Shown here piece after piece: positions 1 to 64,000 of a DNA stretch of 64,000 nucleotides. The notes under the pieces are model-generated. The model was given only the letters and a program-made list of their open reading frames with translations, was not told the DNA's origin and ran no database searches. This DNA comes from a virus. How positions within the stretch are numbered: the first letter of the stretch is position 1; each line of letters begins with the position of its first letter. Position numbers and translations under genes: made by a program. The stretch covers positions 62,001 to 126,000 of IMG/VR virus record IMGVR_UViG_3300043823_000198; one strand, given 5' to 3'.

Positions 1-1
1 G

Positions 2-1144
2 ACACATATAATTTCTAATGTATTATTCGATGCTTACACAATTACTGTTTCAACTGCAGCTACTGTTGCTGGTTATCAGGGTGGCGCTGGCTGGAGAGCT
101 TCCAAGAATGTACAGTTTGATGTTCTCAATCCAACAATTCAAATGCAAACATTCCCACAATGTACTACTAGCTTCTCAGCTAAGACTACTAGTGGCCAAT
201 CTATCAATGGTTCTGAGACACCATATATTACAAGCAGCACATTTAACCCATGCATAATTGGTAACAATAATAGTTACTATTCTCCACAGATGATCGCTTC
301 TTCTGTTAATGAAGCAGCGAATCTAAGTGGTAACAAGTCCTTGACATTCTCTGCCACAATGCAGACTAGCATTGATACTGTTTCTCCAGTAATCGATACT
401 ACTCGTGCAAGTTTAATCTGTATCAATAATGCGATTAACAAACCAACAGAGTCTAACACTGACTTGGCTGCTCTTGATGTTATCTCTGTATTCAGTGGAT
501 CTACTGGTGCATTTAACCTAAGTGGTTCTACTATTACATCTACTAACTACGCTGTTCGCGCAGCAATGGCAACCATTACTCCAGGCAGCTATATAACTAT
601 ATCAAGCGCAACAAATGCTGGTAATGATATTACTGTAATGGTAACTGGTTATTCTGATACCAACCCAGGAATCTTTACTTCTGGCTCCACTGGAACTGGT
701 ACTCTAACAGTGAATGGTTCATTCATTAGCGAGTCTACTTCTCCAGCAACAGTTTCTCTGCGTCAATTGTTTGTTGATGAAACTGGACCAAGTGGTAGCT
801 CATCAATTAGTAAGTATGTGACACAACCAATTAAATTGGCAGCAGCTTCTACATACACTAAGGTTATGTTCTCTGCAAATATTCCTATTGCAGCTAACGT
901 ACTGGTATATTATAAGACTTGCGTTGGAGACTCTTCTCAGTTGGCAACAACTGATTATGTGTTAATGACACCAGATTCTAATATTCCATACAAACAAGTC
1001 GGAGATCTATCGTTTAGTGATATTACTTACACTGTATCAAATGGTGTTCCATATGATACAATTACCATTAAACTTGTTATGAATTCAACTTCTAGTTCTC
1101 AAATTCCGTTAATTAAGGATTTCAGGGTAATTTCTTGTGCATAA
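2..1144 (+). CDS. C-terminal part of a large virion structural protein (5' end outside window)
   Basis: The reading frame is open from the first bases of the window to a TAA at 1142-1144, so the gene starts upstream; the ATG at 143 is internal. About 380 residues are visible. They are rich in Ser, Thr, Asn and Gly with few charged residues, typical of beta-structured tail or baseplate proteins. Downstream come a small coiled-coil protein overlapping by 8 nt and then a fibre gene, which supports a virion role. I do not recognise a specific family; a baseplate or fibre-attachment protein of the cyanophage-like T4 group is the best guess. No catalytic motif is visible. Confidence 0.6.
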   Translation, partial: THIISNVLFDAYTITVSTAATVAGYQGGAGWRASKNVQFDVLNPTIQMQTFPQCTTSFSAKTTSGQSINGSETPYITSSTFNPCIIGNNNSYYSPQMIASSVNEAANLSGNKSLTFSATMQTSIDTVSPVIDTTRASLICINNAINKPTESNTDLAALDVISVFSGSTGAFNLSGSTITSTNYAVRAAMATITPGSYITISSATNAGNDITVMVTGYSDTNPGIFTSGSTGTGTLTVNGSFISESTSPATVSLRQLFVDETGPSGSSSISKYVTQPIKLAAASTYTKVMFSANIPIAANVLVYYKTCVGDSSQLATTDYVLMTPDSNIPYKQVGDLSFSDITYTVSNGVPYDTITIKLVMNSTSSSQIPLIKDFRVISCA

Positions 1145-1376
1145 TAGATACTTGAAAGTCAGAGGATATGAGGGTCTTGTTAGAGACACCTCCTCTGGTG
1201 CTATTATAAATACAAATACAGCTGAACTGCAGAATTATTTACGCCAAAGAGAGTTGGCGGAACAAAAAGATCTTCAAATTTCTAAACAATCTGAAGACAT
1301 AAATAATATGAAAGAAGAAATTCAGGAAATAAAATCGTTGATTTATCAACTATTGGACACTAAGGGTAACAAATGA
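1137..1376 (+). CDS. small coiled-coil structural/baseplate-associated protein
   Basis: A 79-residue protein overlaps the preceding structural gene by 8 nt and the following fibre gene by 4 nt (ATGA). The N-terminal half (YLKVRGYEGLVRDTSSGAI) resembles a short conserved protein found in structural modules of T4-like cyanophages. From about residue 30 the sequence is a charged heptad-like helix (many E, Q, K with I/L spacing), predicting a coiled coil. It may link or trimerise fibre components. The function is inferred only from position and helix pattern. Confidence 0.6.
   Translation: MHNRYLKVRGYEGLVRDTSSGAIINTNTAELQNYLRQRELAEQKDLQISKQSEDINNMKEEIQEIKSLIYQLLDTKGNK
1205..1212 (+). promoter_or_regulatory. 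possible T4-type late promoter TATAAATA
   Basis: An exact TATAAATA lies inside the small coiled-coil gene, about 160 nt before the fibre gene at 1373. It matches the late motif recognised by gp55-type sigma factors, and a gp55 is encoded in this window. Exact matches are expected several times by chance in DNA this AT-rich, and this one is intragenic. Confidence 0.3.
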
Positions 1377-2608
1377 CAACATATACAGTAGGTGCACCAA
1401 CTCTGGTTTTAAGAGCTTCCAAAGGAAGTCCACTATTAAACTCAGAAGTTGATGCTAACTTTACCAATTTAAGTAATGCGGTACAAACATCTCTATTGGC
1501 AAGCACTTATACTGCTGCAGATGTTCTTTCTAAATTAAACTCTGTCACTGCATATAACCAATCTTCTGGTTTAAATGCTGACACTTTAACTTGGAATGGT
1601 GGCAATAGAGCTGCAAGTAGCGCCAATACAGCAAATACAATTGTTGCAAGAGATGGTAATGGAGCATTTACTGCCACTACTATTAACGCAACTACATTCA
1701 ATGGAACATTCTCTGGAACTGCTGCAATTACTTCTGGTTCTATCGCTTTAAGTACTGCCTTGGCAATTACTTCTGGTGGTACTGGAGCTACTTCTGCTTC
1801 TGCCGCAAGAACTAACCTTGGATTGGCGATTGGTTCAAACGTAGAAGCATGGAGCGCTAACTTAGATGCGCTTTCTGGAGTTTCTTCTTCTGCAAACGTA
1901 CTTCCATATTTTACTGGTGTGGGAACTGCATCTGTTACATCGTTCCCATCATACGCTCAATCTCTTGTAGGGTCTAGTTCTGCATCAGCTGCTCAGTCTA
2001 CTCTTGGTTTAGTTATTGGTACCAACGTTCAGGCTTATTCATCAAATTTGGCGGCAACATCTAGTGTTTCTTCTGGTATTATCGCAATGCAAGGAACAGG
2101 ATCTGCTTCTGGTGTAACAATCACGGCTGGCTCTGGTATCTCTGTTTCTAACGGTAACGGTGTTGGTGGTAACCCAACTATTTCTGCAGCTGTTACATCT
2201 GTTCAGGGTATGACTGGCGCAGTTTCTGTTTCTGTTCCTGTTACTTCTGTTCAGGGTATGACTGGAAATTTGACAGTTACTAATATTTCTGGTAGTGCTG
2301 GATACGCATCTTCAGCTGGATACGCATCTTCAGCTGGATACGCATCTTCAGCTGGTGGTGGATGGCCAGGTGCGTTATCATCATTCCATAATAACTTGGG
2401 TAACTATGGTGGATGGGTTCCGCATGGAAATAAGGGAACTGGCAACAACCCTAGCAATGCATGGGGGCGTAACGCTGGAGCATATAATCATGGTCATATT
2501 CCTGGTTCTCACCACTCATATAACTGTCACAATCAAATGCATTTAGACACAGGTCAAGGATTGGATCACTATCACCATTTCATTAATTGCAGAAATTGTA
2601 ACTGCTAA
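1373..2608 (+). CDS. tail fibre protein with His/Cys-rich C-terminal tip
   Basis: A 411-residue fibre-like protein. The N-terminal part (residues 1-50) has the SPLLNSEVDANFTNLSNA pattern found at the start of many phage fibre proteins. The middle is Ser/Thr/Gly-rich repetitive beta sequence. Residues about 310-327 are a triple GYASSA repeat. The last 80 residues are Gly/Asn/His-rich and end with closely spaced His and Cys residues (HNHGH-like, DHYHHF, CRNCNC). Such His-rich tips recall the metal-threaded HxH needles of T4-type long tail fibres, so this may be a host-binding tip coordinating iron or zinc; that is inference. The start overlaps the upstream stop by 4 nt. Confidence 0.75.
   Translation: MTTYTVGAPTLVLRASKGSPLLNSEVDANFTNLSNAVQTSLLASTYTAADVLSKLNSVTAYNQSSGLNADTLTWNGGNRAASSANTANTIVARDGNGAFTATTINATTFNGTFSGTAAITSGSIALSTALAITSGGTGATSASAARTNLGLAIGSNVEAWSANLDALSGVSSSANVLPYFTGVGTASVTSFPSYAQSLVGSSSASAAQSTLGLVIGTNVQAYSSNLAATSSVSSGIIAMQGTGSASGVTITAGSGISVSNGNGVGGNPTISAAVTSVQGMTGAVSVSVPVTSVQGMTGNLTVTNISGSAGYASSAGYASSAGYASSAGGGWPGALSSFHNNLGNYGGWVPHGNKGTGNNPSNAWGRNAGAYNHGHIPGSHHSYNCHNQMHLDTGQGLDHYHHFINCRNCNC
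2300..2353 (+). repeat. three tandem 18-bp repeats in the fibre gene
   Basis: The unit GGATACGCATCTTCAGCT occurs three times in a row without mismatch and encodes GYASSA x3 just before the His-rich fibre tip. Perfect identity suggests recent slippage; copy number could vary the shaft length. Confidence 0.9.
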
Positions 2609-2618
2609 GGAATAATAA

Positions 2619-3551
2619 ATGTCAATAAAATATGTAACCCAGAAAGTTGACCCATTAAGATTATCGTATCCAGGTAGATATGGAACACAGTCGTTTGTTT
2701 CTCAATCGTATGTCGATCAAACCACAGATCCAACATCAACATTTGAAGCTCAACTTAATACACCACAAGCGCAAAGAAAAACGACAACATCGAATTGGCA
2801 TACTACTCCAATTCAATTTGAGTATAAATTTGATACTGTTGATGCAAATAACATTCAAGTTACATTCACAAATGTAACTGAGAATAAAATATTTTTCACA
2901 TATATTATTAATTTTACTCAAACTCTTCTAAATACATTTGTTGCACAGACAGTTTATGGAGTAGCAACAGAGTATCATGCAGAAAATAATGGCAAAACAG
3001 AAGTTGTAAGTCCTGGAGATATTGTTAATTATTCTGATACTACATTTTCAACCAAAGATGAAGCGCCACATTTTGTTGGTAAATCTATTGTAAAATTCTT
3101 TTGCACAAAAAATAATCCAACAATCAATGATTTGATTTTTATGGTTTATGCTCCAGTGGCACCAAATGATCCTTCTGCGCCAAATACATATGGCGCACAA
3201 AATGTAGATCCAACATGGGCGCCACATACTATAACAGTCGATGGAACTGCAATTGATTCGACTTCTTTCGTAAAAGAAATTGCTTCTATTAAAGATTTAT
3301 TATATCCAATCACAACTTCTTACACTACTTCTGGAAATGTTATTACAGTTAATGTTACAACAAATCCAGCAATTACAGAAGTATATTTAAGTTCTACTGT
3401 TGGATATATTGCTAAGACTGTAGTTCCAATAACAAATGGAACTGGAACATTCAATGTTGTTACTACTGGCTTAAATTCTGGTGATGTTGTTAATGTTAAA
3501 ATTGGTTATAAATATTGGAGTAACGTAGTTACTTTTAATACAACAATCTAA
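2619..3551 (+). CDS. unknown protein, probably virion-associated
   Basis: A 310-residue protein preceded by AAGGAATAATAA, starting at ATG 2619. I do not recognise the family. The first 230 residues are mixed alpha/beta with several aromatic strands. The last 80 residues (from about 225) are Thr/Val/Asn-rich and look like an Ig- or fibronectin-type beta domain, common in phage surface proteins. There is no signal peptide and no catalytic motif. Its place between a fibre gene and the radical SAM cassette suggests either a virion component or a substrate of the neighbouring enzyme; neither is shown by sequence. Confidence 0.5.
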   Translation: MSIKYVTQKVDPLRLSYPGRYGTQSFVSQSYVDQTTDPTSTFEAQLNTPQAQRKTTTSNWHTTPIQFEYKFDTVDANNIQVTFTNVTENKIFFTYIINFTQTLLNTFVAQTVYGVATEYHAENNGKTEVVSPGDIVNYSDTTFSTKDEAPHFVGKSIVKFFCTKNNPTINDLIFMVYAPVAPNDPSAPNTYGAQNVDPTWAPHTITVDGTAIDSTSFVKEIASIKDLLYPITTSYTTSGNVITVNVTTNPAITEVYLSSTVGYIAKTVVPITNGTGTFNVVTTGLNSGDVVNVKIGYKYWSNVVTFNTTI

Positions 3552-3571
3552 TTTAAACAACTTGGAATGAT

Positions 3572-4963
3572 ATGGCGAAATTTGTTATAACTGTAAAACA
3601 CCCTGAAAAAGATGAACTTAAAAAAGTAGTATACGACAGCTCCATCAGTACCTTAACATGGGAAGATGGAACTCCTGTTGTAGAAAATACTCTTACTCAA
3701 GTAGAAGTTCAAAACCCTGCTAAAATTGAAAATGGAAAGAAAGACCTAAAGACTGTAAAAATACAGCTAGGTCTTTCATGCAATTTTGAATGCGATTATT
3801 GTAATCAGAGATTCGTACCTCATGCAGATTCAACTAATCCAGAAGACGTTCAGCCGTTCGTTGATAATATGTCTTCATGGTTTCCAGGTGGGAGGGATGG
3901 TTTAGGCAATGGTACTAAAATTGAATTTTGGGGAGGAGAACCATTAGTTTATTGGAAAACTCTAAAACCATTGGCAGAAGCATTAAGAGAAAAATATCCA
4001 AATGCAATTTTTGGTATAGTAACAAATGGTAGTTTGTTAGATTCAGAAAAAAATGCATGGTTAGACAGACTTGGTTTTGGAGTCGCAGTTTCTCATGATG
4101 GTCCAGGTCAATTTGTTCGAGGACCAGACCCTCTACTAGACGAATTATCAAAATCTGGAATTATTGAATTATATAAAATTCTTGCGCCTAAAGATAGGTT
4201 TACATTTAATTCTATGATCAACTCTAAAAATATTAGTAGAGCTGATATTGAACAGTTTTTTGTAAAATTTGTATCAGAAAATATCGGAGAAGAATATCTT
4301 GAATATTTAATAATTGGAGAGGGCGGTTTCGTTGATGCTTATGACGAAGGTGGAATGGCTAATTCTTTATTAGACGAAGAAGAAGATATTCGATATCGAA
4401 ATATTGCATTAAATGATCTTCGTTCTGGAAATGTAAAACGATTTGAAGTTATACAAAGCAAATATCATGAGTTTGCTAATACAATTATGAATGGTATTCG
4501 AATAGAATCAGTTCCACAAAAATGTGGTATGGACAAATCTAATCAGATGGCAGTTGATCTAAATGGTAATGTTCTGACATGTCAGAACGTCAGTGCTGTT
4601 TCTAATAATCCAGCAGGAGTTTCACATAAAATTGGACATGTTTCTGATTTATCTTCTGTAGAATTAAAGACAGCCACTCATTGGAGCGATAGAAGCGAAT
4701 GCCCAAACTGCCCAGTAGTTCATATATGCAAAGGAGCATGTATGTTTCTCAGTGGTGATCTTTGGGAAGCGAGTTGTAACAATGCGTTTAGCGACAATAT
4801 TTTAATATTCACTCTTGCTATTGAAGATGCTACAGGTGGTTGGATTCCAGGATATATTGATGGTCCATTAAGGGAAGATAGAAAAGATATCTACTGGTGG
4901 ATCAACGGTAAGCCAGAAAAAACACGAAAAGCAAAGAAATTTATTCCTATAATGGCGGTTTAA
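3572..4963 (+). CDS. radical SAM/SPASM-domain enzyme
   Basis: A 463-residue radical S-adenosylmethionine enzyme. The cluster-binding CxxxCxxC is at C70, C74 and C77 (SCNFECDYC), followed by the SAM-contacting GGEP motif at 121-124. The C-terminal part carries a complete SPASM signature: C318-x13-G-x4-C337, then C377-x2-C380-x5-C386-x3-C390 and C402, which should hold two auxiliary [4Fe-4S] clusters. SPASM enzymes usually modify peptides or proteins, as in sactipeptide synthases and sulfatase-maturing enzymes. The substrate here is unknown; the next small protein and the flanking virion proteins are candidates. Arginine codons are mostly AGA, AGG and CGA, unlike the downstream binding-protein gene. 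Confidence 0.9.
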   Translation: MAKFVITVKHPEKDELKKVVYDSSISTLTWEDGTPVVENTLTQVEVQNPAKIENGKKDLKTVKIQLGLSCNFECDYCNQRFVPHADSTNPEDVQPFVDNMSSWFPGGRDGLGNGTKIEFWGGEPLVYWKTLKPLAEALREKYPNAIFGIVTNGSLLDSEKNAWLDRLGFGVAVSHDGPGQFVRGPDPLLDELSKSGIIELYKILAPKDRFTFNSMINSKNISRADIEQFFVKFVSENIGEEYLEYLIIGEGGFVDAYDEGGMANSLLDEEEDIRYRNIALNDLRSGNVKRFEVIQSKYHEFANTIMNGIRIESVPQKCGMDKSNQMAVDLNGNVLTCQNVSAVSNNPAGVSHKIGHVSDLSSVELKTATHWSDRSECPNCPVVHICKGACMFLSGDLWEASCNNAFSDNILIFTLAIEDATGGWIPGYIDGPLREDRKDIYWWINGKPEKTRKAKKFIPIMAV

Positions 4964-4964
4964 T

Positions 4965-5234
4965 ATGAGTTACATTGACGGATATTTGGTTGAGATAAAT
5001 CAGTTTCCAAGATTTGGAGAAAGGTTTACAATAAAAAGTTATTTCTATTACAACTCAAATACAAAAGAATATGGTTACAGGGATACAGTTATCCCAAAAG
5101 AACAAATTATAAATAATGATGATATGACGGAAGAATTAGTTGCAAACATTATAAATAATAATATACCTGCAATGAGAAGGGTCATTGACCCAATAAATTT
5201 AACAGAAAGTTGGATTTTTGAGCCAACAGCATAA
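4965..5234 (+). CDS. small unknown protein in the radical SAM cassette
   Basis: An 89-residue protein starting one base after the radical SAM stop. It is mixed alpha/beta and tyrosine- and asparagine-rich, with no Cys, so it is not a classical sactipeptide precursor with thioether-forming cysteines. It lacks a signal peptide or membrane segment. Tight spacing suggests translational coupling and a role as partner, recognition protein or substrate of the enzyme, but no family is recognised. Confidence 0.6.
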   Translation: MSYIDGYLVEINQFPRFGERFTIKSYFYYNSNTKEYGYRDTVIPKEQIINNDDMTEELVANIINNNIPAMRRVIDPINLTESWIFEPTA

Positions 5235-5244
5235 GGAAAACAAA

Positions 5245-6192
5245 ATGAATTCTAAACATGTAAAATGGGTTATTGCTCACGAACCTATTGGTTTGTTTTT
5301 AAAAGTAGCCGAACATTTTGCTAAAGAAGTTAACGAAAAAACCAACGGTATGTTTAATATCGAAGTTCTTTCATTGTCTGATTATACAGCAAAATACAAT
5401 GATGGCAAAGCAATTACCAAGTATGATCTAATGGAATTGATCAATACTGGTAAGATCGAAATGAGTCACATCTATACCACTTGGCTTGGCGATTATAACA
5501 AAGATCTACATGCTTTAGATCTACCATTCCTATTCCGCGACCATGCTCATGCTGACGCTGTTTTAGAAGGTGAGGTTGGTGCTGAGTTATTAGCTGGCGT
5601 TTCTAAGAATAGCAATATCCATGCTATGTCTTTCACTTACTCTGGTGGTTATCGTGTTGTTCCAGCGAACTTCCGTGCTGACACTGTTGAGTCATGGAAA
5701 GGTCAAGCTGTTCGTACTTCTCGTTCTCCAGTTGCTGTTGAAACATTCAAGCTACTTGGCGCTGAACCAAAAGAGAACATCGCTCTAGAAGAAATGAACG
5801 AATTTGCCGATCGTGGCGAAATCGCTGCTGGTGAATCAACATACGTTCGTATTTTCCCACTCGATCAATATAAGTCGTTCAAGGTTGTTAATGACACTGC
5901 TCACAGCTTGTTCTTAACTTCTATTATTGTTAACAAAGATTTCATGGCTCAATTCGATAAGCAGACTCAAGAGATTATGGCTCAGGCTGCATTTAATGCT
6001 GCTCGTGCTGAACGTCGCGAATCTGTTGCTGATATTCCTAACATTCTTGCTGAATGTAAAGAGAAGGGTGTTGAAGTTGTTCGTATGAATGAAACCGAAG
6101 AGAAGAAATTTAAAGAGATTACTTCTAAGGTTTATGATGTCTTCGCTGATTATTTTACACCTGGACTTGTGCATAAGATCCAATTACATTAA
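5245..6192 (+). CDS. TRAP-type (DctP-like) solute-binding protein lacking a signal peptide
   Basis: A 315-residue protein with DctP-family features: the N-terminal FAKEVNEKTNGMFNIEVLS pattern, the LDLPFLFRD segment around residues 90-100, and the WKGQAVRTSRSPVAVETFK region with the conserved binding arginine. In bacteria these proteins are periplasmic and deliver carboxylates to TRAP permeases. Here the mature domain begins at once (MNSKHVKWVIAHEP), with no signal peptide, and no TRAP membrane subunit is nearby, so it should stay in the cytoplasm or join the virion. I chose ATG 5245 because AAGGAAAA precedes it; an in-frame start at 5218 is less likely. All arginine codons are CGT/CGC and a strong terminator follows, both pointing to high expression. 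Confidence 0.85.
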   Translation: MNSKHVKWVIAHEPIGLFLKVAEHFAKEVNEKTNGMFNIEVLSLSDYTAKYNDGKAITKYDLMELINTGKIEMSHIYTTWLGDYNKDLHALDLPFLFRDHAHADAVLEGEVGAELLAGVSKNSNIHAMSFTYSGGYRVVPANFRADTVESWKGQAVRTSRSPVAVETFKLLGAEPKENIALEEMNEFADRGEIAAGESTYVRIFPLDQYKSFKVVNDTAHSLFLTSIIVNKDFMAQFDKQTQEIMAQAAFNAARAERRESVADIPNILAECKEKGVEVVRMNETEEKKFKEITSKVYDVFADYFTPGLVHKIQLH

Positions 6193-6210
6193 TCTGAATG
6201 ATGATAAATA

Positions 6211-6233
6211 AAGGGAGCTTCGGCTCCCTTTTT
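6211..6233 (+). terminator. strong intrinsic terminator with TTCG tetraloop
   Basis: The hairpin GGGAGC-TTCG-GCTCCC, extended by A-T pairs and followed by a run of T, lies 18 bases after the binding-protein stop. Its 16-base core is identical to the terminator behind the major capsid gene at 30309. Confidence 0.95.
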
Positions 6234-6248
6234 ATTTTGAGGAAAATT

Positions 6249-7295
6249 ATGGAACAAGATTTTAAAGAATCAATTTTATACTATGATAAGAAGAATGTGT
6301 CTAATTTTGCGCAAAACGATTATACAAAAATTTATAGATTTTTGAATCCAATCACGGATTATAAAGTTTTTCACACATATCTAAGACTTGGTTTAATGGA
6401 ACACAATGCTGTTTATGATAGGAGTGGAGAAATCCCACACTTTCTTAATATGGCAGAAGATTTACATCCATTACCAAAACACATAGAAGGTTATAACAAA
6501 TCTTTTTATGAAGTCGCAGAAAATAGAGCAAAAGAACTACTAGCGTTAAATCAACCGATTAATGTTATGTGGTCTGGTGGTCTTGATAGCACATTCGCAT
6601 TGTTCATGTTACGTAAATTTGCAAACGACAAAGATCAAGTTCGAGTATATGGAACATATAACTCTATCATTGAATCTGGCGACATGTTCGACCGTGTCAT
6701 TAAAGATAATTTCAAATACGAGATATCAACTGCAACACGCAACGACTTAAATTTAAATTCTGAAGGAATTTACGTTAGTGGTATGTGTGGTAATCAATTG
6801 TTTGGTCCAACAGATGATATGTTTGGTAATAATATGTTATTTCATCATACACTTGGAACACCTGAAACAATTTATGAATCATATGAAAAAAATATTGATC
6901 CAGAGTTACTTGAATTTTTATATCCAGCAATTAAGGTTAGCCCAAGAAAAATTGAAACAGTTGCAGATTTAAGATGGTATTGTATATTTAATTTAGACTG
7001 GTATACAGCAATATACGAACATAAAATTTTATTACCAAAAGAAAAAGCTGAGAAAATTTATGGATTTTTTGATTCTATTGAGTTTCAGGAATGGGCTGCT
7101 AACACAAAAGAACCTTTTACAAAAGTGCAAGGAGATCCAAATACTCATCGCTGGCAAATGAGAGAGATTCTTAGTGATATTTTTGGTGAAGTTGAATATG
7201 CAAAAAATAAAGAAAAGAAAATCTCTAATTTTTCAATAACTGAACCAGGCTGGATTGCGCTTTTAGAAGATTATCGAAATGTTTTTATCGATTAA
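6249..7295 (+). CDS. PP-loop (ATP pyrophosphatase superfamily) protein
   Basis: A 348-residue protein with the PP-loop motif SGGLDS at residues 109-114 (MWSGGLDSTFALF). This is the ATP-binding signature of N-type ATP pyrophosphatases such as asparagine synthetase, QueC and GuaA, which adenylate a carbonyl or carboxyl before amide or related bond formation. The N-terminal 100 residues are not a recognisable glutaminase. The substrate is unknown. ATG 6249 follows GAGGAAAATT and lies after the terminator, so the upstream in-frame ATGs around 6198 are rejected. It completes a cassette with a radical SAM enzyme and a binding protein. Confidence 0.75.
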   Translation: MEQDFKESILYYDKKNVSNFAQNDYTKIYRFLNPITDYKVFHTYLRLGLMEHNAVYDRSGEIPHFLNMAEDLHPLPKHIEGYNKSFYEVAENRAKELLALNQPINVMWSGGLDSTFALFMLRKFANDKDQVRVYGTYNSIIESGDMFDRVIKDNFKYEISTATRNDLNLNSEGIYVSGMCGNQLFGPTDDMFGNNMLFHHTLGTPETIYESYEKNIDPELLEFLYPAIKVSPRKIETVADLRWYCIFNLDWYTAIYEHKILLPKEKAEKIYGFFDSIEFQEWAANTKEPFTKVQGDPNTHRWQMREILSDIFGEVEYAKNKEKKISNFSITEPGWIALLEDYRNVFID

Positions 7296-7315
7296 TAGCA
7301 TTAAATTGCATATAT

Positions 7316-7323
7316 TATAAATA
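7316..7323 (+). promoter_or_regulatory. T4-type late promoter TATAAATA
   Basis: An exact TATAAATA lies in the intergenic gap, 31 bp before the structural gene at 7354. With the usual T4 spacing, transcription would start near 7329, giving a leader of about 25 nt. The position makes this one of the best late promoters in the window. Confidence 0.7.
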
Positions 7324-7353
7324 AAAGGGTATAGAAACATTGGGAAATAGTAA

Positions 7354-7686
7354 ATGGCGACAATTAGCAACCTTTTTGTTGATGCGGGGAGCGACTACAG
7401 CAACATAATTACTGTTGCTGGAAGTAATGGCCAAGCATTGAATTTGACTGGTTATACTGTGGCTTCTCAGATGAGAAAGTCATATCTTTCATCGACTTCA
7501 TATCCATTTACAGCTTCAATTTACAATGCTACAACTGGTCAGGTAAGTATACAGTTATCTTCTGCTTCTTCAGCTGCTATGTGGCCAGGAAGATACCTTT
7601 ACGATGTAGAAATAACATCACCGTCTGGAACACGAACAAGAGTCGTTGAAGGCATTGTAACAATTACCCCTGAGATAACAAAATAA
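7354..7686 (+). CDS. baseplate/fibre-adaptor-like beta-domain protein
   Basis: A 110-residue all-beta protein. The pattern of strands (LNLTGYTVASQMRKS, then ATTGQVSIQLSS, then WPGRYLYDVEITSPSGT, ending in VTITPEITK) resembles the N-terminal domain of baseplate upper proteins (BppU-like) that anchors receptor-binding proteins. It follows a late promoter and shares its last base with the next start, so it is the first gene of the fibre operon. The BppU relation is by pattern only. Confidence 0.6.
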   Translation: MATISNLFVDAGSDYSNIITVAGSNGQALNLTGYTVASQMRKSYLSSTSYPFTASIYNATTGQVSIQLSSASSAAMWPGRYLYDVEITSPSGTRTRVVEGIVTITPEITK

Positions 7687-7937
7687 TGACAGACGTAGTA
7701 GCAACAGTAACACCAGTAAGTACAGTTACAGTTTCAGTATCTTCTGCAGATCTTATTACAGCACAATCAAATTTAGCATCACCTTCTGTTGTTGAGTCAA
7801 TATCAGATATCGCCAACGTAGACACAACAACAAATGGTGTTGAGCAGGGATCGGTTTTGGTGTACCAAACAGCAACAAACAAATGGACATCTTCCACTAT
7901 TCTGCAAGATCAGGATATGGAAGGTGGCGAATTTTAA
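7686..7937 (+). CDS. small conserved structural-module protein
   Basis: An 83-residue protein overlapping the previous stop by one base. The C-terminal half (GSVLVYQTATNKWTSSTIL, ending QDMEGGEF) matches a short motif that recurs in structural proteins of T4-like cyanophages. It probably belongs to the fibre or baseplate periphery. No enzyme motif is present. Confidence 0.55.
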   Translation: MTDVVATVTPVSTVTVSVSSADLITAQSNLASPSVVESISDIANVDTTTNGVEQGSVLVYQTATNKWTSSTILQDQDMEGGEF

Positions 7938-7951
7938 TCGGAGAATAAAAG

Positions 7952-10888
7952 ATGGCATCAACAATTAGAATTAAAAGATCATCGGTTAATGGTAACCCAA
8001 GTACCCTTGCCGCAGGTGAATTAGCGTATTCATCATATACTGGCTCAGGTGGTAATAGACTTTACGTTGGTACTGGAACAGAAACTGCAGGTAACGCAGC
8101 GAACCACGTTGTTATTGGCGGTCAATACTACACTGGTCTTATCGATGCATCCACTGCTGGCACATTAACAACAAACCAATCTTCAATTCCTGTTCTTTCT
8201 GCAACTGGTACGATTAATCAGTGGTTGGTTGGTAACTTAGGTCTTACTGGTAATACACTAAGCTCTACTAACACCAATGGTAATATTAATATTGCTCCAA
8301 ATGGATCTGGTGCAGTTCAAATTTCTGGTGCTTATACATTACCTACTACTGCTGGCACTAACGGATATGCTCTTATTACCAATGGTAGCTCTGCTGCTTC
8401 ATGGCAAGCAATTTCAACTATCCTTAACTTGGCTGCTGGTGGTGCCACTACAAGCTCTGTAAACCTTCTTAACCAGACACTAACAATTGCTGGTGGTAAC
8501 GGTATTACCACTTCTGTTTCTGGTCAAACTGTTACAATTTCTTCTATTGGTGCGGGTGGTTACACTTCTACTGCAACTGGTGGAACTACAACTACTTTAA
8601 CATCAAGTTCTTCAGCTAATCAATTCTTTGTTGGTACAACTACTCAGACTGTTAAGTTACCTGATTGTACAACTCTTACAATTGGTCAAGAGTATATCAT
8701 CACTAACAATAGTACTGGTGCTCTAACAATTCAAACATCTGCAGGTGGTGCTCTTGCCACAATTAACGCTGGCACTCAAGTAACATTCACTGTTGCTTCT
8801 ACTTCAACTCAGACTTGGGTCCAAGAAATTACTGGTTTCAATAGTTCAACTGGTACTGGTGCTGCTGTATTTGCTTCTAACGCATCATTAACTGGCACTT
8901 CAATTACTAATGCCAGCTTAACAACTCCAACTATTGGTTCTGCTGGCGCATCATTCTCTGGTTCTACATCTGGAACTACAACTCTTGTTGCTTCAGCCAC
9001 TGCTTCTGGTACTCTAACATTACCAGCTGCAACTGATCAGTTGATTGGTCGCGCAACAACTGACACATTAACTAACAAGACATTTGATACTGCTGGAACT
9101 GGTAACGTATTAAAGATTAACGGAAACCAAGTATCTTCTTACACTGGTTCTGGCGCCAATGTTATGTTGTCATCCCAGCCATCTGTTACTGGTGGTATTA
9201 ACTTTAGTGGATCTGGTTCTGGTCAGACTACTGTTTCTGCATCAGCTACTGCTTCTGGTACTCTAACATTACCAGCTGCAACTGATACTTTAGTTGGTCG
9301 TGCCACTACTGACACGCTAACCAATAAAACGATTAATCTTACTAGTAACACTCTAGTTGCCACATCAGCTCAACTTAGATCAGCAGTTAGCGATGAAACA
9401 GGTACTGGTTCATTAGTATTCGCCAACACTCCAACTCTTGTAACTCCAGTTCTTGGTGCAGCAACTGCCACTAGCGTTGTCGCTTCTGCTGGTTTAGTTT
9501 CTACTGGCGCATTTGGTGGTACGTTCTCTGGTGGTATCGTTCTTGATTATTCTGGAAGTACTGGTCGTATTTCTGTTGGTTCAGGTAGCGGTATTGCGTT
9601 ATACAACAATACTGATACTACTCGACAGGCTATATTTGCTGTTGGTTCCACTGGCGCAGTTACGCTTCTAGGTGGTTCAATCACTGGTACTACAGCAGTT
9701 ACAATTAACGCTGGTGGCACAAACTCAAATATCAATTTTGTTCCAACAGGAACTGGAACTGTTGACGTTGGTAGCGCAAGAATTACTTCAGTTGCAACAC
9801 CAGTAAATGCAACTGATGCTGCTAATAAAGCGTATGTTGATGGTCTCAAATCTGGTCTAGATGTTAAGTACCCAGTTCGTTTAGCGACTACTGGTTCTAA
9901 TCTTACAGTAACTGCCTCTGGTTCTGGTGCAGGTAAAACACTTACTAACTCTGGCACTCAAGCAGCCTTTACTCTTGACTCTGTTCCAGCTAATGTTGGC
10001 GACCGTATCCTTGTTAAAGATCAGTCAACTGCCAAAGATAATGGTATCTATACTGTTACTAACATTGGTTCTTCTTCTACAAACTGGGTTCTTACTCGCG
10101 CAACAGATGCTGATGGTTCATCTACCACTGCCACTGTTACTCCAGGTATGTTCTGTTTCGTTACAGAAGGTACTCTGAACGCCAACTCTGGTTATGTTCT
10201 AGCAGAATTCTCTGCTGACGTTGCCACTATCACTGTTGACACTAACCCACAAAACTGGATGCAGTTCTCTGGTGCTGGTGAAATTAACGCTGGTTCTGGT
10301 TTATCTAAGTCTGGTAACACTCTAAGTGCAGTTGTTGATAACTCAACTCTTGCTATCGTAAGCAATCAGTTACAAATTAACTCATCTTACGTTGGTCAAT
10401 CTTCTATCACTACTCTTGGTACTATTACTACTGGCACTTGGCATGGTGGTGTAATTGGCGCAACTTATGGTGGTACTGGTGTTAATAATGGTTCTAATAC
10501 TATTACTCTTGGTGGTAATATTTCTACTGCTGGTTCATTAACTACTACTGGCGCATATTCTCTAGGTCTAACAGTTACTGGCGCAACTAGCGTAACATTA
10601 CCAACTTCTGGTACTCTTGCTACTCTAGCCAACAGCGAAACATTAACTAACAAGACACTTGGTTCTGGTTCTACTTGGAATGGTAACACTGTTGCTGTTG
10701 GTTATGGTGGTACTGGCACTACTTCTTTCACTGCAAATGGTATCGTTTTTGGTAACGGTACTGGTGCTCTTCAGGTTACTGCCGCTGCATCTGGTGGAAC
10801 TGGTAGTGATTACAGCTATCAAATTTTGACAGTGAATGCTTCTGGTGTTCCGCAGTGGTCAAGCTCAATTGACGGTGGCACGTACTAA
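7952..10888 (+). CDS. large repetitive tail fibre protein
   Basis: A 978-residue fibre protein. The N-terminus (MASTIRIKRSSVNGNPSTL, then LAAGELAYSS) is the attachment-type segment found in many phage fibres. The rest is Ser/Thr/Gly/Ala-rich, with repeated modules such as TLTLPAAT and DTLTNKT (residues about 350-480), a LDYSGSTGRISVGS module (about residue 530) shared with the fibre at 14142, and a globular stretch around 630-780 containing AANKAYVDGLKSGLDVKYPV. A GGAG precedes the ATG. No chaperone or endosialidase-type self-cleaving tip is recognised. It probably forms a trimeric host-recognition fibre. Confidence 0.8.
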   Translation: MASTIRIKRSSVNGNPSTLAAGELAYSSYTGSGGNRLYVGTGTETAGNAANHVVIGGQYYTGLIDASTAGTLTTNQSSIPVLSATGTINQWLVGNLGLTGNTLSSTNTNGNINIAPNGSGAVQISGAYTLPTTAGTNGYALITNGSSAASWQAISTILNLAAGGATTSSVNLLNQTLTIAGGNGITTSVSGQTVTISSIGAGGYTSTATGGTTTTLTSSSSANQFFVGTTTQTVKLPDCTTLTIGQEYIITNNSTGALTIQTSAGGALATINAGTQVTFTVASTSTQTWVQEITGFNSSTGTGAAVFASNASLTGTSITNASLTTPTIGSAGASFSGSTSGTTTLVASATASGTLTLPAATDQLIGRATTDTLTNKTFDTAGTGNVLKINGNQVSSYTGSGANVMLSSQPSVTGGINFSGSGSGQTTVSASATASGTLTLPAATDTLVGRATTDTLTNKTINLTSNTLVATSAQLRSAVSDETGTGSLVFANTPTLVTPVLGAATATSVVASAGLVSTGAFGGTFSGGIVLDYSGSTGRISVGSGSGIALYNNTDTTRQAIFAVGSTGAVTLLGGSITGTTAVTINAGGTNSNINFVPTGTGTVDVGSARITSVATPVNATDAANKAYVDGLKSGLDVKYPVRLATTGSNLTVTASGSGAGKTLTNSGTQAAFTLDSVPANVGDRILVKDQSTAKDNGIYTVTNIGSSSTNWVLTRATDADGSSTTATVTPGMFCFVTEGTLNANSGYVLAEFSADVATITVDTNPQNWMQFSGAGEINAGSGLSKSGNTLSAVVDNSTLAIVSNQLQINSSYVGQSSITTLGTITTGTWHGGVIGATYGGTGVNNGSNTITLGGNISTAGSLTTTGAYSLGLTVTGATSVTLPTSGTLATLANSETLTNKTLGSGSTWNGNTVAVGYGGTGTTSFTANGIVFGNGTGALQVTAAASGGTGSDYSYQILTVNASGVPQWSSSIDGGTY

Positions 10889-10894
10889 TAAATA
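10887..10894 (+). promoter_or_regulatory. possible late promoter (AATAAATA)
   Basis: AATAAATA matches seven of eight bases of the late consensus and starts inside the previous stop codon. With normal spacing, transcription would start at about 10900, which is the first base of the hairpin described next. Confidence 0.35.
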
Positions 10895-10899
10895 AAACA

Positions 10900-10934
10900 G
10901 GTGGGTGTAAGCCCCACCCTCAGTATATACTGAG
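10900..10934 (+). other. two consecutive hairpins before a fibre gene
   Basis: GGTGGG (10900-10905) pairs with CCCACC (10913-10918), followed directly by a perfect 16-base palindrome CTCAGTATATACTGAG at 10919-10934. No T-run follows, so a strong terminator is unlikely; a 5' mRNA-stabilising structure for the next fibre transcript is an alternative. Confidence 0.6.
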
Positions 10935-10962
10935 TAATGATTTTCTAAATAGAAGGTAGATA

Positions 10963-13536
10963 ATGGCAACGCCACTATTATTAAAACGATCATCCGTTCA
11001 AGGAAAAGTCCCAGCAACAACTTCGCTTCAGTTGGGTGAACTTGCACTTAACACGTATGATGGTAATATTTTCTTTAAGAAATCTCCAAATGGAACAGAC
11101 TCTTTAATTACTGTTTCAACAAACAATAATCTACTTTCTTACATTGTTGTAACATCAAATACAACAGCAGTCGCCAGACAATCCTATATTGCGAATACAT
11201 CTGCAGGTAATTTTACAATTACATTGCCAGCTACACCCAACTCTGGTGATTGGGTAGTTGTTGCTGATGGTGCAAATTTTAGCACAACTCCAGTAACAAT
11301 CGGAGCGAATGGTCAATCTATTGACGGTATCTCTCAAAACTTAAATCTAGACATCGCTGGTGTTTCAGTTACATTGACTTTCAACGGAACAACTTGGTTA
11401 GTATATACTCAGGTTGGCGCCAACGGTGGAGTTGCTAGTGGAGGTGGTTCTGGATCAACATCTTGGACAAGCATAACAGGTAAACCTACATTCGCAACTG
11501 TTGCCACTAGCGGTAGTTATACTGATTTAATAAATCAACCAACTCTGGCACCTTCAGCTACTACTGATACAACAAATGCTTCTAATATTACAAGCGGAAC
11601 ATTGCCAAACGCTCGTCTGAGTTCAGTTCCTAATTCTGCTCTTGCTAATAGTTCTGTTACTATTGGCACAACTACTATCGCATTAGGCGCTTCCAGCACT
11701 ACTCTTACTGGTTTAACATCAGTAACTTCTACATCTTTCGTTGGCGCTTTAACTGGTAATGCGTCAACAGTAACTAATGGTGTTTATACTACTGATACTG
11801 GCACAGTAACCAACACTATGCTTGCTGGTTCAATCGCTAATGCTAAATTAGCAAACAGCACAATTTCTGGTGTTTCTCTTGGTTCAAACTTAAATACATT
11901 GACGTTTGGAACTGGGTTAACAGGAACATCGTATAATGGATCAAGTGCAGTTACTATTGCTCTTGACACAACTGCAGTTAAAAACCTATTCAGCGTTACA
12001 TCTAACTCTGCTGGCACAGAGGCTCTATCATATAGTGGTGGTGTGTTTACATTCACCCCATACGCATTACCAACAGCAACAACATCAACACTTGGTGGTG
12101 TAACTGTTGATGGATCTACTATTACTATCTCTGGAAGCACAATTAGTGCAACATCTTTCCAACCTAATGGTGTATATAATATTACATCATCGGGTGGAAC
12201 AACAACGCTTACTGCTTCCACTGCAACTAACGTAACAGTTACTGGTTCTGCAACGCAAACTATTAAGATGCCAGATGCAACTACGCTAAAGGCTGGTTGG
12301 ATATTCCGTATTAACAATAACACATCATCTGCATCAAGTTTAAATCTACAAGATAGCACTGGGGCTCAAATTGGAACAGTACCTCAGGGTGGTGATTCTC
12401 AGGTAATTCTGTTAACCAATTCCACTGCCGCTGGAACATGGGACGTGCATGGTTGGATTCCGTCCAACATATTAATGGGCTCAAGTATACTACAACTTGG
12501 ATCAAGTAGTTATAGTATCGGTCCATATAATTCATCATTAACCATTGGCTCGGCAAGTTCAGTATCAACAACATATAACTTTGGTACTGGGGCTACTACT
12601 AGCGGAAACACTAAAGCGATTAACATCGGCACAGCTGGTGTTAGTGGCTCAACTACTACAATTACATTGGGCAGCAACGTAAGTGGCGCTACTTCTTCTA
12701 CGGTTGTTAACGGATCGCTTTCCGTAACAACAAGCGGATCAACTGGTTCAATAACAGTTACTGATACTGGAACAAACGGTGGCAATATTGCATTAGTTGG
12801 CAACGGTTCAACTACTCCCAACAAATATCTTCGTTCTTACAATGGTAGCTTTGGAATTGTTAACAGTGGATATACAGCAAGCATAATTAACATTTCTGAT
12901 GCTGGTATGATTTCAACAGGTGGTGCATCCACCGCAAGTAATAATATACCAACTGGTAATGCGATTTCGTTGAATAGTAATGGTTACATCAGTGATGACG
13001 GTAACCTTCACATTACAAGTAGTAGTGGTTCTATTTGGATTAATCCAGTGGATAGTTCCGCAGTTCGCATTGGAACACAATACAATAGCGGATCTGGCGC
13101 AGGTTTAGTTGTTCAGGGTGGTATCACATCTAATACAACAGATCCATCGCAGGGAACTTACTTTACCAAAGTTCAAACCAATTGGAACGTTAATCAACCA
13201 TCACTGGCTATGGATAACTTAAACGTGAGGTTGAATAATAGTAGTGGGAATAACTTATTGATACAGGCCAGTGCAGTCAGTGGATCATTTACTGCTTATA
13301 TAACTACTTTTGAAAGCTGTGCAGGAAATCCACTTACTAGCCAAACCAACTCTGGTGGTATTACATTTACAGCAGGAACTTGGACCAGCATCAATGCCGT
13401 TCACACATTAAGTTCTGGTGGTGATGTTATCTTTTTCTTTCTTTCTGATACTACATCTGGTAAAATATATCGTGTTACTTGTTTACACACCAATGGCGCA
13501 ACCAATGGATCTATCTTTATTGAGCGTATGGTGTAA
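10963..13536 (+). CDS. large repetitive tail fibre protein
   Basis: An 857-residue fibre protein with an attachment-like N-terminus (MATPLLLKRSSVQGKVP, LQLGELALNTYDG) of the same type as the fibre at 7952. A globular beta part (residues about 40-150, TITLPATPNSGDWVVVADG) is followed by Ser/Thr/Gly-rich repeats, and by a C-terminal domain from about residue 760 (FESCAGNPLTSQTNSGGI) that looks like a compact tip. It is preceded by GAAGGTAGATA. Several long reading frames on the opposite strand are by-products of its repetitive codons. Probably a receptor-binding or accessory fibre. Confidence 0.78.
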   Translation: MATPLLLKRSSVQGKVPATTSLQLGELALNTYDGNIFFKKSPNGTDSLITVSTNNNLLSYIVVTSNTTAVARQSYIANTSAGNFTITLPATPNSGDWVVVADGANFSTTPVTIGANGQSIDGISQNLNLDIAGVSVTLTFNGTTWLVYTQVGANGGVASGGGSGSTSWTSITGKPTFATVATSGSYTDLINQPTLAPSATTDTTNASNITSGTLPNARLSSVPNSALANSSVTIGTTTIALGASSTTLTGLTSVTSTSFVGALTGNASTVTNGVYTTDTGTVTNTMLAGSIANAKLANSTISGVSLGSNLNTLTFGTGLTGTSYNGSSAVTIALDTTAVKNLFSVTSNSAGTEALSYSGGVFTFTPYALPTATTSTLGGVTVDGSTITISGSTISATSFQPNGVYNITSSGGTTTLTASTATNVTVTGSATQTIKMPDATTLKAGWIFRINNNTSSASSLNLQDSTGAQIGTVPQGGDSQVILLTNSTAAGTWDVHGWIPSNILMGSSILQLGSSSYSIGPYNSSLTIGSASSVSTTYNFGTGATTSGNTKAINIGTAGVSGSTTTITLGSNVSGATSSTVVNGSLSVTTSGSTGSITVTDTGTNGGNIALVGNGSTTPNKYLRSYNGSFGIVNSGYTASIINISDAGMISTGGASTASNNIPTGNAISLNSNGYISDDGNLHITSSSGSIWINPVDSSAVRIGTQYNSGSGAGLVVQGGITSNTTDPSQGTYFTKVQTNWNVNQPSLAMDNLNVRLNNSSGNNLLIQASAVSGSFTAYITTFESCAGNPLTSQTNSGGITFTAGTWTSINAVHTLSSGGDVIFFFLSDTTSGKIYRVTCLHTNGATNGSIFIERMV

Positions 13537-13538
13537 TA

Positions 13539-14129
13539 ATGTCTAATACTCTATTATCCAACATTGTTGCTCCTAGTTCTATTGTTCAACTAACAGCAGC
13601 ACAAACTCTTACAAATAAAACTCTTACCAGCCCTACGATTAACAGTGGTACTGAAAATAATTTAACTCTCACTGGAAGTCTTACTGCTGGTGGTAGCACT
13701 GGAACCGCTGGGCAATTTTTACAAACAACAGGAACTGGCACCACTTGGGGATACCCAACGACATTCGGTTCTGGTACAAGTACTTTACAATTTGGAACAG
13801 ACAGTAGCGGTAATCCAACTCTAGTATTTACTCTTGCTAATAGTGTAATTGCCACAATGACAGTTAATGGTCTGACGATGTCTCAGCCTATTAACATGAG
13901 TAACAATACAATTTCTGCTCTTGGCAATCCAGTTCTTTCAACTGATGCAGCCACTAAGGGATATGCCGATGGCGCTGCCACGGCAAGCCAATATCCTAGT
14001 GGGGATTATGGTGGGTTCTCTGCTACAACAGAAGATGCTTTTGGTGTAAGTTTGACACCGATTATTCAATACGATAACATGTCGCCATCTGGGACTCTAC
14101 TTGCAGTAGATTTTGGCGTATTAACATAA
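13539..14129 (+). CDS. short tail fibre protein
   Basis: A 196-residue protein beginning two bases after the previous fibre's stop. It contains the fibre motif AAQTLTNKTLTSPTINSG near the N-terminus, a DAATKGYADGAATASQYPSG segment around residue 140 typical of fibre stalk-to-tip transitions, and a short C-terminal beta tip. It lacks the long repeat stalk of its neighbours and may be a short fibre or an assembly partner of the large ones. Confidence 0.7.
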   Translation: MSNTLLSNIVAPSSIVQLTAAQTLTNKTLTSPTINSGTENNLTLTGSLTAGGSTGTAGQFLQTTGTGTTWGYPTTFGSGTSTLQFGTDSSGNPTLVFTLANSVIATMTVNGLTMSQPINMSNNTISALGNPVLSTDAATKGYADGAATASQYPSGDYGGFSATTEDAFGVSLTPIIQYDNMSPSGTLLAVDFGVLT

Positions 14130-14141
14130 TAAGGAATAGAA

Positions 14142-16895
14142 ATGCCAACACAAGTACAGTTACGAAGAGGTACGGCTTCTCAAAATAATGCGTTTACTGG
14201 CGCACAGGGTGAACAAACAGTAGATACAGATAATTATATCATTCGTCTACACGACGGTAGTACTCCTGGTGGTCATCAGGTTGCGATGGCAACAGCGACA
14301 CAAACCCTTACCAATAAGACGCTAACAACACCAACTGTTACATCTCCAGTAGTTTCTGGTGGTACAATTGATAATGCTGTTATTGGTGGAACAACACCAG
14401 CAGCTGGTACATTCACAACAATTACATCTACTGGACTTACAACTGTTAACTCGTTGTTGGTTCAAAACCAAATTCAAATCGGTGCGACTCAAATTACTGG
14501 TTCGTTGATTCTTTCTCCAAATTATATGTTGTCAGGTGGATCATCCACTGTAACGTCACCAACCACACAGAACGTAGGATGGAACTACGCATGGGGTTAT
14601 AATATTACAAATTATGTATATGAATTTACTGGTAATGGTTCAACTACTGTAACTGTAACATTAACTGGTTCTGGTGTAACAAATTCCTCTCTTGGTATCA
14701 CTGTTGGACAAATTATTAACTTCACTGGAACTGGTGTAACTAATTTAGATGGTACTTGGACAGTTAATAATGCAACTGCAGGAGCCACATCCTTTGCTGT
14801 AACAACCAACTCTGCTGTTGCTCCTGGTGTATATGTGCAACCTGTTAATTTGGTGGCAACTCTTAGTAAGAAGGGTTGGTTTGGTGTTGGGTCTGATAGA
14901 ATTTTCTCAGTAATACCAGATGCTTCTGGCTTCACAAATCAAATTTTAAGTGGACAATTAGGCGACGCTCGTTTCGGTAATTTAGCATTAAATGGAAGTT
15001 ACAGTGGACCAGTTACACTATCAACGACAGCAACTACTGCTAACGTATTTAATACTGGAGCAACAACAGTAAATGCATTCGGTGCTGCCACTGTATTATC
15101 TCTTGGCGCAACTACTGGTACAACAACAATAAACAACCCAACTGTTCTTGGTTCACAAACTACTCAGAACCTTTGGAATACTGTTGCGACTACTATTAAC
15201 TTTGCTGGTGCTGCAACTACTCTTTCTGTTGGTGCTTCTACTGGTACAACTACCGTTAATAATAACTTATCAGTATCTGGAACTTCTTCTCATACTGGTA
15301 ATGCAACGTTCAGTGGAACACTTGGTGTTACTGGTGCGACTACTCTAAGTTCTACTTTAGGTGTTACTGGTCAAACAACTTTATCAAGTAACCTAGCAGT
15401 AAATGGTGGCAGTATTACTACCACAGCAACTACTGCGAATTTGATTAACAGTACAGCAACTACTCTTAACATTGGTGGCGCTGCGACTTCCATCAATATG
15501 GGCGCATCTACTGGTACAACTACTGTTAATAATGCGCTGTATACACTTAGCACATTATATGTCGGTTCTGGTTCTACAACAACAGCATTAACAAGCCCAA
15601 TTAGTATTTTCCGTGGTACAAGTTCAACTGGTGCTGGTAATCAGTATACACAATCTGCTCTATTGAACGGAACATCAACTGGTTCTACTGACTTTATTGC
15701 TTATGGCGATAACTATCCAGGTCCAAGTAACGACCATGGCTGGGTTGATGTGGGTTATACTGGTTCAGCGTTCAATGACCCAGACTTTACAATTACAGGT
15801 AAGAACGATGGTTATTTGTTTGCTGGTGCGGTGTCTGGCGCTTCTGGCGCAACAGGTAACTTAGTTCTAGCAACAGACTCTACTGGTAGTACTGCCGATA
15901 TCGTATTGGCCACTGGTGGTTTCTTATCGTCGAACGAAAAACTACGTTTAGTAAACTCAACTGGTGAACTTAAATTCAAGACACCAACATTAACATCTTC
16001 TGGCGCAACTACTGCAAACGTATTCAATGCAGTTGTTACGACTCTAAACATTGGTGGCGCTGCCACTACTATTGGTATCGGTGCTTCTACTGGTACAACT
16101 ACTGTTAACAATAACTTAACTGTTACTGGTAACTTAACTGTTAACGGAACAACTACCACTGTTAACCAAACAACTACTAATACGTCGTTTGTTGCCACAC
16201 AAGGTCTTGAGATTTCTGGATCCTATACTGGTTCTTATTCTGATGGTCTATTGTTAGATTATTCATCAGGAAATGGTCGTATTACTGTTGGTGGTGGTGA
16301 TGGTCTAACAATCTATAACAATGGCGATACAACTCGTCAGGCTCTATTAACAATTGACCAATACGGTAATACTACTCAACTTGGTGGAACAATTGTTTCT
16401 GGCGCAACTACTGCAAACGTATTTAACACTACATCAACTACTGTTAATGCGTTCGGTGCGGCAACTACGTTAAATATTGGTGCTTCTACTGGTACAACTA
16501 CTGTTAACAATAACTTAACTCTTGGTTCCAACACTTTAACTGTATCAACAATTACTGATAGTATCCGTAAGAAACAAACATTTACGTTAACAACTTCTGG
16601 AACATCACCAATCTCTATGTATACTTGGTCGATTGGCGCATATCGTTCTGGCGAACTTTTAATGTCTGTAACTAACGGAACTGTTTATGAAATTCTACGA
16701 TTAATGATTGTTCATGATGGAACAAACGTATATCTATCACAGAACTATGATGCAACAAACCAAGTTCAATCTTCGCAATCTGCCTCTAACGTGGCATTTA
16801 CATCAAGCATTACTGGTGGCATATTGACTGTTTACGCAGCATGCGCCAGTGGCACTGCTACAATCAAGGGCGAAGCAACTATTTTCGCTATCTAA
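14142..16895 (+). CDS. large tail fibre protein with five ~40-residue repeats
   Basis: A 917-residue fibre protein. Its N-terminus (MPTQVQLRRGTASQNNAF, then TGAQGEQTVDTDN) is the widespread fibre/tropism-determinant attachment motif. About five copies of a repeat of roughly 40 residues ending in GASTGTTTVNNNL (first copies GATTGTTTINN-like) occur at about residues 296-795. A module with LLLDYSSGNGRITVGGG and NNGDTTRQAL is shared with the fibre at 7952. The C-terminal 110 residues form a non-repetitive domain. AAGGAATAGAA precedes the ATG. It is the last fibre before the neck genes. Confidence 0.8.
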   Translation: MPTQVQLRRGTASQNNAFTGAQGEQTVDTDNYIIRLHDGSTPGGHQVAMATATQTLTNKTLTTPTVTSPVVSGGTIDNAVIGGTTPAAGTFTTITSTGLTTVNSLLVQNQIQIGATQITGSLILSPNYMLSGGSSTVTSPTTQNVGWNYAWGYNITNYVYEFTGNGSTTVTVTLTGSGVTNSSLGITVGQIINFTGTGVTNLDGTWTVNNATAGATSFAVTTNSAVAPGVYVQPVNLVATLSKKGWFGVGSDRIFSVIPDASGFTNQILSGQLGDARFGNLALNGSYSGPVTLSTTATTANVFNTGATTVNAFGAATVLSLGATTGTTTINNPTVLGSQTTQNLWNTVATTINFAGAATTLSVGASTGTTTVNNNLSVSGTSSHTGNATFSGTLGVTGATTLSSTLGVTGQTTLSSNLAVNGGSITTTATTANLINSTATTLNIGGAATSINMGASTGTTTVNNALYTLSTLYVGSGSTTTALTSPISIFRGTSSTGAGNQYTQSALLNGTSTGSTDFIAYGDNYPGPSNDHGWVDVGYTGSAFNDPDFTITGKNDGYLFAGAVSGASGATGNLVLATDSTGSTADIVLATGGFLSSNEKLRLVNSTGELKFKTPTLTSSGATTANVFNAVVTTLNIGGAATTIGIGASTGTTTVNNNLTVTGNLTVNGTTTTVNQTTTNTSFVATQGLEISGSYTGSYSDGLLLDYSSGNGRITVGGGDGLTIYNNGDTTRQALLTIDQYGNTTQLGGTIVSGATTANVFNTTSTTVNAFGAATTLNIGASTGTTTVNNNLTLGSNTLTVSTITDSIRKKQTFTLTTSGTSPISMYTWSIGAYRSGELLMSVTNGTVYEILRLMIVHDGTNVYLSQNYDATNQVQSSQSASNVAFTSSITGGILTVYAACASGTATIKGEATIFAI
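15028..16519 (+). repeat. dispersed ~120-bp coding repeats in the fibre gene
   Basis: Repeats ending near 15150, 15270, 15540, 16120 and 16519 encode the same ~40-residue module. The segment around CTACTGGTACAACTACTGTT is almost identical in the later four. Such near-identity favours intragenic recombination and changes in fibre length. Confidence 0.8.
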
Positions 16896-16905
16896 GGATA
16901 ATTAA

Positions 16906-18003
16906 ATGGCCATTCCAACAACTAGAGAAGAATTTAAGTGGTATTGTCTTAGAACTCTTGGCGCACCTGTCATTGAGATTAACGTTGATGACGATCAAAT
17001 TGAAGATCGTATCGACGAGGTTCTAGACTACTGGCAACTATATCACTATGATGGCATTGAGCAATTATACATTGCTCAGGCTATTAGCGCATCATCAATG
17101 TTTCTTACTACAAATAATGCGCAGAATTTTAATGATAACGATACTATTACAGGATTAACTTCTGGTGCGCAGTGTACAGTAACTCAAGAAACTGTTAGAA
17201 CATCAAACGGTAATCTACTTCTTGTCAAGAATTTTACCAGTACAGTTAATGCTCCAACAGAAAATATTTACTATTCAAACCAAACATTTGATCCAACAAA
17301 ACCAGGTGTTACTTACGGTAGTACCTTGGCTCCATTTGGCGGATTTCTTCCAGGCGAAACTATCACAAACGCAATTCCAGGTCCAGGAGGTTTAACTCCT
17401 GCGAATCCTGTTACTGCTACATTAAATGCAACTACTCCTGTCTCTTACGGTCAATATGATAATCGCTATATAACTTTACCAGATAACATTTATGGTATCA
17501 AGAAAGTTTATAGCATTGGTCAGGCATCTTCTTCTAAGAATATTTTCGACCTTCAGTATCAGTTACGTTTGAATGACTTATATGATTTAACATCTACATC
17601 TATTGTTTATTATAACACTGTTATGAATCATCTAGATCTATTAGATTTTGAGTTGAATGGTCATGATCTTTATCGTTTTAATAGATTACAGAATCGTTTA
17701 TACTTAGATGTTAATTGGGCAACAGATTTAACATTTGGTCAATATGTTTTGATTGAAGGATACGGTATTATGGATCCAAATAATTGGTCAAATATATGGA
17801 ACGAAAACTGGTTGAAGCGTTATGGTGTCGCTGTTTTCAAACGTCAATGGGCAACTAATATCAAAAAATTCTCTGGTATACAACTTCCGGGCGGTGTAAC
17901 TTTAGATGGTGATAAATTATATGCTGAGGCGATCTCTGAAATTAAAGAATTGCAAGACGAATTGCAGAACAAATCTGCTCCATTAGATTTTATGATGGGA
18001 TAA
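16906..18003 (+). CDS. 13: neck protein gp13-like (head completion)
   Basis: A 365-residue protein. The N-terminus (IPTTREEFKWYCLRTLGAPV, then INVDDDQIEDRIDEVLDYW) is the conserved start of T4-type gp13, which together with gp14 closes the filled head and forms the tail-docking neck. The C-terminal half (ITLPDNIYGIKKVYSIGQ; NWSNIWNENWLKRYGVAVFK) is also conserved. Between about residues 65 and 185 lies a low-complexity, Thr/Asn/Pro-rich stretch that looks like an inserted surface domain and makes the protein longer than T4 gp13 (309 residues). It is the first gene of the 13-14-15-17 run. Confidence 0.85.
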   Translation: MAIPTTREEFKWYCLRTLGAPVIEINVDDDQIEDRIDEVLDYWQLYHYDGIEQLYIAQAISASSMFLTTNNAQNFNDNDTITGLTSGAQCTVTQETVRTSNGNLLLVKNFTSTVNAPTENIYYSNQTFDPTKPGVTYGSTLAPFGGFLPGETITNAIPGPGGLTPANPVTATLNATTPVSYGQYDNRYITLPDNIYGIKKVYSIGQASSSKNIFDLQYQLRLNDLYDLTSTSIVYYNTVMNHLDLLDFELNGHDLYRFNRLQNRLYLDVNWATDLTFGQYVLIEGYGIMDPNNWSNIWNENWLKRYGVAVFKRQWATNIKKFSGIQLPGGVTLDGDKLYAEAISEIKELQDELQNKSAPLDFMMG

Positions 18004-18004
18004 T

Positions 18005-18910
18005 ATGAGTACCGTAAACGTATACTTTACGCAAGGAACAAGTGGTGAGCAAGAACTCATCGAGGATATTATCATTGAATCATTAAAGATTTATGGTAAT
18101 GAGGTTTTTTACATTCCAAGAACACTCGTTTCTTTGGACAATGTGCTCGGCGAAGATCGTTTATCTCAATTTAAAACAGCATTCCCAATTGAAATGTATT
18201 TTGAAAATGTTGATTCATTTAGTGGACAGGGTGCATTTATTCAGAAGTTCGGTTTAACTATTGAACAATCAGCTACACTTGTTGTTTCTCGTAGACGTTG
18301 GCAACAGTTTATTGGTCGCTATAATGTAACCAATATCCCAACAAGACCAAACGAAGGCGATTTAATCTATTTCCCACTATCAGGTGGATTGTTTGAAATT
18401 AAATTCGTGCAACACCAAGACCCATTCTATCAATTGGGTAAATTGTACGTATACAAACTACAGATTGAATTGTTCCAATATTCTTCAGAGTTTATCGATA
18501 CTGGTGTTCCTGAGATCGATGCGTTTGAAACTCTTAAGACTTTCAATACAAATGTTACACGAAATGGTTTCGGTGGAGTTGCTGCCATTACATTAACTAA
18601 TGGCGGATCTAATTATTCAGCTACTCCTACTATTATAATAACAAGCCCAACTGGTATTAATGCAGCTGCAACAGCAACTGTTACTAATGGCGTTATTACT
18701 GCGATTAATGTAACAAACGCAGGAACTGGATACCAAACAGCTCCTGTTATAACAATCACAGACACCACTGGGACTGGTGCGCTTGCAACAGCAAGTGTTG
18801 GTATTGACGTTGATCAATCAGATGGTTTCGGAGAAAATACTACATTTAAATCAGCTGCATCGCCAGTTTTGAGTTTCAGTGAAACTAATCCGTTCGGAGA
18901 AATACAATAA
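18005..18910 (+). CDS. 14: neck protein gp14-like with GxGYxxxP repeats
   Basis: A 301-residue protein. Residues 1-185 match T4-type gp14 (NVYFTQGTSGEQELIEDIII, IYGNEVFYIPRTLV, VVSRRRWQQFIG), the partner of gp13 in the neck. Residues about 189-266 are an extra Thr/Gly-rich beta segment with NGGSNYSATPTI and NAGTGYQTAPVI, the same repeat type that is inserted in the sheath protein gp18. The last residues (SFSETNPFGEIQ) return to the usual gp14 C-terminus. The insert is probably exposed on the neck surface. Confidence 0.88.
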   Translation: MSTVNVYFTQGTSGEQELIEDIIIESLKIYGNEVFYIPRTLVSLDNVLGEDRLSQFKTAFPIEMYFENVDSFSGQGAFIQKFGLTIEQSATLVVSRRRWQQFIGRYNVTNIPTRPNEGDLIYFPLSGGLFEIKFVQHQDPFYQLGKLYVYKLQIELFQYSSEFIDTGVPEIDAFETLKTFNTNVTRNGFGGVAAITLTNGGSNYSATPTIIITSPTGINAAATATVTNGVITAINVTNAGTGYQTAPVITITDTTGTGALATASVGIDVDQSDGFGENTTFKSAASPVLSFSETNPFGEIQ

Positions 18911-19656
18911 TGTTAAGCGGAAATGTTTACTATCATGGTTCTATAAGAAAAGCAATTGTAGCCTTTGGTCGCCTATTCAGCGATGTTTATATTGACCGCA
19001 GACAGGGCGACTCTGTCAACGGAACTGTTCTTGAACGTCTACAAATACCCATCACATATGCTCCAAAAGAGAAGTGGTTGGTGCGTATTGAACAACAACC
19101 AGATATTGAAAACAATGTCACAATGGTGTCATTACCAAGAATGTCGTTTGAGATAAATGGTTATCAATACGACTCTAATCGTAAACTTGGTAAGATGACT
19201 CAGATTAAAACATCTGGCACCACTACAACTCCAACAGTGTATACCCCAGTCCCTTACAATTTAGACCTTTCTTTGTATGTTATTACAAAAACTCAAGAAG
19301 ATGGTCTTCAAATTATTGAACAAATTCTTCCAACATTTACGCCAGAATACACACTTCAGGTTAACATGGTTCCTGAGATGGGTATTACTATGGACGTACC
19401 AATTATTTTAAATAGTGTACAGGTTGTTGATGAGTTTGATGGGAATTTCCAAGACAGAAGATATGTGACTCATACGCTAAATTTTGAAATGAAACTTAAT
19501 CTATATGGTCCAGTTAGTAATCAGGGTGTTATTACTCAGGTTAATGCTAATATTGGAGAAAACGAATCAACAGGAACGCAGACAATCTATACTGCCACTG
19601 GCGATGTTACTACAGCAACAGTAACATCGGAACAATGGACTGGTCAGGGGTTATAA
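18910..19656 (+). CDS. 15: tail sheath terminator/completion protein gp15-like
   Basis: A 248-residue protein overlapping gp14 by one base. It matches T4-type gp15 (VYYHGSIRKAIVAFGRLFSD, IPITYAPKEKWLVRI, SLPRMSFEINGYQYDSNRKL), which caps the tail tube and sheath and binds the neck. Length is close to T4 gp15 (272). The last 40 residues are Thr-rich and less conserved. Confidence 0.9.
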   Translation: MLSGNVYYHGSIRKAIVAFGRLFSDVYIDRRQGDSVNGTVLERLQIPITYAPKEKWLVRIEQQPDIENNVTMVSLPRMSFEINGYQYDSNRKLGKMTQIKTSGTTTTPTVYTPVPYNLDLSLYVITKTQEDGLQIIEQILPTFTPEYTLQVNMVPEMGITMDVPIILNSVQVVDEFDGNFQDRRYVTHTLNFEMKLNLYGPVSNQGVITQVNANIGENESTGTQTIYTATGDVTTATVTSEQWTGQGL

Positions 19657-21234
19657 TTGGCTGAAATTTATAATTCGAATTCGAACTTAAAATCTGCTGG
19701 CGTTTCGTTTAATTTTACACCAGAACAAGTACAAGAGTATGTTAAGTGCGCTCAGGATTACATATACTTTATTGAAAACTATTGCTACATCGTTACACTT
19801 GACCATGGTCTACAGTTGTTCAAATTGTATGACTGTCAGAAAAATAAACTAAATGTAATCCATAATAATCGTAGAGTTATTCTTATGGAAGGACGTCAGC
19901 AGGGTAAAACGACAACTTCCGCTGCGTATATTTTATGGTACACTCTTTTCCAAGAAAGTAAAACAGTTGCTATTCTTGCCAATAAGGCAACTGCTGCTCG
20001 CGAGGTTTTGGATCGTTATCAAACTATGTATGAACAGCTTCCATCTTGGATGCAGGCTGGTGTCACTGGTTGGAACAAGGGTGATATCGAACTAGAAAAT
20101 GGTTCAAAGGTATTTACTGCTGCCACTGGTAAATCTGGTATTCGTGGTAAATCTGTTAACATGCTTTATGTTGACGAGGCTGCGATTATCCCAAACAATG
20201 TTGCCGAAGAATTTTTCACTTCCGTTTATCCAACTATTTCTGCTGGTCAAACAACTAAGATTCTACTGTCTTCAACTCCACTTGGTTATAACCATTTCTG
20301 GAAATTTTGGACAGATGCCGAAACAGGAAGAAATGGTTTCGTTCCACTATTCATCCCTTACTGGGAAATTCCAGGACGCGACGATAAATGGGCTGCTGAA
20401 CAAAAGGCGATGCTTGGTGAACTTAAATATAACCAAGAGGTTGCATGTAAATTCCTTGGTTCTAGTTTAACATTAGTATCTGCCGATGTTATTGCAAGAA
20501 TGCCAATTGATATAAAAATCTACGAGAAAGATGGTCTTGATGTATATGCAAGACCACAGGCTAAACATACATACTGTATAATAGCTGACGTAGCGAAAGG
20601 TGTTGGTGGAGACTATTCCGCATTCCAAGTAATTGATATCACAGAAGTTCCATATAGAATAGTTGCTAAATACAGAAACAATGAGATTAGTCCACTTTTG
20701 TATCCTAATGTGTTATACAAAGTTGGTAAAGAATATAATGAAGCGTATCTCTTAATTGAGATTAACGCAAGCGAACAGGTTGCGCATATTATTTACAACG
20801 AATTAGAGTATGAGAATATTTTGTTTGTAAATAGACACAATCAGGGTCAATATGTTGGTGGGGGTTTCGGTGGGGGTAAAACTCAACTCGGAGTTAACAC
20901 TGATAAAAAAGTAAAACGAATTGGTTGTCACAATTTTAAATCCTTGGTGGAAGAGAATAAACTTCTAATTATGGACGCTGATACTATTTCAGAAATCTCA
21001 ACTTTTATTGAGAAAAAAGGATCTTACGAAGCGGATGAAGGATATCATGATGACTTAGTTATGCCGTTGGTCTTGTTTGGTTGGCTTACAACACAGCCAT
21101 ATTTTAAAGACCTAAATAACATAAACCTTAGAGAGATTATGTATCAGAAACAGATTCAAGCAATTGAAGATGAACTGACTCCTTTTGGATTTTATGACGA
21201 TGGAAAAGGTGATTCAGACCCATTAAACTTTTGA
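19657..21234 (+). CDS. 17: terminase large subunit gp17-like
   Basis: A 525-residue packaging motor. The ATPase has Walker A GRQQGKTT at residues 79-86 (K84), Walker B MLYVDEAA with D173-E174, and the coupling motif LLSSTPLG at 203-210. The RNase H-like nuclease domain shows D311 (IIADVAKG), E369 (LLIEINA) and HDDLVMP at 465-470, the three expected acidic positions. The start is TTG 19657, right after the gp15 stop; no in-frame ATG lies near. A small terminase (gp16) is not present in its usual place between gp15 and gp17. Confidence 0.95.
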   Translation: MAEIYNSNSNLKSAGVSFNFTPEQVQEYVKCAQDYIYFIENYCYIVTLDHGLQLFKLYDCQKNKLNVIHNNRRVILMEGRQQGKTTTSAAYILWYTLFQESKTVAILANKATAAREVLDRYQTMYEQLPSWMQAGVTGWNKGDIELENGSKVFTAATGKSGIRGKSVNMLYVDEAAIIPNNVAEEFFTSVYPTISAGQTTKILLSSTPLGYNHFWKFWTDAETGRNGFVPLFIPYWEIPGRDDKWAAEQKAMLGELKYNQEVACKFLGSSLTLVSADVIARMPIDIKIYEKDGLDVYARPQAKHTYCIIADVAKGVGGDYSAFQVIDITEVPYRIVAKYRNNEISPLLYPNVLYKVGKEYNEAYLLIEINASEQVAHIIYNELEYENILFVNRHNQGQYVGGGFGGGKTQLGVNTDKKVKRIGCHNFKSLVEENKLLIMDADTISEISTFIEKKGSYEADEGYHDDLVMPLVLFGWLTTQPYFKDLNNINLREIMYQKQIQAIEDELTPFGFYDDGKGDSDPLNF

Positions 21235-21248
21235 GAAAACCAATAAAA

Positions 21249-21256
21249 ACTAAATA
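21249..21256 (+). promoter_or_regulatory. possible late promoter before gp18 (ACTAAATA)
   Basis: ACTAAATA matches six of eight bases of the late motif and lies in the 78-bp gap before the sheath gene. Normal spacing places the start at about 21262, the first base of a small hairpin. Confidence 0.4.
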
Positions 21257-21261
21257 AATGG

Positions 21262-21281
21262 TAGACACGAATTTCTGTCTA
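21262..21281 (+). other. hairpin in the gp18 leader
   Basis: TAGACA (21262-21267) pairs perfectly with TGTCTA (21276-21281) around an 8-nt loop, about 30 nt before the sheath ATG. It may form the 5' end of the gp18 mRNA. Confidence 0.5.
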
Positions 21282-21312
21282 AAGTAAAACTTATTAAACA
21301 AGGAGAATTACA

Positions 21313-23490
21313 ATGCCTTTTCAATTATCTCCAGGCGTTGCAGTCGTAGAAAAAGATTTCTCAGCGATCGTTCCAGCTATTTCTAGTTCAGCAGGTGCAT
21401 TCGTTGGCGCATTCCAATGGGGTCCAGTTATGGCTCCGACTCAAGTTGTTTCCGAAAACGACTTAGTTAATCAGTTTGGTCAACCAAATGATTTAAATTG
21501 CACATCTTTCTTTACTGCAGCTAACTTCCTAAGCTACACTAATAATATGTTAGTGGTTCGTGCTGACACTGCAGGGCAACGTAACGCTGTTGCGTCACAA
21601 TCTGGTGGTATTACTTCTATCGTTAAAACTTCTGCTGGAACTGGATATACTTCAGTACCAACAGTAACTATTAGCGCACCAAATGTTACTGGTGGTATTC
21701 AAGCAACTGCCACTGTTACTTTAACAGGTGGTGGTGTTACTGCCGTTGCTATTTCTGCTGGTGGTACTGGTTATACTGGAACTCCAACTGTTGTGTTTAG
21801 CGCACCTCAGGTTAGCGGTGGAACTACTGCTACTGGTACTGTAACAACTTCTGCTGGTGTTATTACTGGTATAACTATTACTAATGCAGGTTCTGGTTAT
21901 ACTTCTGCTCCTACTGCCACTATTACTGGTGTTGGTACTGGTGTTGTTATCGGAACAATCACTATTTCTGGTAGTGGTATCAACACTATCACTATTACTA
22001 ATGCAGGTTCTGGTTATACTACTAACCCAACAGTTACTGTTACTGGCGGTAATGGAAGTGGTGCTGTATTAACTGCAACTGCAACTGAATCTGGTGTTAA
22101 GATTAACAACAATACAGTTTATCTAACTGAATTCTCTACTGGTCAGGGAACATATGGTTCTTTTGCTGCCAAGTATCCAGGTTCTCTAGGTAACTCTATT
22201 CAAGTTCAATTGGTTGATTCTGCTTCTTATACTGGTTGGCAGTATGCCTCTAGCTTCCCAGTTGCTCCAGGAACTTCTAACTACGCTGCTGGTGTTGGTG
22301 GATCTAATGATGAATTGCATGCTGTTGTTATTGACGAATTAGGATTATGGACTGGTACTCCTGGTACTGTTCTAGAAACTTTTGCGTTTATGTCTAAGGC
22401 TTCTGATGCAGTTGGTTCAGATGGTACTAATGAATACTACGTAAACGTACTTAACGCACAATCAAACTACATTTGGTGGATGGATCATCCACAAGGTGTT
22501 GGCACTAACTGGGGTAATACTGCTCATAACACTTCATTCTCTCAAACAACTACTGGTACTCCATTGGTATTCCAATTATCAGGTGGTGTTGACGACTACG
22601 CTCTAACTGATGCTATGTTAGAAAATGGTTGGGCTTTATTCCTAGATGATGCTACTTACGACATCAATCTATGCCCACTAGGCGCTGCTTCTTCTAACGT
22701 GGCAAACTACGTTATTAACAACATCGCTGAAGTTCGTCTAGACTGCGTTGTATTCTGCTCTCCACAAAACTCTGATGGTTCACCAATCATCGGTTCTGGT
22801 TCAGCTGCAACTACTCCAATGATCGCTTACCGTAACGCTCTTCCAAGCACTTCTTATGGTGTTATGGACTCTGGTTGGAAATATCAGTATGATCGTTATA
22901 ACGATAAGTATCGTTTTGTTCCATTGAACGGCGATATTGCTGGTCTATGTGCTCGTACTGATTACACTAATGACCCATGGTTCTCACCAGCTGGTCTAAA
23001 TCGTGGTCAGATTAAGAATGTTGTTAAGTTGGCAGTTAACCCATCTCAAGCTGATCGCGATACTCTATACTCTGCTGGTATTAATCCTGTTGTTACATTC
23101 CCAGGAGACGGTACAGTTCTATTCGGCGACAAGACTTTAATGGCTAAACCAAGCGCATTTGATCGTATTAACGTTCGTCGCTTGTTCATCGTTCTTGAGA
23201 AATCAATTGCAACTGCTGCTAAATTCCAGTTGTTCGAATTTAACGACAGCTTCACTCAAGCTCAGTTCAACAACCTAGTAACTCCATTCCTACGCATTGT
23301 TCAAGGTCGTCGTGGTATTACTGATTTCTTGGTTGTTTGTGATGGAACTAATAATACACCTGACGTTATAGACGCAAATCAATTCGTTGGTGATATTTAC
23401 ATCAAGCCAAATCGTTCTATCAACTTTATTACTCTGAACTTTATTGCTGCTCGCTCTTCAGTAAGTTTTACTGAACTTGCAGGTGGTTAA
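21313..23490 (+). CDS. 18: tail sheath protein gp18-like with inserted beta repeats
   Basis: A 725-residue contractile sheath protein, longer than T4 gp18 (659). The N-terminus (LSPGVAVVEKDFSAIVPA, AGAFVGAFQWGPV) and C-terminal half (LCARTDYTNDPWFSPAGLNR, INVRRLFIVLEKSI, GDIYIKPNRSINFITLNF) are typical of T4-type sheath proteins. Residues about 94-261 are an inserted Thr/Gly-rich segment with repeats of the type NAGSGYTSAPTATITG, also found in gp14. The insert should protrude from the sheath. A GGAG ribosome site precedes the ATG, and codon use is of the highly expressed type. Confidence 0.95.
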   Translation: MPFQLSPGVAVVEKDFSAIVPAISSSAGAFVGAFQWGPVMAPTQVVSENDLVNQFGQPNDLNCTSFFTAANFLSYTNNMLVVRADTAGQRNAVASQSGGITSIVKTSAGTGYTSVPTVTISAPNVTGGIQATATVTLTGGGVTAVAISAGGTGYTGTPTVVFSAPQVSGGTTATGTVTTSAGVITGITITNAGSGYTSAPTATITGVGTGVVIGTITISGSGINTITITNAGSGYTTNPTVTVTGGNGSGAVLTATATESGVKINNNTVYLTEFSTGQGTYGSFAAKYPGSLGNSIQVQLVDSASYTGWQYASSFPVAPGTSNYAAGVGGSNDELHAVVIDELGLWTGTPGTVLETFAFMSKASDAVGSDGTNEYYVNVLNAQSNYIWWMDHPQGVGTNWGNTAHNTSFSQTTTGTPLVFQLSGGVDDYALTDAMLENGWALFLDDATYDINLCPLGAASSNVANYVINNIAEVRLDCVVFCSPQNSDGSPIIGSGSAATTPMIAYRNALPSTSYGVMDSGWKYQYDRYNDKYRFVPLNGDIAGLCARTDYTNDPWFSPAGLNRGQIKNVVKLAVNPSQADRDTLYSAGINPVVTFPGDGTVLFGDKTLMAKPSAFDRINVRRLFIVLEKSIATAAKFQLFEFNDSFTQAQFNNLVTPFLRIVQGRRGITDFLVVCDGTNNTPDVIDANQFVGDIYIKPNRSINFITLNFIAARSSVSFTELAGG
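21874..22020 (+). repeat. 30-bp direct repeats in gp18
   Basis: An identical 30-base segment occurs at 21874-21903 and 21991-22020 (period 117 bp, 39 codons), encoding TITNAGSGYT twice within the inserted domain. Confidence 0.9.
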
Positions 23491-23496
23491 TTCGAA

Positions 23497-23504
23497 GATA
23501 AATA
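23497..23504 (+). promoter_or_regulatory. late promoter-like GATAAATA before gp19
   Basis: GATAAATA (seven of eight matches) lies 28 bp before the tube gene ATG and a strong AAGGAGATATA ribosome site. Intergenic position supports it. Confidence 0.55.
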
Positions 23505-23531
23505 AAGAAGAAGAATAACAAGGAGATATAA

Positions 23532-24125
23532 ATGGCAAATATTGCTGATTTCAAAGCCCAGATGATTGGTGGGGGTGCTCGCCCTAACCAATTCTACGTG
23601 CAGTTAACTTTCCCAACTTTCGTAACTCTTGGAGCTGTTGCTGGGCAAAGAGCACAGTTCCTATGTAAAGCTGCTCAACTACCAGCTTCTACTATTGAAA
23701 ACATCGGTCTATTATACAAGGGTCGTCCAGTAAATTTCGCTGGCGAACGTACATTCCAACCATGGACTGTAACAATTTATAACGATACTAGTTTCGGTAT
23801 CCGTAATGCCCTTGAGCAATGGCAGTCTGGCATTCAAAATTACGACACAACAGATGGTCGCGTAAACCCAGTTGATTACCAAGTTGACTTGGCTGTTTAT
23901 CAATTAGATCGTTCTGGTTCAATTATTAAGACTTACAACTTTGTTGACGCATTCCCAACTAACATTTCCGCTATTGGTTTGGATTACGAACAACAAAATG
24001 CAATTGAACAGTTTGACGTAGAATTCCAATACAACTACTTCACTTCTGATACTGGTGCTCAGTCTGGATTTGGTGCTTCTGCGGCGGTAAATACCCCACT
24101 AGGCACTTTCCCAGTCAGCACTTAA
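23532..24125 (+). CDS. 19: tail tube protein gp19-like
   Basis: A 197-residue tube protein (T4 gp19 is 163). The opening MANIADFKAQMIGGGARPNQ and the segments FLCKAAQLPASTIENI, AGERTFQPWTVTIYND and YNFVDAFPTNISAIGLDYE are characteristic of gp19. It forms the inner tube through which DNA passes. A Gly/Ser-rich tail follows residue 175. It lies directly after the sheath gene with its own ribosome site and a late-type promoter. Confidence 0.95.
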   Translation: MANIADFKAQMIGGGARPNQFYVQLTFPTFVTLGAVAGQRAQFLCKAAQLPASTIENIGLLYKGRPVNFAGERTFQPWTVTIYNDTSFGIRNALEQWQSGIQNYDTTDGRVNPVDYQVDLAVYQLDRSGSIIKTYNFVDAFPTNISAIGLDYEQQNAIEQFDVEFQYNYFTSDTGAQSGFGASAAVNTPLGTFPVST

Positions 24126-24147
24126 TTTTAACTGAAGGTCTTATATA

Positions 24148-25737
24148 ATGCAACTATTTGGTTTCGAGATATTACGTAAAAAAGATAGGGGCGTTGATAC
24201 AATCGTATCTCCGTCTCCATCCGATGGATCGACCGTAATCAACACTGGCGTAAATGCTGGTGGGTATTATGGTATGGTCATGGATCTTGATGGTGTTATC
24301 AAGAATGAAAATGATTTAATTAGACGTTATCGTGAGATCTCTCAATATAGCGATTGTGACAATGCAATTGAAGACATTGTTTCTGAGTGTATTGTTTATG
24401 ATGAAGAAGATCAAACAGTTACAATCAATTTAGATGATACCAATTTATCTGAAACGATTAAGAAAAAAGTTCGCGACGAATTTAATAAAGTTTTAAAGTT
24501 ATTAAAATTTTCTGAAAAGGGGCATGATATTTTCCGTTCATGGTATATTGACGGAAGAATTTATTATCATGTTCTTCTTGATGAGAAAAATTTAAAAGCT
24601 GGTATTCAAGAGTTACGTTACATTGATCCACGTAAAATTCGTAGAATTAAGAACGTAATTAAAGAGAGAACTCCGCGAGGAGTTGAAGTCGTTAAACAGA
24701 TCGAAGAATTTTATCTGTATAATGACAAAGGTATTACTGAGCAGACAACTCAAGGTGTTAAACTGTCACTAGATTCTGTTGTTTATGTACCATCAGGATA
24801 CATGGACGCAAATACTGGTATGATGATGTCTTATCTACATAAGGCAATTAAACCAGTGAACCAACTAAAAATGTTAGAAGACTCAATGGTCATCTATCGT
24901 ATTAGTCGTGCTCCTGAACGTAGAATTTTCTACGTTGACGTTGGTAATCTACCAAAAATTAAAGCCGAACAGTACGTAAACGACATTATGAATAAATTTC
25001 GTAATAAGATTGTTTATGATGCTGACACAGGCGAAACAAGAAACGATCGTCGCCATCTGTCAATGATGGAAGATTTCTGGATGCCTCGTCGCGAGGGTGG
25101 TAAAGGAACTGAAATTACTACACTTCCAGGTGGCCAAAACTTGGGTCAGATCGAAGATATCGAATACTTCCAAAAGAAATTGTATCATGCTCTAAACGTA
25201 CCTATTGGTCGTATGCAAGAGCAACAAGGCTTCAGCATTGGTCGTTCTCAAGAAATTAGTCGCGATGAAGTAAAGTTCAATAAATTCATTGTGCGTATTC
25301 GTAATAAATTTGCATCATTATTTACTGAAGCATTACGAGTTCAATTAATTGCAAAAAATATAATTCTTCCTGAAGAATGGGATGATATTGCAGCAGATAT
25401 TCGTTATAATTATGTTGAGGATAATCATTACGCTGAATTAAAAGATGCTGAAGTGATGGGTGGTCGTTTAGCATTACTTCAACAAATTGAACCATATCTC
25501 GGTAAATTCTATTCTATGGACTGGGTTCGTAGAAATGTTCTTCAACTTACAGAAGATGAGATTGAAGAAATGCAGAAGGAAATGGATTCAGAAGAAGAAT
25601 ATCATATGGATAATGCTGAGCGAGATGGTATTGTTGCTGGTGCTACGCAAGCAGCTCAACAAAATTATTTACAGAAATACGCACCACAGGCAGCTGAAGC
25701 ACCAACTGGTGATGCACCTCTGCCAATGGGTCAATAA
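24148..25737 (+). CDS. 20: portal vertex protein gp20-like
   Basis: A 529-residue portal protein (T4 gp20 524). Conserved stretches include LIRRYREISQYSDCDNAIED, LRYIDPRKIRRIKNV, YRISRAPERRIFYVDVGNLP and YNRRHLSMMEDFW-like NDRRHLSMMEDFW. The dodecameric portal nucleates prohead assembly and is the docking site of the gp17 motor. The C-terminus is Gln/Ala/Pro-rich. It is followed at short distance by the prohead core genes. Confidence 0.95.
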   Translation: MQLFGFEILRKKDRGVDTIVSPSPSDGSTVINTGVNAGGYYGMVMDLDGVIKNENDLIRRYREISQYSDCDNAIEDIVSECIVYDEEDQTVTINLDDTNLSETIKKKVRDEFNKVLKLLKFSEKGHDIFRSWYIDGRIYYHVLLDEKNLKAGIQELRYIDPRKIRRIKNVIKERTPRGVEVVKQIEEFYLYNDKGITEQTTQGVKLSLDSVVYVPSGYMDANTGMMMSYLHKAIKPVNQLKMLEDSMVIYRISRAPERRIFYVDVGNLPKIKAEQYVNDIMNKFRNKIVYDADTGETRNDRRHLSMMEDFWMPRREGGKGTEITTLPGGQNLGQIEDIEYFQKKLYHALNVPIGRMQEQQGFSIGRSQEISRDEVKFNKFIVRIRNKFASLFTEALRVQLIAKNIILPEEWDDIAADIRYNYVEDNHYAELKDAEVMGGRLALLQQIEPYLGKFYSMDWVRRNVLQLTEDEIEEMQKEMDSEEEYHMDNAERDGIVAGATQAAQQNYLQKYAPQAAEAPTGDAPLPMGQ

Positions 25738-25752
25738 TTAAAGGAGAATAAT

Positions 25753-26088
25753 ATGAGCACAACTTTAGATTTGGTACACGCTATTATCAACAAAGACGCA
25801 GTTGCAACTGAAACTGCATTTAATGCAGCAATGGCAGAAAGAATTTCTGCAAATATCGATACACTAAGAACAGATATTGCCCAATCAATGTTTAATACTG
25901 TTAGCGAAGAAGACCTATCTGAAAAGAACTGGATCGCTGGGGCAATCAAGCACCCAGGAGCTGAAACAAAAGCTGCACATAAAGCTGGTGAATCTACTCA
26001 TGAGTATATGGAAAAACATAAACATGATTCTGGTAAAGCAGGTAAGCGTGCTCGTCTTGGTTTAACCTTATCTAAACTGAATAAGTAA
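25753..26088 (+). CDS. 67: prohead core protein gp67-like
   Basis: A 111-residue protein in the gp67 position behind the portal. The N-terminal helix (LVHAIINKDAVATETAFNAA, then MAERISANIDTLRTDIA) resembles T4 gp67. The C-terminal part is basic and His/Lys/Gly-rich (WIAGAIKHPGAETKAAHKAG), unlike the acidic tail of T4 gp67, but common in cyanophage-type relatives. Such core proteins are digested by the gp21 protease. AAGGAGAATAAT precedes the ATG. Confidence 0.7.
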   Translation: MSTTLDLVHAIINKDAVATETAFNAAMAERISANIDTLRTDIAQSMFNTVSEEDLSEKNWIAGAIKHPGAETKAAHKAGESTHEYMEKHKHDSGKAGKRARLGLTLSKLNK

Positions 26089-26552
26089 TGCAGTACAGTC
26101 AGTTTATTTCTTCTCTAAAAAATACTTCTGGATATAAAACATTAGAAGAAGCGAAGAAACACACTAAAGAAACAACGCAAAAACAAAAGCTGGCAGAGGC
26201 AATCGCTAAAGATAATTATCAAGAAATTTCAGAACATACTATTGCCAGTATTATTAAAGAATATCACGAAGTTAAAGTTACCGATACGCTAATTGAATCA
26301 TATTTAGATTTCGCTTCTTCTAATACGTTTACTATTGATCCAGTTGTTCATAAGATTCGTTCTTTGAATAAACTTGATAGAGTTGTTGAAGGTAAGTTAC
26401 ACTACGTGCTTACTGATGGTTCTACAGTTGCAATAAACGAGGCAACACAAGATAACCTAAATAAATTATTGGAAAATGAAAAAGAGATTATCGAGTTCAT
26501 GAGAGAATCTAAAGAAAATTTCTTTTATGTGCTTGAACAAATAGAGGAATAA
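26088..26552 (+). CDS. 68: prohead core protein gp68-like
   Basis: A 154-residue, mostly alpha-helical, charged protein that overlaps the preceding stop by one base. Position between gp67 and gp21 and the helical, Lys/Glu-rich composition fit T4 gp68 (141 residues). Sequence similarity is not obvious by eye, so the assignment rests mainly on synteny. Confidence 0.6.
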   Translation: MQYSQFISSLKNTSGYKTLEEAKKHTKETTQKQKLAEAIAKDNYQEISEHTIASIIKEYHEVKVTDTLIESYLDFASSNTFTIDPVVHKIRSLNKLDRVVEGKLHYVLTDGSTVAINEATQDNLNKLLENEKEIIEFMRESKENFFYVLEQIEE

Positions 26553-26554
26553 AA

Positions 26555-27043
26555 ATGGCTGTTTTATTTACAACTGTTAAAAACACAAACCAAGAAGTAA
26601 TCATCCACTTTGATACAGTGGCTGCTGAAACTGGTACAATCGCATTAAACACACTTGGGGCTGCTACTCAAACTCTAACTCCAGGAGGCACTCCCACTGT
26701 TAATATCGTTAAGTTCTTCTCTACAGGTGAACTTGGCGCTGGTCTAAGAATTACTCGTAACAGTGGCGCTAAAAACATTATCGCATGCGCACCAGAAAAC
26801 GCACCATTCTTGGATTTAAATTCAAATGGTTTTTCTGACACAACTTATAACACAACTGACATTCAAGTAACTAACGATGTTGCTAAACCAGTAACTGGTT
26901 ATCTAGTTCTACGTAAAGTTTCAGGTTGGGATACTAATGTTGAAACTGCATGGTACGGTGCTTATGACGATCCAACTGTTGTTGGCGCTTCTTCAACTTT
27001 ATCTGGTAGTCCAGGCGCTCCAGGTGCAACTCCAATAGGTTAA
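26555..27043 (+). CDS. probable capsid or virion accessory protein
   Basis: A 162-residue, mainly beta-stranded protein inserted between gp68 and gp21, where T4 has no gene. It is Thr/Asn/Gly-rich with few lysines and ends in a short SGSPGAPGATPIG tail that resembles a collagen-like linker. Composition and position suggest a head decoration protein, but no family is recognised and other virion roles are possible. Confidence 0.5.
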   Translation: MAVLFTTVKNTNQEVIIHFDTVAAETGTIALNTLGAATQTLTPGGTPTVNIVKFFSTGELGAGLRITRNSGAKNIIACAPENAPFLDLNSNGFSDTTYNTTDIQVTNDVAKPVTGYLVLRKVSGWDTNVETAWYGAYDDPTVVGASSTLSGSPGAPGATPIG

Positions 27044-27046
27044 TAG

Positions 27047-27700
27047 ATGAAACTAATTAGAGAAGAGTTTAACGATACTCATCTTATCGTTGAAGAAAAA
27101 TTAGGTAAAGGTAAAACATACTTCATTGAAGGTGTTTTCCTTCAATCTGAACTTGTTAACCGTAATGGTCGTATGTACAAAGAAAGCACAATGGATCGCG
27201 AAGTAAGTCGCTATCTAAAAGAAGCTGTTCTATGTAATCGTGCGTATGGCGAACTTGGTCATCCAGAAGGTCCAGGTATTAACCTTGATCGCGTATCACA
27301 CATTATTACTTCATTACGTAAAGAAGGCACAAACTATATTGGTCGTGCCAAAATTTTAGAAACCCCAATGGGTAACATCGCTCGTGGTCTCTTAGAGGGC
27401 GGTGCGAACCTTGGAGTTTCAAGCAGAGCAATGGGATCACTCGTTCAAAATAACGAAGGTGTTCAAATTGTTCAAGACGATTTTCATCTAGCAACTGCTG
27501 CTGATATCGTCGCTGATCCTTCTGCTCCAGATGCTTACGTACGTGGCATTATGGAAGGTAAGGAGTGGACATTTGTTGATGGAAAGTTTGTGGAACAAAA
27601 CATTGAAGAGACTAAAAAGTTTATTAAGAAAACTTCTTCTAGAAAATTAGAAGAAGCAAAAATTCTGGCTTTCCAACACTTTCTGAGCAAAATCAGATAA
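27047..27700 (+). CDS. 21: prohead core protease gp21-like
   Basis: A 217-residue serine protease of the herpesvirus-assemblin/T4 gp21 fold. The conserved His lies in GELGHPEG (about residue 69), and the nucleophile Ser in LGVSSRAMGS (about residue 124); the VADPSAPDAYV segment follows. It matures the prohead by cleaving gp22, gp67, gp68 and the N-terminus of gp23. Length is near that of T4 gp21 (212). Confidence 0.93.
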   Translation: MKLIREEFNDTHLIVEEKLGKGKTYFIEGVFLQSELVNRNGRMYKESTMDREVSRYLKEAVLCNRAYGELGHPEGPGINLDRVSHIITSLRKEGTNYIGRAKILETPMGNIARGLLEGGANLGVSSRAMGSLVQNNEGVQIVQDDFHLATAADIVADPSAPDAYVRGIMEGKEWTFVDGKFVEQNIEETKKFIKKTSSRKLEEAKILAFQHFLSKIR

Positions 27701-27702
27701 TT

Positions 27703-27710
27703 TATAAATA
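27703..27710 (+). promoter_or_regulatory. T4-type late promoter TATAAATA before gp22
   Basis: An exact TATAAATA lies in the 41-bp gap before the scaffold gene. The expected start near 27716 leaves a 26-nt leader with TTAGGAGAATAAC. It would drive gp22 and gp23. Confidence 0.75.
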
Positions 27711-27741
27711 ATTACAGAACTATCCAGTTAGGAGAATAACA

Positions 27742-28938
27742 ATGTCAATCGAACAAAAAATCGCTGAAATTTTAGCAGAGTCTAGAAAGAAACAATTAGA
27801 CGAAGCTAATCCAGCTACTAAGAACGCAGAACCAGGTGATCAAAAGCCTGTCCACAAAGGTCCAACTTCTGATCAAAGAAGCAAAGAAGTTAAGCCAACT
27901 GGATCTGGCAATACACCAGCTGAACACAGCCACTTATTAGATCAAGGTTCTCATGAAGCCAACCCTGATAACGCACGTGGATTCCTAGATCACGAAGACA
28001 ATCTTGGCAACGAAGGCGACGAAGGCGAAGTAGTGCAGAATGACGTACAAGATAAACGTGGTTCTAATCCAGCTTCTCGTAATGCCGTTGCTGGCGATAA
28101 AGCAGTTGTTCGTAAGGGCAACGCTATTGACCGTGGCGATGAAGAAAAAGGCGATGGACCAATGGTTCCATTTCGTCCAACTGGAAAAGTTAACGACAAG
28201 AAAGATCACAGCGACGAAGGCATTAAAGAAGATATCGATGCTATGTTAGCTGGCGAAGATCTATCAGAAACATTTAAATCTAAAGCTGCTACTATTTTTG
28301 AAGCGGCAGTTATGTCCCGTGTAAACCGTGAAGTTGCACGTTTAGAAGAAGAGTTTGAAGCAACTGTTGCTGAGACAGTTGCCGAACAAATTGAGGGTAT
28401 TGTTGAGCAAGTTGATGGATATCTTGGCTATATTGCCGAGCAGTGGATGGCACAGAATGAAATTGCCCTTGAGCGTGGTGTTAAGAATGAAATTCTTGAG
28501 AGTTTTGTTGGTGGATTGAAAGATCTATTCGAAGAACACTATATTGATATTCCAGAAGAAAAGTATGACCTACTTGGCGAAATGGAAGAAACAATTAGCG
28601 AATTAGAAGAAAAACTAAATGAAGAAGTTGCTACTAATGTTGAATTAACTAAGCTAGTTAGTGAAGCAAAACGTAACGAAATCATTGCTTCTATTAGCGA
28701 AGGTTTAACAGCTACTGAAACTGAAAAGTTCAATAGTCTTGTTAACGAAATCGCCTTTGAAGATACTGAATCTTTTGAAACAAAAGCAAAAACTATCCGT
28801 GAATCTTATTTCGTTAAAACTACATCAGGTGTTAAATCCGTTGTAACTGATGCTCCAGTTGAAGTTCTAACTGAATCTGGCGCTAAAGTTGTTGACGCTA
28901 AAATGTCAGCTTATCTATCAGTGCTTAACAACAAATAA
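27742..28938 (+). CDS. 22: prohead scaffolding protein gp22-like
   Basis: A 398-residue scaffold protein. Residues 1-150 are polar and disordered, rich in Asp, Lys, Gly and Asn. From about 165 to 380 the protein is a long acidic coiled-coil helix (many E, with VAETVAEQIEGIVEQVDGYL-type heptads), typical of gp22. It is longer than T4 gp22 (269), due mainly to the N-terminal disordered part. The order 21-22-23 and a late promoter support the call. Confidence 0.88.
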   Translation: MSIEQKIAEILAESRKKQLDEANPATKNAEPGDQKPVHKGPTSDQRSKEVKPTGSGNTPAEHSHLLDQGSHEANPDNARGFLDHEDNLGNEGDEGEVVQNDVQDKRGSNPASRNAVAGDKAVVRKGNAIDRGDEEKGDGPMVPFRPTGKVNDKKDHSDEGIKEDIDAMLAGEDLSETFKSKAATIFEAAVMSRVNREVARLEEEFEATVAETVAEQIEGIVEQVDGYLGYIAEQWMAQNEIALERGVKNEILESFVGGLKDLFEEHYIDIPEEKYDLLGEMEETISELEEKLNEEVATNVELTKLVSEAKRNEIIASISEGLTATETEKFNSLVNEIAFEDTESFETKAKTIRESYFVKTTSGVKSVVTDAPVEVLTESGAKVVDAKMSAYLSVLNNK

Positions 28939-28960
28939 TCAATTAAAAGGAAATCCAAAA

Positions 28961-30265
28961 ATGGATCGTAAAGACTTATTAAAAAAATGGGCTCCAATCC
29001 TTGAACATGAAGGTTCAGCCCCAATCCGCGATAACTATCGTAAAGAAGTTACAGCCGTTCTTCTAGAAAACCAAGAACGTGAAATGCAAAAACAAGCTGA
29101 GGCAATTTTCGAAGCTGCTCCAGCTAACAGCGTTGGTTCATATCCAGACGCTGGTGGTATGGCTAAGTTTGACCCAGTGTTGATCAGTCTAGTACGTCGT
29201 GCTATGCCACAATTGATCGCTTATGATATCGCTGGCGTTCAACCAATGACTCAACCAACTGGTTTGATCTTCGCGATGAAATCACGTTATACTACACAAA
29301 GTGGTACTGAAGCGTTATTCAACGCAGCTAACACTGCTTTCGCAGGTACTGGTACTGATTCTGGACCATTTACTTTCTCTGGTTCAGATACTACTGGTTC
29401 TGGTCTAATTACTTCTGCAGCTGAACGTCTTGGTCAAGGTGGTTCTGGTGATGGTTCTTTTGCTCAAATGGCATTCTCAATCGAGAAGTCAAGCGTAACT
29501 GCTAAGACTCGTGCTCTAAAAGCTGAATACTCAGTTGAATTGGCACAAGACTTGAAATCAGTTCATGGTCTTGATGCTGAAGGCGAACTAAGCAACATTC
29601 TCTCTACTGAGATTCTTGCTGAGATCAACCGTGAAGTTATCCGTACTGTTTACACTTCATCTGTTCCAGGTGCTGCTGTTGGTACTGCTACTGCTGGTAC
29701 TTTCGACTTAGACGTTGACTCTAATGGTCGTTGGTCTGTTGAGAAATTTAAAGGTCTAATGTTCCAAATTGAACGTGAAGCTAACGCTATCGGCGAACAA
29801 ACTCGTCGTGGTCGTGGTAACTTCATCATCACTTCTGCTGACGTTGCGTCTGCATTAGCGATGGCTGGAGTTCTAGACTACAATTCTGGTCTAACAGGTA
29901 AAAACAATCTGACTGTTGATGATACTAGCACTACTTTCGCTGGTGTTCTAAATGGCAAGTACAAAGTTTATGTTGACCCATATACTTCTAACGTATCTGC
30001 TACTCAGTTCTTCGTTGTTGGTTACAAAGGCGCTTCTGCTTTTGATGCTGGCTTGTTCTACTGCCCATACGTTCCATTACAAATGGTTCGTGCTGTTGAT
30101 CCAGAAAGTTTCCAACCTAAGATTGGCTTCAAGACTCGTTACGGTCTAGTTGCTAACCCATTCGTTGATCTAGACGATGGTACTGGTACTTCTGCTCTTG
30201 GTGGCACTATTACTGCTAACAAGAACTACTACTACCGTAAAGTTAAGGTTGTAAACTTACTGTAA
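28961..30265 (+). CDS. 23: major capsid protein gp23-like
   Basis: A 434-residue major capsid protein. Conserved blocks include LLKKWAPILEHEGSAPI at the N-terminus, YPDAGGMAKFDPVLISLVRR, LIAYDIAGVQPMTQPTGLIF and the C-terminal YCPYVPLQMVRAVDPESFQP plus RYGLVANPF. The N-terminal segment up to about residue 50 is expected to be removed by gp21. ATG 28961 follows AAAAGGAAATCC; an upstream in-frame start inside gp22 is rejected. Codons are CGT/GGT/GTT-rich, as expected for the most abundant virion protein. A strong terminator follows. Confidence 0.97.
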   Translation: MDRKDLLKKWAPILEHEGSAPIRDNYRKEVTAVLLENQEREMQKQAEAIFEAAPANSVGSYPDAGGMAKFDPVLISLVRRAMPQLIAYDIAGVQPMTQPTGLIFAMKSRYTTQSGTEALFNAANTAFAGTGTDSGPFTFSGSDTTGSGLITSAAERLGQGGSGDGSFAQMAFSIEKSSVTAKTRALKAEYSVELAQDLKSVHGLDAEGELSNILSTEILAEINREVIRTVYTSSVPGAAVGTATAGTFDLDVDSNGRWSVEKFKGLMFQIEREANAIGEQTRRGRGNFIITSADVASALAMAGVLDYNSGLTGKNNLTVDDTSTTFAGVLNGKYKVYVDPYTSNVSATQFFVVGYKGASAFDAGLFYCPYVPLQMVRAVDPESFQPKIGFKTRYGLVANPFVDLDDGTGTSALGGTITANKNYYYRKVKVVNLL

Positions 30266-30305
30266 TAGTAAGGACAACGGAAACCTACTTAAAGATAGGT
30301 ACTTC

Positions 30306-30331
30306 AAAGGGAGCTTCGGCTCCCTTTTTTT
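30306..30331 (+). terminator. strong intrinsic terminator after gp23
   Basis: AAAGGGAGC-TTCG-GCTCCCTTT with a run of seven T. The 16-base core is identical to that at 6213-6228. Confidence 0.96.
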
Positions 30332-30335
30332 CCAT

Positions 30336-30343
30336 TATAAATA
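30336..30343 (+). promoter_or_regulatory. late promoter TATAAATA abutting a start codon
   Basis: An exact TATAAATA ends only five bases before the ATG at 30349. With T4 late-promoter spacing, transcription would begin at about the A of the ATG. No ribosome site precedes this ATG, so the transcript would be leaderless. Confidence 0.6.
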
Positions 30344-30348
30344 ACAAT

Positions 30349-30870
30349 ATGACAATAACATCTCTACCTGCTGGCTTAAATCCATTATCGCCGAATGGGT
30401 TTAATTTCGCCATTACAAAAATTCCAGACGTAACTTTCTTCTGTCAAGAGGCAAACCTTCCAGGTATTACTCTTGGAGATCCTGCGTTTTCAACTCCATT
30501 TGCAACTGCTCCAATTCCAGGAGATCATCTTTCATACGACACTTTACAAATTAAATTTTTGATCGATGAGCAAATGTTAAACTATAACGTAATCTATAAC
30601 TGGATTGTTGCTCTTGGTTTCCCTAGCTCATACAGCCAATATATAACACTACTATCTGGTGATACGACTGCTTATGGTGACTTGGCAGCGAATTACTCTG
30701 ACGCCACTATGCAGATTCTTGACTCAAATAACAATGCAATTAGAACAATTACATTTACTGATTGTTTTCCAGTTTCTTTAGAATCAGTTACCTTCGCATC
30801 AACTAACGACGGTGTCAACTATCTTGTTGGTTCCGCTACATTTAAATTTACCCTATACGAATTCGCATAA
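30349..30870 (+). CDS. tail tube-like / tail completion protein (possibly gp3-like)
   Basis: A 173-residue beta-rich protein with tube-fold features (LNPLSPNGFNFAITKIPDV, FFCQEANLPGITLGDP, then FTDCFPVSLESVTFAS). The order of elements parallels the tube protein gp19 at 23532. Its length is close to T4 gp3 (176), the tail terminator, and its position between gp23 and uvsY is one I associate with gp3-like genes in the cyanophage-type branch. A second tube or tube-initiator-like role cannot be excluded. Confidence 0.65.
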   Translation: MTITSLPAGLNPLSPNGFNFAITKIPDVTFFCQEANLPGITLGDPAFSTPFATAPIPGDHLSYDTLQIKFLIDEQMLNYNVIYNWIVALGFPSSYSQYITLLSGDTTAYGDLAANYSDATMQILDSNNNAIRTITFTDCFPVSLESVTFASTNDGVNYLVGSATFKFTLYEFA

Positions 30871-30900
30871 ATATTAAATTAATGATATATTGAGGTTATT

Positions 30901-31338
30901 ATGAATCTTGAACAATTACAAGAAGCGTGGGACATTGACTGTCAGATAGACGATAACTATCTTGGCGAAACTACTACAGCAACTCCAAAACTCCACGCAA
31001 AGTATTTAAAAATACTGGTCAATATCAAACTCAAGCATACCAAGCTAAGTTCTGATTACAACATACTCCGTAAAAATAAATTCAGACTTTATCGTGGGGA
31101 ACTCTCACGTCAAGAATTAACTGATCTTGGATGGGAACAATGGCAGGGCGTTAAACCATTAAAGAATGAGATGGACGAATTTCTTTCTGGCGACAACGAT
31201 CTTAACGTAATGCGTGTTAAAATTGACTATCTTGAAACAATGATATATTTCCTTGAGTCAGTTCTTGGGCAAATTAAAGCAAGAGACTGGCAAATTAAAA
31301 CAGCAGTTGAATGGAAAAAATTCCTATCTGGAATGTAA
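30901..31338 (+). CDS. uvsY: recombination mediator UvsY-like
   Basis: A 145-residue protein (T4 UvsY 137). Conserved features include the N-terminal LEQLQEAWDIDCQID, the central LHAKYLKILVNIKLKH, NKFRLYRGELS and the C-terminal RDWQIKTAVEWKKFLSG. UvsY loads the UvsX recombinase on ssDNA covered by gp32. It is followed with one-base overlap by uvsW, as in T4. GAGGTTATT precedes the ATG; a CATAAATA sequence lies upstream at 30866. Confidence 0.92.
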   Translation: MNLEQLQEAWDIDCQIDDNYLGETTTATPKLHAKYLKILVNIKLKHTKLSSDYNILRKNKFRLYRGELSRQELTDLGWEQWQGVKPLKNEMDEFLSGDNDLNVMRVKIDYLETMIYFLESVLGQIKARDWQIKTAVEWKKFLSGM

Positions 31339-32813
31339 TGAAATTAAAAATTGAAAAACTTGATGAGGTCTTTGTTCGTGTCTTTTCAGAACCAGGTATT
31401 GAAAAAGAATTAGTAGACTTCTTTACTTATGAATATCCAGGTGCTAGATTTACACCTCAATTTAGAGCACGTCTATGGGATGGTAAGGTAAGATTATATG
31501 ATGCTCTAAGAAAAACACTTTATCTTGGTTTGGTTCCATACGTTGAACAATTCGCAATTAATAATGGATACGAACTCGAATATGTTAATCAGGTAAACAA
31601 TAAAAACAACATAACACCAGCTGTTATGACTAAGTTCGTTACTGCTCTAAACTTACCAGAAAAGATTGAAATCCGCGACTATCAAATTGAGGCAATGACA
31701 GTTGCCGTTGATGAAGAACGCACACTACTTTTATCGCCAACTGCCTCTGGTAAATCTTTTATTATCTATTCTATCATGCGCTGGCATCTTAACGCTGGAC
31801 GTAAATGCATTATTATTGTTCCAACTACATCGTTGGTTGAACAGTTATATGCTGACTTTAAAGACTACTCAGAAATAAACCAATGGTTAGTTGATGTCCA
31901 TTGTCAAAAACTTTACAGTGGTTTCAGTAAAGATTTTTCTAAAGACGTATTGATTACAACATGGCAGTCTGTCTATCTACAACCAAAGTCATGGTTTAGG
32001 CAGTTTAATGTAATGTTTGGAGATGAGGCTCATAACTTTAAGGCGAAATCCCTTACAACAGTTATGGAAAAGATGGATACTACTCGATATCGTATCGGAA
32101 CCACAGGTACGTTAGATAATAAGAAGGTTCATAAACTTGTTCTGGAAGGTGTGTTCGGTCCAGTCCATAGAGTTACAACTACCAAAAAATTAATGGATAG
32201 TGGAAAACTCGCTGACCTAAATATTATGTGCGTGGTACTGAAATACAATGATGAGATTCGTAAAGAACGAAAAAACAAAACGTACCAAGAAGAAATGGAT
32301 TGGCTTGTGTCTTGCGAACCAAGAAATAAGTTTATTCGAAACTTGGCAATAAAATCTAAAGGTAATACGCTGGTTCTTTTTCAATACGTTGAAAAGCATG
32401 GCAAAGTTCTTTATGATCTAATCAAAAATAAAGTACACGAAGATAGAAAAATATTTTTTGTGTATGGTGGAACTGAAACTTCTGATAGAGAAGCAATCCG
32501 TCATATAACTGAAGGCGAAAGCGATGCGATAATAATTGCATCATTTGGAACCTTTAGTACTGGTATTAATATACCATCAATCGAAAATGTAATTTTTGCT
32601 TCGCCTTCTAAATCCAAGATTAGGAATTTACAATCTATCGGTAGAGGTTTGCGTTTGAAAGATGGGAAAAGTAAGTGTAATTTGTATGATATCGCAGATG
32701 ATCTGCACTGGAAATCTTGGAAAAATCATACATTAAATCATGCAGCAGAGCGTTATAAAACTTACGCTGAAGAAGAGTTTAAAATTAAACTTGTTGAGGT
32801 AGAATTATGTTAA
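31338..32813 (+). CDS. uvsW: recombination/replication helicase UvsW-like
   Basis: A 491-residue SF2 helicase (T4 UvsW 503 residues). Walker A is SPTASGKS at residues 133-140 and the Walker B is GDEAH around 228-232; motif VI is SIGRGLRLKDG. The N-terminal part (residues 1-100) is the small UvsW DNA-binding domain. UvsW unwinds R-loops and branched DNA, ending origin-dependent replication. I take ATG 31338, which overlaps the uvsY stop; an upstream TTG is less likely. Confidence 0.95.
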   Translation: MKLKIEKLDEVFVRVFSEPGIEKELVDFFTYEYPGARFTPQFRARLWDGKVRLYDALRKTLYLGLVPYVEQFAINNGYELEYVNQVNNKNNITPAVMTKFVTALNLPEKIEIRDYQIEAMTVAVDEERTLLLSPTASGKSFIIYSIMRWHLNAGRKCIIIVPTTSLVEQLYADFKDYSEINQWLVDVHCQKLYSGFSKDFSKDVLITTWQSVYLQPKSWFRQFNVMFGDEAHNFKAKSLTTVMEKMDTTRYRIGTTGTLDNKKVHKLVLEGVFGPVHRVTTTKKLMDSGKLADLNIMCVVLKYNDEIRKERKNKTYQEEMDWLVSCEPRNKFIRNLAIKSKGNTLVLFQYVEKHGKVLYDLIKNKVHEDRKIFFVYGGTETSDREAIRHITEGESDAIIIASFGTFSTGINIPSIENVIFASPSKSKIRNLQSIGRGLRLKDGKSKCNLYDIADDLHWKSWKNHTLNHAAERYKTYAEEEFKIKLVEVELC

Positions 32814-33256
32814 CTGGTAACGAATATTATGTTGTAATTAAATTGAACACTGGTGAACAGATCATGGGAGTTCTTGAAACTGAAGATGAAAATATATTTC
32901 AGATTGTTGATCCAATGATTATTAGAACTATACCTGTTATAAGTGAAGGTAGAGAACACATTACAGCTCATCCGTACTGCCAATTCACAGACGATAATGT
33001 ATTTGATATAGATAAGAAGAATGTGATTTTTATTAAACCTCTTAAAGAGATTATGATTCCACATTATAAAAGAATCGTTATGCAACATGTTGCAGAAGGG
33101 GAAGTGCAACAAGAGAGAATTTCTCCTGAAGAAGCAAGAGAGCGCATCAAAATGCTCGTTGACGTTTTCGGACAAAAGCTAGAGGACGAATATGACGAAG
33201 ACCCTGTCCCTGACGAAATGGGATGGTTTGTAGAAGGAAACGATACTAAACACTAA
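32807..33256 (+). CDS. Sm-like-fold protein of unknown role
   Basis: A 149-residue protein overlapping uvsW by 7 nt. The first 35 residues (YYVVIKLNTGEQIMGVL followed by NIFQIVDPM) have the strand pattern of an Sm/LSm domain, and the protein resembles the one at 50212. The C-terminal part is acidic and helical (SPEEARERIKMLVDVFGQ). Such small Sm-like proteins are common in cyanophage-type genomes. RNA binding is possible but unproven. Confidence 0.55.
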   Translation: MLTGNEYYVVIKLNTGEQIMGVLETEDENIFQIVDPMIIRTIPVISEGREHITAHPYCQFTDDNVFDIDKKNVIFIKPLKEIMIPHYKRIVMQHVAEGEVQQERISPEEARERIKMLVDVFGQKLEDEYDEDPVPDEMGWFVEGNDTKH

Positions 33257-33301
33257 TCTATCATCAAACCCAACATGGTTATTATACAGGGTTTCAAAAA
33301 T

Positions 33302-33352
33302 TAAAGCAAATTTATTTTAATTGTATTATTGCAATAATTTAAATTTGCTTTA
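33302..33352. repeat. 13-bp inverted repeat flanking a 14-bp palindrome
   Basis: TAAAGCAAATTTA (33302-33314) and TAAATTTGCTTTA (33340-33352) are perfect inverted arms. A separate perfect palindrome ATTATTGCAATAAT sits between them at 33325-33338, off centre. The right arm overlaps the -35 box of the gp55 promoter, so it may be an operator or a cruciform-forming site. The 152-bp gap holds no gene. Confidence 0.75.
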
Positions 33353-33373
33353 TTTATTTGGATGTAGTATACT
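33345..33373 (+). promoter_or_regulatory. sigma70-like promoter of the gp55 gene
   Basis: TTGCTT, 17 bp and TATACT lie 36 bp before the gp55 ATG. Both boxes are close to consensus and the gap has no other role. Confidence 0.6.
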
Positions 33374-33408
33374 TCTACTATGTTAAATTTTTAGGATATT
33401 AAAATGTT

Positions 33409-34023
33409 ATGGCTCACTATGTAAACAATGCTGACTTTCTCGCAGCACTTGTTGAGATGAAAGAAAAAATAAAACATGCTGAAGAAAATGGTTTACCTAA
33501 ACCAATTGTTAGCAATTATATTGGTGAGTGTATTTTAAAGATTGCAACACATCTTTCTTACAAACCAAATTTTATAAACTACTCATATCGCGATGATATG
33601 ATTCTAGATGGAATTGAAAATTGCATTCAATACATCGACAACTTTGATCCCACTAAATCTAAAAACCCTTTCGCTTATTTTACTCAAATAATATATTACG
33701 CATTCTTACGTAGAATTGCTAAAGAAAAGAAACAATCTTATATTAAGGGTAAATTAATTCAAAACATGCCTTTTGAAGCGTTTGAGTTGCAGGAACAAGA
33801 TGAGAGTGGAGAATTTCATAATGCCTATCTTGAGTTTATGCAACAAAATAATAATTTTGATGATTTTATTGACAGGAAAAAAGAAAAAGCTGGAAAGAAA
33901 AATCAAAATTCATTGAACGAATTTATTGAAGAGACTGATAATGGGAACATCAACACAATCGATACAACAATGGTTAGCGAACCTGACGGCATCGACTCGG
34001 GACTATCCTCCGATAAGGAGTAG
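33409..34023 (+). CDS. 55: late sigma factor gp55-like
   Basis: A 204-residue protein (T4 gp55 185). The stretch YSYRDDMILDGIENCIQYID followed by FDPTKSKNPFAYFTQIIYYA is the sigma region 2-like core shared by T4-type late sigma factors, which recognise TATAAATA together with the sliding clamp gp45 and a co-activator. The C-terminal 60 residues are polar; the last 28 overlap the next gene in another frame. AGGATATT precedes ATG 33409. Confidence 0.93.
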   Translation: MAHYVNNADFLAALVEMKEKIKHAEENGLPKPIVSNYIGECILKIATHLSYKPNFINYSYRDDMILDGIENCIQYIDNFDPTKSKNPFAYFTQIIYYAFLRRIAKEKKQSYIKGKLIQNMPFEAFELQEQDESGEFHNAYLEFMQQNNNFDDFIDRKKEKAGKKNQNSLNEFIEETDNGNINTIDTTMVSEPDGIDSGLSSDKE

Positions 34024-35122
34024 CGCTATTGCACGTAGACGTAGAAGCAGACGTCGCGCTGAAAGAACTCTAAGACATATTACGTGGGATGCGTGGGACA
34101 ACCTTTTACCTTTGAATAATATTATGAACGAAACTACTGATAATAAAATTTTCCTTGGCGTTTCTGATTTCGACGATTTAGTTGTATCAGAAATTTTAAA
34201 GCGTCGTGTTGATTCTGGTCAACGCACTGTTCATCGAGAAACCAATGTTCTTTGTAATAGAGAGCACTGGGCTGAGTGGTCTGAAGATGAATTCAAGAAC
34301 GACCTTCATGTTCAGGGTAATTCTTCTAATGGAATTATTATTGAGAGGGAAACAAACAATTATATTCGGTTTGATGTGAATAGTAACACAACGACTGTTC
34401 GTGCTTATGGTGATGCTGAATTTGCTGACGCAATAATTTCGTTGGTTGAATCAAAATTTTCTGTTGTTACTTCTCATATCGAATGGGTTTATAGTAGCGA
34501 CGGACAATCAGTTAATGTCCCATTAAATCGAGATCGCCTTCCAGTTGCTGAGATGTACCCTTTTCTTAAAGGCGAATCTCTTGAGTCTTACTATGATCGG
34601 TATATGGAGTCTTCAGCAAATATTCTTTTGTTGATTGGACCTCCAGGTACTGGTAAAACTACCTTCATCCGTGGTTTACTTGCCCATACAAACTCCTCGG
34701 CTATTGTTTCCTATGACTCAGGTATTTTAGACAAAGATGGATTCTTTGCTCGTTTTATTGAGAGCGATGATAATATCATGGTTCTTGAAGACTCTGATGC
34801 TTTTCTTAAATCTCGTAGTGATGGTAATACAATGATGCATCGATTCTTAAATGTTGGCGATGGGCTTGTCACAACTAAAGGTAAGAAAATGATTTTCTCT
34901 ACCAACCTTCCATCTATCCGTGATATTGATTCAGCATTGGTTCGCCCAGGACGTTGTTTCGATATCGTTACCTTCGCTGAACTCAACCATGATGAGGCTA
35001 ATGCGTTGTCTGATCGTCTAGGTGCTGGCAAAGTCGAGTCGGGTAAATCTAAGTATAGCATTGCAGAGATTTTCAACAAACAAACTAATAAGCCATCTGA
35101 GAGAAAGGTAGGTTTTATTTGA
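33941..35122 (+). CDS. AAA ATPase, probably of the gp55-gp47 intergenic type
   Basis: A 393-residue protein. Residues 1-45 are basic (ARRRRSRRRAERTLRH). The C-terminal half is a AAA domain: Walker A GPPGTGKT at 233-240, Walker B-like IMVLEDSDAF, then FSTNLPSIRDIDSALVRPGR with sensor and arginine finger. The BCS1-like arrangement suggests a remodelling ATPase. The substrate is unknown. ATG 33941 lies 83 nt inside gp55; a later start at 34124 would remove the basic N-terminus, so the start is uncertain. Confidence 0.75.
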   Translation: MGTSTQSIQQWLANLTASTRDYPPIRSSAIARRRRSRRRAERTLRHITWDAWDNLLPLNNIMNETTDNKIFLGVSDFDDLVVSEILKRRVDSGQRTVHRETNVLCNREHWAEWSEDEFKNDLHVQGNSSNGIIIERETNNYIRFDVNSNTTTVRAYGDAEFADAIISLVESKFSVVTSHIEWVYSSDGQSVNVPLNRDRLPVAEMYPFLKGESLESYYDRYMESSANILLLIGPPGTGKTTFIRGLLAHTNSSAIVSYDSGILDKDGFFARFIESDDNIMVLEDSDAFLKSRSDGNTMMHRFLNVGDGLVTTKGKKMIFSTNLPSIRDIDSALVRPGRCFDIVTFAELNHDEANALSDRLGAGKVESGKSKYSIAEIFNKQTNKPSERKVGFI

Positions 35123-36177
35123 AAGTAGCAATTATTACAGACCAGCACTTCGGTGCTCGTAATGACAGTGTTGCGTTTCTTGATTTCTTTGAGGATTTTT
35201 ACACCAACGCTTTCTTTCCTGCGTTGGAAAAGAACAACATTGATACTGTTCTTATTCTTGGCGATACCTTCGACAGAAGAAAGTATGTAAACTTTTACAC
35301 ACTACGTAGAACAAAAGAGATGTTCTTTGATGAGTTGGCTAAAAGAAACATTGATGTTTATATGTTGGCTGGCAATCACGATACTTACTTTAAAAATACC
35401 AATGAAACAAACTCAATTCGTTTACTATTACAAGAGTATAAAAATATCACCATCATAGATAAACCATCACACATTTGGTTTGGTGAAGATAACTTTATTT
35501 GTATGATGCCTTGGATTTGTGCAGATAACTATGATGAATCTTTAGATTTTATTAAGAATAGTGAATCAGCGATTTGCATGGGGCATTTCGAGATTTCTGG
35601 TTTTGCAATGTATAGAGGTATGGAAGCGCATGAGGGACTTTCTAAAGAAACATTTAAAAAATTTGACATGGTTTTTTCAGGTCATTATCATCATCGTAGT
35701 AATGACGGACATATTTACTACCTTGGAAATCCATACGAACTTACATGGCAGGATTATAATGATCCCAGAGGATTCCACCTGTTCGACTTTAGTACAAGAC
35801 AACTCGAATTCATACAGAATCCTTATACAATGTATGAAAGAGTCGAGTACTCCGACAAAGAATCAGACCCTGTCGATTTAGATACTCTGAGTTTAAAAAA
35901 CAAATATGTTAAACTAATTGTAGTTGACAAAACTGATTACTATAAATTTGACAAATTTATTCAGAAGCTGTATAATAAAGGATGTCATGAGATTAAAATC
36001 GTTGAAGATCTTTCTGAATTTGAATCTGGAGAACTCAATGAGGAAATTAATCTAGAAGATACAGTTTCTGTCCTTGGGAATTATATCGAATCGATTGAAA
36101 CTGATGTTGATAAAGAACGAATTAAAACTTACATGCGAAGTTTATATACTGAGGCAATTAATATAGAGGTTGTATAA
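35119..36177 (+). CDS. 47: recombination nuclease subunit gp47-like (Mre11 type)
   Basis: A 352-residue calcineurin-like phosphoesterase (T4 gp47 339). Metal-binding motifs appear in order: TDQHFGARND (D8, H10), LGDTFDRRK, LAGNHDTY and SGHYHHRS. With gp46 it forms the Mre11-Rad50-type complex that resects DNA ends and degrades host DNA. The start is TTG 35119, overlapping the preceding TGA; no nearby in-frame ATG exists. Confidence 0.94.
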   Translation: MKVAIITDQHFGARNDSVAFLDFFEDFYTNAFFPALEKNNIDTVLILGDTFDRRKYVNFYTLRRTKEMFFDELAKRNIDVYMLAGNHDTYFKNTNETNSIRLLLQEYKNITIIDKPSHIWFGEDNFICMMPWICADNYDESLDFIKNSESAICMGHFEISGFAMYRGMEAHEGLSKETFKKFDMVFSGHYHHRSNDGHIYYLGNPYELTWQDYNDPRGFHLFDFSTRQLEFIQNPYTMYERVEYSDKESDPVDLDTLSLKNKYVKLIVVDKTDYYKFDKFIQKLYNKGCHEIKIVEDLSEFESGELNEEINLEDTVSVLGNYIESIETDVDKERIKTYMRSLYTEAINIEVV

Positions 36178-36515
36178 TGTATCAACAAGAGATTCAGTTC
36201 TTTTGGCCATTGACTGAGCAGATTAATCTTGACTTAGACTTTACCCCATGTGAAGAATATGAAAAGAAAAAACGTGAAGAGATGATTGCCAATAGCATTA
36301 CAAGCACTAATGGTATGTTGTTAACTGCTAATGGTGGTATTTCTACTTGGGCTATCTCTGACCCAAGTTATAAAACATTCCAAATTTTACCAGATGGCGC
36401 AGTTGGATCATGGCATGTAACACCAACCTTGACAGTTGGTCGTAAATCAAAACCCAATTTACTACATAGAATCTTTACTAAGATGATGCTTGGTTGGGAA
36501 TGGAAAGATAAATGA
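36177..36515 (+). CDS. unknown protein between gp47 and gp46
   Basis: A 112-residue protein overlapping gp47 by one base and gp46 by four. It is acidic at the N-terminus, contains a Gly/Thr-rich central part (NGGISTWAISDPSYKTF) and has a basic C-terminus. A similar small gene sits between 47 and 46 in other cyanophage-type genomes. It might assist the nuclease complex, but no domain is recognised. Confidence 0.65.
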   Translation: MYQQEIQFFWPLTEQINLDLDFTPCEEYEKKKREEMIANSITSTNGMLLTANGGISTWAISDPSYKTFQILPDGAVGSWHVTPTLTVGRKSKPNLLHRIFTKMMLGWEWKDK

Positions 36516-38224
36516 TTAATTTTACAAGTGTGAGTTGGAAAAACTTTTTATCAACAGGTAATTCTCCAAATAAAGTTTTATTGAATAAATCTACAACTAC
36601 ATTGATTATAGGAAAGAATGGTGAAGGGAAAAGCACAATCCTAGATGCATTGTGCTTTTCATTGTTTGGAAAACCATTCCGTAATATTAACAAAGGTCAG
36701 CTGGTTAACTCTATCAATGGTAAAGGTTGTTTAGTTGAAATTGAATTTACAACTAATGGAAAAGACTATAAAATTATTCGTGGAATTAAACCAAACGTAT
36801 TTGAAATTTGGTGTGATAATGAACTATTAAATCAAGATGCTGCCAGTAGAGACTATCAAAAAGTTCTTGAACAACAAATCCTTCGTCTGAATTATAAGAC
36901 ATTTACTCAGGTTGTTATTCTAGGTTCAGCTTCCTTTGTTCCGTTTATGCAATTGTCATCGTCCCAAAGACGTGATGTTATTGAAGACATCCTTGACATT
37001 CGCATTTTCTCTACAATGAATCAGTTATTAAAAGAAAAGGCACAGGAGACTAAAGATGTCATCGCTAGAATTGAGAATGAAATATCCTCGGCTAAGAACA
37101 AGGTTGATGCTCAATCGACTCTCATCAAAACTATCTCGGACGCAAAGACCGAAACGATCAAAGCGCTCGATACAAAGATATCTAATAACGAACATCAAAT
37201 CGCTGAGATCAATGGCGAGATATCAGCCCTCATCGAGGAGATCGGCTTACTTAAAGTCAGCATCGGAACTAAGGACAAGGTTGTTGACGATATCGATAAA
37301 GCCAAATCTCTCATGTCAAAGTTACTTCAACGAATCGAAACTTGCGAGCACAACACAGAATTTTTTAGTGAGCATGATGTTTGCCCATCGTGCAGCCAAG
37401 ATATTGCAGAGGAATACAAAGAGTCGATCATCAAAGATCTCAATGAAAAATTGTTGGAACAAAATGGAAAAGTTGGTGAACTCGAAAAGATCTTATCCAA
37501 TCTTAATGAAAAACTATCTGACATTACTAAAATCCAATCGCAGATTACCGACAAAAACATTGAACTATCTACAAGAAACTCTACGATCACCTTACTCAAT
37601 AAACAAATTAAAGAGATGCGGGTTGAAATTGAAAGCGCAAAAAATGATACAACAAATATCGATGAAGAGAAATCTAAACTAAAACAACTGGCTCAAGACG
37701 CATTATCTAAAATTTCTCAGAAAAATGGATTGCTGGAAGAACGAAATATCGAAGAAGTTGCATCAATTCTATTGAAAGATACTGGTATTAAAACTGCTAT
37801 CATTCGGGAATACCTTCCAGTAATGAACAAGTTGATCAACAAGTATTTAAATGCAATGGATACTTACATCCACTTTGAATTGGACGAAGCATTCAACGAA
37901 GTTATCAAATCTCGATATCGCGATGAGTTTACGTATGCTAGTTTCTCTGAAGGTGAGAAAATGCGTATTGACTTGGCTATCCTTTTTACTTGGCGCCAGA
38001 TTGCTAAGATGAAGAACTCTGTTAACACAAACCTATTACTGCTTGATGAAATTTTTGACTCATCTTTGGATACAGCAGGAACAGATTACTTTTTAAACCT
38101 CATGGACCAGTTCGGCGAAAACTCAAACATCTTCGTGATTAGCCACAAAGGCGACCAGTTGTTTGATAAGTTTCGCTCGGTTATTAAGTTTGAGAAGCGC
38201 AATGACTTCTCTGTAATAATTTAA
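36512..38224 (+). CDS. 46: recombination nuclease ATPase gp46-like (Rad50 type)
   Basis: A 570-residue SMC/Rad50-like protein (T4 gp46 560). Walker A GKNGEGKS lies at residues 34-41 (K40), the zinc-hook CPSC at 291-294 divides two long coiled coils (about 160-420), the signature motif FSEGEKMRID is near 490, and Walker B LLLLDEIFDSSLD near 515. It is the ATPase partner of gp47. A hairpin and a new promoter follow. Confidence 0.96.
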   Translation: MINFTSVSWKNFLSTGNSPNKVLLNKSTTTLIIGKNGEGKSTILDALCFSLFGKPFRNINKGQLVNSINGKGCLVEIEFTTNGKDYKIIRGIKPNVFEIWCDNELLNQDAASRDYQKVLEQQILRLNYKTFTQVVILGSASFVPFMQLSSSQRRDVIEDILDIRIFSTMNQLLKEKAQETKDVIARIENEISSAKNKVDAQSTLIKTISDAKTETIKALDTKISNNEHQIAEINGEISALIEEIGLLKVSIGTKDKVVDDIDKAKSLMSKLLQRIETCEHNTEFFSEHDVCPSCSQDIAEEYKESIIKDLNEKLLEQNGKVGELEKILSNLNEKLSDITKIQSQITDKNIELSTRNSTITLLNKQIKEMRVEIESAKNDTTNIDEEKSKLKQLAQDALSKISQKNGLLEERNIEEVASILLKDTGIKTAIIREYLPVMNKLINKYLNAMDTYIHFELDEAFNEVIKSRYRDEFTYASFSEGEKMRIDLAILFTWRQIAKMKNSVNTNLLLLDEIFDSSLDTAGTDYFLNLMDQFGENSNIFVISHKGDQLFDKFRSVIKFEKRNDFSVII

Positions 38225-38268
38225 AACCAAAAGTTTCCGTAAGTTATTGATATTAAACCAAAAGTATT

Positions 38269-38289
38269 AACCCTACAACCTGTAGGGTT
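38269..38289 (+). terminator. hairpin terminator after gp46 (cassette copy A)
   Basis: AACCCTACA-ACC-TGTAGGGTT is a perfect 9-bp stem followed by ATTT. The T-run is weak, but the same core stem recurs at 40674 and 50565, each time just before a sigma70-like promoter. Confidence 0.7.
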
Positions 38290-38303
38290 ATTTCACATAG
38301 TGC

Positions 38304-38331
38304 TTGACATTTATCCAAATACGGGTATAAT
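38304..38331 (+). promoter_or_regulatory. sigma70-like promoter
   Basis: TTGACA, 16 bp, TATAAT: both boxes are perfect. It lies 15 bp after the hairpin and 30 bp before a small gene and the CobT-like gene. Confidence 0.9.
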
Positions 38332-38360
38332 TACTGTATAAATTGATAAAAAGGATCGTT

Positions 38361-38519
38361 ATGTGGGATGAGTTTAGTGACTTCGAGCTGGCTGAGCTGG
38401 CTGGTTCGTATGGGCTTGAAGACTTTTTGATTTTTGCCTGCGACCTAAGTTTGGCCAATCGTGAAGAAATTGAAACGCAACTGACAGCAGTTGAATATAA
38501 AATGGCATTTGGAGAGTAA
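38361..38519 (+). CDS. small acidic unknown protein
   Basis: A 52-residue protein (MWDEFSDFELAELAGSYG...) directly after the promoter, with AAAGGATCGTT before the ATG and a stop one base before the CobT-like start. It is acidic and probably helical. No family is recognised. Its place as first gene of the transcript argues that it is real. Confidence 0.6.
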   Translation: MWDEFSDFELAELAGSYGLEDFLIFACDLSLANREEIETQLTAVEYKMAFGE

Positions 38520-38520
38520 T

Positions 38521-40650
38521 ATGGAAATTAAAGCAACAGACCTATCAGCTAGATTGCTAGCAACAGAAAATTTATCTGTTGTTCGTGCTCGTGCTCGCAC
38601 TGCATCTTTTGACATTAAGTCCCGTGTTCTCACATTACCTTTGTGGAAAGACATGACTCCTGAGATCGAGGACATGTTAGTTGGTCATGAAGTTGGTCAT
38701 GCGTTATTTACTGATGGTGAATCATATTTTGAACCTATACGTAAAAACCCAAAATTGATGGGTTACTTCAATATTATTGAAGATGTTCGTATTGAAAAAT
38801 TGATAAAGCGTAAGTATCCTGGTCTGCGTAAACGTATGAACGAAGGTTACAAACAATTAAACGATCGAGATTTTTTTGGCGTAAAACAAGTCCAAGATTT
38901 AAACAGCATGATTTTGATCGACAAAATAAATCTATATTTCAAGGCTGGTTTTCAATGTGGTGTAACATTTACTCCTGAAGAAAAGAATTTTGTAAATCGT
39001 GCTGAGCGTATCGAAACAATTGATGAGGTAATTACTCTTGCCAATGAAATCTTTGCTTATACAAAAGAAAAGATTGAATCTGAAAAGAAAGAACAAAAGA
39101 ATTCTCTAACACAAGAAGAACTAGAAGATCTTGATGAAGAAAATCAAGAATTTGATGATATTGATTATGACGACTTTGAAGAAGATGAAAATGATGTTCC
39201 AAAAACAAATCCAGTTGATTCAAAAAAATCTTCTAGTAACGAAGCTACTGATGCAGAGATGGAATCTAAGACAGAAAGATCTTTTGCCAAACAACTAGAA
39301 GACCTCGCTGATGATACGACTGAATATGTTTATCATGAACTTGATACTGAATATTACAAAAGTCCAATAATTCCATATCATCAAATTCTTTCTGAAACAA
39401 ACGCGATCGCAGTTTCAGATGACATGATTGGCGATGTAGTAGAATATAAAAATAAACAAATCCAAGAATACGAAAAGTTTAAAACAGAAACTACACGTGC
39501 TGTAAACTATTTGGTAAAAGAGTTTGAGATGCGTAAATCAGCTCAACTTTACAAACGTGCGCAGACATCTAAATCTGGTTCTTTAGATATGAAACGTGTT
39601 TGGTCTTATAAAATCCAAGATGATTTATTCAAACGTGTTACTGTTCTTCCTGAAGGTAAAAACCATGGTATGATGTTTTTATTAGATTGGTCTGGTTCAA
39701 TGGATAATGTTATACACGATACATTAAAACAGGTTATTAATCTTGCAATGTTTTGTACAAGAATTAATATTCCATATCGTGTGTTTGCTTTTACTACACA
39801 GTATGACGGACATAATAGAAATTTTGATCCGCAAAAATATGACAAATTCTTAAAAAGAAAAGAGGCTTTACAACAGGGTAAAAATATTTTAGGGAACGCC
39901 ACTACATCATTTAATCTCTTAGAATTATTTTCCAATAAAATGTCAACAAGTGAATTTCACTCAATGGCAAAACGTGTTATTCAAAGAGATTTTCAATGGA
40001 ATCCTGGATATTCAATGGGAGGAACACCTTTAAATGAAGCGCTTGCATGGGTTTATTTGAACATTGGTGAGTATATTAAATCAAATTCCATTGAGAAAAT
40101 GACTTTCATTACTCTTACTGATGGTGAAGGTAGTTCTTTGTATTCTACTGGTAGTCTTGAAGAGCATTCTTATGCTTACGATGAATATCGCCGATACAAA
40201 ACTGTAAAAAGAAAACATTTTATTCGTGATGCTGTTACACAGAAAACTTATGGATTTTCTAGATATAATAGTGCTCAAACTGAAACACTGTTGCGCATGA
40301 TCAAAGATCGTCATAATATTAATGTTCTTGGTTTTTATATCTGCCGAAACACACGAAATGAATTGATTTCTGCAATCCGTTCAAATCTTGCTAATTTTTC
40401 TGGAAACGAAAATACTCAGGTAGATCTTTGGAGGAAAGATTTTAAACAACAGGGGTTTGCTTCTATTAAAAATACTGGTCGCGATGAGTTGTTTTTGATA
40501 CCAAAAGAATCAACTAAAATTGAAGAAGGCGATTTGAATGTATCATCAGATACCAGCGCAAAATCAATTGCATCAAAATTTGGTAAATTCCTCAATACAA
40601 AGAAGACTTCCCGAGTCCTCTTGAACCGATTTATCGGTTATGTTGCGTAA
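38521..40650 (+). CDS. CobT-like VWA protein with HExxH motif
   Basis: A 709-residue protein. The N-terminal part has a zincin-type HEVGH at residues 56-60 (VGHEVGHALFTDGE). An acidic low-complexity stretch follows (about 180-260). The C-terminal half is a von Willebrand A domain with a MIDAS motif DWSGS at 389-393 and a TLTDGEGSS strand. T4-like cyanophages carry such genes annotated as cobT or peptidase, next to a cobS-like AAA gene as here; the pair resembles the MoxR-VWA systems that act as metal-insertion or protein-remodelling chaperones. A true cobaltochelatase role is doubtful without the large CobN subunit. ATG 38521 follows GGAGAGTA. Confidence 0.85.
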   Translation: MEIKATDLSARLLATENLSVVRARARTASFDIKSRVLTLPLWKDMTPEIEDMLVGHEVGHALFTDGESYFEPIRKNPKLMGYFNIIEDVRIEKLIKRKYPGLRKRMNEGYKQLNDRDFFGVKQVQDLNSMILIDKINLYFKAGFQCGVTFTPEEKNFVNRAERIETIDEVITLANEIFAYTKEKIESEKKEQKNSLTQEELEDLDEENQEFDDIDYDDFEEDENDVPKTNPVDSKKSSSNEATDAEMESKTERSFAKQLEDLADDTTEYVYHELDTEYYKSPIIPYHQILSETNAIAVSDDMIGDVVEYKNKQIQEYEKFKTETTRAVNYLVKEFEMRKSAQLYKRAQTSKSGSLDMKRVWSYKIQDDLFKRVTVLPEGKNHGMMFLLDWSGSMDNVIHDTLKQVINLAMFCTRINIPYRVFAFTTQYDGHNRNFDPQKYDKFLKRKEALQQGKNILGNATTSFNLLELFSNKMSTSEFHSMAKRVIQRDFQWNPGYSMGGTPLNEALAWVYLNIGEYIKSNSIEKMTFITLTDGEGSSLYSTGSLEEHSYAYDEYRRYKTVKRKHFIRDAVTQKTYGFSRYNSAQTETLLRMIKDRHNINVLGFYICRNTRNELISAIRSNLANFSGNENTQVDLWRKDFKQQGFASIKNTGRDELFLIPKESTKIEEGDLNVSSDTSAKSIASKFGKFLNTKKTSRVLLNRFIGYVA

Positions 40651-40673
40651 GTTATTGATTTTTAAGGGTAAAA

Positions 40674-40698
40674 ATAACCCTATTTCTTGTAGGGTTAT
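40674..40698 (+). terminator. hairpin terminator (cassette copy B)
   Basis: ATAACCCTA and TAGGGTTAT form a 9-bp stem around a 7-nt loop, 23 bp after the CobT-like stop. It shares the AACCCTA core with copies at 38269 and 50565. Confidence 0.7.
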
Positions 40699-40710
40699 TC
40701 TACAAAGTGC

Positions 40711-40738
40711 TTGACATTTACTCCAGTAGGAGTATAAT
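40711..40738 (+). promoter_or_regulatory. sigma70-like promoter of the CobS-like gene
   Basis: TTGACA, 16 bp, TATAAT. The sequence from the hairpin to beyond the -10 box closely matches the copy at 38304. Confidence 0.9.
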
Positions 40739-40784
40739 TATTGTATAAATTGATTGAAAGTTGTATTATATTATGGAGAATTCT

Positions 40785-41933
40785 ATGGCCAAATTTGATG
40801 TTGCGTTCCAGTCCCAGTTTGAAAATACTCTAAATGAGATGTATCCTGATGTTCAAACAAAAGGTTCAGTTACACGTTCCCAACTGATTGAAGTGATGGA
40901 AAAGATCGGTACCAAAACTTATCCAACATGGTTGATGGAAAATAAAATCGGTCGTGGCTTATATGCGATTGGTGGTAAACCTGCTGTCGTTGGTAACACA
41001 GCTTTAAAAGAGAAAGAATCATTTGTTGTGGACTATACAGATACAGAATCTTTGATCCCATCCAAGGATCCAAACTTTGTTCCTTTCGGTAACTATACTG
41101 ACCTTGACTCAATCATCAAGGCAAAATTATTCTACCCTGCATACATCAGTGGTCCAACTGGTAATGGTAAATCTACCATGATCGAGCAGATCTGCGCGAA
41201 ACACAAGCGTCCTCTGATTCGTGTTAACTTAAACATGATGACAGATGAAGAACAACTCATCGGTACCAAAACCCTTGAAGACGGTAACGTAAAAATTGTT
41301 GAAGGTCCAGTTCTTATCGCAATGCGTACTGGTTGTACCCTGTTGCTTGATGAAATTGACGCTGGTTCAGCAAACACTTTGCTTTGCTTACAACCTATTC
41401 TTGAGGGTAAACCTTATTACTTCAAACTTAAGAACGAGATGATCGTTCCTGCTCCTGGTTTCAATGTGTTCGCAACTGCCAACACAAAGGGTAAAGGTTC
41501 AGACGATGGTCGTTACATCGGTACAAACGTATTGAACGAAGCATTCTTGGAACGTTTCGCAGTTACCTTTGAACAAGACTATCCAAACTCAAAGGTGGAA
41601 TTGAAGATTATTGAGAATCTGATGATCTCTTTTGGTTGCGAAGATAAAGAGTTCGCAGAAACATTGGTAAAGTGGGCAGATGCAATTCGTCGCACTTTTG
41701 CCGATGGTGGTGTCGATGAGACAATTACAACTCGTCGTATGATTCACATTGTTCGTGCTTATGCAATCTTCAAGAAACGTGAGAAGGCTGTTGAGCTTTG
41801 CTGTAATCGTTTTGACTCTGCAACAAAAGCAGCGTTCATTGACCTTTACGATAAAGTTGCAACTCCTACTCCAGATCCTGTAGTTGTACCCGAACCCATT
41901 CCTGCAACACCTTCAGATGAAGTGCCATTTTAA
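40785..41933 (+). CDS. cobS: CobS/MoxR-like AAA ATPase
   Basis: A 382-residue AAA protein of the CobS/MoxR type: Walker A GPTGNGKS at 123-130, Walker B LLLDEIDAGS at 187-195, and sensor/arginine regions following. The first 65 residues form a separate small domain with YPTWLMENKIGRGLY, also found in the next gene product. The usual name cobS comes from aerobic cobaltochelatase, but the partner here is the VWA protein upstream and cobalamin synthesis is not shown. ATG 40785 follows ATGGAGAATT; upstream in-frame starts are less likely. The tail is Pro/Val-rich. Confidence 0.88.
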   Translation: MAKFDVAFQSQFENTLNEMYPDVQTKGSVTRSQLIEVMEKIGTKTYPTWLMENKIGRGLYAIGGKPAVVGNTALKEKESFVVDYTDTESLIPSKDPNFVPFGNYTDLDSIIKAKLFYPAYISGPTGNGKSTMIEQICAKHKRPLIRVNLNMMTDEEQLIGTKTLEDGNVKIVEGPVLIAMRTGCTLLLDEIDAGSANTLLCLQPILEGKPYYFKLKNEMIVPAPGFNVFATANTKGKGSDDGRYIGTNVLNEAFLERFAVTFEQDYPNSKVELKIIENLMISFGCEDKEFAETLVKWADAIRRTFADGGVDETITTRRMIHIVRAYAIFKKREKAVELCCNRFDSATKAAFIDLYDKVATPTPDPVVVPEPIPATPSDEVPF

Positions 41934-41934
41934 T

Positions 41935-41963
41935 TTGACATTTACTATTTTTTGTAGTATAAT
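41935..41963 (+). promoter_or_regulatory. sigma70-like promoter
   Basis: TTGACA begins one base after the CobS-like stop, followed by 17 bp and TATAAT, 31 bp before the next ATG. No hairpin intervenes here. Confidence 0.9.
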
Positions 41964-41994
41964 TGTGTTTGAAACTTGATAAAGGAAATTAATT

Positions 41995-42456
41995 ATGTTA
42001 AAATTCAAAGATCTTTCGAAGTCACAAAAAGACTTCATCGTCCGTACTCTTGAGAAATTCCCTGAGTATCGCACTGAGAAAACCTTGGGAGCGAAGCAAA
42101 TCCATGCTTCATATTATGCTCTGAAGGATGATCGAGGTTCAAGTGGTGAGAAGTTGGGTTATCCTAACTGGCTCCAGAAGGAGAACCGTGTAGGTCGTGG
42201 AACTTATGAGATGCCATGGCCAACTGAGTCAGAACTTTCTGACTATGCGAAACCTGTTGTTGCAAAGGCAAAGGTTAAAGTAGCAACTGCAAAAGTTGTT
42301 AAGAATAAAACAGTAGCAAAGGTTACTAAAGCGAAACCTGCTGCTGATCTTTCCGAGACTACTCGTCTTGAGAAGATCATTGATGACTCTGTTGAAGTTG
42401 ATGAAGATGTCGAAGACTTCAATCAGATTCTACGCGAAAACGGCATCGAAGTCTAA
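41995..42456 (+). CDS. small protein sharing the CobS N-terminal domain
   Basis: A 153-residue protein. Residues 1-75 form a compact domain with YPNWLQKENRVGRGTYEMP, closely similar to YPTWLMENKIGRGLYAI in the N-terminus of the neighbouring CobS-like ATPase. This looks like a shared winged-helix or interaction module. A Lys/Ala/Val-rich linker (residues 83-118) and an acidic C-terminus follow. It may bind the same partner or DNA; this is inference. It has its own promoter and a strong terminator. Confidence 0.7.
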   Translation: MLKFKDLSKSQKDFIVRTLEKFPEYRTEKTLGAKQIHASYYALKDDRGSSGEKLGYPNWLQKENRVGRGTYEMPWPTESELSDYAKPVVAKAKVKVATAKVVKNKTVAKVTKAKPAADLSETTRLEKIIDDSVEVDEDVEDFNQILRENGIEV

Positions 42457-42468
42457 TCGCGTTCTTAT

Positions 42469-42508
42469 ACCAGAGAGGTTACTGCCATCTCCTCTCTGGT
42501 TTTTTTTT
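42469..42508 (+). terminator. strong intrinsic terminator
   Basis: ACCAGAGAGG and CCTCTCTGGT form a perfect 10-bp stem around a 12-nt loop, followed by eight T. Confidence 0.95.
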
Positions 42509-42536
42509 CATATGATGGTTTATTATGGAGATACTA

Positions 42537-42800
42537 ATGTCAAAGCAAGATACGTTGTTAAGTAATCTAAAAGCAGGTCGTGAATTTACTGCGAAACAAA
42601 TTAAGGGTTCATTTGGTATTGCACATCCAGCTTCTGCGATTCGTAACTTACGTGAGAAGGGTTATTGTGTATATTCAAATACAGCTACATTGTCCGATGG
42701 AACAAAGACTACCAAATATCGTTTGGGTGCACCAAGCAAACGTATGGTTCGTCTAGCGAATTTCATCTTGGGCGCATCTGCATTTAGAGCACAGAAGTAA
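42537..42800 (+). CDS. small winged-helix-like protein
   Basis: An 87-residue protein. The pattern LLSNLKAGREFTAKQIKGSF then AIRNLREKGYCVYSN fits a winged helix: helix, turn, recognition helix and wing. It is basic at its C-terminus (APSKRMVRLANF). It may be a DNA-binding regulator. I choose ATG 42537, with GGAG six bases upstream, over the ATG at 42525. Confidence 0.65.
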   Translation: MSKQDTLLSNLKAGREFTAKQIKGSFGIAHPASAIRNLREKGYCVYSNTATLSDGTKTTKYRLGAPSKRMVRLANFILGASAFRAQK

Positions 42801-42836
42801 TTATGTGGGTCTGCGGTCCAGACCCTGGAGAATTTA

Positions 42837-42941
42837 ATGGCTGATCTTTTACCCTTCGTTATTGTTATTGGTGTTGTTGCTTATCTGGTATACAAACTGA
42901 TCAGCCATTGTAAAAATACAGATCTATCATCGGAGGATTAA
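42837..42941 (+). CDS. tiny single-span membrane protein
   Basis: A 34-residue protein with one hydrophobic helix (LLPFVIVIGVVAYLVYKLI), preceded by GGAG and overlapping the next ATG by one base. Short membrane proteins of this kind are common in T4-like phages. Function unknown. Confidence 0.55.
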   Translation: MADLLPFVIVIGVVAYLVYKLISHCKNTDLSSED

Positions 42942-43294
42942 TGGCACGAGACACAATCGTTACTGTTAAAGATAAAGTAAAAGCAAGTCAGACTGCCACT
43001 ACTGGGGGCAGAAAATTTGATGGAGGTAAACCACAATATGGTTTACTTCCTCCCTTGGCGCTAGAAGAAACTGCGAAAGTGTTAACATTCGGAGCTCAGA
43101 AATATGAACCTGATAATTGGAAATATGTACCTGATTCTAAACGTCGCTATTTTGATGCCTTACAACGCCACCTATGGCAGTGGAAGCAAGGAGAACAGAA
43201 CGATGCAGAGACTGGATTGTCGCATTTGGGACACGCGATGTGTTGCCTAATGTTTTTGTATGAGCATGATGTGAAGTATTCTTTGGAGAAATGA
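42941..43294 (+). CDS. dATP/dGTP diphosphohydrolase-like protein
   Basis: A 117-residue protein matching the phage family with the N-terminal dATP/dGTP diphosphohydrolase domain: GGRKFDGGKPQYGLLPPLAL, VLTFGAQKYEPDNWKYV, FDALQRHLWQWKQGEQND and GLSHLGHAMCCLMFL. These all-alpha MazG-like enzymes hydrolyse dNTPs and can bias nucleotide pools. No purZ-like adenylosuccinate synthetase is seen here, so a 2-aminoadenine pathway is not indicated. The ATG overlaps the upstream stop. Confidence 0.75.
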   Translation: MARDTIVTVKDKVKASQTATTGGRKFDGGKPQYGLLPPLALEETAKVLTFGAQKYEPDNWKYVPDSKRRYFDALQRHLWQWKQGEQNDAETGLSHLGHAMCCLMFLYEHDVKYSLEK

Positions 43295-43319
43295 TTGTGA
43301 ATATTTGGAATAAGAAATA

Positions 43320-43673
43320 ATGACAACTGAACAGATTGTTTACGGATCGCTGGTTTGGTTTATTGTAACGATTATTACCTATACACATTGTTCTTGGGAA
43401 AACATCAAGGAATGTTATGGGATGTTGCTGACCAAAGAGTATTGGACAAGTTATAATATTGTTGATGCTTCCGCATGGTTGGCAAAGGCAATGATTATTA
43501 TTCCAGGACTTATCTGGGGTGTTCAGGTTTGGCAACTATACTGGATTGCATTGGGAACTTCCGTTGCTTTAATCTGGTCAAGTTATAAGAGAGCAAGCCC
43601 AAACGTATTGGCGTTCAATACAATTTGGTGTTGGATCAGTTGCATGGTTCTGGCGCAACATTTAGTAAAATAA
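43320..43673 (+). CDS. multi-span membrane protein
   Basis: A 117-residue protein with about four hydrophobic segments (residues 5-22, 50-68, 72-86 and 96-113), rich in Trp and Ile. It has no recognisable domain. It could be a holin-like or membrane-modifying protein, but its place before the clamp gene gives no specific clue. Confidence 0.55.
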   Translation: MTTEQIVYGSLVWFIVTIITYTHCSWENIKECYGMLLTKEYWTSYNIVDASAWLAKAMIIIPGLIWGVQVWQLYWIALGTSVALIWSSYKRASPNVLAFNTIWCWISCMVLAQHLVK

Positions 43674-43675
43674 AT

Positions 43676-43704
43676 TTGACAAACCGAGCGAAAATTAGTA
43701 TAAT
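43676..43704 (+). promoter_or_regulatory. sigma70-like promoter of the clamp operon
   Basis: TTGACA, 17 bp, TATAAT, 40 bp before the gp45 ATG. It should drive gp45, the halogenase, gp44, gp62 and regA. Confidence 0.9.
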
Positions 43705-43743
43705 CTTTTATACATATTATATAATCAACAAGAAGGAAACATA

Positions 43744-44400
43744 ATGAAATTAAGTAAAGAAACCGTAGGATTGATCAAGAACTTTGCTGGTATTAACAGC
43801 AACCTGTTGTTGAAGTCTGGTAATAAACTTGCCACAATCTCGGCTCAGAAAAATGTGATGGCTGACGCAACTGTCAAAGAAACATTCCCTGATTTTGGTA
43901 TCTATGATCTCAATGAGTTCCTGGGTGCTATGTCTATCTTTGAAGATCCTGAGTTGGTTTTCAGTGAGAAATATGTTACTATTAAGCAAGGTAACATGAG
44001 CATTAAATATTTTGCTGCAGAAGCGAGTGTATTAACTGCACCTCAGAAATCAATTACCTTTCCACAAGCAGAAATTGAATTTAAACTTACTGCAGGTGTT
44101 TTAGATATGATTCGAAGAACTGCTGGTGTACTCCGAGCATCTGATTTAACTATTTCTGGTGACGGTAAAAACATTACTGCGATTGTTGGTGATAAAAAGA
44201 ACGCAACAGGTAATACCTTTCAAGAACCAGTTGGAGAAACTGATAAGAAATTTACGGTTAATCTGAAAGTTGAAAATCTAAAAATGCTTCCAGGTGATTA
44301 TAATGTAAGTGTATCTTCAAAGAAAATCTCTCGTTTTTCTGGCGCAGGCGATTTGGTATATTACGTTGCTGTTGAAGCTGACTCTTCTTTCGATTTCTAA
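43744..44400 (+). CDS. 45: sliding clamp gp45-like
   Basis: A 218-residue protein (T4 gp45 228). The start MKLSKETVGLIKNFAGINSN and the segments FPDFGIYDLNEFLGAMSIF and LKMLPGDYNVSVSSKKISRF are typical of the T4-type clamp, which forms a trimeric ring tethering gp43 and activating late transcription with gp55. GAAGGAAACATA precedes the ATG. Confidence 0.95.
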   Translation: MKLSKETVGLIKNFAGINSNLLLKSGNKLATISAQKNVMADATVKETFPDFGIYDLNEFLGAMSIFEDPELVFSEKYVTIKQGNMSIKYFAAEASVLTAPQKSITFPQAEIEFKLTAGVLDMIRRTAGVLRASDLTISGDGKNITAIVGDKKNATGNTFQEPVGETDKKFTVNLKVENLKMLPGDYNVSVSSKKISRFSGAGDLVYYVAVEADSSFDF

Positions 44401-44401
44401 G

Positions 44402-45886
44402 ATGAAGAAAACAATTATTCTTGGTGGTGGAACTGCTGGTCTTGTATCAGCACTTATCCTTAAGAAGGCATTCCCTCTCGACACAATCACAATCATCGAA
44501 TCTGATGAGATTGGAATTGTTGGAGTGGGAGAAGGTTCAACAGAACACTGGAGAAACTTCCTAGAATTTTGTGAGATTGATACCGCAACACTTGTCAGAG
44601 ATACAGATGCTACTCTGAAGAAGGGTATTAAATTTGAAAACTGGAATGGTGATGGTAAGAGTTATTTTCATGCTCTTGCTGAACCATTCTATACCGAATA
44701 TTCTAGGGCGTATCCTTCTGGTAATACGTTCATTCGAACATTAATTGCTCATGATATAAAAACTCAAGAGTTGTTAACAGACACAAATTTAATTTACTAC
44801 AATGGTGGTATTCGTTCAACGAACCAATATCAATTTAACACATTCAAACTGAATGCATTCCTACATAAAGTTGCTGCTGAACGTGGTGTTGAAATTGTAA
44901 AAGACACTATCTCCGATGTTCAATTGAACTCAGTTGGGGATGTTGAATCTCTACTTGGTTCGGAAGGTGTTGTTTATCGTGCTGATCTTTTCATTGATAG
45001 TAGCGGATTCAAGCGTGTGATCTCTTCTAAACTTGGAGCCAAATGGGTTTCATATAAGAAGTATCTACCAATGAATCATGCGTTGGCATTCCCAACTGAA
45101 GATGTATCAGATCTAAAGGCATATACGTTGTCGAGAGCTCTGTCTTCTGGATGGAACTGGAGAATTCCAACTCAAAGTCGATACGGTAATGGGTATGTTT
45201 TCTGTGATGAGTTTCAAACATCAGAACAGGCACTCGCAGAAGTCCAATCTTTTTACTCCGAAGAAGTAAAGGTTGTGAAAGATATTAAGTTTGAGGCAGG
45301 ACGTGTTGATCAATTCTGGATCAACAATTGTGTTTCAGTAGGGTTATCTGCTTCATTCGTTGAGCCATTGGAAGCTACAAGTATTGGTAATTCTATTCTT
45401 CAGGCATTTGGTCTTGTTGAGATGTTACAGACATGGTATTATGACAGAGGTGTCGCCAACATCTACAATAAAAAGTTCATCGGATGTTTCGATAACATTG
45501 TTGACTTTGTACAGTTACATTATGTTACTAAACGAGAAGACACTGAGTTTTGGAGAACTATAAAGAACACGATGGTAATGACAGATTTTAATGCTGCGAA
45601 CTTAGAAACATTTAAGAAAGCCATCCCTTGTCAGCAATACTTTGGTGGATATCATCAGTTTAACATGTTCAATGCTCCGAATTACATACAAGTAATGCAT
45701 GGGCTAGAAATGTTTGACCTTGATGCTATTCGAGAGTATAATAAAACCTATATGTCTCAGGAAACTGTTAACAAAGAACTAGAAACATACAATAAACATC
45801 TGGAGAATCTTAAGAAAGAATCTTTGATTGAACATAAAGTTTTGCTTGAACAGAACAGATATGTTCTACAATTTGAACCACAATAA
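44402..45886 (+). CDS. flavin-dependent (tryptophan-type) halogenase
   Basis: A 494-residue flavoprotein. The FAD motif GGGTAG lies at residues 8-13, GVGEGSTEHW at 41-50, the presumed catalytic lysine at K73 in TLKKGIKF, and the halogenase signature WxWxIP at 251-256 (WNWRIP). These enzymes use FADH2, oxygen and halide to make hypohalous acid for halogenation. Cyanophage homologues are known, including VirX1 of phage Syn10, shown to iodinate small aromatics. The natural substrate here is unknown. The gene begins one base after the clamp stop, so it is transcribed with the replisome genes. Confidence 0.92.
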   Translation: MKKTIILGGGTAGLVSALILKKAFPLDTITIIESDEIGIVGVGEGSTEHWRNFLEFCEIDTATLVRDTDATLKKGIKFENWNGDGKSYFHALAEPFYTEYSRAYPSGNTFIRTLIAHDIKTQELLTDTNLIYYNGGIRSTNQYQFNTFKLNAFLHKVAAERGVEIVKDTISDVQLNSVGDVESLLGSEGVVYRADLFIDSSGFKRVISSKLGAKWVSYKKYLPMNHALAFPTEDVSDLKAYTLSRALSSGWNWRIPTQSRYGNGYVFCDEFQTSEQALAEVQSFYSEEVKVVKDIKFEAGRVDQFWINNCVSVGLSASFVEPLEATSIGNSILQAFGLVEMLQTWYYDRGVANIYNKKFIGCFDNIVDFVQLHYVTKREDTEFWRTIKNTMVMTDFNAANLETFKKAIPCQQYFGGYHQFNMFNAPNYIQVMHGLEMFDLDAIREYNKTYMSQETVNKELETYNKHLENLKKESLIEHKVLLEQNRYVLQFEPQ

Positions 45887-45921
45887 TAGCTACACTTGCA
45901 AAATTTATTTGAGGATTTGTA

Positions 45922-46872
45922 ATGATTGAATTTCGTGATGACCAATTTCTTTGGGTTGAGAAGTATCGCCCACAGAAGATTGATGACTGTGTTCTCCCTG
46001 ATAGTTTGAAAGAAACATTTAAGCAATACGTTGCTCAGGGCGAACTCCCGCACTTCCTGTTGTCTGGAACTGCTGGTATTGGAAAGACAACTATTGCCAA
46101 AGCTCTATGTAATGAGATTGGCGCTGAGTATATTATGATCAACGGCTCAGAGGAATCTGGTATCGACACTCTTCGAATTAAGATTAAAGGGTTCGCCTCA
46201 ACTGTATCTCTCACTGATTCGCCGAAGGTTATTATTATCGATGAGGCAGATTATCTGCAAGCGAACTCTACTCAACCTGCTCTTCGTAGCTTCATTGAAG
46301 AGTTCTCTTCAAATTGTCGTTTCATCTTTACGTGTAACTTTAAGAACCGAATTCTTGAAGCGATTCATTCGCGTTGCGCCTGTATTGACTTTAAGATTGA
46401 TCCAAAAGACAAACAGGTTCTACTTGGAACTTTCTTCAAGAGAGCATCTATCATCCTAAAGCAGGAAGGTGTTGAGTTTGATCCAAAGGTTGTGGCTGAA
46501 TTGATCACCAAACACTTTCCTGATTATCGTCGTGTTTTAAATGAACTCCAACGATACAGCGTGTCTGGTAAAATTGATTCTGGTATCCTTGTTAACATGA
46601 GCGAAGAATCTTTCAAAGACCTTATTAAGTTGATGAAAGAAAAAGACTTTACCAGTGTACGTAAGTGGGTCGGCAAACATTCTGATGCTGATACTGTTGC
46701 CTTGTTCCGAGAGTTCTATGATACGGCAGCAAACTTTATGGTTGCTGGAAGTATCCCTCAGATGGTTCTTATTCTTGCAGACTATCAGTACAAGGCAGCT
46801 TTCGTTGCTGACCATGAGTTAAATATCATGGCTGCGATGACTGAGATAATGGCTGACTGTAAATTTAAGTGA
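45922..46872 (+). CDS. 44: clamp loader large subunit gp44-like
   Basis: A 316-residue AAA+ protein (T4 gp44 319). It starts with the clamp-loader motif LWVEKYRPQKIDDCVLP, has Walker A GTAGIGKT at 49-56, Walker B IIIDEAD at 104-110 and the arginine-finger SRC at 150-152. Together with gp62 it opens and loads the gp45 ring. Confidence 0.96.
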   Translation: MIEFRDDQFLWVEKYRPQKIDDCVLPDSLKETFKQYVAQGELPHFLLSGTAGIGKTTIAKALCNEIGAEYIMINGSEESGIDTLRIKIKGFASTVSLTDSPKVIIIDEADYLQANSTQPALRSFIEEFSSNCRFIFTCNFKNRILEAIHSRCACIDFKIDPKDKQVLLGTFFKRASIILKQEGVEFDPKVVAELITKHFPDYRRVLNELQRYSVSGKIDSGILVNMSEESFKDLIKLMKEKDFTSVRKWVGKHSDADTVALFREFYDTAANFMVAGSIPQMVLILADYQYKAAFVADHELNIMAAMTEIMADCKFK

Positions 46873-46879
46873 GATTGCC

Positions 46880-47200
46880 ATGGATTATTTGTTATATATA
46901 GTGGTATGGACAATGGGTGCAGTTTTTGGTTGGTATGCTAGGGAACGTCATGCGAGAAGACTTATTGATCGCTTGATTATAAATCATCATCAAGAATTAA
47001 AATCAACCAAACCATTAGAAGATACTGTCATTCATGTTGTAATTGAAAAGCATAATGGCTTTTTTTATGTTTGGGGTAAAAATAAGCATGATTTTATGGC
47101 TCAGGGTTCGACTAGAAAAGAACTCGAAGAAAATCTTGCAAAGAGATACCCCGATAAATTATTCGCAGCAACTACAGAAAATCTAAAGGTGTTCGAATGA
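46880..47200 (+). CDS. membrane-anchored small protein between gp44 and gp62
   Basis: A 106-residue protein with an N-terminal membrane helix (residues 3-19, LLYIVVWTMGAVFGWYA) followed by basic residues and a soluble alpha/beta part. The part from residue 50 (VIHVVIEKHNGFFYVWGKN, then STRKELEENLAKRYP) resembles a HicB-like fold. A comparable gene lies at this spot in other cyanophage-type genomes. Function unknown. Confidence 0.6.
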   Translation: MDYLLYIVVWTMGAVFGWYARERHARRLIDRLIINHHQELKSTKPLEDTVIHVVIEKHNGFFYVWGKNKHDFMAQGSTRKELEENLAKRYPDKLFAATTENLKVFE

Positions 47201-47580
47201 GCCCATTTGATTTTTTAAACGCAATAAATCTAACTAAGGAGGACTTGTTTAAAGATAATCCACAAGCAAGGAAAGATTATAGCGCATTTCTTATAAATAG
47301 AGGGTTATCATATTTTCCTGATACTATCTTTTATGCAAACGAGATGAATCAACGTCATAGTTTGGATGAAGATATGCAGTTTTCTTTTTGCCTAAATATT
47401 ATTTCAAAGAAGAAGAGATTCAGTAAATGGTCTAAAAAAGATCCAGCTACCGAAAACCTTCAACTGGTTAAAGAGTATTATGGATATTCAAGTGAAAAAG
47501 CGACAGAAGCGTTAAAGATTTTGTCAGATGAAGACTTGATTATGATAAAAGAAAAACTAAATAAAGGTGGAAAATCATGA
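47197..47580 (+). CDS. 62: clamp loader small subunit gp62-like
   Basis: A 127-residue protein (T4 gp62 187). The opening MSPFDFLNAINLTKEDLF and the central SYFPDTIFYANEMNQR are characteristic of T4-type gp62; cyanophage versions are similarly short. It overlaps both neighbours by 4 nt and forms the loader with gp44. Confidence 0.92.
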   Translation: MSPFDFLNAINLTKEDLFKDNPQARKDYSAFLINRGLSYFPDTIFYANEMNQRHSLDEDMQFSFCLNIISKKKRFSKWSKKDPATENLQLVKEYYGYSSEKATEALKILSDEDLIMIKEKLNKGGKS

Positions 47581-47996
47581 CAGTTGAAATGATTTATTAC
47601 GACTGGACGCCAGAGTCTATGCTTGAAGTGGTCTTGCCAGAACCAGATGCGTTTCTGAAGGTTCGCGAAACTCTTACTCGCATTGGAATCGCATCCAGAA
47701 AAGAAAACAAACTTTATCAATCTTGCCATATTTTACATAAGCAAGGTAGATATTTTATCGTTCACTTCAAAGAATTATTTGCTTTGGACGGTAAAGAATC
47801 AAATATCACTGCTGGTGATATTGAGCGTAGAAATGCCATTGCCAGTCTGTTGGCTGATTGGGAACTTTTAAAGATACTAAATAGTTCGCAGGCTGAGCAA
47901 AAAGCATCTCTGTCGCAAATCAAGGTTGTCTCTTTTAAAGAGAAGGACCAATGGGAATTAGTACCGAAATACAACATAGGAAAGAAAACAAAATGA
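47577..47996 (+). CDS. regA: translational repressor RegA-like
   Basis: A 139-residue protein (T4 RegA 122). Recognisable parts are LPEPDAFLKVRETLTRIGIA, LYQSCHILHKQGRYFIVHFK and the ITAGDIERRNAIASLLADW block. RegA binds start-codon regions of early mRNAs and stops their translation. The order 44-62-regA is as in T4. Confidence 0.93.
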   Translation: MTVEMIYYDWTPESMLEVVLPEPDAFLKVRETLTRIGIASRKENKLYQSCHILHKQGRYFIVHFKELFALDGKESNITAGDIERRNAIASLLADWELLKILNSSQAEQKASLSQIKVVSFKEKDQWELVPKYNIGKKTK

Positions 47997-48208
47997 TCAA
48001 ACTTGAACTTGAAATTAATGAAGTAAATATGATTCTTGCAGTTTTGGGTAAACATCCATTCGAGGAAGTTGTTGCTCTAGTAAGCAAAATCAAAACTCAG
48101 GGCGACCCACAAGCGCAAGCCATCGCTGATGCTGCAGCTGCTGCTCAGGCACCACAAGCACCTGCTGATCAAGCTGCTCAGGCACCACAAGCACCTGCTG
48201 CTCAATAA
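47993..48208 (+). CDS. small protein with Ala/Gln/Pro repeat tail
   Basis: A 71-residue protein overlapping regA by 4 nt (ATGA). Residues 1-40 (IKLELEINEVNMILAVLGKH followed by PFEEVVALVSKIK) are a conserved alpha/beta module found in many phages at similar places. The tail repeats AQAPQAPA and is encoded by a duplicated 28-bp segment. Function unknown. Confidence 0.7.
   Translation: MIKLELEINEVNMILAVLGKHPFEEVVALVSKIKTQGDPQAQAIADAAAAAQAPQAPADQAAQAPQAPAAQ
48140..48200 (+). repeat. duplicated 28-bp coding segment
   Basis: Bases 48140-48167 and 48173-48200 are identical (period 33 bp), giving the repeated Ala/Gln/Pro tail of the small protein. Confidence 0.9.
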
Positions 48209-48219
48209 AGGAAACTAGA

Positions 48220-48414
48220 ATGACAGATTCAGTAGTAATACTTCCAGTAACAGAACCTAAAACAGTAGAACAACCCGACGTTGATTCTATAAAAAAACAA
48301 CTAGAAGCTAACGCTGCGACAGAACTCTCTACGCACCAAGCTAAAGTAGAAACTGATCGTATTGCTGCTCTTGCTGACTCTGCTACTAAGTTTCCTGAGT
48401 ATCATAAACAGTAA
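48220..48414 (+). CDS. small acidic unknown protein
   Basis: A 64-residue protein with AAAGGAAACTAGA before its ATG. It is probably helical and soluble, with no cysteine and no recognisable domain. It is the last gene before the structured region at 48421. Confidence 0.55.
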   Translation: MTDSVVILPVTEPKTVEQPDVDSIKKQLEANAATELSTHQAKVETDRIAALADSATKFPEYHKQ

Positions 48415-48430
48415 AAAGAATTCATCTTAG

Positions 48431-48530
48431 GACCGCTAAGTACGAATCGTTGGTAAAGCGGATGTGACGTACGACATCGCTGGAACTCGTAACCAGTATT
48501 AACTGTCTCGCCTTCGGGGAGATAATTTAT
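48431..48530 (+). ncRNA. candidate structured leader or regulatory RNA before Hsp20
   Basis: The 145-bp gap is visibly richer in G+C than its surroundings. Hairpin 1 joins 48457-48465 to 48474-48481 with one bulged G and an 8-nt loop. Hairpin 2 joins 48506-48512 to 48517-48522 around a TTCG tetraloop with one bulged G. CTGG/CCAG (48480-48483, 48493-48496) can form a third. AGCGG at 48457-48461 can instead pair with CCGCT at 48433-48437, so two exclusive folds exist. It matches no tRNA, and no good T-run follows. A thermometer-like or switch leader for Hsp20, or a small RNA, is possible. Confidence 0.45.
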
Positions 48531-48559
48531 ATTAAACTCGCTTAATAGGAGAAAACAAA

Positions 48560-49048
48560 ATGACAAAATCATTCATTCCAACATTTTTTAGTCAAGATTT
48601 ATTCAAAGACTTCGATAAAGTATTCGTAGGATTTGATGACAATTTCAAACGCATGCAGCAATTGCATGATGATCTGACTAAAGACATCCCAAACTATCCA
48701 CCATTTAATGTTCGTAAGAACGGAAACACATACACGATCGAGATCGCTGTAGCTGGTTTCGCTCAAAACGAAATTGATATTACAATTGATGGTGGTAAAT
48801 TAATTGTTAAGGGTAACTCTTCTTCGACAGAACCAGAAGACAACTTTTTATTCAAGGGTATTGCTAATCGTGCGTTTACTCGCGCATGGGCTATCGGTGA
48901 TACTTATGAAGTTAAAGACGCAGAAATTTTCAATGGTATTTTAAAAATTGCTCTTGATAAATTGGTTCCTGAAACACCAAAAGCAAAAAAAGTGCCAGTC
49001 AAAAATGGTAACGAAAAACAATATTTGACTGAGGAAAATTCTTTATGA
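48560..49048 (+). CDS. small heat shock protein (Hsp20/IbpA-like)
   Basis: A 162-residue protein with an alpha-crystallin domain at about residues 47-135: YPPFNVRKNGNTYTIEIAVA, GFAQNEIDITIDGGKLIVKG and FLFKGIANRAFTRAWAIGD. It is an ATP-independent holdase that keeps unfolding proteins soluble. Hsp20 genes are widespread in T4-like cyanophages. TAGGAGAAAAC precedes the ATG and the leader may be structured. Confidence 0.93.
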   Translation: MTKSFIPTFFSQDLFKDFDKVFVGFDDNFKRMQQLHDDLTKDIPNYPPFNVRKNGNTYTIEIAVAGFAQNEIDITIDGGKLIVKGNSSSTEPEDNFLFKGIANRAFTRAWAIGDTYEVKDAEIFNGILKIALDKLVPETPKAKKVPVKNGNEKQYLTEENSL

Positions 49049-49152
49049 AAGCACTAAATGCATTAAAGAGATTTTTAATTACTATGGGCGAAGCTGTTAT
49101 TGAAGCCAGAAAGGCTCGAGCATCAGCTATCGTTAAAGGTATCGGAAGATGA
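49045..49152 (+). CDS. tiny basic protein
   Basis: A 35-residue basic, helical protein (MKALNALKRFLITMGEAVIE...) overlapping the Hsp20 stop by 4 nt. It is one of three linked tiny frames. Similar short Arg/Lys-rich proteins occur in related phages. Function unknown. Confidence 0.5.
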   Translation: MKALNALKRFLITMGEAVIEARKARASAIVKGIGR

Positions 49153-49304
49153 TCTTATTTAATTTAATAACAAGATTATTTACTTTACCTTCTGAACAAA
49201 CGACCCTTGAAAATTTTATTACCAGTAAACGCCCAACAAATGGCGCAGAAGTTGATCATTGGATACGTTATTACTACGATAATAAGTCGAGGATTTTATT
49301 ATGA
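49149..49304 (+). CDS. tiny unknown protein
   Basis: A 51-residue protein overlapping both neighbours by 4 nt. It has a hydrophobic start (MILFNLITRLFTL) and a polar part with KRPTNGAEVDHWIRYYYDNK, reminiscent of short phage proteins with a PxxxxDVExWxR pattern. No function assigned. Confidence 0.5.
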   Translation: MILFNLITRLFTLPSEQTTLENFITSKRPTNGAEVDHWIRYYYDNKSRILL

Positions 49305-49387
49305 ACCAATGGATACCTATGACTGATGATGATTGGGATTGGGTTAATGGTAAAGTGCCAGCTAACCCAAATAACAAAACAAAGTGA
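49301..49387 (+). CDS. tiny Trp/Asp-rich protein
   Basis: A 28-residue frame (MNQWIPMTDDDWDWVNGKVP...) coupled by 4-nt overlap. It is very short, so only the overlap and the run of linked frames support it. Confidence 0.35.
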   Translation: MNQWIPMTDDDWDWVNGKVPANPNNKTK

Positions 49388-49394
49388 GAACAAT

Positions 49395-49844
49395 ATGTCT
49401 GTAACATTAAAAAATCTTGAGAGTGCATTGGCTGGCGAATCAATGGCTCATATCAAATATCGATATTTCGCTAAACTTGCACGTGCTGAAGGATATGAAG
49501 AAGTTGCTCAACACTTTGAACACACAGCTGATCAAGAAATATTACATGCTTGGGGTCATCTAGAATTGCTAATCGGTAAGCCATCTACTAAAGAATGTCT
49601 AGAGAAAGCAATTGAAGGTGAAACATATGAGTATACTCATATGTATCCACAAATGGAAGCTGAAGCAAGAGGTGAAGGACTGTTAGAAGCTGCTTCTGAG
49701 GCTGCAGAACAAATCGCAGAATCTAAAGAGCATGCTGAGCAATTTAAAGAAATTCTTGCTAAAGCACAAAAGCGTTTCAATGCTCTTAAGAAAGTTGAAC
49801 AACGTCATGCTGATGCATATAAACAAGTAAAGGATACATTATGA
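49395..49844 (+). CDS. rubrerythrin-like diiron protein (ferritin-like domain)
   Basis: A 149-residue four-helix protein. ESMAHIKYRYFAKLARAEGY (from E15) and FEHTADQEILHAWGH (E48-x-x-H51) match the first half of the rubrerythrin diiron site; TYEYTHMYPQMEAEARGEG matches the third helix. The last ligand motif is ESKEH (E109-H113), one residue off the usual ExxH spacing. Rubrerythrins reduce peroxide. The rubredoxin domain that is normally fused at the C-terminus is encoded by the next, overlapping gene. ATG 49395 is preceded by GTGAGAACAAT. Confidence 0.88.
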   Translation: MSVTLKNLESALAGESMAHIKYRYFAKLARAEGYEEVAQHFEHTADQEILHAWGHLELLIGKPSTKECLEKAIEGETYEYTHMYPQMEAEARGEGLLEAASEAAEQIAESKEHAEQFKEILAKAQKRFNALKKVEQRHADAYKQVKDTL

Positions 49845-49972
49845 TCGAACATATATGTGTAGTATGTGGACATGTCCACGATGAAGAACTTGAAGGTAAA
49901 TGGGAAGAACTTCCAGAAACATTTACTTGTCCAGAGTGTGGTGTGGGTAAAGAGGACTACGAAGTAATCTAA
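49841..49972 (+). CDS. rubredoxin-like protein
   Basis: A 43-residue protein with CVVCG (C6, C9) and CPECG (C30, C33), the four-cysteine iron site of rubredoxin. It overlaps the rubrerythrin stop by 4 nt and presumably supplies electrons to it. It is slightly shorter than most rubredoxins (about 52 residues); the GxxYD aromatic of classical rubredoxin is replaced by GHVHD. Confidence 0.88.
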   Translation: MIEHICVVCGHVHDEELEGKWEELPETFTCPECGVGKEDYEVI

Positions 49973-50006
49973 CAGATATTGGGGAGTAAAATCCCTAAAT
50001 ATCTGT
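49972..50006 (+). other. long hairpin abutting a start codon
   Basis: ACAGATATT (49972-49980) and AATATCTGT (49998-50006) pair perfectly, with an inner GGG/CCC pairing. No T-run follows. The ATG of the next gene is the very next base, so it may attenuate or control translation. Confidence 0.65.
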
Positions 50007-50210
50007 ATGAAAGCACGATTATCACCACATCTTATCTCTTTCTTTCTCGTTCGCAGAGGAAATTGGTATCTAAAAGTATCTGTCTATAAAAATAGGCAGA
50101 TACTTGTTTTGCTTCAGCATGCATATGATATGGATAACATTGTTATACAATACTTCCATGACCAAAACAAAGCAGCAGAATTTATTGAACACATTATAGA
50201 GGAAGTATAA
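50007..50210 (+). CDS. small unknown protein
   Basis: A 67-residue alpha/beta protein (MKARLSPHLISFFLVRRGNW...) with FHDQNKAAEFIEHIIEEV at its end. It lies between a hairpin and the next Sm-like gene, whose start follows at once. The only likely ribosome site (GGGGAG at 49981) sits in the hairpin loop. No family recognised. Confidence 0.55.
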   Translation: MKARLSPHLISFFLVRRGNWYLKVSVYKNRQILVLLQHAYDMDNIVIQYFHDQNKAAEFIEHIIEEV

Positions 50211-50211
50211 A

Positions 50212-50496
50212 ATGATTAAAGTATTTAAACTCGTGAATGGTGAAGAACTCATTTCCAATGCAACTGGCAATGGTGGAAACGCATACGTTCTAAAAGATCC
50301 AGCGGCAATCGTAATCCAGCAAACCCAAAAGGGTGTTGGCGTTGCGTTGGCTCCATATATGCCATATGCCAACAGTGAGATTACTTTGTACCTTACAGCC
50401 ATTGTTTCTGAGTCAACCCCCAATGTGGACATGGAAAACGAATACAACCGAATTTTTGGCTCTGGCATAGAGATTGTTTCATCTATACAGCGATGA
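50212..50496 (+). CDS. Sm-like-fold small protein
   Basis: A 94-residue protein with an Sm1-like opening (IKVFKLVNGEELISNAT) and a second strand block (AYVLKDPAAIVIQQ). It resembles the N-terminal half of the protein at 32807. Related proteins are frequent in cyanophage-type genomes. RNA binding or a structural role is possible. AGAGGAAGTATAA precedes the ATG. Confidence 0.6.
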   Translation: MIKVFKLVNGEELISNATGNGGNAYVLKDPAAIVIQQTQKGVGVALAPYMPYANSEITLYLTAIVSESTPNVDMENEYNRIFGSGIEIVSSIQR

Positions 50497-50564
50497 GGCT
50501 CCAAAGTCCTCCAAAAGGCTTACAAAGGTAATAAAAAAGGTTTACTTTTCAATGACTTACGAAT

Positions 50565-50586
50565 AACCCTACTTTTTAGTAGGGTT
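50565..50586 (+). terminator. hairpin terminator (cassette copy C)
   Basis: AACCCTACT-TTTT-AGTAGGGTT, a perfect 9-bp stem followed by TTC. Third copy of the AACCCTA/TAGGGTT-type hairpin that precedes a sigma70-like promoter. Confidence 0.75.
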
Positions 50587-50599
50587 TTCATCATTTTAC

Positions 50600-50627
50600 T
50601 TGACATTTACCTTCATAAGAGTATAAT
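50600..50627 (+). promoter_or_regulatory. sigma70-like promoter
   Basis: TTGACA, 16 bp, TATAAT, 26 bp before a small gene. Very like the promoters at 38304 and 40711. Confidence 0.9.
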
Positions 50628-50652
50628 TACTCTATTGATTGAAAGGATACAA

Positions 50653-50850
50653 ATGTTATATAAGTCTAAAGCTGAACTTCGTGCTGAAACTGAAAAACAA
50701 ATTGCTTTGTTTTTGAAGAAAGGTGGTTCCATTGAAATTGTAAAACCTCGCAAAGCTCCACGTTCTAAGATGGTTGCTAGATCAACAAGAGTTGCATCCA
50801 CTGGCACCTCTGGTTTCGCTGTTGGTTTCCCTAGAAAATCATTTGTTTAA
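50653..50850 (+). CDS. small basic unknown protein
   Basis: A 65-residue basic protein (MLYKSKAELRAETEKQIALF, then KPRKAPRSKMVARSTRVAST), helical at first and disordered afterwards. GAAAGGATACAA precedes ATG 50653. It is the first gene of the transcript carrying DNA ligase. Nucleic-acid binding is plausible from charge only. Confidence 0.6.
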   Translation: MLYKSKAELRAETEKQIALFLKKGGSIEIVKPRKAPRSKMVARSTRVASTGTSGFAVGFPRKSFV

Positions 50851-50862
50851 TAGGAGTTAATT

Positions 50863-51327
50863 ATGGGTTTGGATATGTACCTGTCGGGTAAACGTCATAT
50901 GAGCAAGTATTTTGATAAAGAAGACTCTGTTCGTATCAAGAAAGTCAATGAAGCATTTGGTATCGATGGTATCGAAGATGAGGATTATGCAGCTCAAGAG
51001 GTCACTTTCCGACTTGGTTACTGGCGTAAGGCAAACCAGATTCACAAGTGGTTCGTTGACAAGTGCCAAAATGGAGTCGATGAATGTCAGGAAACATTTA
51101 TTACTCGCGACCAATTGCTTGACCTACAGAATACCTGCAAGCAAGTTCTTGCGGATATTAGTAAGGCTGATGAATTGTTACCAACTGGAAGTGGTTTCTT
51201 CTTTGGCTCAACGGATTATGATGAATGGTACATGCAAGATCTTGAGTATACCGTTGAGCGAATCCAAAAGATTCTCGATGATGAGGCTCTTAAACGATGT
51301 GATTTTTACTATCAAGCGAGTTGGTAA
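50863..51327 (+). CDS. conserved phage protein of unknown function
   Basis: A 154-residue acidic alpha-helical protein. The start MGLDMYLSGKRHMSKYF and the segments EVTFRLGYWRKANQIHKWFV and GFFFGSTDYDEWYMQDL belong to a small-protein family common in tailed phages, with no established function. TAGGAGTTAATT precedes the ATG. Confidence 0.75.
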   Translation: MGLDMYLSGKRHMSKYFDKEDSVRIKKVNEAFGIDGIEDEDYAAQEVTFRLGYWRKANQIHKWFVDKCQNGVDECQETFITRDQLLDLQNTCKQVLADISKADELLPTGSGFFFGSTDYDEWYMQDLEYTVERIQKILDDEALKRCDFYYQASW

Positions 51328-51515
51328 TGAGAGCTTTTCAAGAGACAACTAAGGACTGGGTTGGTGATGTTGCTAACCATATATACTACCTTACGGACAA
51401 TAAGGAGTATATGGTTGCGTTCTATAACGTCAACACAAAAGAGATAAAGAAGTTTATCAAACCAATCCGATTTGACATGAGACACAGAACATTTAAGGAA
51501 CTGAAACACAAATGA
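51327..51515 (+). CDS. small unknown protein before ligase
   Basis: A 62-residue basic protein (MRAFQETTKDWVGDVANHIY...) starting inside the previous stop and overlapping the ligase start by 4 nt. It has beta strands and a basic C-terminus (RFDMRHRTFKELKHK). No family recognised. Confidence 0.6.
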   Translation: MRAFQETTKDWVGDVANHIYYLTDNKEYMVAFYNVNTKEIKKFIKPIRFDMRHRTFKELKHK

Positions 51516-52819
51516 ATATCGATGCTTTTTTGACCTCTCTTGCTTCGAATGCCTCACGTAACTTTAAGAAAGAACAGTTACAGGACAACGCTGACAATGA
51601 AATTCTGCGTAACGTAGTTCGGTTGGCTCTTGATCCATTTACTCAATTTTATATTCGTAAGATTCCAACCTATACACCTAATAAGGGTAAAGGTATTGAT
51701 CTTTCGTTTGCTTTGGACTCTTTATATGACCTTTCTTCTCGTCAGGTAACTGGTAATGCTGGTATTGCACATTTAAAAGGTATGTTAGAAGCATTGAATG
51801 AATCAGACGCAAAGGTAATTGAGAGAATCATTCAGAAAGATCTTAAGTGTGGTGTTCAGGCATCAACTGCCAATGACGTTTGGATGGGATTGATTCATGA
51901 GTACCCATGTATGCTATGTTCTCCTTTTGAACAGAAGCTGGTTGATAAGATTCCTTACCCAGCCTACGCACAAATGAAGATGGATGGTATGCGATTCAAC
52001 GCAATTGTTCGTGATGGTCAGGTTGAATTTCGCAGTCGTAACGGTAAAGAGATTAACCTACTTGGACATCTTGAGAAAGAGTTTGCCGCATTGGCTGGTG
52101 ACACTGATTGTGTATTTGACGGAGAGTTGTTGGTAATGTTTGAAGACGACCATCAATTTGCTGATCGTCAGACTGGTAACGGAATTCTAAACAAAGCCAA
52201 CAAGGGAACTATCAGCGAAGCAGAAGCCAAGTTGGTTCATGCATCAGTATGGGACATGATTCCCTACATGTACTTTGTTGACGGATATTGTCCAACTCCA
52301 TACTCTCAGCGTTTCTCAAAACTTGAGAAGTTGGTAACTGGTCAGAAGGCAAAAGACAAACGTATCTGGGCTGTTACGTCAACCATTGTTCAATCCTTCG
52401 ACGAGGCGCAAGCAATCTTTGAAGAATACTTGAGTCTTGGTTACGAAGGCATCATCCTCAAGGATGGTTCTGGTTGCTGGGAAGACAAACGTGCCAAACA
52501 CCAGATTAAATTCAAGGGCGAACTTGAATGTGACCTGAAAATTGTTGATGTTGAAGAGGGTAACGGTAAGGCTGCAGGATCTCTTGGTGCAATTATTTGT
52601 GAATCTTCAGATGGTGTTGTAAAGGTTCGAGTTGGGTCAGGGTTCAGTGATTCTCAACGCAAAGCATACTGGTCTGAAAATATAGTTGACAAAATTGTGG
52701 CAGTTAAGTATAATAGTCGAATCAAGAATAAACTTGGTGAGAACAGCCTGTTCCTTCCTGTGTTTATTGAACTTCGAGAAGATAAAGAAGTAGCAGATGC
52801 TTCTAAGATTATTAAATAA
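51512..52819 (+). CDS. 30: ATP-dependent DNA ligase gp30-like
   Basis: A 435-residue ligase (T4 gp30 487). The adenylated lysine is K156 in the KxDGxR motif (MKMDGMRF); further nucleotidyltransferase motifs are FRSRNGKE, FDGELLVMF, EGIILKDG and KIKF-like HQIKFKGE. It seals nicks during replication and recombination. Confidence 0.95.
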   Translation: MNIDAFLTSLASNASRNFKKEQLQDNADNEILRNVVRLALDPFTQFYIRKIPTYTPNKGKGIDLSFALDSLYDLSSRQVTGNAGIAHLKGMLEALNESDAKVIERIIQKDLKCGVQASTANDVWMGLIHEYPCMLCSPFEQKLVDKIPYPAYAQMKMDGMRFNAIVRDGQVEFRSRNGKEINLLGHLEKEFAALAGDTDCVFDGELLVMFEDDHQFADRQTGNGILNKANKGTISEAEAKLVHASVWDMIPYMYFVDGYCPTPYSQRFSKLEKLVTGQKAKDKRIWAVTSTIVQSFDEAQAIFEEYLSLGYEGIILKDGSGCWEDKRAKHQIKFKGELECDLKIVDVEEGNGKAAGSLGAIICESSDGVVKVRVGSGFSDSQRKAYWSENIVDKIVAVKYNSRIKNKLGENSLFLPVFIELREDKEVADASKIIK

Positions 52820-52828
52820 GGATTTATT

Positions 52829-53500
52829 ATGCCGAATTATTGTGATAACAATTTAAGACTGAAACATTCAGATCAATCAAAAATTGATTCATTAGAGAAG
52901 ATGCTTTCTTCTGACAATCAAGAGTTATTTAATTATCTAAGACCAAATCCCAATGGAGATTGGAATTATGACTGGTCAATTAATAATTGGGGTTCAAAGT
53001 GGGATGCTTCTATAATTGATTGGGATAGAAATGATAATGAAATTTGGATTTCGTTTGAATCTGCATGGTCTCCACCAACAAAGTTATACGACTTTCTAAC
53101 TGAGAATGGTTGGGAAGTTGATGCAATTTATTATGAACCTGGAATGGGATATGGTGGAATTTATTTAAATGGTAATGATGATTATTATGAATTTGATATG
53201 ACCAATCGTGAAGACATTGAAAGTTTACCATTAGATTTGATTGAATATGGTGATCTTTTAAATAAGTTTGATGAATATGAGATTGATCGTCTCGAGGAAG
53301 AATGGGTAGATGCCGAACGAACAGAATGGTACCCGATGAATATTTCTCCTGTTCGTGATGGGTATTATGAACTTAATGTAAAGGGATATGAGGATAAACT
53401 CTTTGTTCACTTTGCCAAGTTTGTTAATGGTGAATGGGACTGGTGGAATCTAGACAGTGTTATTGAATGGCGTGGATTAACGAAAGATTATACGATATGA
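52829..53500 (+). CDS. Api92-like protein (ferredoxin-like fold)
   Basis: A 223-residue acidic, Trp/Tyr/Asp-rich protein. MPNYCDNNLRLKHSD at the start and AWSPPTKLYDFLTENGWEVD in the middle are marks of the Api92/YubB-type family found in phages and plasmids, whose role is unknown. The C-terminal 80 residues form another beta domain. It is coupled by 4 nt to the next gene. Confidence 0.7.
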   Translation: MPNYCDNNLRLKHSDQSKIDSLEKMLSSDNQELFNYLRPNPNGDWNYDWSINNWGSKWDASIIDWDRNDNEIWISFESAWSPPTKLYDFLTENGWEVDAIYYEPGMGYGGIYLNGNDDYYEFDMTNREDIESLPLDLIEYGDLLNKFDEYEIDRLEEEWVDAERTEWYPMNISPVRDGYYELNVKGYEDKLFVHFAKFVNGEWDWWNLDSVIEWRGLTKDYTI

Positions 53501-53721
53501 TACTAGAAAGCATACTAATTAAGAAACGATTCTTTGATGCGAAGTCAGAAGCTGACGTCAATGAGTTTAAGAAATTTGTTGAATCACATTCATGGGGTGG
53601 TAAGCCATGCCCATTTTTCTTGGAGTTTCCATATCTGACAATTCCAGATATGATTAAAGACAAGATTATACATAATGCGCTCGGTTTAGAATTTGACAAA
53701 TTCCATCACATTGGAGTGTAA
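53497..53721 (+). CDS. small unknown protein
   Basis: A 74-residue alpha/beta protein. ATG 53497 overlaps the upstream stop by 4 nt; it contains FVESHSWGGKPCPFFLEFPY and PDMIKDKIIHNALG. No recognised family. Overlaps with both neighbours argue for a real gene. Confidence 0.6.
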   Translation: MILESILIKKRFFDAKSEADVNEFKKFVESHSWGGKPCPFFLEFPYLTIPDMIKDKIIHNALGLEFDKFHHIGV

Positions 53722-54153
53722 ATGAAAATAGTTATTAATAATTGTTTCGGTGGTTTTTCTCTATCATCAGAAGGTATAAAGAGATACTGCGAACTTAAGG
53801 GTATACCACATTGGATTGAAATTGATACACAATTCAAGTCAATGGAATTATATACTGTTTTTACAGTTCCAAAAGAAGAGCGTATTCCTGAGAAAAGAGG
53901 TGAAGATTTTTACAGCATGAATACTCAAGATCGTATTGAATATAACAAAGCATATTCTAAACAGATATTGGATCATCATGATATTCCTAGAGACGATGCA
54001 GCGTTGGTTCAATTAGTTGAAGAAGATTCTGTAAAATACTCTGGTATGCATGCTGAACTTAAAGTTGTAGAAATACCTGATGGTATTAAATGGATTATTG
54101 AAGAATATGATGGCAACGAACATGTTGCTGAAGAACATAGGGTTTGGTACTAA
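53722..54153 (+). CDS. conserved phage protein of unknown function
   Basis: A 143-residue protein with the opening IVINNCFGGFSLSSEGIKRY, a motif seen in many phage hypothetical proteins (NxCxGGFxLS). The middle has SMNTQDRIEYNKAYSKQI and DIPRDDAALVQLVEE; the C-terminus ends in a strand with IPDGIKWIIEEYDG. No function is established. Confidence 0.7.
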   Translation: MKIVINNCFGGFSLSSEGIKRYCELKGIPHWIEIDTQFKSMELYTVFTVPKEERIPEKRGEDFYSMNTQDRIEYNKAYSKQILDHHDIPRDDAALVQLVEEDSVKYSGMHAELKVVEIPDGIKWIIEEYDGNEHVAEEHRVWY

Positions 54154-54208
54154 TTTCAATTGCACAGAATGTGTAACTTACACTATACAAACAAATGATT
54201 GGTGCATT

Positions 54209-54745
54209 ATGAACGAAGACAACTATGAAGTTTTCTCAAAACACATGAAGGAAAAGTATCCTCGCTATTGTGGTGAGGGTAAACACTTCGGTGGGTTTGC
54301 GGTTGGATCAGGATGGTATCCTATCCTAGAAGCTCTGATTGGGCAAATTGATTCCTATACTAAATGGCGTCGCCGCATGCGTGCCGAAGATCTACGTAAC
54401 CAACGTCTGGCTCGTAAGGGTCGAGATGCGGTTGTTGACAAAATCACTAATGGTCGTGGAGTATCATACTCATGGGAAGAAGAACGTATCAATAAGATTA
54501 TGGTCGGTGCAGATATTACACCACGTGTAGATTATATTCACATTGAACAAATCAAAGAGAAGTTCGGTGGTCTACGATTCTATTATTCTGGTGGCGATGA
54601 CACGATTGGTGGTATGGTAACTATGGCTGAGGTATGGGCTTCACAATCATGCGAAACCTGCGGTAACAGAGGTAAGAGTCGTAATGGTGGATGGATTCGT
54701 ACTCTTTGCGATCAACATGAAGAAGAAAGAAGGGTAAATCAATGA
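54209..54745 (+). CDS. conserved phage protein with zinc-finger-like C-terminus
   Basis: A 178-residue protein. The C-terminal part contains CETCGNRGKSRNGGWIRTLC followed by DQHEEE, a CxxC...CxxH zinc-binding pattern, preceded by IEQIKEKFGGLRFYYSGGDD. Similar proteins are frequent in large phages and have no assigned role. I take ATG 54209 (MNEDNYEVFSKHM); upstream in-frame starts lie inside the preceding gene. The ribosome site is weak. Confidence 0.7.
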   Translation: MNEDNYEVFSKHMKEKYPRYCGEGKHFGGFAVGSGWYPILEALIGQIDSYTKWRRRMRAEDLRNQRLARKGRDAVVDKITNGRGVSYSWEEERINKIMVGADITPRVDYIHIEQIKEKFGGLRFYYSGGDDTIGGMVTMAEVWASQSCETCGNRGKSRNGGWIRTLCDQHEEERRVNQ

Positions 54746-55053
54746 AAAAGTATGTTATGGTTGAGGCGATTTCACAATTTCGCCAACGATATGTAATTGA
54801 AGTGCCTGATGACCATGATAAAGGAGACTTCCCATGTTCTTCTATTGAGTGGGCTGAAGATACTGTTACGATGGAACAGATGACAGAGTTTTCTCAGAAA
54901 TGGCTCGGTGAAACTATTATTGGATCTCGTGAAGTTACAAAGGAAGAAATCCTGCGTATATGTGATGAAGATAATGAATATTGTAAATCTTGGACAGATG
55001 ATCATAAATTTGATACGTTCGTTACTCCAATTGGATATGAAAGAGAACTATAA
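54742..55053 (+). CDS. small acidic unknown protein
   Basis: A 103-residue protein overlapping its neighbours by 4 and 1 nt. It begins with strands (KKYVMVEAISQFRQRYVIEV) and is acidic afterwards, with KEEILRICDEDNEYCKSWTD. No family recognised. Confidence 0.6.
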   Translation: MKKYVMVEAISQFRQRYVIEVPDDHDKGDFPCSSIEWAEDTVTMEQMTEFSQKWLGETIIGSREVTKEEILRICDEDNEYCKSWTDDHKFDTFVTPIGYEREL

Positions 55054-55622
55054 TGTTTATCTTTGATGTAGAAACTCTTGGTGTTGAATCTACTTCAGTT
55101 GTTCTATCAGCTGCATTGATTCACTTTGACCCAGAGAAACAACCAACATATCAAGATCTACTTGATTCTGCTTTGTTTGTTAAGTTTGATTCCAAGGATC
55201 AAATCCAAAGACTCAAGCGTATTATTGATAAGGACACTCTAGAGTGGTGGTCTAAGCAGCATGAGTATACTCGTAAAGTTTCTTTCGATGTAGACGAACA
55301 CGACGTAAGTGCTGAAGCTGGTATTAAACTATTGCATGAATACATGAAAAAGTTTCCAAAGGCTCATGGTCAAACTATGTGGGCACGTGGTTCTCTTGAC
55401 CAGTTGGTGATCGATTCGCTGTGTAAAAAAGTTGACATGGAACCAATTACGAACTATAATATGTGGAGGGACGTTAGAACTGCCGTTGATATTTTGTGCG
55501 GAACTACTAACGGATATTGTGAAGTCGATCACCCAAACTTCGACAGAGCTGCAGTTATTAAACACCACCCTGTTCATGACTGTGCCCTTGATGCGATGAT
55601 GTTAATGTACGGAAAAACTTAA
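55053..55622 (+). CDS. dexA: 3'-5' exonuclease, DexA-like (DnaQ fold)
   Basis: A 189-residue RNase H-like exonuclease. Exo motifs: FDVETLG (D5, E7), WARGSLDQLVIDSL in the middle, and HDCALDA near the end. T4 DexA is 227 residues and degrades DNA from 3' ends. It overlaps the DNA polymerase gene by one base, so it may act with the replisome. Assignment to DexA rather than another DnaQ-fold nuclease is by similarity of motifs. Confidence 0.85.
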   Translation: MFIFDVETLGVESTSVVLSAALIHFDPEKQPTYQDLLDSALFVKFDSKDQIQRLKRIIDKDTLEWWSKQHEYTRKVSFDVDEHDVSAEAGIKLLHEYMKKFPKAHGQTMWARGSLDQLVIDSLCKKVDMEPITNYNMWRDVRTAVDILCGTTNGYCEVDHPNFDRAAVIKHHPVHDCALDAMMLMYGKT

Positions 55623-58108
55623 TGGAATTTTATACTTCAGTAAACCCCATGGGCGACAAGATCTTCGTCAGGGGTATTGAAAATGGTAAACGATACCAAC
55701 GCAAAATAGACTTTAGTCCTACGCTGTATGTAAACTCGAAGAAACCCTCCAAGTGGAAAACACTGGAGGGAACATTCGTTGATGAAGTACAGCCTGGAAC
55801 TATCAAAGAAACTCGTGACTTCATTAAACGCTACGATGGTGTTCAGGGTTTTGAAGTTTATGGTAATACAAACTACGCATACCAATACATCAGCGACACC
55901 TATGAAGGTGATGTTAATTGGGATATGGAACAGATTAAAGTATTTACTATTGACATTGAAACCAGCACGGAGAATGGATTCCCAGACATCCGATCAGCGA
56001 ACGAAGAAGTCCTTCTAATCACTATCAAAGATCTTCAAACAAAACGAATCATTACTTTCGGTAGCAAGTCCTACGTGAACCCACGTGAGGATGTTATCTA
56101 TGTTACCTGTAAGAATGAACACGCACTTCTAACTCAATTCCTTGAGTTTTGGATAAAGAGTTATCCCGATGTTATCACTGGATGGAATACAGACTTCTTT
56201 GACGTTCCATATCTTGTCCGTCGCATTGAACGTGAACTTGGTGATGGCGAGTCCAATAAAATTAGCCCATGGGGATATGTTAATGAACGCAAGACATTTA
56301 TCAAGGGTAATGAAGAAATCCACTATGATATTGTAGGTATTGCTCAGCTGGATTATCTTGAACTCTATAAGAAGTATACTTATCAGAAACAAGAATCATA
56401 TCGCCTAGACTACATCGCAGAGCAAGAACTCGGTGACAAGAAGAAAGAAAATCCAGGAGAGTCTTTCAAGGATTTTTATACAAATTACTGGCAATCGTTT
56501 GTTGACTATAACATTCATGACGTAGAGTTGGTTGATAAACTCGAAGACAAGATGCGTTTGATTGAACTGCATCTGACCATGGCATATAATGCGAAGATTA
56601 ACTTTGAAGATGTTTACTCACAGGTTCGTATGTGGGATACCATCATCTATAATCACCTGCGCAAGAAGGGTATTGTTATTCCTGCCAAGAATCATTCTGG
56701 AAAGGATGCTCAGTTTGAAGGCGCTTTTGTTAAAGATCCTATCATTGGATTGCATAAATGGATGGCTTCTTTCGACTTGAACTCTCTATATCCTCACTTG
56801 ATTATGCAGTATAACATCAGCCCAGAGACTCTGACCTCAGAGAAGCTGAGTGTGACTGTTGATAAGCTACTCAATCAAGAAGTTGATACAAGCTACTTGA
56901 AGCAACGCGACCTTGCTCTTACTGCCAACGGATGGACATATACCAAAGAATTCAAAGGGTTTATGCCAGAACTAATGGAAAAGATGTATAAAGATCGATC
57001 TAAATTCAAGAAGCAGATGCTCAGCGTTCAGCAACAGTACGAAAAGGATAAGTCTCAAAAACATCTCCTAAAAGATATATCTCGTTTGAATAACCTTCAG
57101 ATGGCCATGAAGATTGCGTTGAACTCAGCGTATGGTGCCATGGGTAACCAGTACTTTCGTTACTTTGATATTCGTATGGCTGAAGGGATTACTACTTCTG
57201 GTCAGTTGTCTATTCGTTGGATGGCAAACAAATTAAATGCCTTCATGAACAAAACTCTGAAGACCGAAGGTATAGATTATGTCGTTGCCATTGACACTGA
57301 CTCAATCTACCTGACACTTGAACATTTAGTTGAGAAAACCTGCGAAGGTAAAACAACTGAACAGAAGATCAAGTTTATGGATAAGATCTGCGAAGATGTT
57401 TTCCAACCATTCATTGACTCTGGTTATCAAGAGTTGGCTGAATATATGAATGCATATTCTCAGAAGATGCAGATGAAGCGAGAAGTTCTTGCCGATAAAG
57501 GTATTTGGACTGCCAAGAAACGCTACGTTCTAAATGTTCATAACTCTGAGGGTGTTCAGTTTGCCAAGCCAAAGGTAAAGGTGATGGGTCTTGAGATGGT
57601 TAAGTCGTCTACTCCAGCAATCATTCGCGATAAATTAAAGGATTCCATTGATGTTATTCTTCAGGGAGATCAGAAACTACTACATAATTATGTTACTGAG
57701 TTTAGAAAAGAGTTTGATAAATTACCTGTTCAAGATATTGCGTTTCCACGTGGTGTGAATGGTATTAAACAGTATGCTGGTTCTCCAATCTACTCAAAGG
57801 GAACACCTATCCATGTTCGTGGGGCGCTATTGTTTAATCATTATGTAAAGAAGATGGGGCTTGATAAAAAATATCAACCGATTCGGGATGGCGACAAGAT
57901 TAAATTCGTTTATGTTCGCAAACCAAATCCATTTCAAGAGGATGTGATTGCTTTCAGTCAGAAACTACCCGATGAGTTTGATTTGAAAACATACATAGAT
58001 TATGATAAACAATTTGAGAAAGTTTTTCTTGATGCGCTTCAGATTGTTATTGAACCACTAGGATGGAAAACACAGGAAGAAAATTCTTTGGAGAATTTCT
58101 TTGGATAA
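55622..58108 (+). CDS. 43: DNA polymerase gp43-like (family B)
   Basis: An 828-residue family B polymerase (T4 gp43 898). The exonuclease domain has FTIDIETSTENGFPD, GWNTDFFDVPYLVRR and YNIHDVELVDKL. Polymerase motif A is FDLNSLYP (D385), motif B KIALNSAYG (K497, N501), motif C AIDTDSIYL (D558, D560). The C-terminal tail ENSLENFFG is the clamp-binding peptide expected to dock on gp45. Confidence 0.97.
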   Translation: MEFYTSVNPMGDKIFVRGIENGKRYQRKIDFSPTLYVNSKKPSKWKTLEGTFVDEVQPGTIKETRDFIKRYDGVQGFEVYGNTNYAYQYISDTYEGDVNWDMEQIKVFTIDIETSTENGFPDIRSANEEVLLITIKDLQTKRIITFGSKSYVNPREDVIYVTCKNEHALLTQFLEFWIKSYPDVITGWNTDFFDVPYLVRRIERELGDGESNKISPWGYVNERKTFIKGNEEIHYDIVGIAQLDYLELYKKYTYQKQESYRLDYIAEQELGDKKKENPGESFKDFYTNYWQSFVDYNIHDVELVDKLEDKMRLIELHLTMAYNAKINFEDVYSQVRMWDTIIYNHLRKKGIVIPAKNHSGKDAQFEGAFVKDPIIGLHKWMASFDLNSLYPHLIMQYNISPETLTSEKLSVTVDKLLNQEVDTSYLKQRDLALTANGWTYTKEFKGFMPELMEKMYKDRSKFKKQMLSVQQQYEKDKSQKHLLKDISRLNNLQMAMKIALNSAYGAMGNQYFRYFDIRMAEGITTSGQLSIRWMANKLNAFMNKTLKTEGIDYVVAIDTDSIYLTLEHLVEKTCEGKTTEQKIKFMDKICEDVFQPFIDSGYQELAEYMNAYSQKMQMKREVLADKGIWTAKKRYVLNVHNSEGVQFAKPKVKVMGLEMVKSSTPAIIRDKLKDSIDVILQGDQKLLHNYVTEFRKEFDKLPVQDIAFPRGVNGIKQYAGSPIYSKGTPIHVRGALLFNHYVKKMGLDKKYQPIRDGDKIKFVYVRKPNPFQEDVIAFSQKLPDEFDLKTYIDYDKQFEKVFLDALQIVIEPLGWKTQEENSLENFFG

Positions 58109-58652
58109 TATCAGAATAATTAAGACTGGTTTAAATGTTTCTAAAATATTGAAACAATTAAAAGATCATCCAGAAGATTGGGGAGCCCAAAAGAATATTG
58201 AAGGCATCCATAATGTTCATGACGACCATGGGTTTCCTGAAATTAATGCAGGTGTTTTGCAATTAGTCATTGGTGGTATATCCAAGCAAGGAGAATATGT
58301 TGGTGACACTGAACTTTGCAAACCAACAGATGCATTTTATAAACATACACACATAGTTTCTTTTTTGAAAAGACACTTTCACACATTTCGTAGATGTGGG
58401 TTTCTTTCTTTGCCAATTGGTGGTGAAGTAGGAACTCACATTGACGTTGGTAGCTACTACCAAACAAAGGACAGGTATCATCTATCAATTCAGGGTAGAT
58501 ACATATACACAGTGGGAGATGAATCCGTAACTGTTGAACCTGGAACTTTGTTGTGGTTCAATAATAAACTACCTCATGGAACAAAGAACATTGGTGATTG
58601 TGTTCGTGTTACTTTTGTATTTGATGTTCCGCATCACAAGAGTAATCCATAG
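58101..58652 (+). CDS. aspartyl/asparaginyl beta-hydroxylase-like 2OG dioxygenase
   Basis: A 183-residue protein of the aspartyl/asparaginyl beta-hydroxylase type. The double-stranded beta-helix has LPIGGEVGTHIDVGSYYQ with H113 and D115, then LWFNNKLPHGTKN with H159, and R169 for 2-oxoglutarate. Such enzymes hydroxylate protein side chains; the phage substrate is unknown. The start is TTG 58101, overlapping the polymerase stop, with GGAG eight bases upstream. Confidence 0.82.
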   Translation: MDNIRIIKTGLNVSKILKQLKDHPEDWGAQKNIEGIHNVHDDHGFPEINAGVLQLVIGGISKQGEYVGDTELCKPTDAFYKHTHIVSFLKRHFHTFRRCGFLSLPIGGEVGTHIDVGSYYQTKDRYHLSIQGRYIYTVGDESVTVEPGTLLWFNNKLPHGTKNIGDCVRVTFVFDVPHHKSNP

Positions 58653-58681
58653 TTGCTTTGCAATTAAATTCATAGTATAAT
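58653..58681 (+). promoter_or_regulatory. sigma70-like promoter of the thioredoxin-uvsX genes
   Basis: TTGCTT, 17 bp, TATAAT in the 47-bp gap, followed by AAAGGAGAATGAT and the thioredoxin ATG. The -35 box is imperfect. Confidence 0.65.
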
Positions 58682-58699
58682 ATATTAAAGGAGAATGAT

Positions 58700-59110
58700 A
58701 TGAAGATTTTACGTTTCTATGCTGAATGGTGCGCACCCTGCGCTCAATTTAGTGAGATTTTAAAAGAAGTTAAAGAAAAACTTGGTGGCTCTTTCCCTGT
58801 TCAAATTGACTCAGTCAATATCGAAGAAAACATTATGGAAAGTATTGCCTATGACATTAAAAATATTCCGACACTCGTTCTCATTGATGACAAACGCAAC
58901 GAAATTAAACGTAGCGTTGGTGTTATGAGTGTTGATCAAACAATTGCATGGTTGAATGATACGTCACCAGTTTCTAAGTCAGAAGTCAAGAAACCAGCAG
59001 CAAAGAAAGCTCCAGCTAAAAAGGTTGCAGCTAAAAAGGTTGCAGCTAAAAAGGTTGCAGCTAAAAAGGTTGCAGCAAAGAAAGTAGCAAAACCAAAGGC
59101 AAAGAAATGA
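58700..59110 (+). CDS. thioredoxin-like protein with Lys/Ala-rich tail
   Basis: A 136-residue protein. Residues 1-95 are a thioredoxin domain with redox site WCAPC (C11, C14) and cis-proline in KNIPTLVLID. Residues 100-136 are a basic tail of KKVAA repeats, like the tails of histone H1-type proteins, encoded by 15-bp repeats. The tail should bind DNA or acidic proteins, a notable fusion for a thioredoxin. It overlaps the next thioredoxin by 4 nt. Confidence 0.88.
   Translation: MKILRFYAEWCAPCAQFSEILKEVKEKLGGSFPVQIDSVNIEENIMESIAYDIKNIPTLVLIDDKRNEIKRSVGVMSVDQTIAWLNDTSPVSKSEVKKPAAKKAPAKKVAAKKVAAKKVAAKKVAAKKVAKPKAKK
59012..59071 (+). repeat. four tandem 15-bp repeats in the thioredoxin tail
   Basis: The unit GCAGCTAAAAAGGTT occurs four times (first copy with one change), encoding AAKKV. 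Likely slippage-prone. Confidence 0.9.
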
Positions 59111-59355
59111 AGGTGTTAAAATTCTATGCTGACTGGTGTGGACCATGTAAAGCATTAAGTTCTACAATTGAGCAACATTATAAAGGTAATGTTCCAATTG
59201 AAAATATTAATATTGACACTGATCAAGAAACTGCTGTTACATATGGTATTCGTGGTGTTCCTACTTGTATTTTGATTGATGAACATGGCTCTGAAGTACG
59301 TCGTAAAAGTGGTGCTATGATGATAGATCAATTCGAAAAATTTATTAAAGGATAA
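59107..59355 (+). CDS. thioredoxin-like protein
   Basis: An 82-residue compact thioredoxin with the classical WCGPC (C11, C14) and RGVPTCILIDE with cis-proline. T4 has an unrelated-looking thioredoxin of 87 residues (NrdC) that serves ribonucleotide reductase; this one could do the same. It overlaps the tailed thioredoxin by 4 nt and precedes uvsX by 3 bases. Confidence 0.9.
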   Translation: MKVLKFYADWCGPCKALSSTIEQHYKGNVPIENINIDTDQETAVTYGIRGVPTCILIDEHGSEVRRKSGAMMIDQFEKFIKG

Positions 59356-59358
59356 AAC

Positions 59359-60426
59359 ATGAGTATTCTAGATAAACTTAAAAAGAATTCTACCATTAAA
59401 GATACAAGCATCCTTTCTGGTTCTAAATTCTTTACTAAGAAAGATATGATTCCAACTACGATTCCTGTTATCAATGTTGCTCTTTCTGGTCGATTAGATG
59501 GTGGTTTAACTCCTGGTCTTACAATGTGGGCTGGTCCAAGTAAACATTTTAAAACCGCATTTTCTTTGTTAATGGCTAAAGCATATCTGGACAAATATCA
59601 TGATGGTGTTGTTTTGTTTTATGATAGTGAGTTTGGTACTCCTCAGTCCTATTTTGATTCTTTCGGTATTGATACTGATCGAGTTATTCATACACCAATA
59701 ACTGATATTGAACAGTTAAAGTTTGATATAATGAAACAGATTGAAGGTATTGAACGTGGCGATCATGTCATTGTTGTTATTGACTCAATTGGTAATTTGG
59801 CTTCAAAGAAAGAAGTTGAAGATGCTCTTGAAGGTAAATCTGCTGCAGACATGACTCGTGCCAAACAGTTGAAATCTTTGTTTCGTATGATCACACCCCA
59901 TCTTACACTTAAAGATATTCCATGCGTAGTTGTTAATCATACGTATATGGAAATTGGAATGTTTCCTAAAGCCATTGTTGGTGGTGGTACTGGCGCATAT
60001 TATTCTGCAGACAATATTTTTATCCTCGGTCGTCAGCAAGAGAAAGAAGGTACTGAAATCGTAGGATATAATTTTATTATCAATGTAGAAAAATCTCGTT
60101 ATGTCAAAGAAAAATCTAAAATCCCTGTTAGCGTATCTTTTGATGGTGGTATCAGCCGTTGGTCTGGTTTACTTGATATCGCTCTCGAATCTGGACATGT
60201 AATCAAGCCATCAAACGGATGGTATTCTAAGGTCAACAAAGATACTGGTGAAGTAGAAGATAGGAAGTATCGTATTAAAGATACAGATAATAAAGAATTT
60301 TGGATGTCAATTCTTACAACTAAATCTTTTAATGACTTTGTAAAGTCCAAATATTCAATTGGGCAGGGAGAAGCAATCATGCGCGATGATGTAGATGTTG
60401 CACTTGAGGCTCTCGAAGATGAGTGA
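59359..60426 (+). CDS. uvsX: recombinase UvsX-like (RecA family)
   Basis: A 355-residue recombinase (T4 UvsX 391). Walker A is GPSKHFKT at residues 59-66, Walker B is VIVVIDSIGNL, and the DNA-binding loop 2 region includes IVGGGTGAYYSADNIFILGR. It catalyses strand exchange with UvsY and drives recombination-dependent replication. AAAGGATAAAAC precedes the ATG. Confidence 0.96.
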   Translation: MSILDKLKKNSTIKDTSILSGSKFFTKKDMIPTTIPVINVALSGRLDGGLTPGLTMWAGPSKHFKTAFSLLMAKAYLDKYHDGVVLFYDSEFGTPQSYFDSFGIDTDRVIHTPITDIEQLKFDIMKQIEGIERGDHVIVVIDSIGNLASKKEVEDALEGKSAADMTRAKQLKSLFRMITPHLTLKDIPCVVVNHTYMEIGMFPKAIVGGGTGAYYSADNIFILGRQQEKEGTEIVGYNFIINVEKSRYVKEKSKIPVSVSFDGGISRWSGLLDIALESGHVIKPSNGWYSKVNKDTGEVEDRKYRIKDTDNKEFWMSILTTKSFNDFVKSKYSIGQGEAIMRDDVDVALEALEDE

Positions 60427-60748
60427 TCATTTAGCATCTCCTCCTTTTATTGCAGTTGAAAATCGCAAAACAGGTACAGTTGCTTTAAAGTTGATATCTG
60501 GACCATATGAGGGTATAATATTTTCATATGGTAAGGTTGACTTTAACGAACAAGATGATACCTGTAAAATGCATTTTGAATATGATGTTCATGAAAACCC
60601 AATGGTATATGATCAAAAAGAATTTGAAAATTATCTTGGCGATTTATTAGTATTCATAATTGCTGACCAATTGCAGAAGAACGAAATTATTTACACTGGC
60701 GGAATTGATGAGAATAGAAACGAAGATTCTAAGCAATCTGATATATGA
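60419..60748 (+). CDS. conserved unknown protein between uvsX and gp41
   Basis: A 109-residue acidic protein starting at ATG 60419 inside uvsX (8-nt overlap). It has beta strands such as KTGTVALKLISGPYEGIIFS and ends in a polar tail that overlaps the gp41 start by 41 nt. A gene of this type is usual between uvsX and 41 in cyanophage-type relatives; function unknown. Confidence 0.7.
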   Translation: MSDHLASPPFIAVENRKTGTVALKLISGPYEGIIFSYGKVDFNEQDDTCKMHFEYDVHENPMVYDQKEFENYLGDLLVFIIADQLQKNEIIYTGGIDENRNEDSKQSDI

Positions 60749-62102
60749 TGAGCAGTACTGTAGAAAAGTTATTCCATTTATCAAGAACGAATACTTTTCG
60801 GACAGGAAAGAAGCAATTCTTTCAAAGATAATTACTGACTTTTTTACGAAGTATAATAAACCACTAACAAAAGAAATCCTTTCGATTGAAGTTGGTAATA
60901 GAACTGACATAAACAACAAAGAACTTACAGAATTAAACACATACATTGACACACTGACCCATGAAGAAGTTAATGATTCATGGATGATTGAGCAAACTGA
61001 AAAGTTTTGTAAAGATAAGGCAGTATATAATGCAATTCTACACTCAATTAAAATCATCGATGGAGGAGATAAGATACACACCAAGGATTCAATTCCTTCT
61101 ATCCTCTCTGACGCTCTTGCCGTTTCTTTTGATAGCCATGTTGGCCATGATTACCTCGAAGACAGTAACTCTCGTTACGAATTTTACCATAGGGTTGAAG
61201 AAAAAATTGCTTTCGATTTGGACATGTTCAACAAGATTACTAAGGGTGGTCTTTCAAAGAAAACATTGAACATTGCTTTGGCTGGTACTGGAGTTGGTAA
61301 GTCTTTGTTTATGTGTCATGTTGGCGCATCTGTTCTGATTCAGGGAAAGAATGTTCTGTATATTACAATGGAAATGGCTGAGGAACGTATCGCTGAACGT
61401 ATCGACGCAAACCTTTTGAATCTAACAATGGATGAGTTGAAGGTTATCGACAAAGATATTTTCGACAGTCGTCTTCAAAAGATTTCCAAGAAAACGCAAG
61501 GTAAATTAATTGTCAAGGAGTATCCGACTGCTGGCGCTCATGCTGGACACTTCCGTGCTTTGCTTGAAGAACTTAAACTTAAGCGTGAATTTACTCCAGA
61601 TATTATCTTTATCGACTATCTTAACATCTGTGCCAGCCATCGTATGAAACAGGGAGCCAATGTAAACTCTTATACATATATTAAGAGTATCGCTGAAGAG
61701 TTGCGTGGTTTGGCTGTTGAATATAATGTTCCAATTGTTTCTGCCACACAAACAACCCGAAGCGGATACACTAATAGCGATCCAGGACTTGAAGATACTT
61801 CAGAGTCTTTTGGGTTACCAGCCACGGCTGACTTTATGTTTGCGTTAGTTTCAAATGAAGAACTCGAAGCGTTGAACCAGATTATTGTTAAACAGTTGAA
61901 GAATCGTTACAATGATCCAAGTTTTTATAAGCGTTTCGTTGTTGGGATTGATAGATCCAAAATGCGATTATATGATGTTGAAGCATCTGCTCAGGTAGGA
62001 TTGGCTGATTCTGGTCAAGAAAAACCTGATGTTCCTATGTTTGATAAGAGCGAATTTGGTAAACGTCAAAGGTCAGAAGGCTTCGATGGGTTTAAGTTTT
62101 AG
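60708..62102 (+). CDS. 41: replicative helicase gp41-like
   Basis: A 464-residue DnaB-type helicase (T4 gp41 475). Walker A is AGTGVGKS at 192-199, Walker B IIFIDYLNIC, and VSATQTTRSGY is motif H3-like. Residues 1-150 are the helical N-terminal collar domain. It unwinds DNA at the fork and acts with the primase gp61. I choose ATG 60708, inside the previous gene; a TTG 48 nt upstream is possible. Confidence 0.95.
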   Translation: MRIETKILSNLIYDEQYCRKVIPFIKNEYFSDRKEAILSKIITDFFTKYNKPLTKEILSIEVGNRTDINNKELTELNTYIDTLTHEEVNDSWMIEQTEKFCKDKAVYNAILHSIKIIDGGDKIHTKDSIPSILSDALAVSFDSHVGHDYLEDSNSRYEFYHRVEEKIAFDLDMFNKITKGGLSKKTLNIALAGTGVGKSLFMCHVGASVLIQGKNVLYITMEMAEERIAERIDANLLNLTMDELKVIDKDIFDSRLQKISKKTQGKLIVKEYPTAGAHAGHFRALLEELKLKREFTPDIIFIDYLNICASHRMKQGANVNSYTYIKSIAEELRGLAVEYNVPIVSATQTTRSGYTNSDPGLEDTSESFGLPATADFMFALVSNEELEALNQIIVKQLKNRYNDPSFYKRFVVGIDRSKMRLYDVEASAQVGLADSGQEKPDVPMFDKSEFGKRQRSEGFDGFKF

Positions 62103-62111
62103 GAGAAAGAT

Positions 62112-63482
62112 ATGGTAAAAGTAATTGTAGCTGAAAAGAAAATTGATTGTTCACATCTGTTGGGTAAATTCTTAGACGAAAGTCATTACGACATTTTGGT
62201 AGAGGAAGATGCTGACGTTTATATGCCAGCAACTTGCGATATCGCAACTCAAGCTACTTGCGAGTTGAATAAAGATTGTGCATCATGCTCCAAGGGTACT
62301 GATGAATTGCGCATCGCTTTCAAATTCCGCAAGAACTACTTTAGTAAAGAGCAACAAGACGCAGCGTATCTTGGTCTAAGAGAAGCTGCAGGTAGAACTG
62401 AGAATCGTGGACTTGCCTCTGGTATTAAAGATGGTGTTCTTGCTACTTCCGAAGGACGTGAGTGGGTTACCAATTATCAAGACGAGATGATGCAGATGAT
62501 TCTTAAAAACCGTGACGCTGCTATTACTGGTTTGGATGAAGACGTCATAGACACTATTCGTGGTAAATATCCTACAGAAACTGATAAGAAGATGGCTGGT
62601 GGCGACGGTAAAAACAACGTCTGGGTTATCTCTCGTTTCCGTGGTAAGTTTGACTTTGAACAATGGCTTGATTCTATCAAACCTTTGAGTCGCGAAGAAC
62701 GAGCAAAGGCAACTGAAGAAGTTATGAAGATGGTTAGTACAACTACTTACGGTAACGCAGTTAACTCTGGTATCGCTGGATGGTTTGACCGCTACCCACG
62801 TATTCCTTATGGACGTGCGACTTCTTATACTCGAGATAACTTTGATAAGTTTAAGATGGCTTACCCGTTCCTTCAAACACTTGCCAAAGGTTTCAAGGAT
62901 CTGTTACCATGGCGCTATAATAACCAAATGGAAGCTGCCAAGAAAGTTGATCCACGTTACTTGGTTCCAGAAACACCATTCACAACTATCACTGTAAATA
63001 AAACTTTCCGTACAGCGGCACACTTTGACGCAGGTGATTTACATACTGGTTTGTCTAACCTTCTAGTTCTATCTAACAATGGTAACTACAAAGGTGGGTA
63101 TCTTATCGCACCTGAGTACCGTGTTGCAGTCAACGTTCGTCCTGGCGATTTGCTATTGATTAACAACCACGAAGTTATGCACGGTAACACTCCAATTGAA
63201 TTGTTGGACGAGGAAGCTGAGCGTGTGTCGTTGGTTTGTTATTTCCGTGAGAAGATGTTGGAACTTGGTTCTTATGAATATGAAGAATGTCGTTACAACT
63301 TTGTTGAGAAACGCAGACTGAACAAAGAACACCCAATGTGGAAACATTTATGGAATGGTGTTTCTGAAGGTATGTGGGAAACAAAAGAGTGGTATGATTA
63401 TCTTGAAGAACAGCTTGGTCGCGATGTTCTTGTTAAGTATCATCCAAAGGCAAACGCAGGTTCTCTTGAAGGATTTTTCTGA
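62112..63482 (+). CDS. TET/JBP-like 2-oxoglutarate, Fe(II) dioxygenase
   Basis: A 456-residue protein. The C-terminal half carries the TET/JBP signature: NKTFRTAAHFDAGDLHTGLS with H304 and D306, then GGYLIAP, VAVNVRPGDLLLINNHEVMH with H353 or H357 as the third iron ligand, and RVSLVCYFREKM with R371 for 2-oxoglutarate. This family hydroxylates 5-methyl groups of cytosine or thymine in DNA. The N-terminal 100 residues contain several Cys (ELNKDCASCSKG) and may bind metal. The gene follows gp41 directly with TAGGAGAAAGA, so it may modify phage DNA during replication. The base acted on cannot be read from the sequence. Confidence 0.85.
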   Translation: MVKVIVAEKKIDCSHLLGKFLDESHYDILVEEDADVYMPATCDIATQATCELNKDCASCSKGTDELRIAFKFRKNYFSKEQQDAAYLGLREAAGRTENRGLASGIKDGVLATSEGREWVTNYQDEMMQMILKNRDAAITGLDEDVIDTIRGKYPTETDKKMAGGDGKNNVWVISRFRGKFDFEQWLDSIKPLSREERAKATEEVMKMVSTTTYGNAVNSGIAGWFDRYPRIPYGRATSYTRDNFDKFKMAYPFLQTLAKGFKDLLPWRYNNQMEAAKKVDPRYLVPETPFTTITVNKTFRTAAHFDAGDLHTGLSNLLVLSNNGNYKGGYLIAPEYRVAVNVRPGDLLLINNHEVMHGNTPIELLDEEAERVSLVCYFREKMLELGSYEYEECRYNFVEKRRLNKEHPMWKHLWNGVSEGMWETKEWYDYLEEQLGRDVLVKYHPKANAGSLEGFF

Positions 63483-63868
63483 TGACTCCTAATAATTCTG
63501 TTACCATTTCCTCCTCAACGTATGATATTACCAGCAACGGAACAGTATCAATAACAACACCATTGACTGTTAACAGTTTGATTGAAGACATTCTAGATCA
63601 ATATGAACTAAACGAAATGCTTGTGGAGCATCGTGTTCAAGAGCAAGAAATGTTAAAATTGAAAGAACAAAATGTTGATTTTGCAGAGATAATCAAGGAA
63701 AATATTTCTAAGAATATGGCTAGACAAATTATTAAAAAGATATCTTTTACAAAGAAGTATGAGGTAGACTCTGATGTTCATTCTTACCGTGGACGCTGCT
63801 GGGTATTCAATAAAGAAGAACTTATTCAATTTATAAAAGACAGTTGGAGTAAGGCTGGCCATGTTTGA
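63482..63868 (+). CDS. unknown protein
   Basis: A 128-residue protein overlapping the dioxygenase stop by one base. The first 30 residues are Ser/Thr-rich strands (SVTISSSTYDITSNGTVSIT); the rest is charged and helical with VQEQEMLKLKEQNVDFAEII and a basic KKISFTKKYEV. Not recognised. The Ser/Thr start followed by coiled-coil recalls small phage structural or accessory proteins. Confidence 0.55.
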   Translation: MTPNNSVTISSSTYDITSNGTVSITTPLTVNSLIEDILDQYELNEMLVEHRVQEQEMLKLKEQNVDFAEIIKENISKNMARQIIKKISFTKKYEVDSDVHSYRGRCWVFNKEELIQFIKDSWSKAGHV

Positions 63869-64000
63869 TAAATTCGGTGTTGTTGATAAGATGACCTTGG
63901 GAAAAACAACAAGAGAAGTCATTACACGTAAAATTGTTTTCTCGGATTCTATTACGATTAATAATTATCTAGAAGGCAAACCACTGTTGTTTGCTTCTCC
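63861..64000 (+). CDS. N-terminal part of a gene cut by the window end
   Basis: ATG 63861 overlaps the previous stop by 8 nt and the frame stays open for 46 codons to the window edge (MFDKFGVVDKMTLGKTTREV...). Too little is visible for assignment. Confidence 0.5.
   Translation, partial: MFDKFGVVDKMTLGKTTREVITRKIVFSDSITINNYLEGKPLLFAS

Follow-up and report, generated by a model that had tools for sequence, protein, structure and literature searches.

An Asn-Cys repeat of phage tail-fibre proteins paired with a radical SAM/SPASM enzyme, beside a separable DctP/PP-loop module

The 64,000-nucleotide window analysed here (IMG/VR record IMGVR_UViG_3300043823_000198, positions 62,001 to 126,000) carries, inside its virion gene block, what are probably two functional units side by side, one for fibre-tip maturation and the other for small-carboxylate handling. 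In the first, a SPASM-type radical SAM enzyme (rSAM) would act within the infected cell on an Asn-Cys repeat at the C-terminus of an upstream tail-fibre protein. The second comprises a DctP-family binding protein, a PP-loop protein and an 89-residue protein—hereafter the trio—and is a module separate from the enzyme and its repeat.

The virion block is T4-like, with terminase, sheath, portal, and major head protein genes around the locus and a DNA polymerase further along, and tail-fibre-type genes flank the four-gene stretch 3572–7295 on either side. Gene order within this stretch is rSAM, 89-residue protein, DctP, and PP-loop protein, with the 89-residue reading frame starting one base past the rSAM stop codon and a terminator separating the last two genes (Table 1). 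A PP-loop start at 6198 would run through the terminator; hence, the most likely start is the ATG at 6249. The fibre gene lies two genes upstream of rSAM, outside the stretch. A preliminary description had recognised the radical SAM core, the SPASM cysteines, the 89-residue frame, the signal-less DctP, the terminator, the PP-loop protein, and the virion-gene setting, all of which were confirmed. The four-gene order is kept in about 25 viral contigs, and thus the arrangement is not due to chance.

Table 1. Features of the fibre-tip locus and its surroundings (positions in the window).
Feature	Position	Strand	Basis and remarks
Tail-fibre-type protein, 411 aa; proposed rSAM substrate	1373..2608	+	PHROG tail fiber matches; ends ...FINCRNCNC
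Asn-Cys repeat tail NCRNCNC, immediately 5' of stop codon	2585..2605	+	Sequence; pattern scans (longer repeat form) of viral and genome collections
Partner protein, 310 aa	2619..3551	+	Conserved C-terminal domain GSFxVxTxGLxxGDxVxVKxGxKxW
Radical SAM/SPASM enzyme, 463 aa; PHROG 1802 relative	3572..4963	+	Cys motifs and profile matches
89-aa protein, beta-rich small fold	4965..5234	+	Alignment, model (pLDDT 85.7), fold searches; grouped with DctP/PP-loop module
Signal-less DctP-family binding protein, 315 aa	5245..6192	+	Pfam DctP; codon use of highly expressed genes
Intrinsic terminator, 9-bp hairpin (6210-6231) and T run	6210..6239	+	z = -3.5
PP-loop protein, 348 aa	6249..7295	+	SGGLDS motif; fold nearest AsnB-type synthetase domains; no glutaminase domain
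Neutral neighbour gene, PHROG 1084 / tail-fibre assembly type	7354..7686	+	Anchor of co-occurrence test; outside the system

Enzyme and repeat keep close company. Of 135 rSAM loci, 122 encode a protein bearing an Asn-Cys repeat upstream of the enzyme; many of the loci are related or duplicated contigs, so that the counts overstate independence. The 13 loci lacking such a protein all have at most 1.5 kb of upstream sequence; wherever a longer upstream stretch is available, it encodes one. Every homologue of the 1373–2608 fibre that adjoins rSAM keeps the fused Asn-Cys tail, and a second clade has a separate Asn-Cys protein instead. Searches from the side of the repeat used the pattern CNCNCNC-stop, which is longer than the NCRNCNC of the window's own fibre; the latter repeat is short. 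Among viral contigs, the enzyme is present on 40 of the 43 with a real reading frame. Two of the three contigs lacking it stop less than 100 bp from the repeat, and the third (L088, 23.7 kb), on which the enzyme was not found, is the one unexplained exception. Matches on L077, L086, and L100 were dropped as unreal, their frames being under 30 residues; the L077 contig nonetheless carries rSAM and a different, adjoining Asn-Cys protein. In prokaryote genomes (257 Gb), two of 46 matches lie in plausible frames, both adjoining rSAM, and the enzyme was found beside none of the remaining matches.

The neighbour gene at 7354–7686 was chosen as a neutral anchor for a co-occurrence test. Both enzyme and repeat are present at 26 anchor loci and both are absent from 21, with no discordant locus after inspection, and the anchor tree contains at least four supported independent switches (four to five being forced). 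An apparent case of rSAM without the repeat, L192, was discarded, the match there being a distantly related radical SAM protein encoded on the opposite strand and outside the family.

The carriers of the repeat are fibre-type proteins of about 81–480 residues that end, or nearly end, in the repeat, and they do not have the form of a short precursor peptide with a leader sequence. They include fused fibre tails, separate proteins of around 125 residues, three tandem proteins of around 90 residues, and proteins of 130–175 residues. Single-linkage clustering gave three carrier clusters; it merged most low-complexity fibres, and the number of independent origins was not taken from it. As in RiPP systems, the Cys-rich substrate candidate adjoins the maturase and is confined to its company, L088 being the sole exception without an explanation. 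The cultivated Achromobacter phages JWF and 2-1 encode a PHROG 1802 rSAM that is 42–43% identical to that of the window, with the cysteines conserved, downstream of an Asn-Cys fibre and annotated without function. They differ in lacking adjoining DctP, PP-loop, or 89-residue genes and in having a Hint domain immediately after the repeat; the usual self-cleavage of this domain would leave the repeat as the C-terminus.

The trio also occurs apart from the enzyme. At 37 sampled loci without rSAM, the full trio, a pair (DctP/PP-loop or 89-residue/PP-loop), or one of the genes alone is found. PP-loop relatives in viral contigs surfaced only with an alignment query, a single-sequence scan of the same contigs having returned none, and the annotated phage collection yielded no relatives of either the PP-loop or the 89-residue protein. 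DctP matches Pfam DctP (PF03480) over its full length (E = 1e-40; 140 bits, cut-off 23.4) and shares with TRAP binding proteins R157, which aligns with the ligand-contacting arginine of the family and is retained in 22 of 23 aligned sequences. Unlike those proteins, it has no local permease and no export signal—a signal peptide is absent from the 5245–6192 protein and from the roughly 77 viral relatives listed—and the codon use of its gene resembles that of highly expressed genes. A cytosolic DctP, probably made in quantity, may bind a small carboxylate, a role to which transporter genes lend indirect support: TRAP (DctQ, DctM, and exported DctP) or TctA/TctC tricarboxylate-transporter genes lie near 20 of the 37 rSAM-less loci, and transporter genes are present at L364 and L366.

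The PP-loop protein shares with AsnB-class synthetases the SGGxDS motif (SGGLDS at residues 109–114; invariant in 26 sequences), and its closest folds are the synthetase domains of beta-lactam, carbapenam, and asparagine synthetases (Foldseek E 1.6e-4), although the similarity is partial (TM ~0.4) and no N-terminal glutaminase domain was found in its 348 residues. Pfam gives no match for the 6249–7295 protein and weak Asn_synthase matches in 18 of 26 relatives; the nearest sequence profile, covering the PP-loop only, is nitrile synthetase. Such an enzyme could use ATP to activate a carboxyl group, which would then enter an amide or similar bond. The model of the 89-residue protein (pLDDT 85.7) is beta-rich with one helix and found no significant match among solved or viral structures; on this fold, identification as an RRE (PqqD-like winged helix) was rejected.

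It is quite possible, if not the favoured reading, that the trio is an auxiliary module for carboxylate uptake and use, lodged at a permissive site and having no virion role, which would be compatible with the explanation given for rSAM. The transporter genes near rSAM-less loci fit this, as do the AMP-binding ligase and beta-keto acid cleavage enzyme that are further neighbours there. Transporter genes, however, lie beside none of the 69 rSAM-linked copies, and within the fibre operon the trio occupies three placements: 3' of rSAM, 5' of rSAM (L029/L059), and between Asn-Cys proteins and the partner (L106). Together these observations suggest that the trio is linked to the fibre genes. The preferred reading is that the second unit has become part of the fibre operon in a T4-like phage lineage, where its proximity points to a possible extra tailoring step on the fibre.

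The enzyme itself very probably modifies a phage protein. Its cluster motif CX3CX2C is formed by C70, C74, and C77, and the seven SPASM cysteines expected for two auxiliary clusters are present (C318-X13-G-X4-C337, C377-X2-C380-X5-C386-X3-C390, and C402); all ten are invariant among 53 relatives of 37%–100% identity. The TIGR04085 SPASM profile scores 32.3 bits, above its cut-off of 27, and Pfam Radical_SAM 28.3 bits, slightly under its cut-off of 29.5. The top NCBIfam match is the ranthipeptide maturase PapB, at 58 bits (cut-off 340), so that the equivalog score is not reached, and several of the nearest NCBIfam profiles are thioether-forming peptide maturases. As all the maturase cut-offs are far from being reached, the chemistry cannot be assigned by family. 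The action of a SPASM enzyme on a phage protein, already proposed in the preliminary description, is supported by the pairing of enzyme and repeat, and the Asn-Cys tail of the 1373–2608 fibre is the candidate substrate.

Thioether peptide maturases (ranthipeptide PapB, sactipeptide, and SCIFF enzymes) likewise combine a radical SAM core and a full set of SPASM cysteines with a dedicated Cys-rich substrate encoded next door. The phage enzyme departs from them in its scores far under the family cut-offs, in acting, as proposed, on the tail end of a large virion protein rather than on a short leader-core peptide, and in an adjoining 89-residue protein with no RRE-like fold. Another related system is QhpD, the quinohemoprotein amine dehydrogenase maturase; this SPASM enzyme introduces thioether links within a protein subunit. 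Its profile matches the phage enzyme at 9e-12 (44 bits, cut-off 453), but its target is one bacterial enzyme subunit, whereas those proposed here are repeat-bearing viral tail-fibre proteins. The phage rSAM would probably form thioether cross-links in which Cys sulfurs are joined to carbon atoms within the repeat. Since the enzyme almost always adjoins Asn-Cys-ended fibre proteins, the tip is probably stapled or hardened by such cross-links, and the result may be a rigid, oxidation-proof cap or fibre chains stapled together. Cross-links between neighbouring Asn and Cys would require small rings, which counts against the thioether proposal.

A different change to the repeat, whether epimerisation of residues to the D form or some other C-H modification, with no thioethers formed, is unlikely. 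Sequence does not reveal the catalytic outcome, no equivalog cut-off singles out a maturase, and regular alternating repeats would suit a repeated stereochemical change; against this, the complete SPASM domain, which has sites for two auxiliary clusters, and the Cys in each repeat resemble thioether-forming pairs, and thioether maturases are among the closest profiles.

The four genes had also been read as one cassette, an obligate pathway that builds a modification and attaches it to a phage protein. The conserved order, the three placements inside the fibre operon, and the anchor loci, where the trio accompanies 23 of 26 rSAM loci and none of the 21 rSAM-less ones, speak for such a pathway. 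Yet many phages have rSAM and an Asn-Cys fibre with no DctP, PP-loop, or 89-residue gene, and alignment-based scans turned up trio genes, as whole or partial sets, at the rSAM-less loci; the single cassette was rejected on these grounds, and an obligate pathway is quite unlikely. The genes had been expected to co-occur, with independent occurrence counting against a functional link: such occurrence is true of the trio but not of the enzyme and its repeat.

Clustered cysteines can bind metals, and the partner co-occurs with rSAM too (its C-terminal profile is found at 105 of 135 rSAM loci and 0 of 21 enzyme-less anchor loci), but it is very unlikely that the repeat serves as a tip that binds a metal or cluster, with rSAM targeting another operon product such as the partner, as the repeat persists where the partner is diverged or unrelated (the second clade, in which it scores below the profile threshold, and the Achromobacter phages) and is the feature common to all carriers seen. 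With the Asn-Cys repeat as the putative substrate, the partner probably belongs to the fibre-tip unit, perhaps as a fibre chaperone, adaptor, or cap.

A broader picture can be offered tentatively. Unrelated tailed phages may share this post-translational maturation, dedicated to receptor-binding fibres, an Asn-Cys tag on any fibre sufficing to recruit a SPASM enzyme that cross-links the tip. Further groups may be added by tailoring genes that differ between lineages, such as those for 2OG-Fe oxygenases, for desaturases, or for a DctP that binds a carboxylate together with an AsnB-like ligase, to give a chemically made, partly non-standard tip.

The literature searched, mostly outside subscription journals, held no reports of Asn-Cys repeats or radical SAM maturation of tail fibres. 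Radical SAM genes of Campylobacter phages (PMC2853527) and pelagimyophages (PMC7029224) are described, in the portions of those papers covered, as metabolic or cassette genes with no link to a fibre repeat. Viral TRAP-type binding proteins that are not exported and have a PP-loop synthetase as companion form a large family and pose a separate question; that of the fibre tip can be tested in the cultivated phages JWF and 2-1. If the proposal is true, an unassigned phage enzyme family would gain a function and the Asn-Cys repeat would be a portable modification tag. Some phages would then chemically remodel their fibre tips with a radical enzyme, a layer of virion maturation unreported in the literature searched, and the modified tip could influence particle stability, oxygen tolerance, or adsorption.

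The cluster (1373-7686) belongs to a T4-like phage with a virus record of 165.6 kb; it is flanked by tail-fibre-type genes, and every gene lies on the + strand. The preliminary description of its radical SAM/SPASM, 89-aa, DctP-family, and PP-loop genes was correct apart from the PP-loop start, now shifted to 6249. The leading gene of the window (1-1144) is seemingly truncated by the window edge, and its relatives are tail proteins of ~1000-1900 aa. A CobS-like ATPase gene (PHROG 249; 40761-41933) uses CGY for 14/14 arginine codons, a bias equal to that of the capsid and sheath genes.

Features of the cluster in the window and of related loci (L-numbers) in other contigs
Feature	Position	Strand
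Fibre protein, 411 aa	1373-2608	+
310-aa partner protein	2619-3551	+
Radical SAM gene	3572-4963	+
89-aa gene	4965-5234	+
DctP-family gene	5245-6192	+
Terminator	6210-6239	+
PP-loop gene (best start)	6249-7295	+
Conserved 110-aa gene (anchor)	7354-7686	+
1-3 2OG-Fe(II) oxygenase-type genes between Asn-Cys fibre and radical SAM genes	L037:6160-7995; L097:5979-7821 (-); L084:9076-9717; L095; L124	
Two fatty acid desaturase genes between Asn-Cys protein and radical SAM genes	L208:3225-4732	
RSLGKVVTWRILVTITNFxGGW protein	L320:7921-8196 (-); L345:10146-10409; L349:7027-7260; L248:4557-4787; L106 (reverse strand copy)	

The enzyme (PHROG 1802) possesses a CX3CX2C radical SAM motif and a complete set of seven SPASM cysteines, and these ten residues are unchanged across 53 relatives (37-100% identity). 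Its closest curated families are SPASM peptide maturases; scores fall far under their cut-offs, and the family therefore gives no reaction assignment.

Asn-Cys repeats, for example NCNCNCNC followed by the stop codon, form the C-termini of the fibre homologues encoded 5′ of the enzyme gene. Further phages encode two or three small fibre proteins in tandem, each ending in the repeat, and in a second clade of enzyme loci the fibre has no such tail and a distinct ~125-aa protein bears the repeat instead. The enzyme is also found in the cultivated Achromobacter phages 2-1 and JWF (42-43% identity), with the fibre gene two genes 5′ of it; here, the repeats (ANCNCDCNCSC or QNCNCDCNCNCSC) abut the start of a Hint domain. 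Hint domains usually act by cleavage and thus, if this mode applies, the repeat would form the fibre C-terminus, as elsewhere.

The pairing of enzyme and repeat was examined from both sides and against a neutral neighbour, the anchor gene at 7354, in samples in which many contigs are environmental, partial, and mutually related, and with locus counts that take in overlapping and duplicate contigs. An upstream Asn-Cys protein was present in 122 enzyme loci; in the 13 loci lacking one, upstream sequence was ≤1.5 kb throughout. A DNA scan of viral contigs for CNCNCNC-stop matched 46 loci, three of which were set aside (frames <30 aa), and the enzyme shared the contig in 40 of the remaining 43; in two of the three exceptions, the contig ended <100 bp from the repeat. 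The same scan of bacterial and archaeal genomes (257 Gb) gave 46 matches, of which two (L120 and L124) lay in fibre-like frames, and only these adjoined the enzyme (0/44 others). The two contigs come from Prosthecobacter and Beijerinckiaceae bins; fibre and lysozyme-like genes surround the pair, and both contigs are probably phage or prophage.

Among 47 anchor loci with adequate upstream sequence, 26 held both enzyme and repeat and 21 held neither. L161 was counted as repeat-bearing after inspection, its tail (NCRNCNC) having escaped the initial pattern; L192 was rejected as enzyme-bearing, the matched protein lying outside this family. The naive exact probability of this pairing is 8e-14, a value that ignores kinship among the related loci; on the anchor-region tree, at least four state changes fall on well-supported branches, with enzyme and repeat switching together each time.

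Modification of the fibre's Asn-Cys tail by the SPASM enzyme is the best-supported mechanism. The pairing is observed between genes; from it we infer the chemistry, most likely thioether cross-links, and an effect on the fibre tip. The conserved C-terminal domain of the 310-aa partner occurs in 105/135 enzyme loci versus 0/21 enzyme-less anchor loci, and is divergent in the second clade. Loci without the 89-aa, DctP, and PP-loop trio often carry other enzyme genes between fibre and radical SAM genes: several phages have 2OG-Fe(II) oxygenases there, and one has fatty acid desaturases.

Within the anchor set, the trio genes occur only alongside the enzyme, and across loci the trio takes three alternative operon positions. 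Wider scans found 37 well-flanked loci with DctP and/or PP-loop genes (at times the 89-aa gene), and neither enzyme nor repeat. TRAP or tricarboxylate-transporter genes lie within 20 of these 37 loci versus 0/69 enzyme loci, with Pfam-confirmed DctQ, DctM, and exported DctP (L364), TctA (L372 and L297), and TctC (L048, L054, and L303). In L364 (662-6954) and L366, a full TRAP transporter (DctQ, DctM, and exported DctP) is encoded on a viral contig near T4-type structural genes, next to two or three PP-loop genes and a DctP that lacks a signal. In phages lacking the radical SAM enzyme (L372, L379, L381, L390, and L297), genes for the tricarboxylate transporter TctA and TctC-type binding proteins adjoin those for DctP or PP-loop proteins. 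A beta-keto acid cleavage enzyme gene (L048:12077-15002, -) and short-chain dehydrogenase-like and AMP-binding ligase genes (L345:6978-10065, -) lie near DctP, possibly representing a phage-borne pathway degrading acids. The small RSLGKVVTWRILVTITNFxGGW protein repeatedly adjoins DctP/PP-loop genes in several loci.

No signal was found in the viral DctP relatives inspected. CGY makes up 87% of DctP arginine codons (28 loci; radical SAM 43%, 89-aa 10%, PP-loop 23%) and 11/11 in the window, matching sheath and capsid genes; because of this bias, abundant production of DctP is probable, and the terminator 3′ of its gene fits this. In fold, the confident PP-loop model (pLDDT 92) most resembles the synthetase domain found in carbapenam, beta-lactam, and asparagine synthetases, and fold searches gave no match for the 89-aa protein. 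The most likely role of the trio is to bind a small carboxylate and activate it, with a product that may be destined for the fibre or for metabolism.
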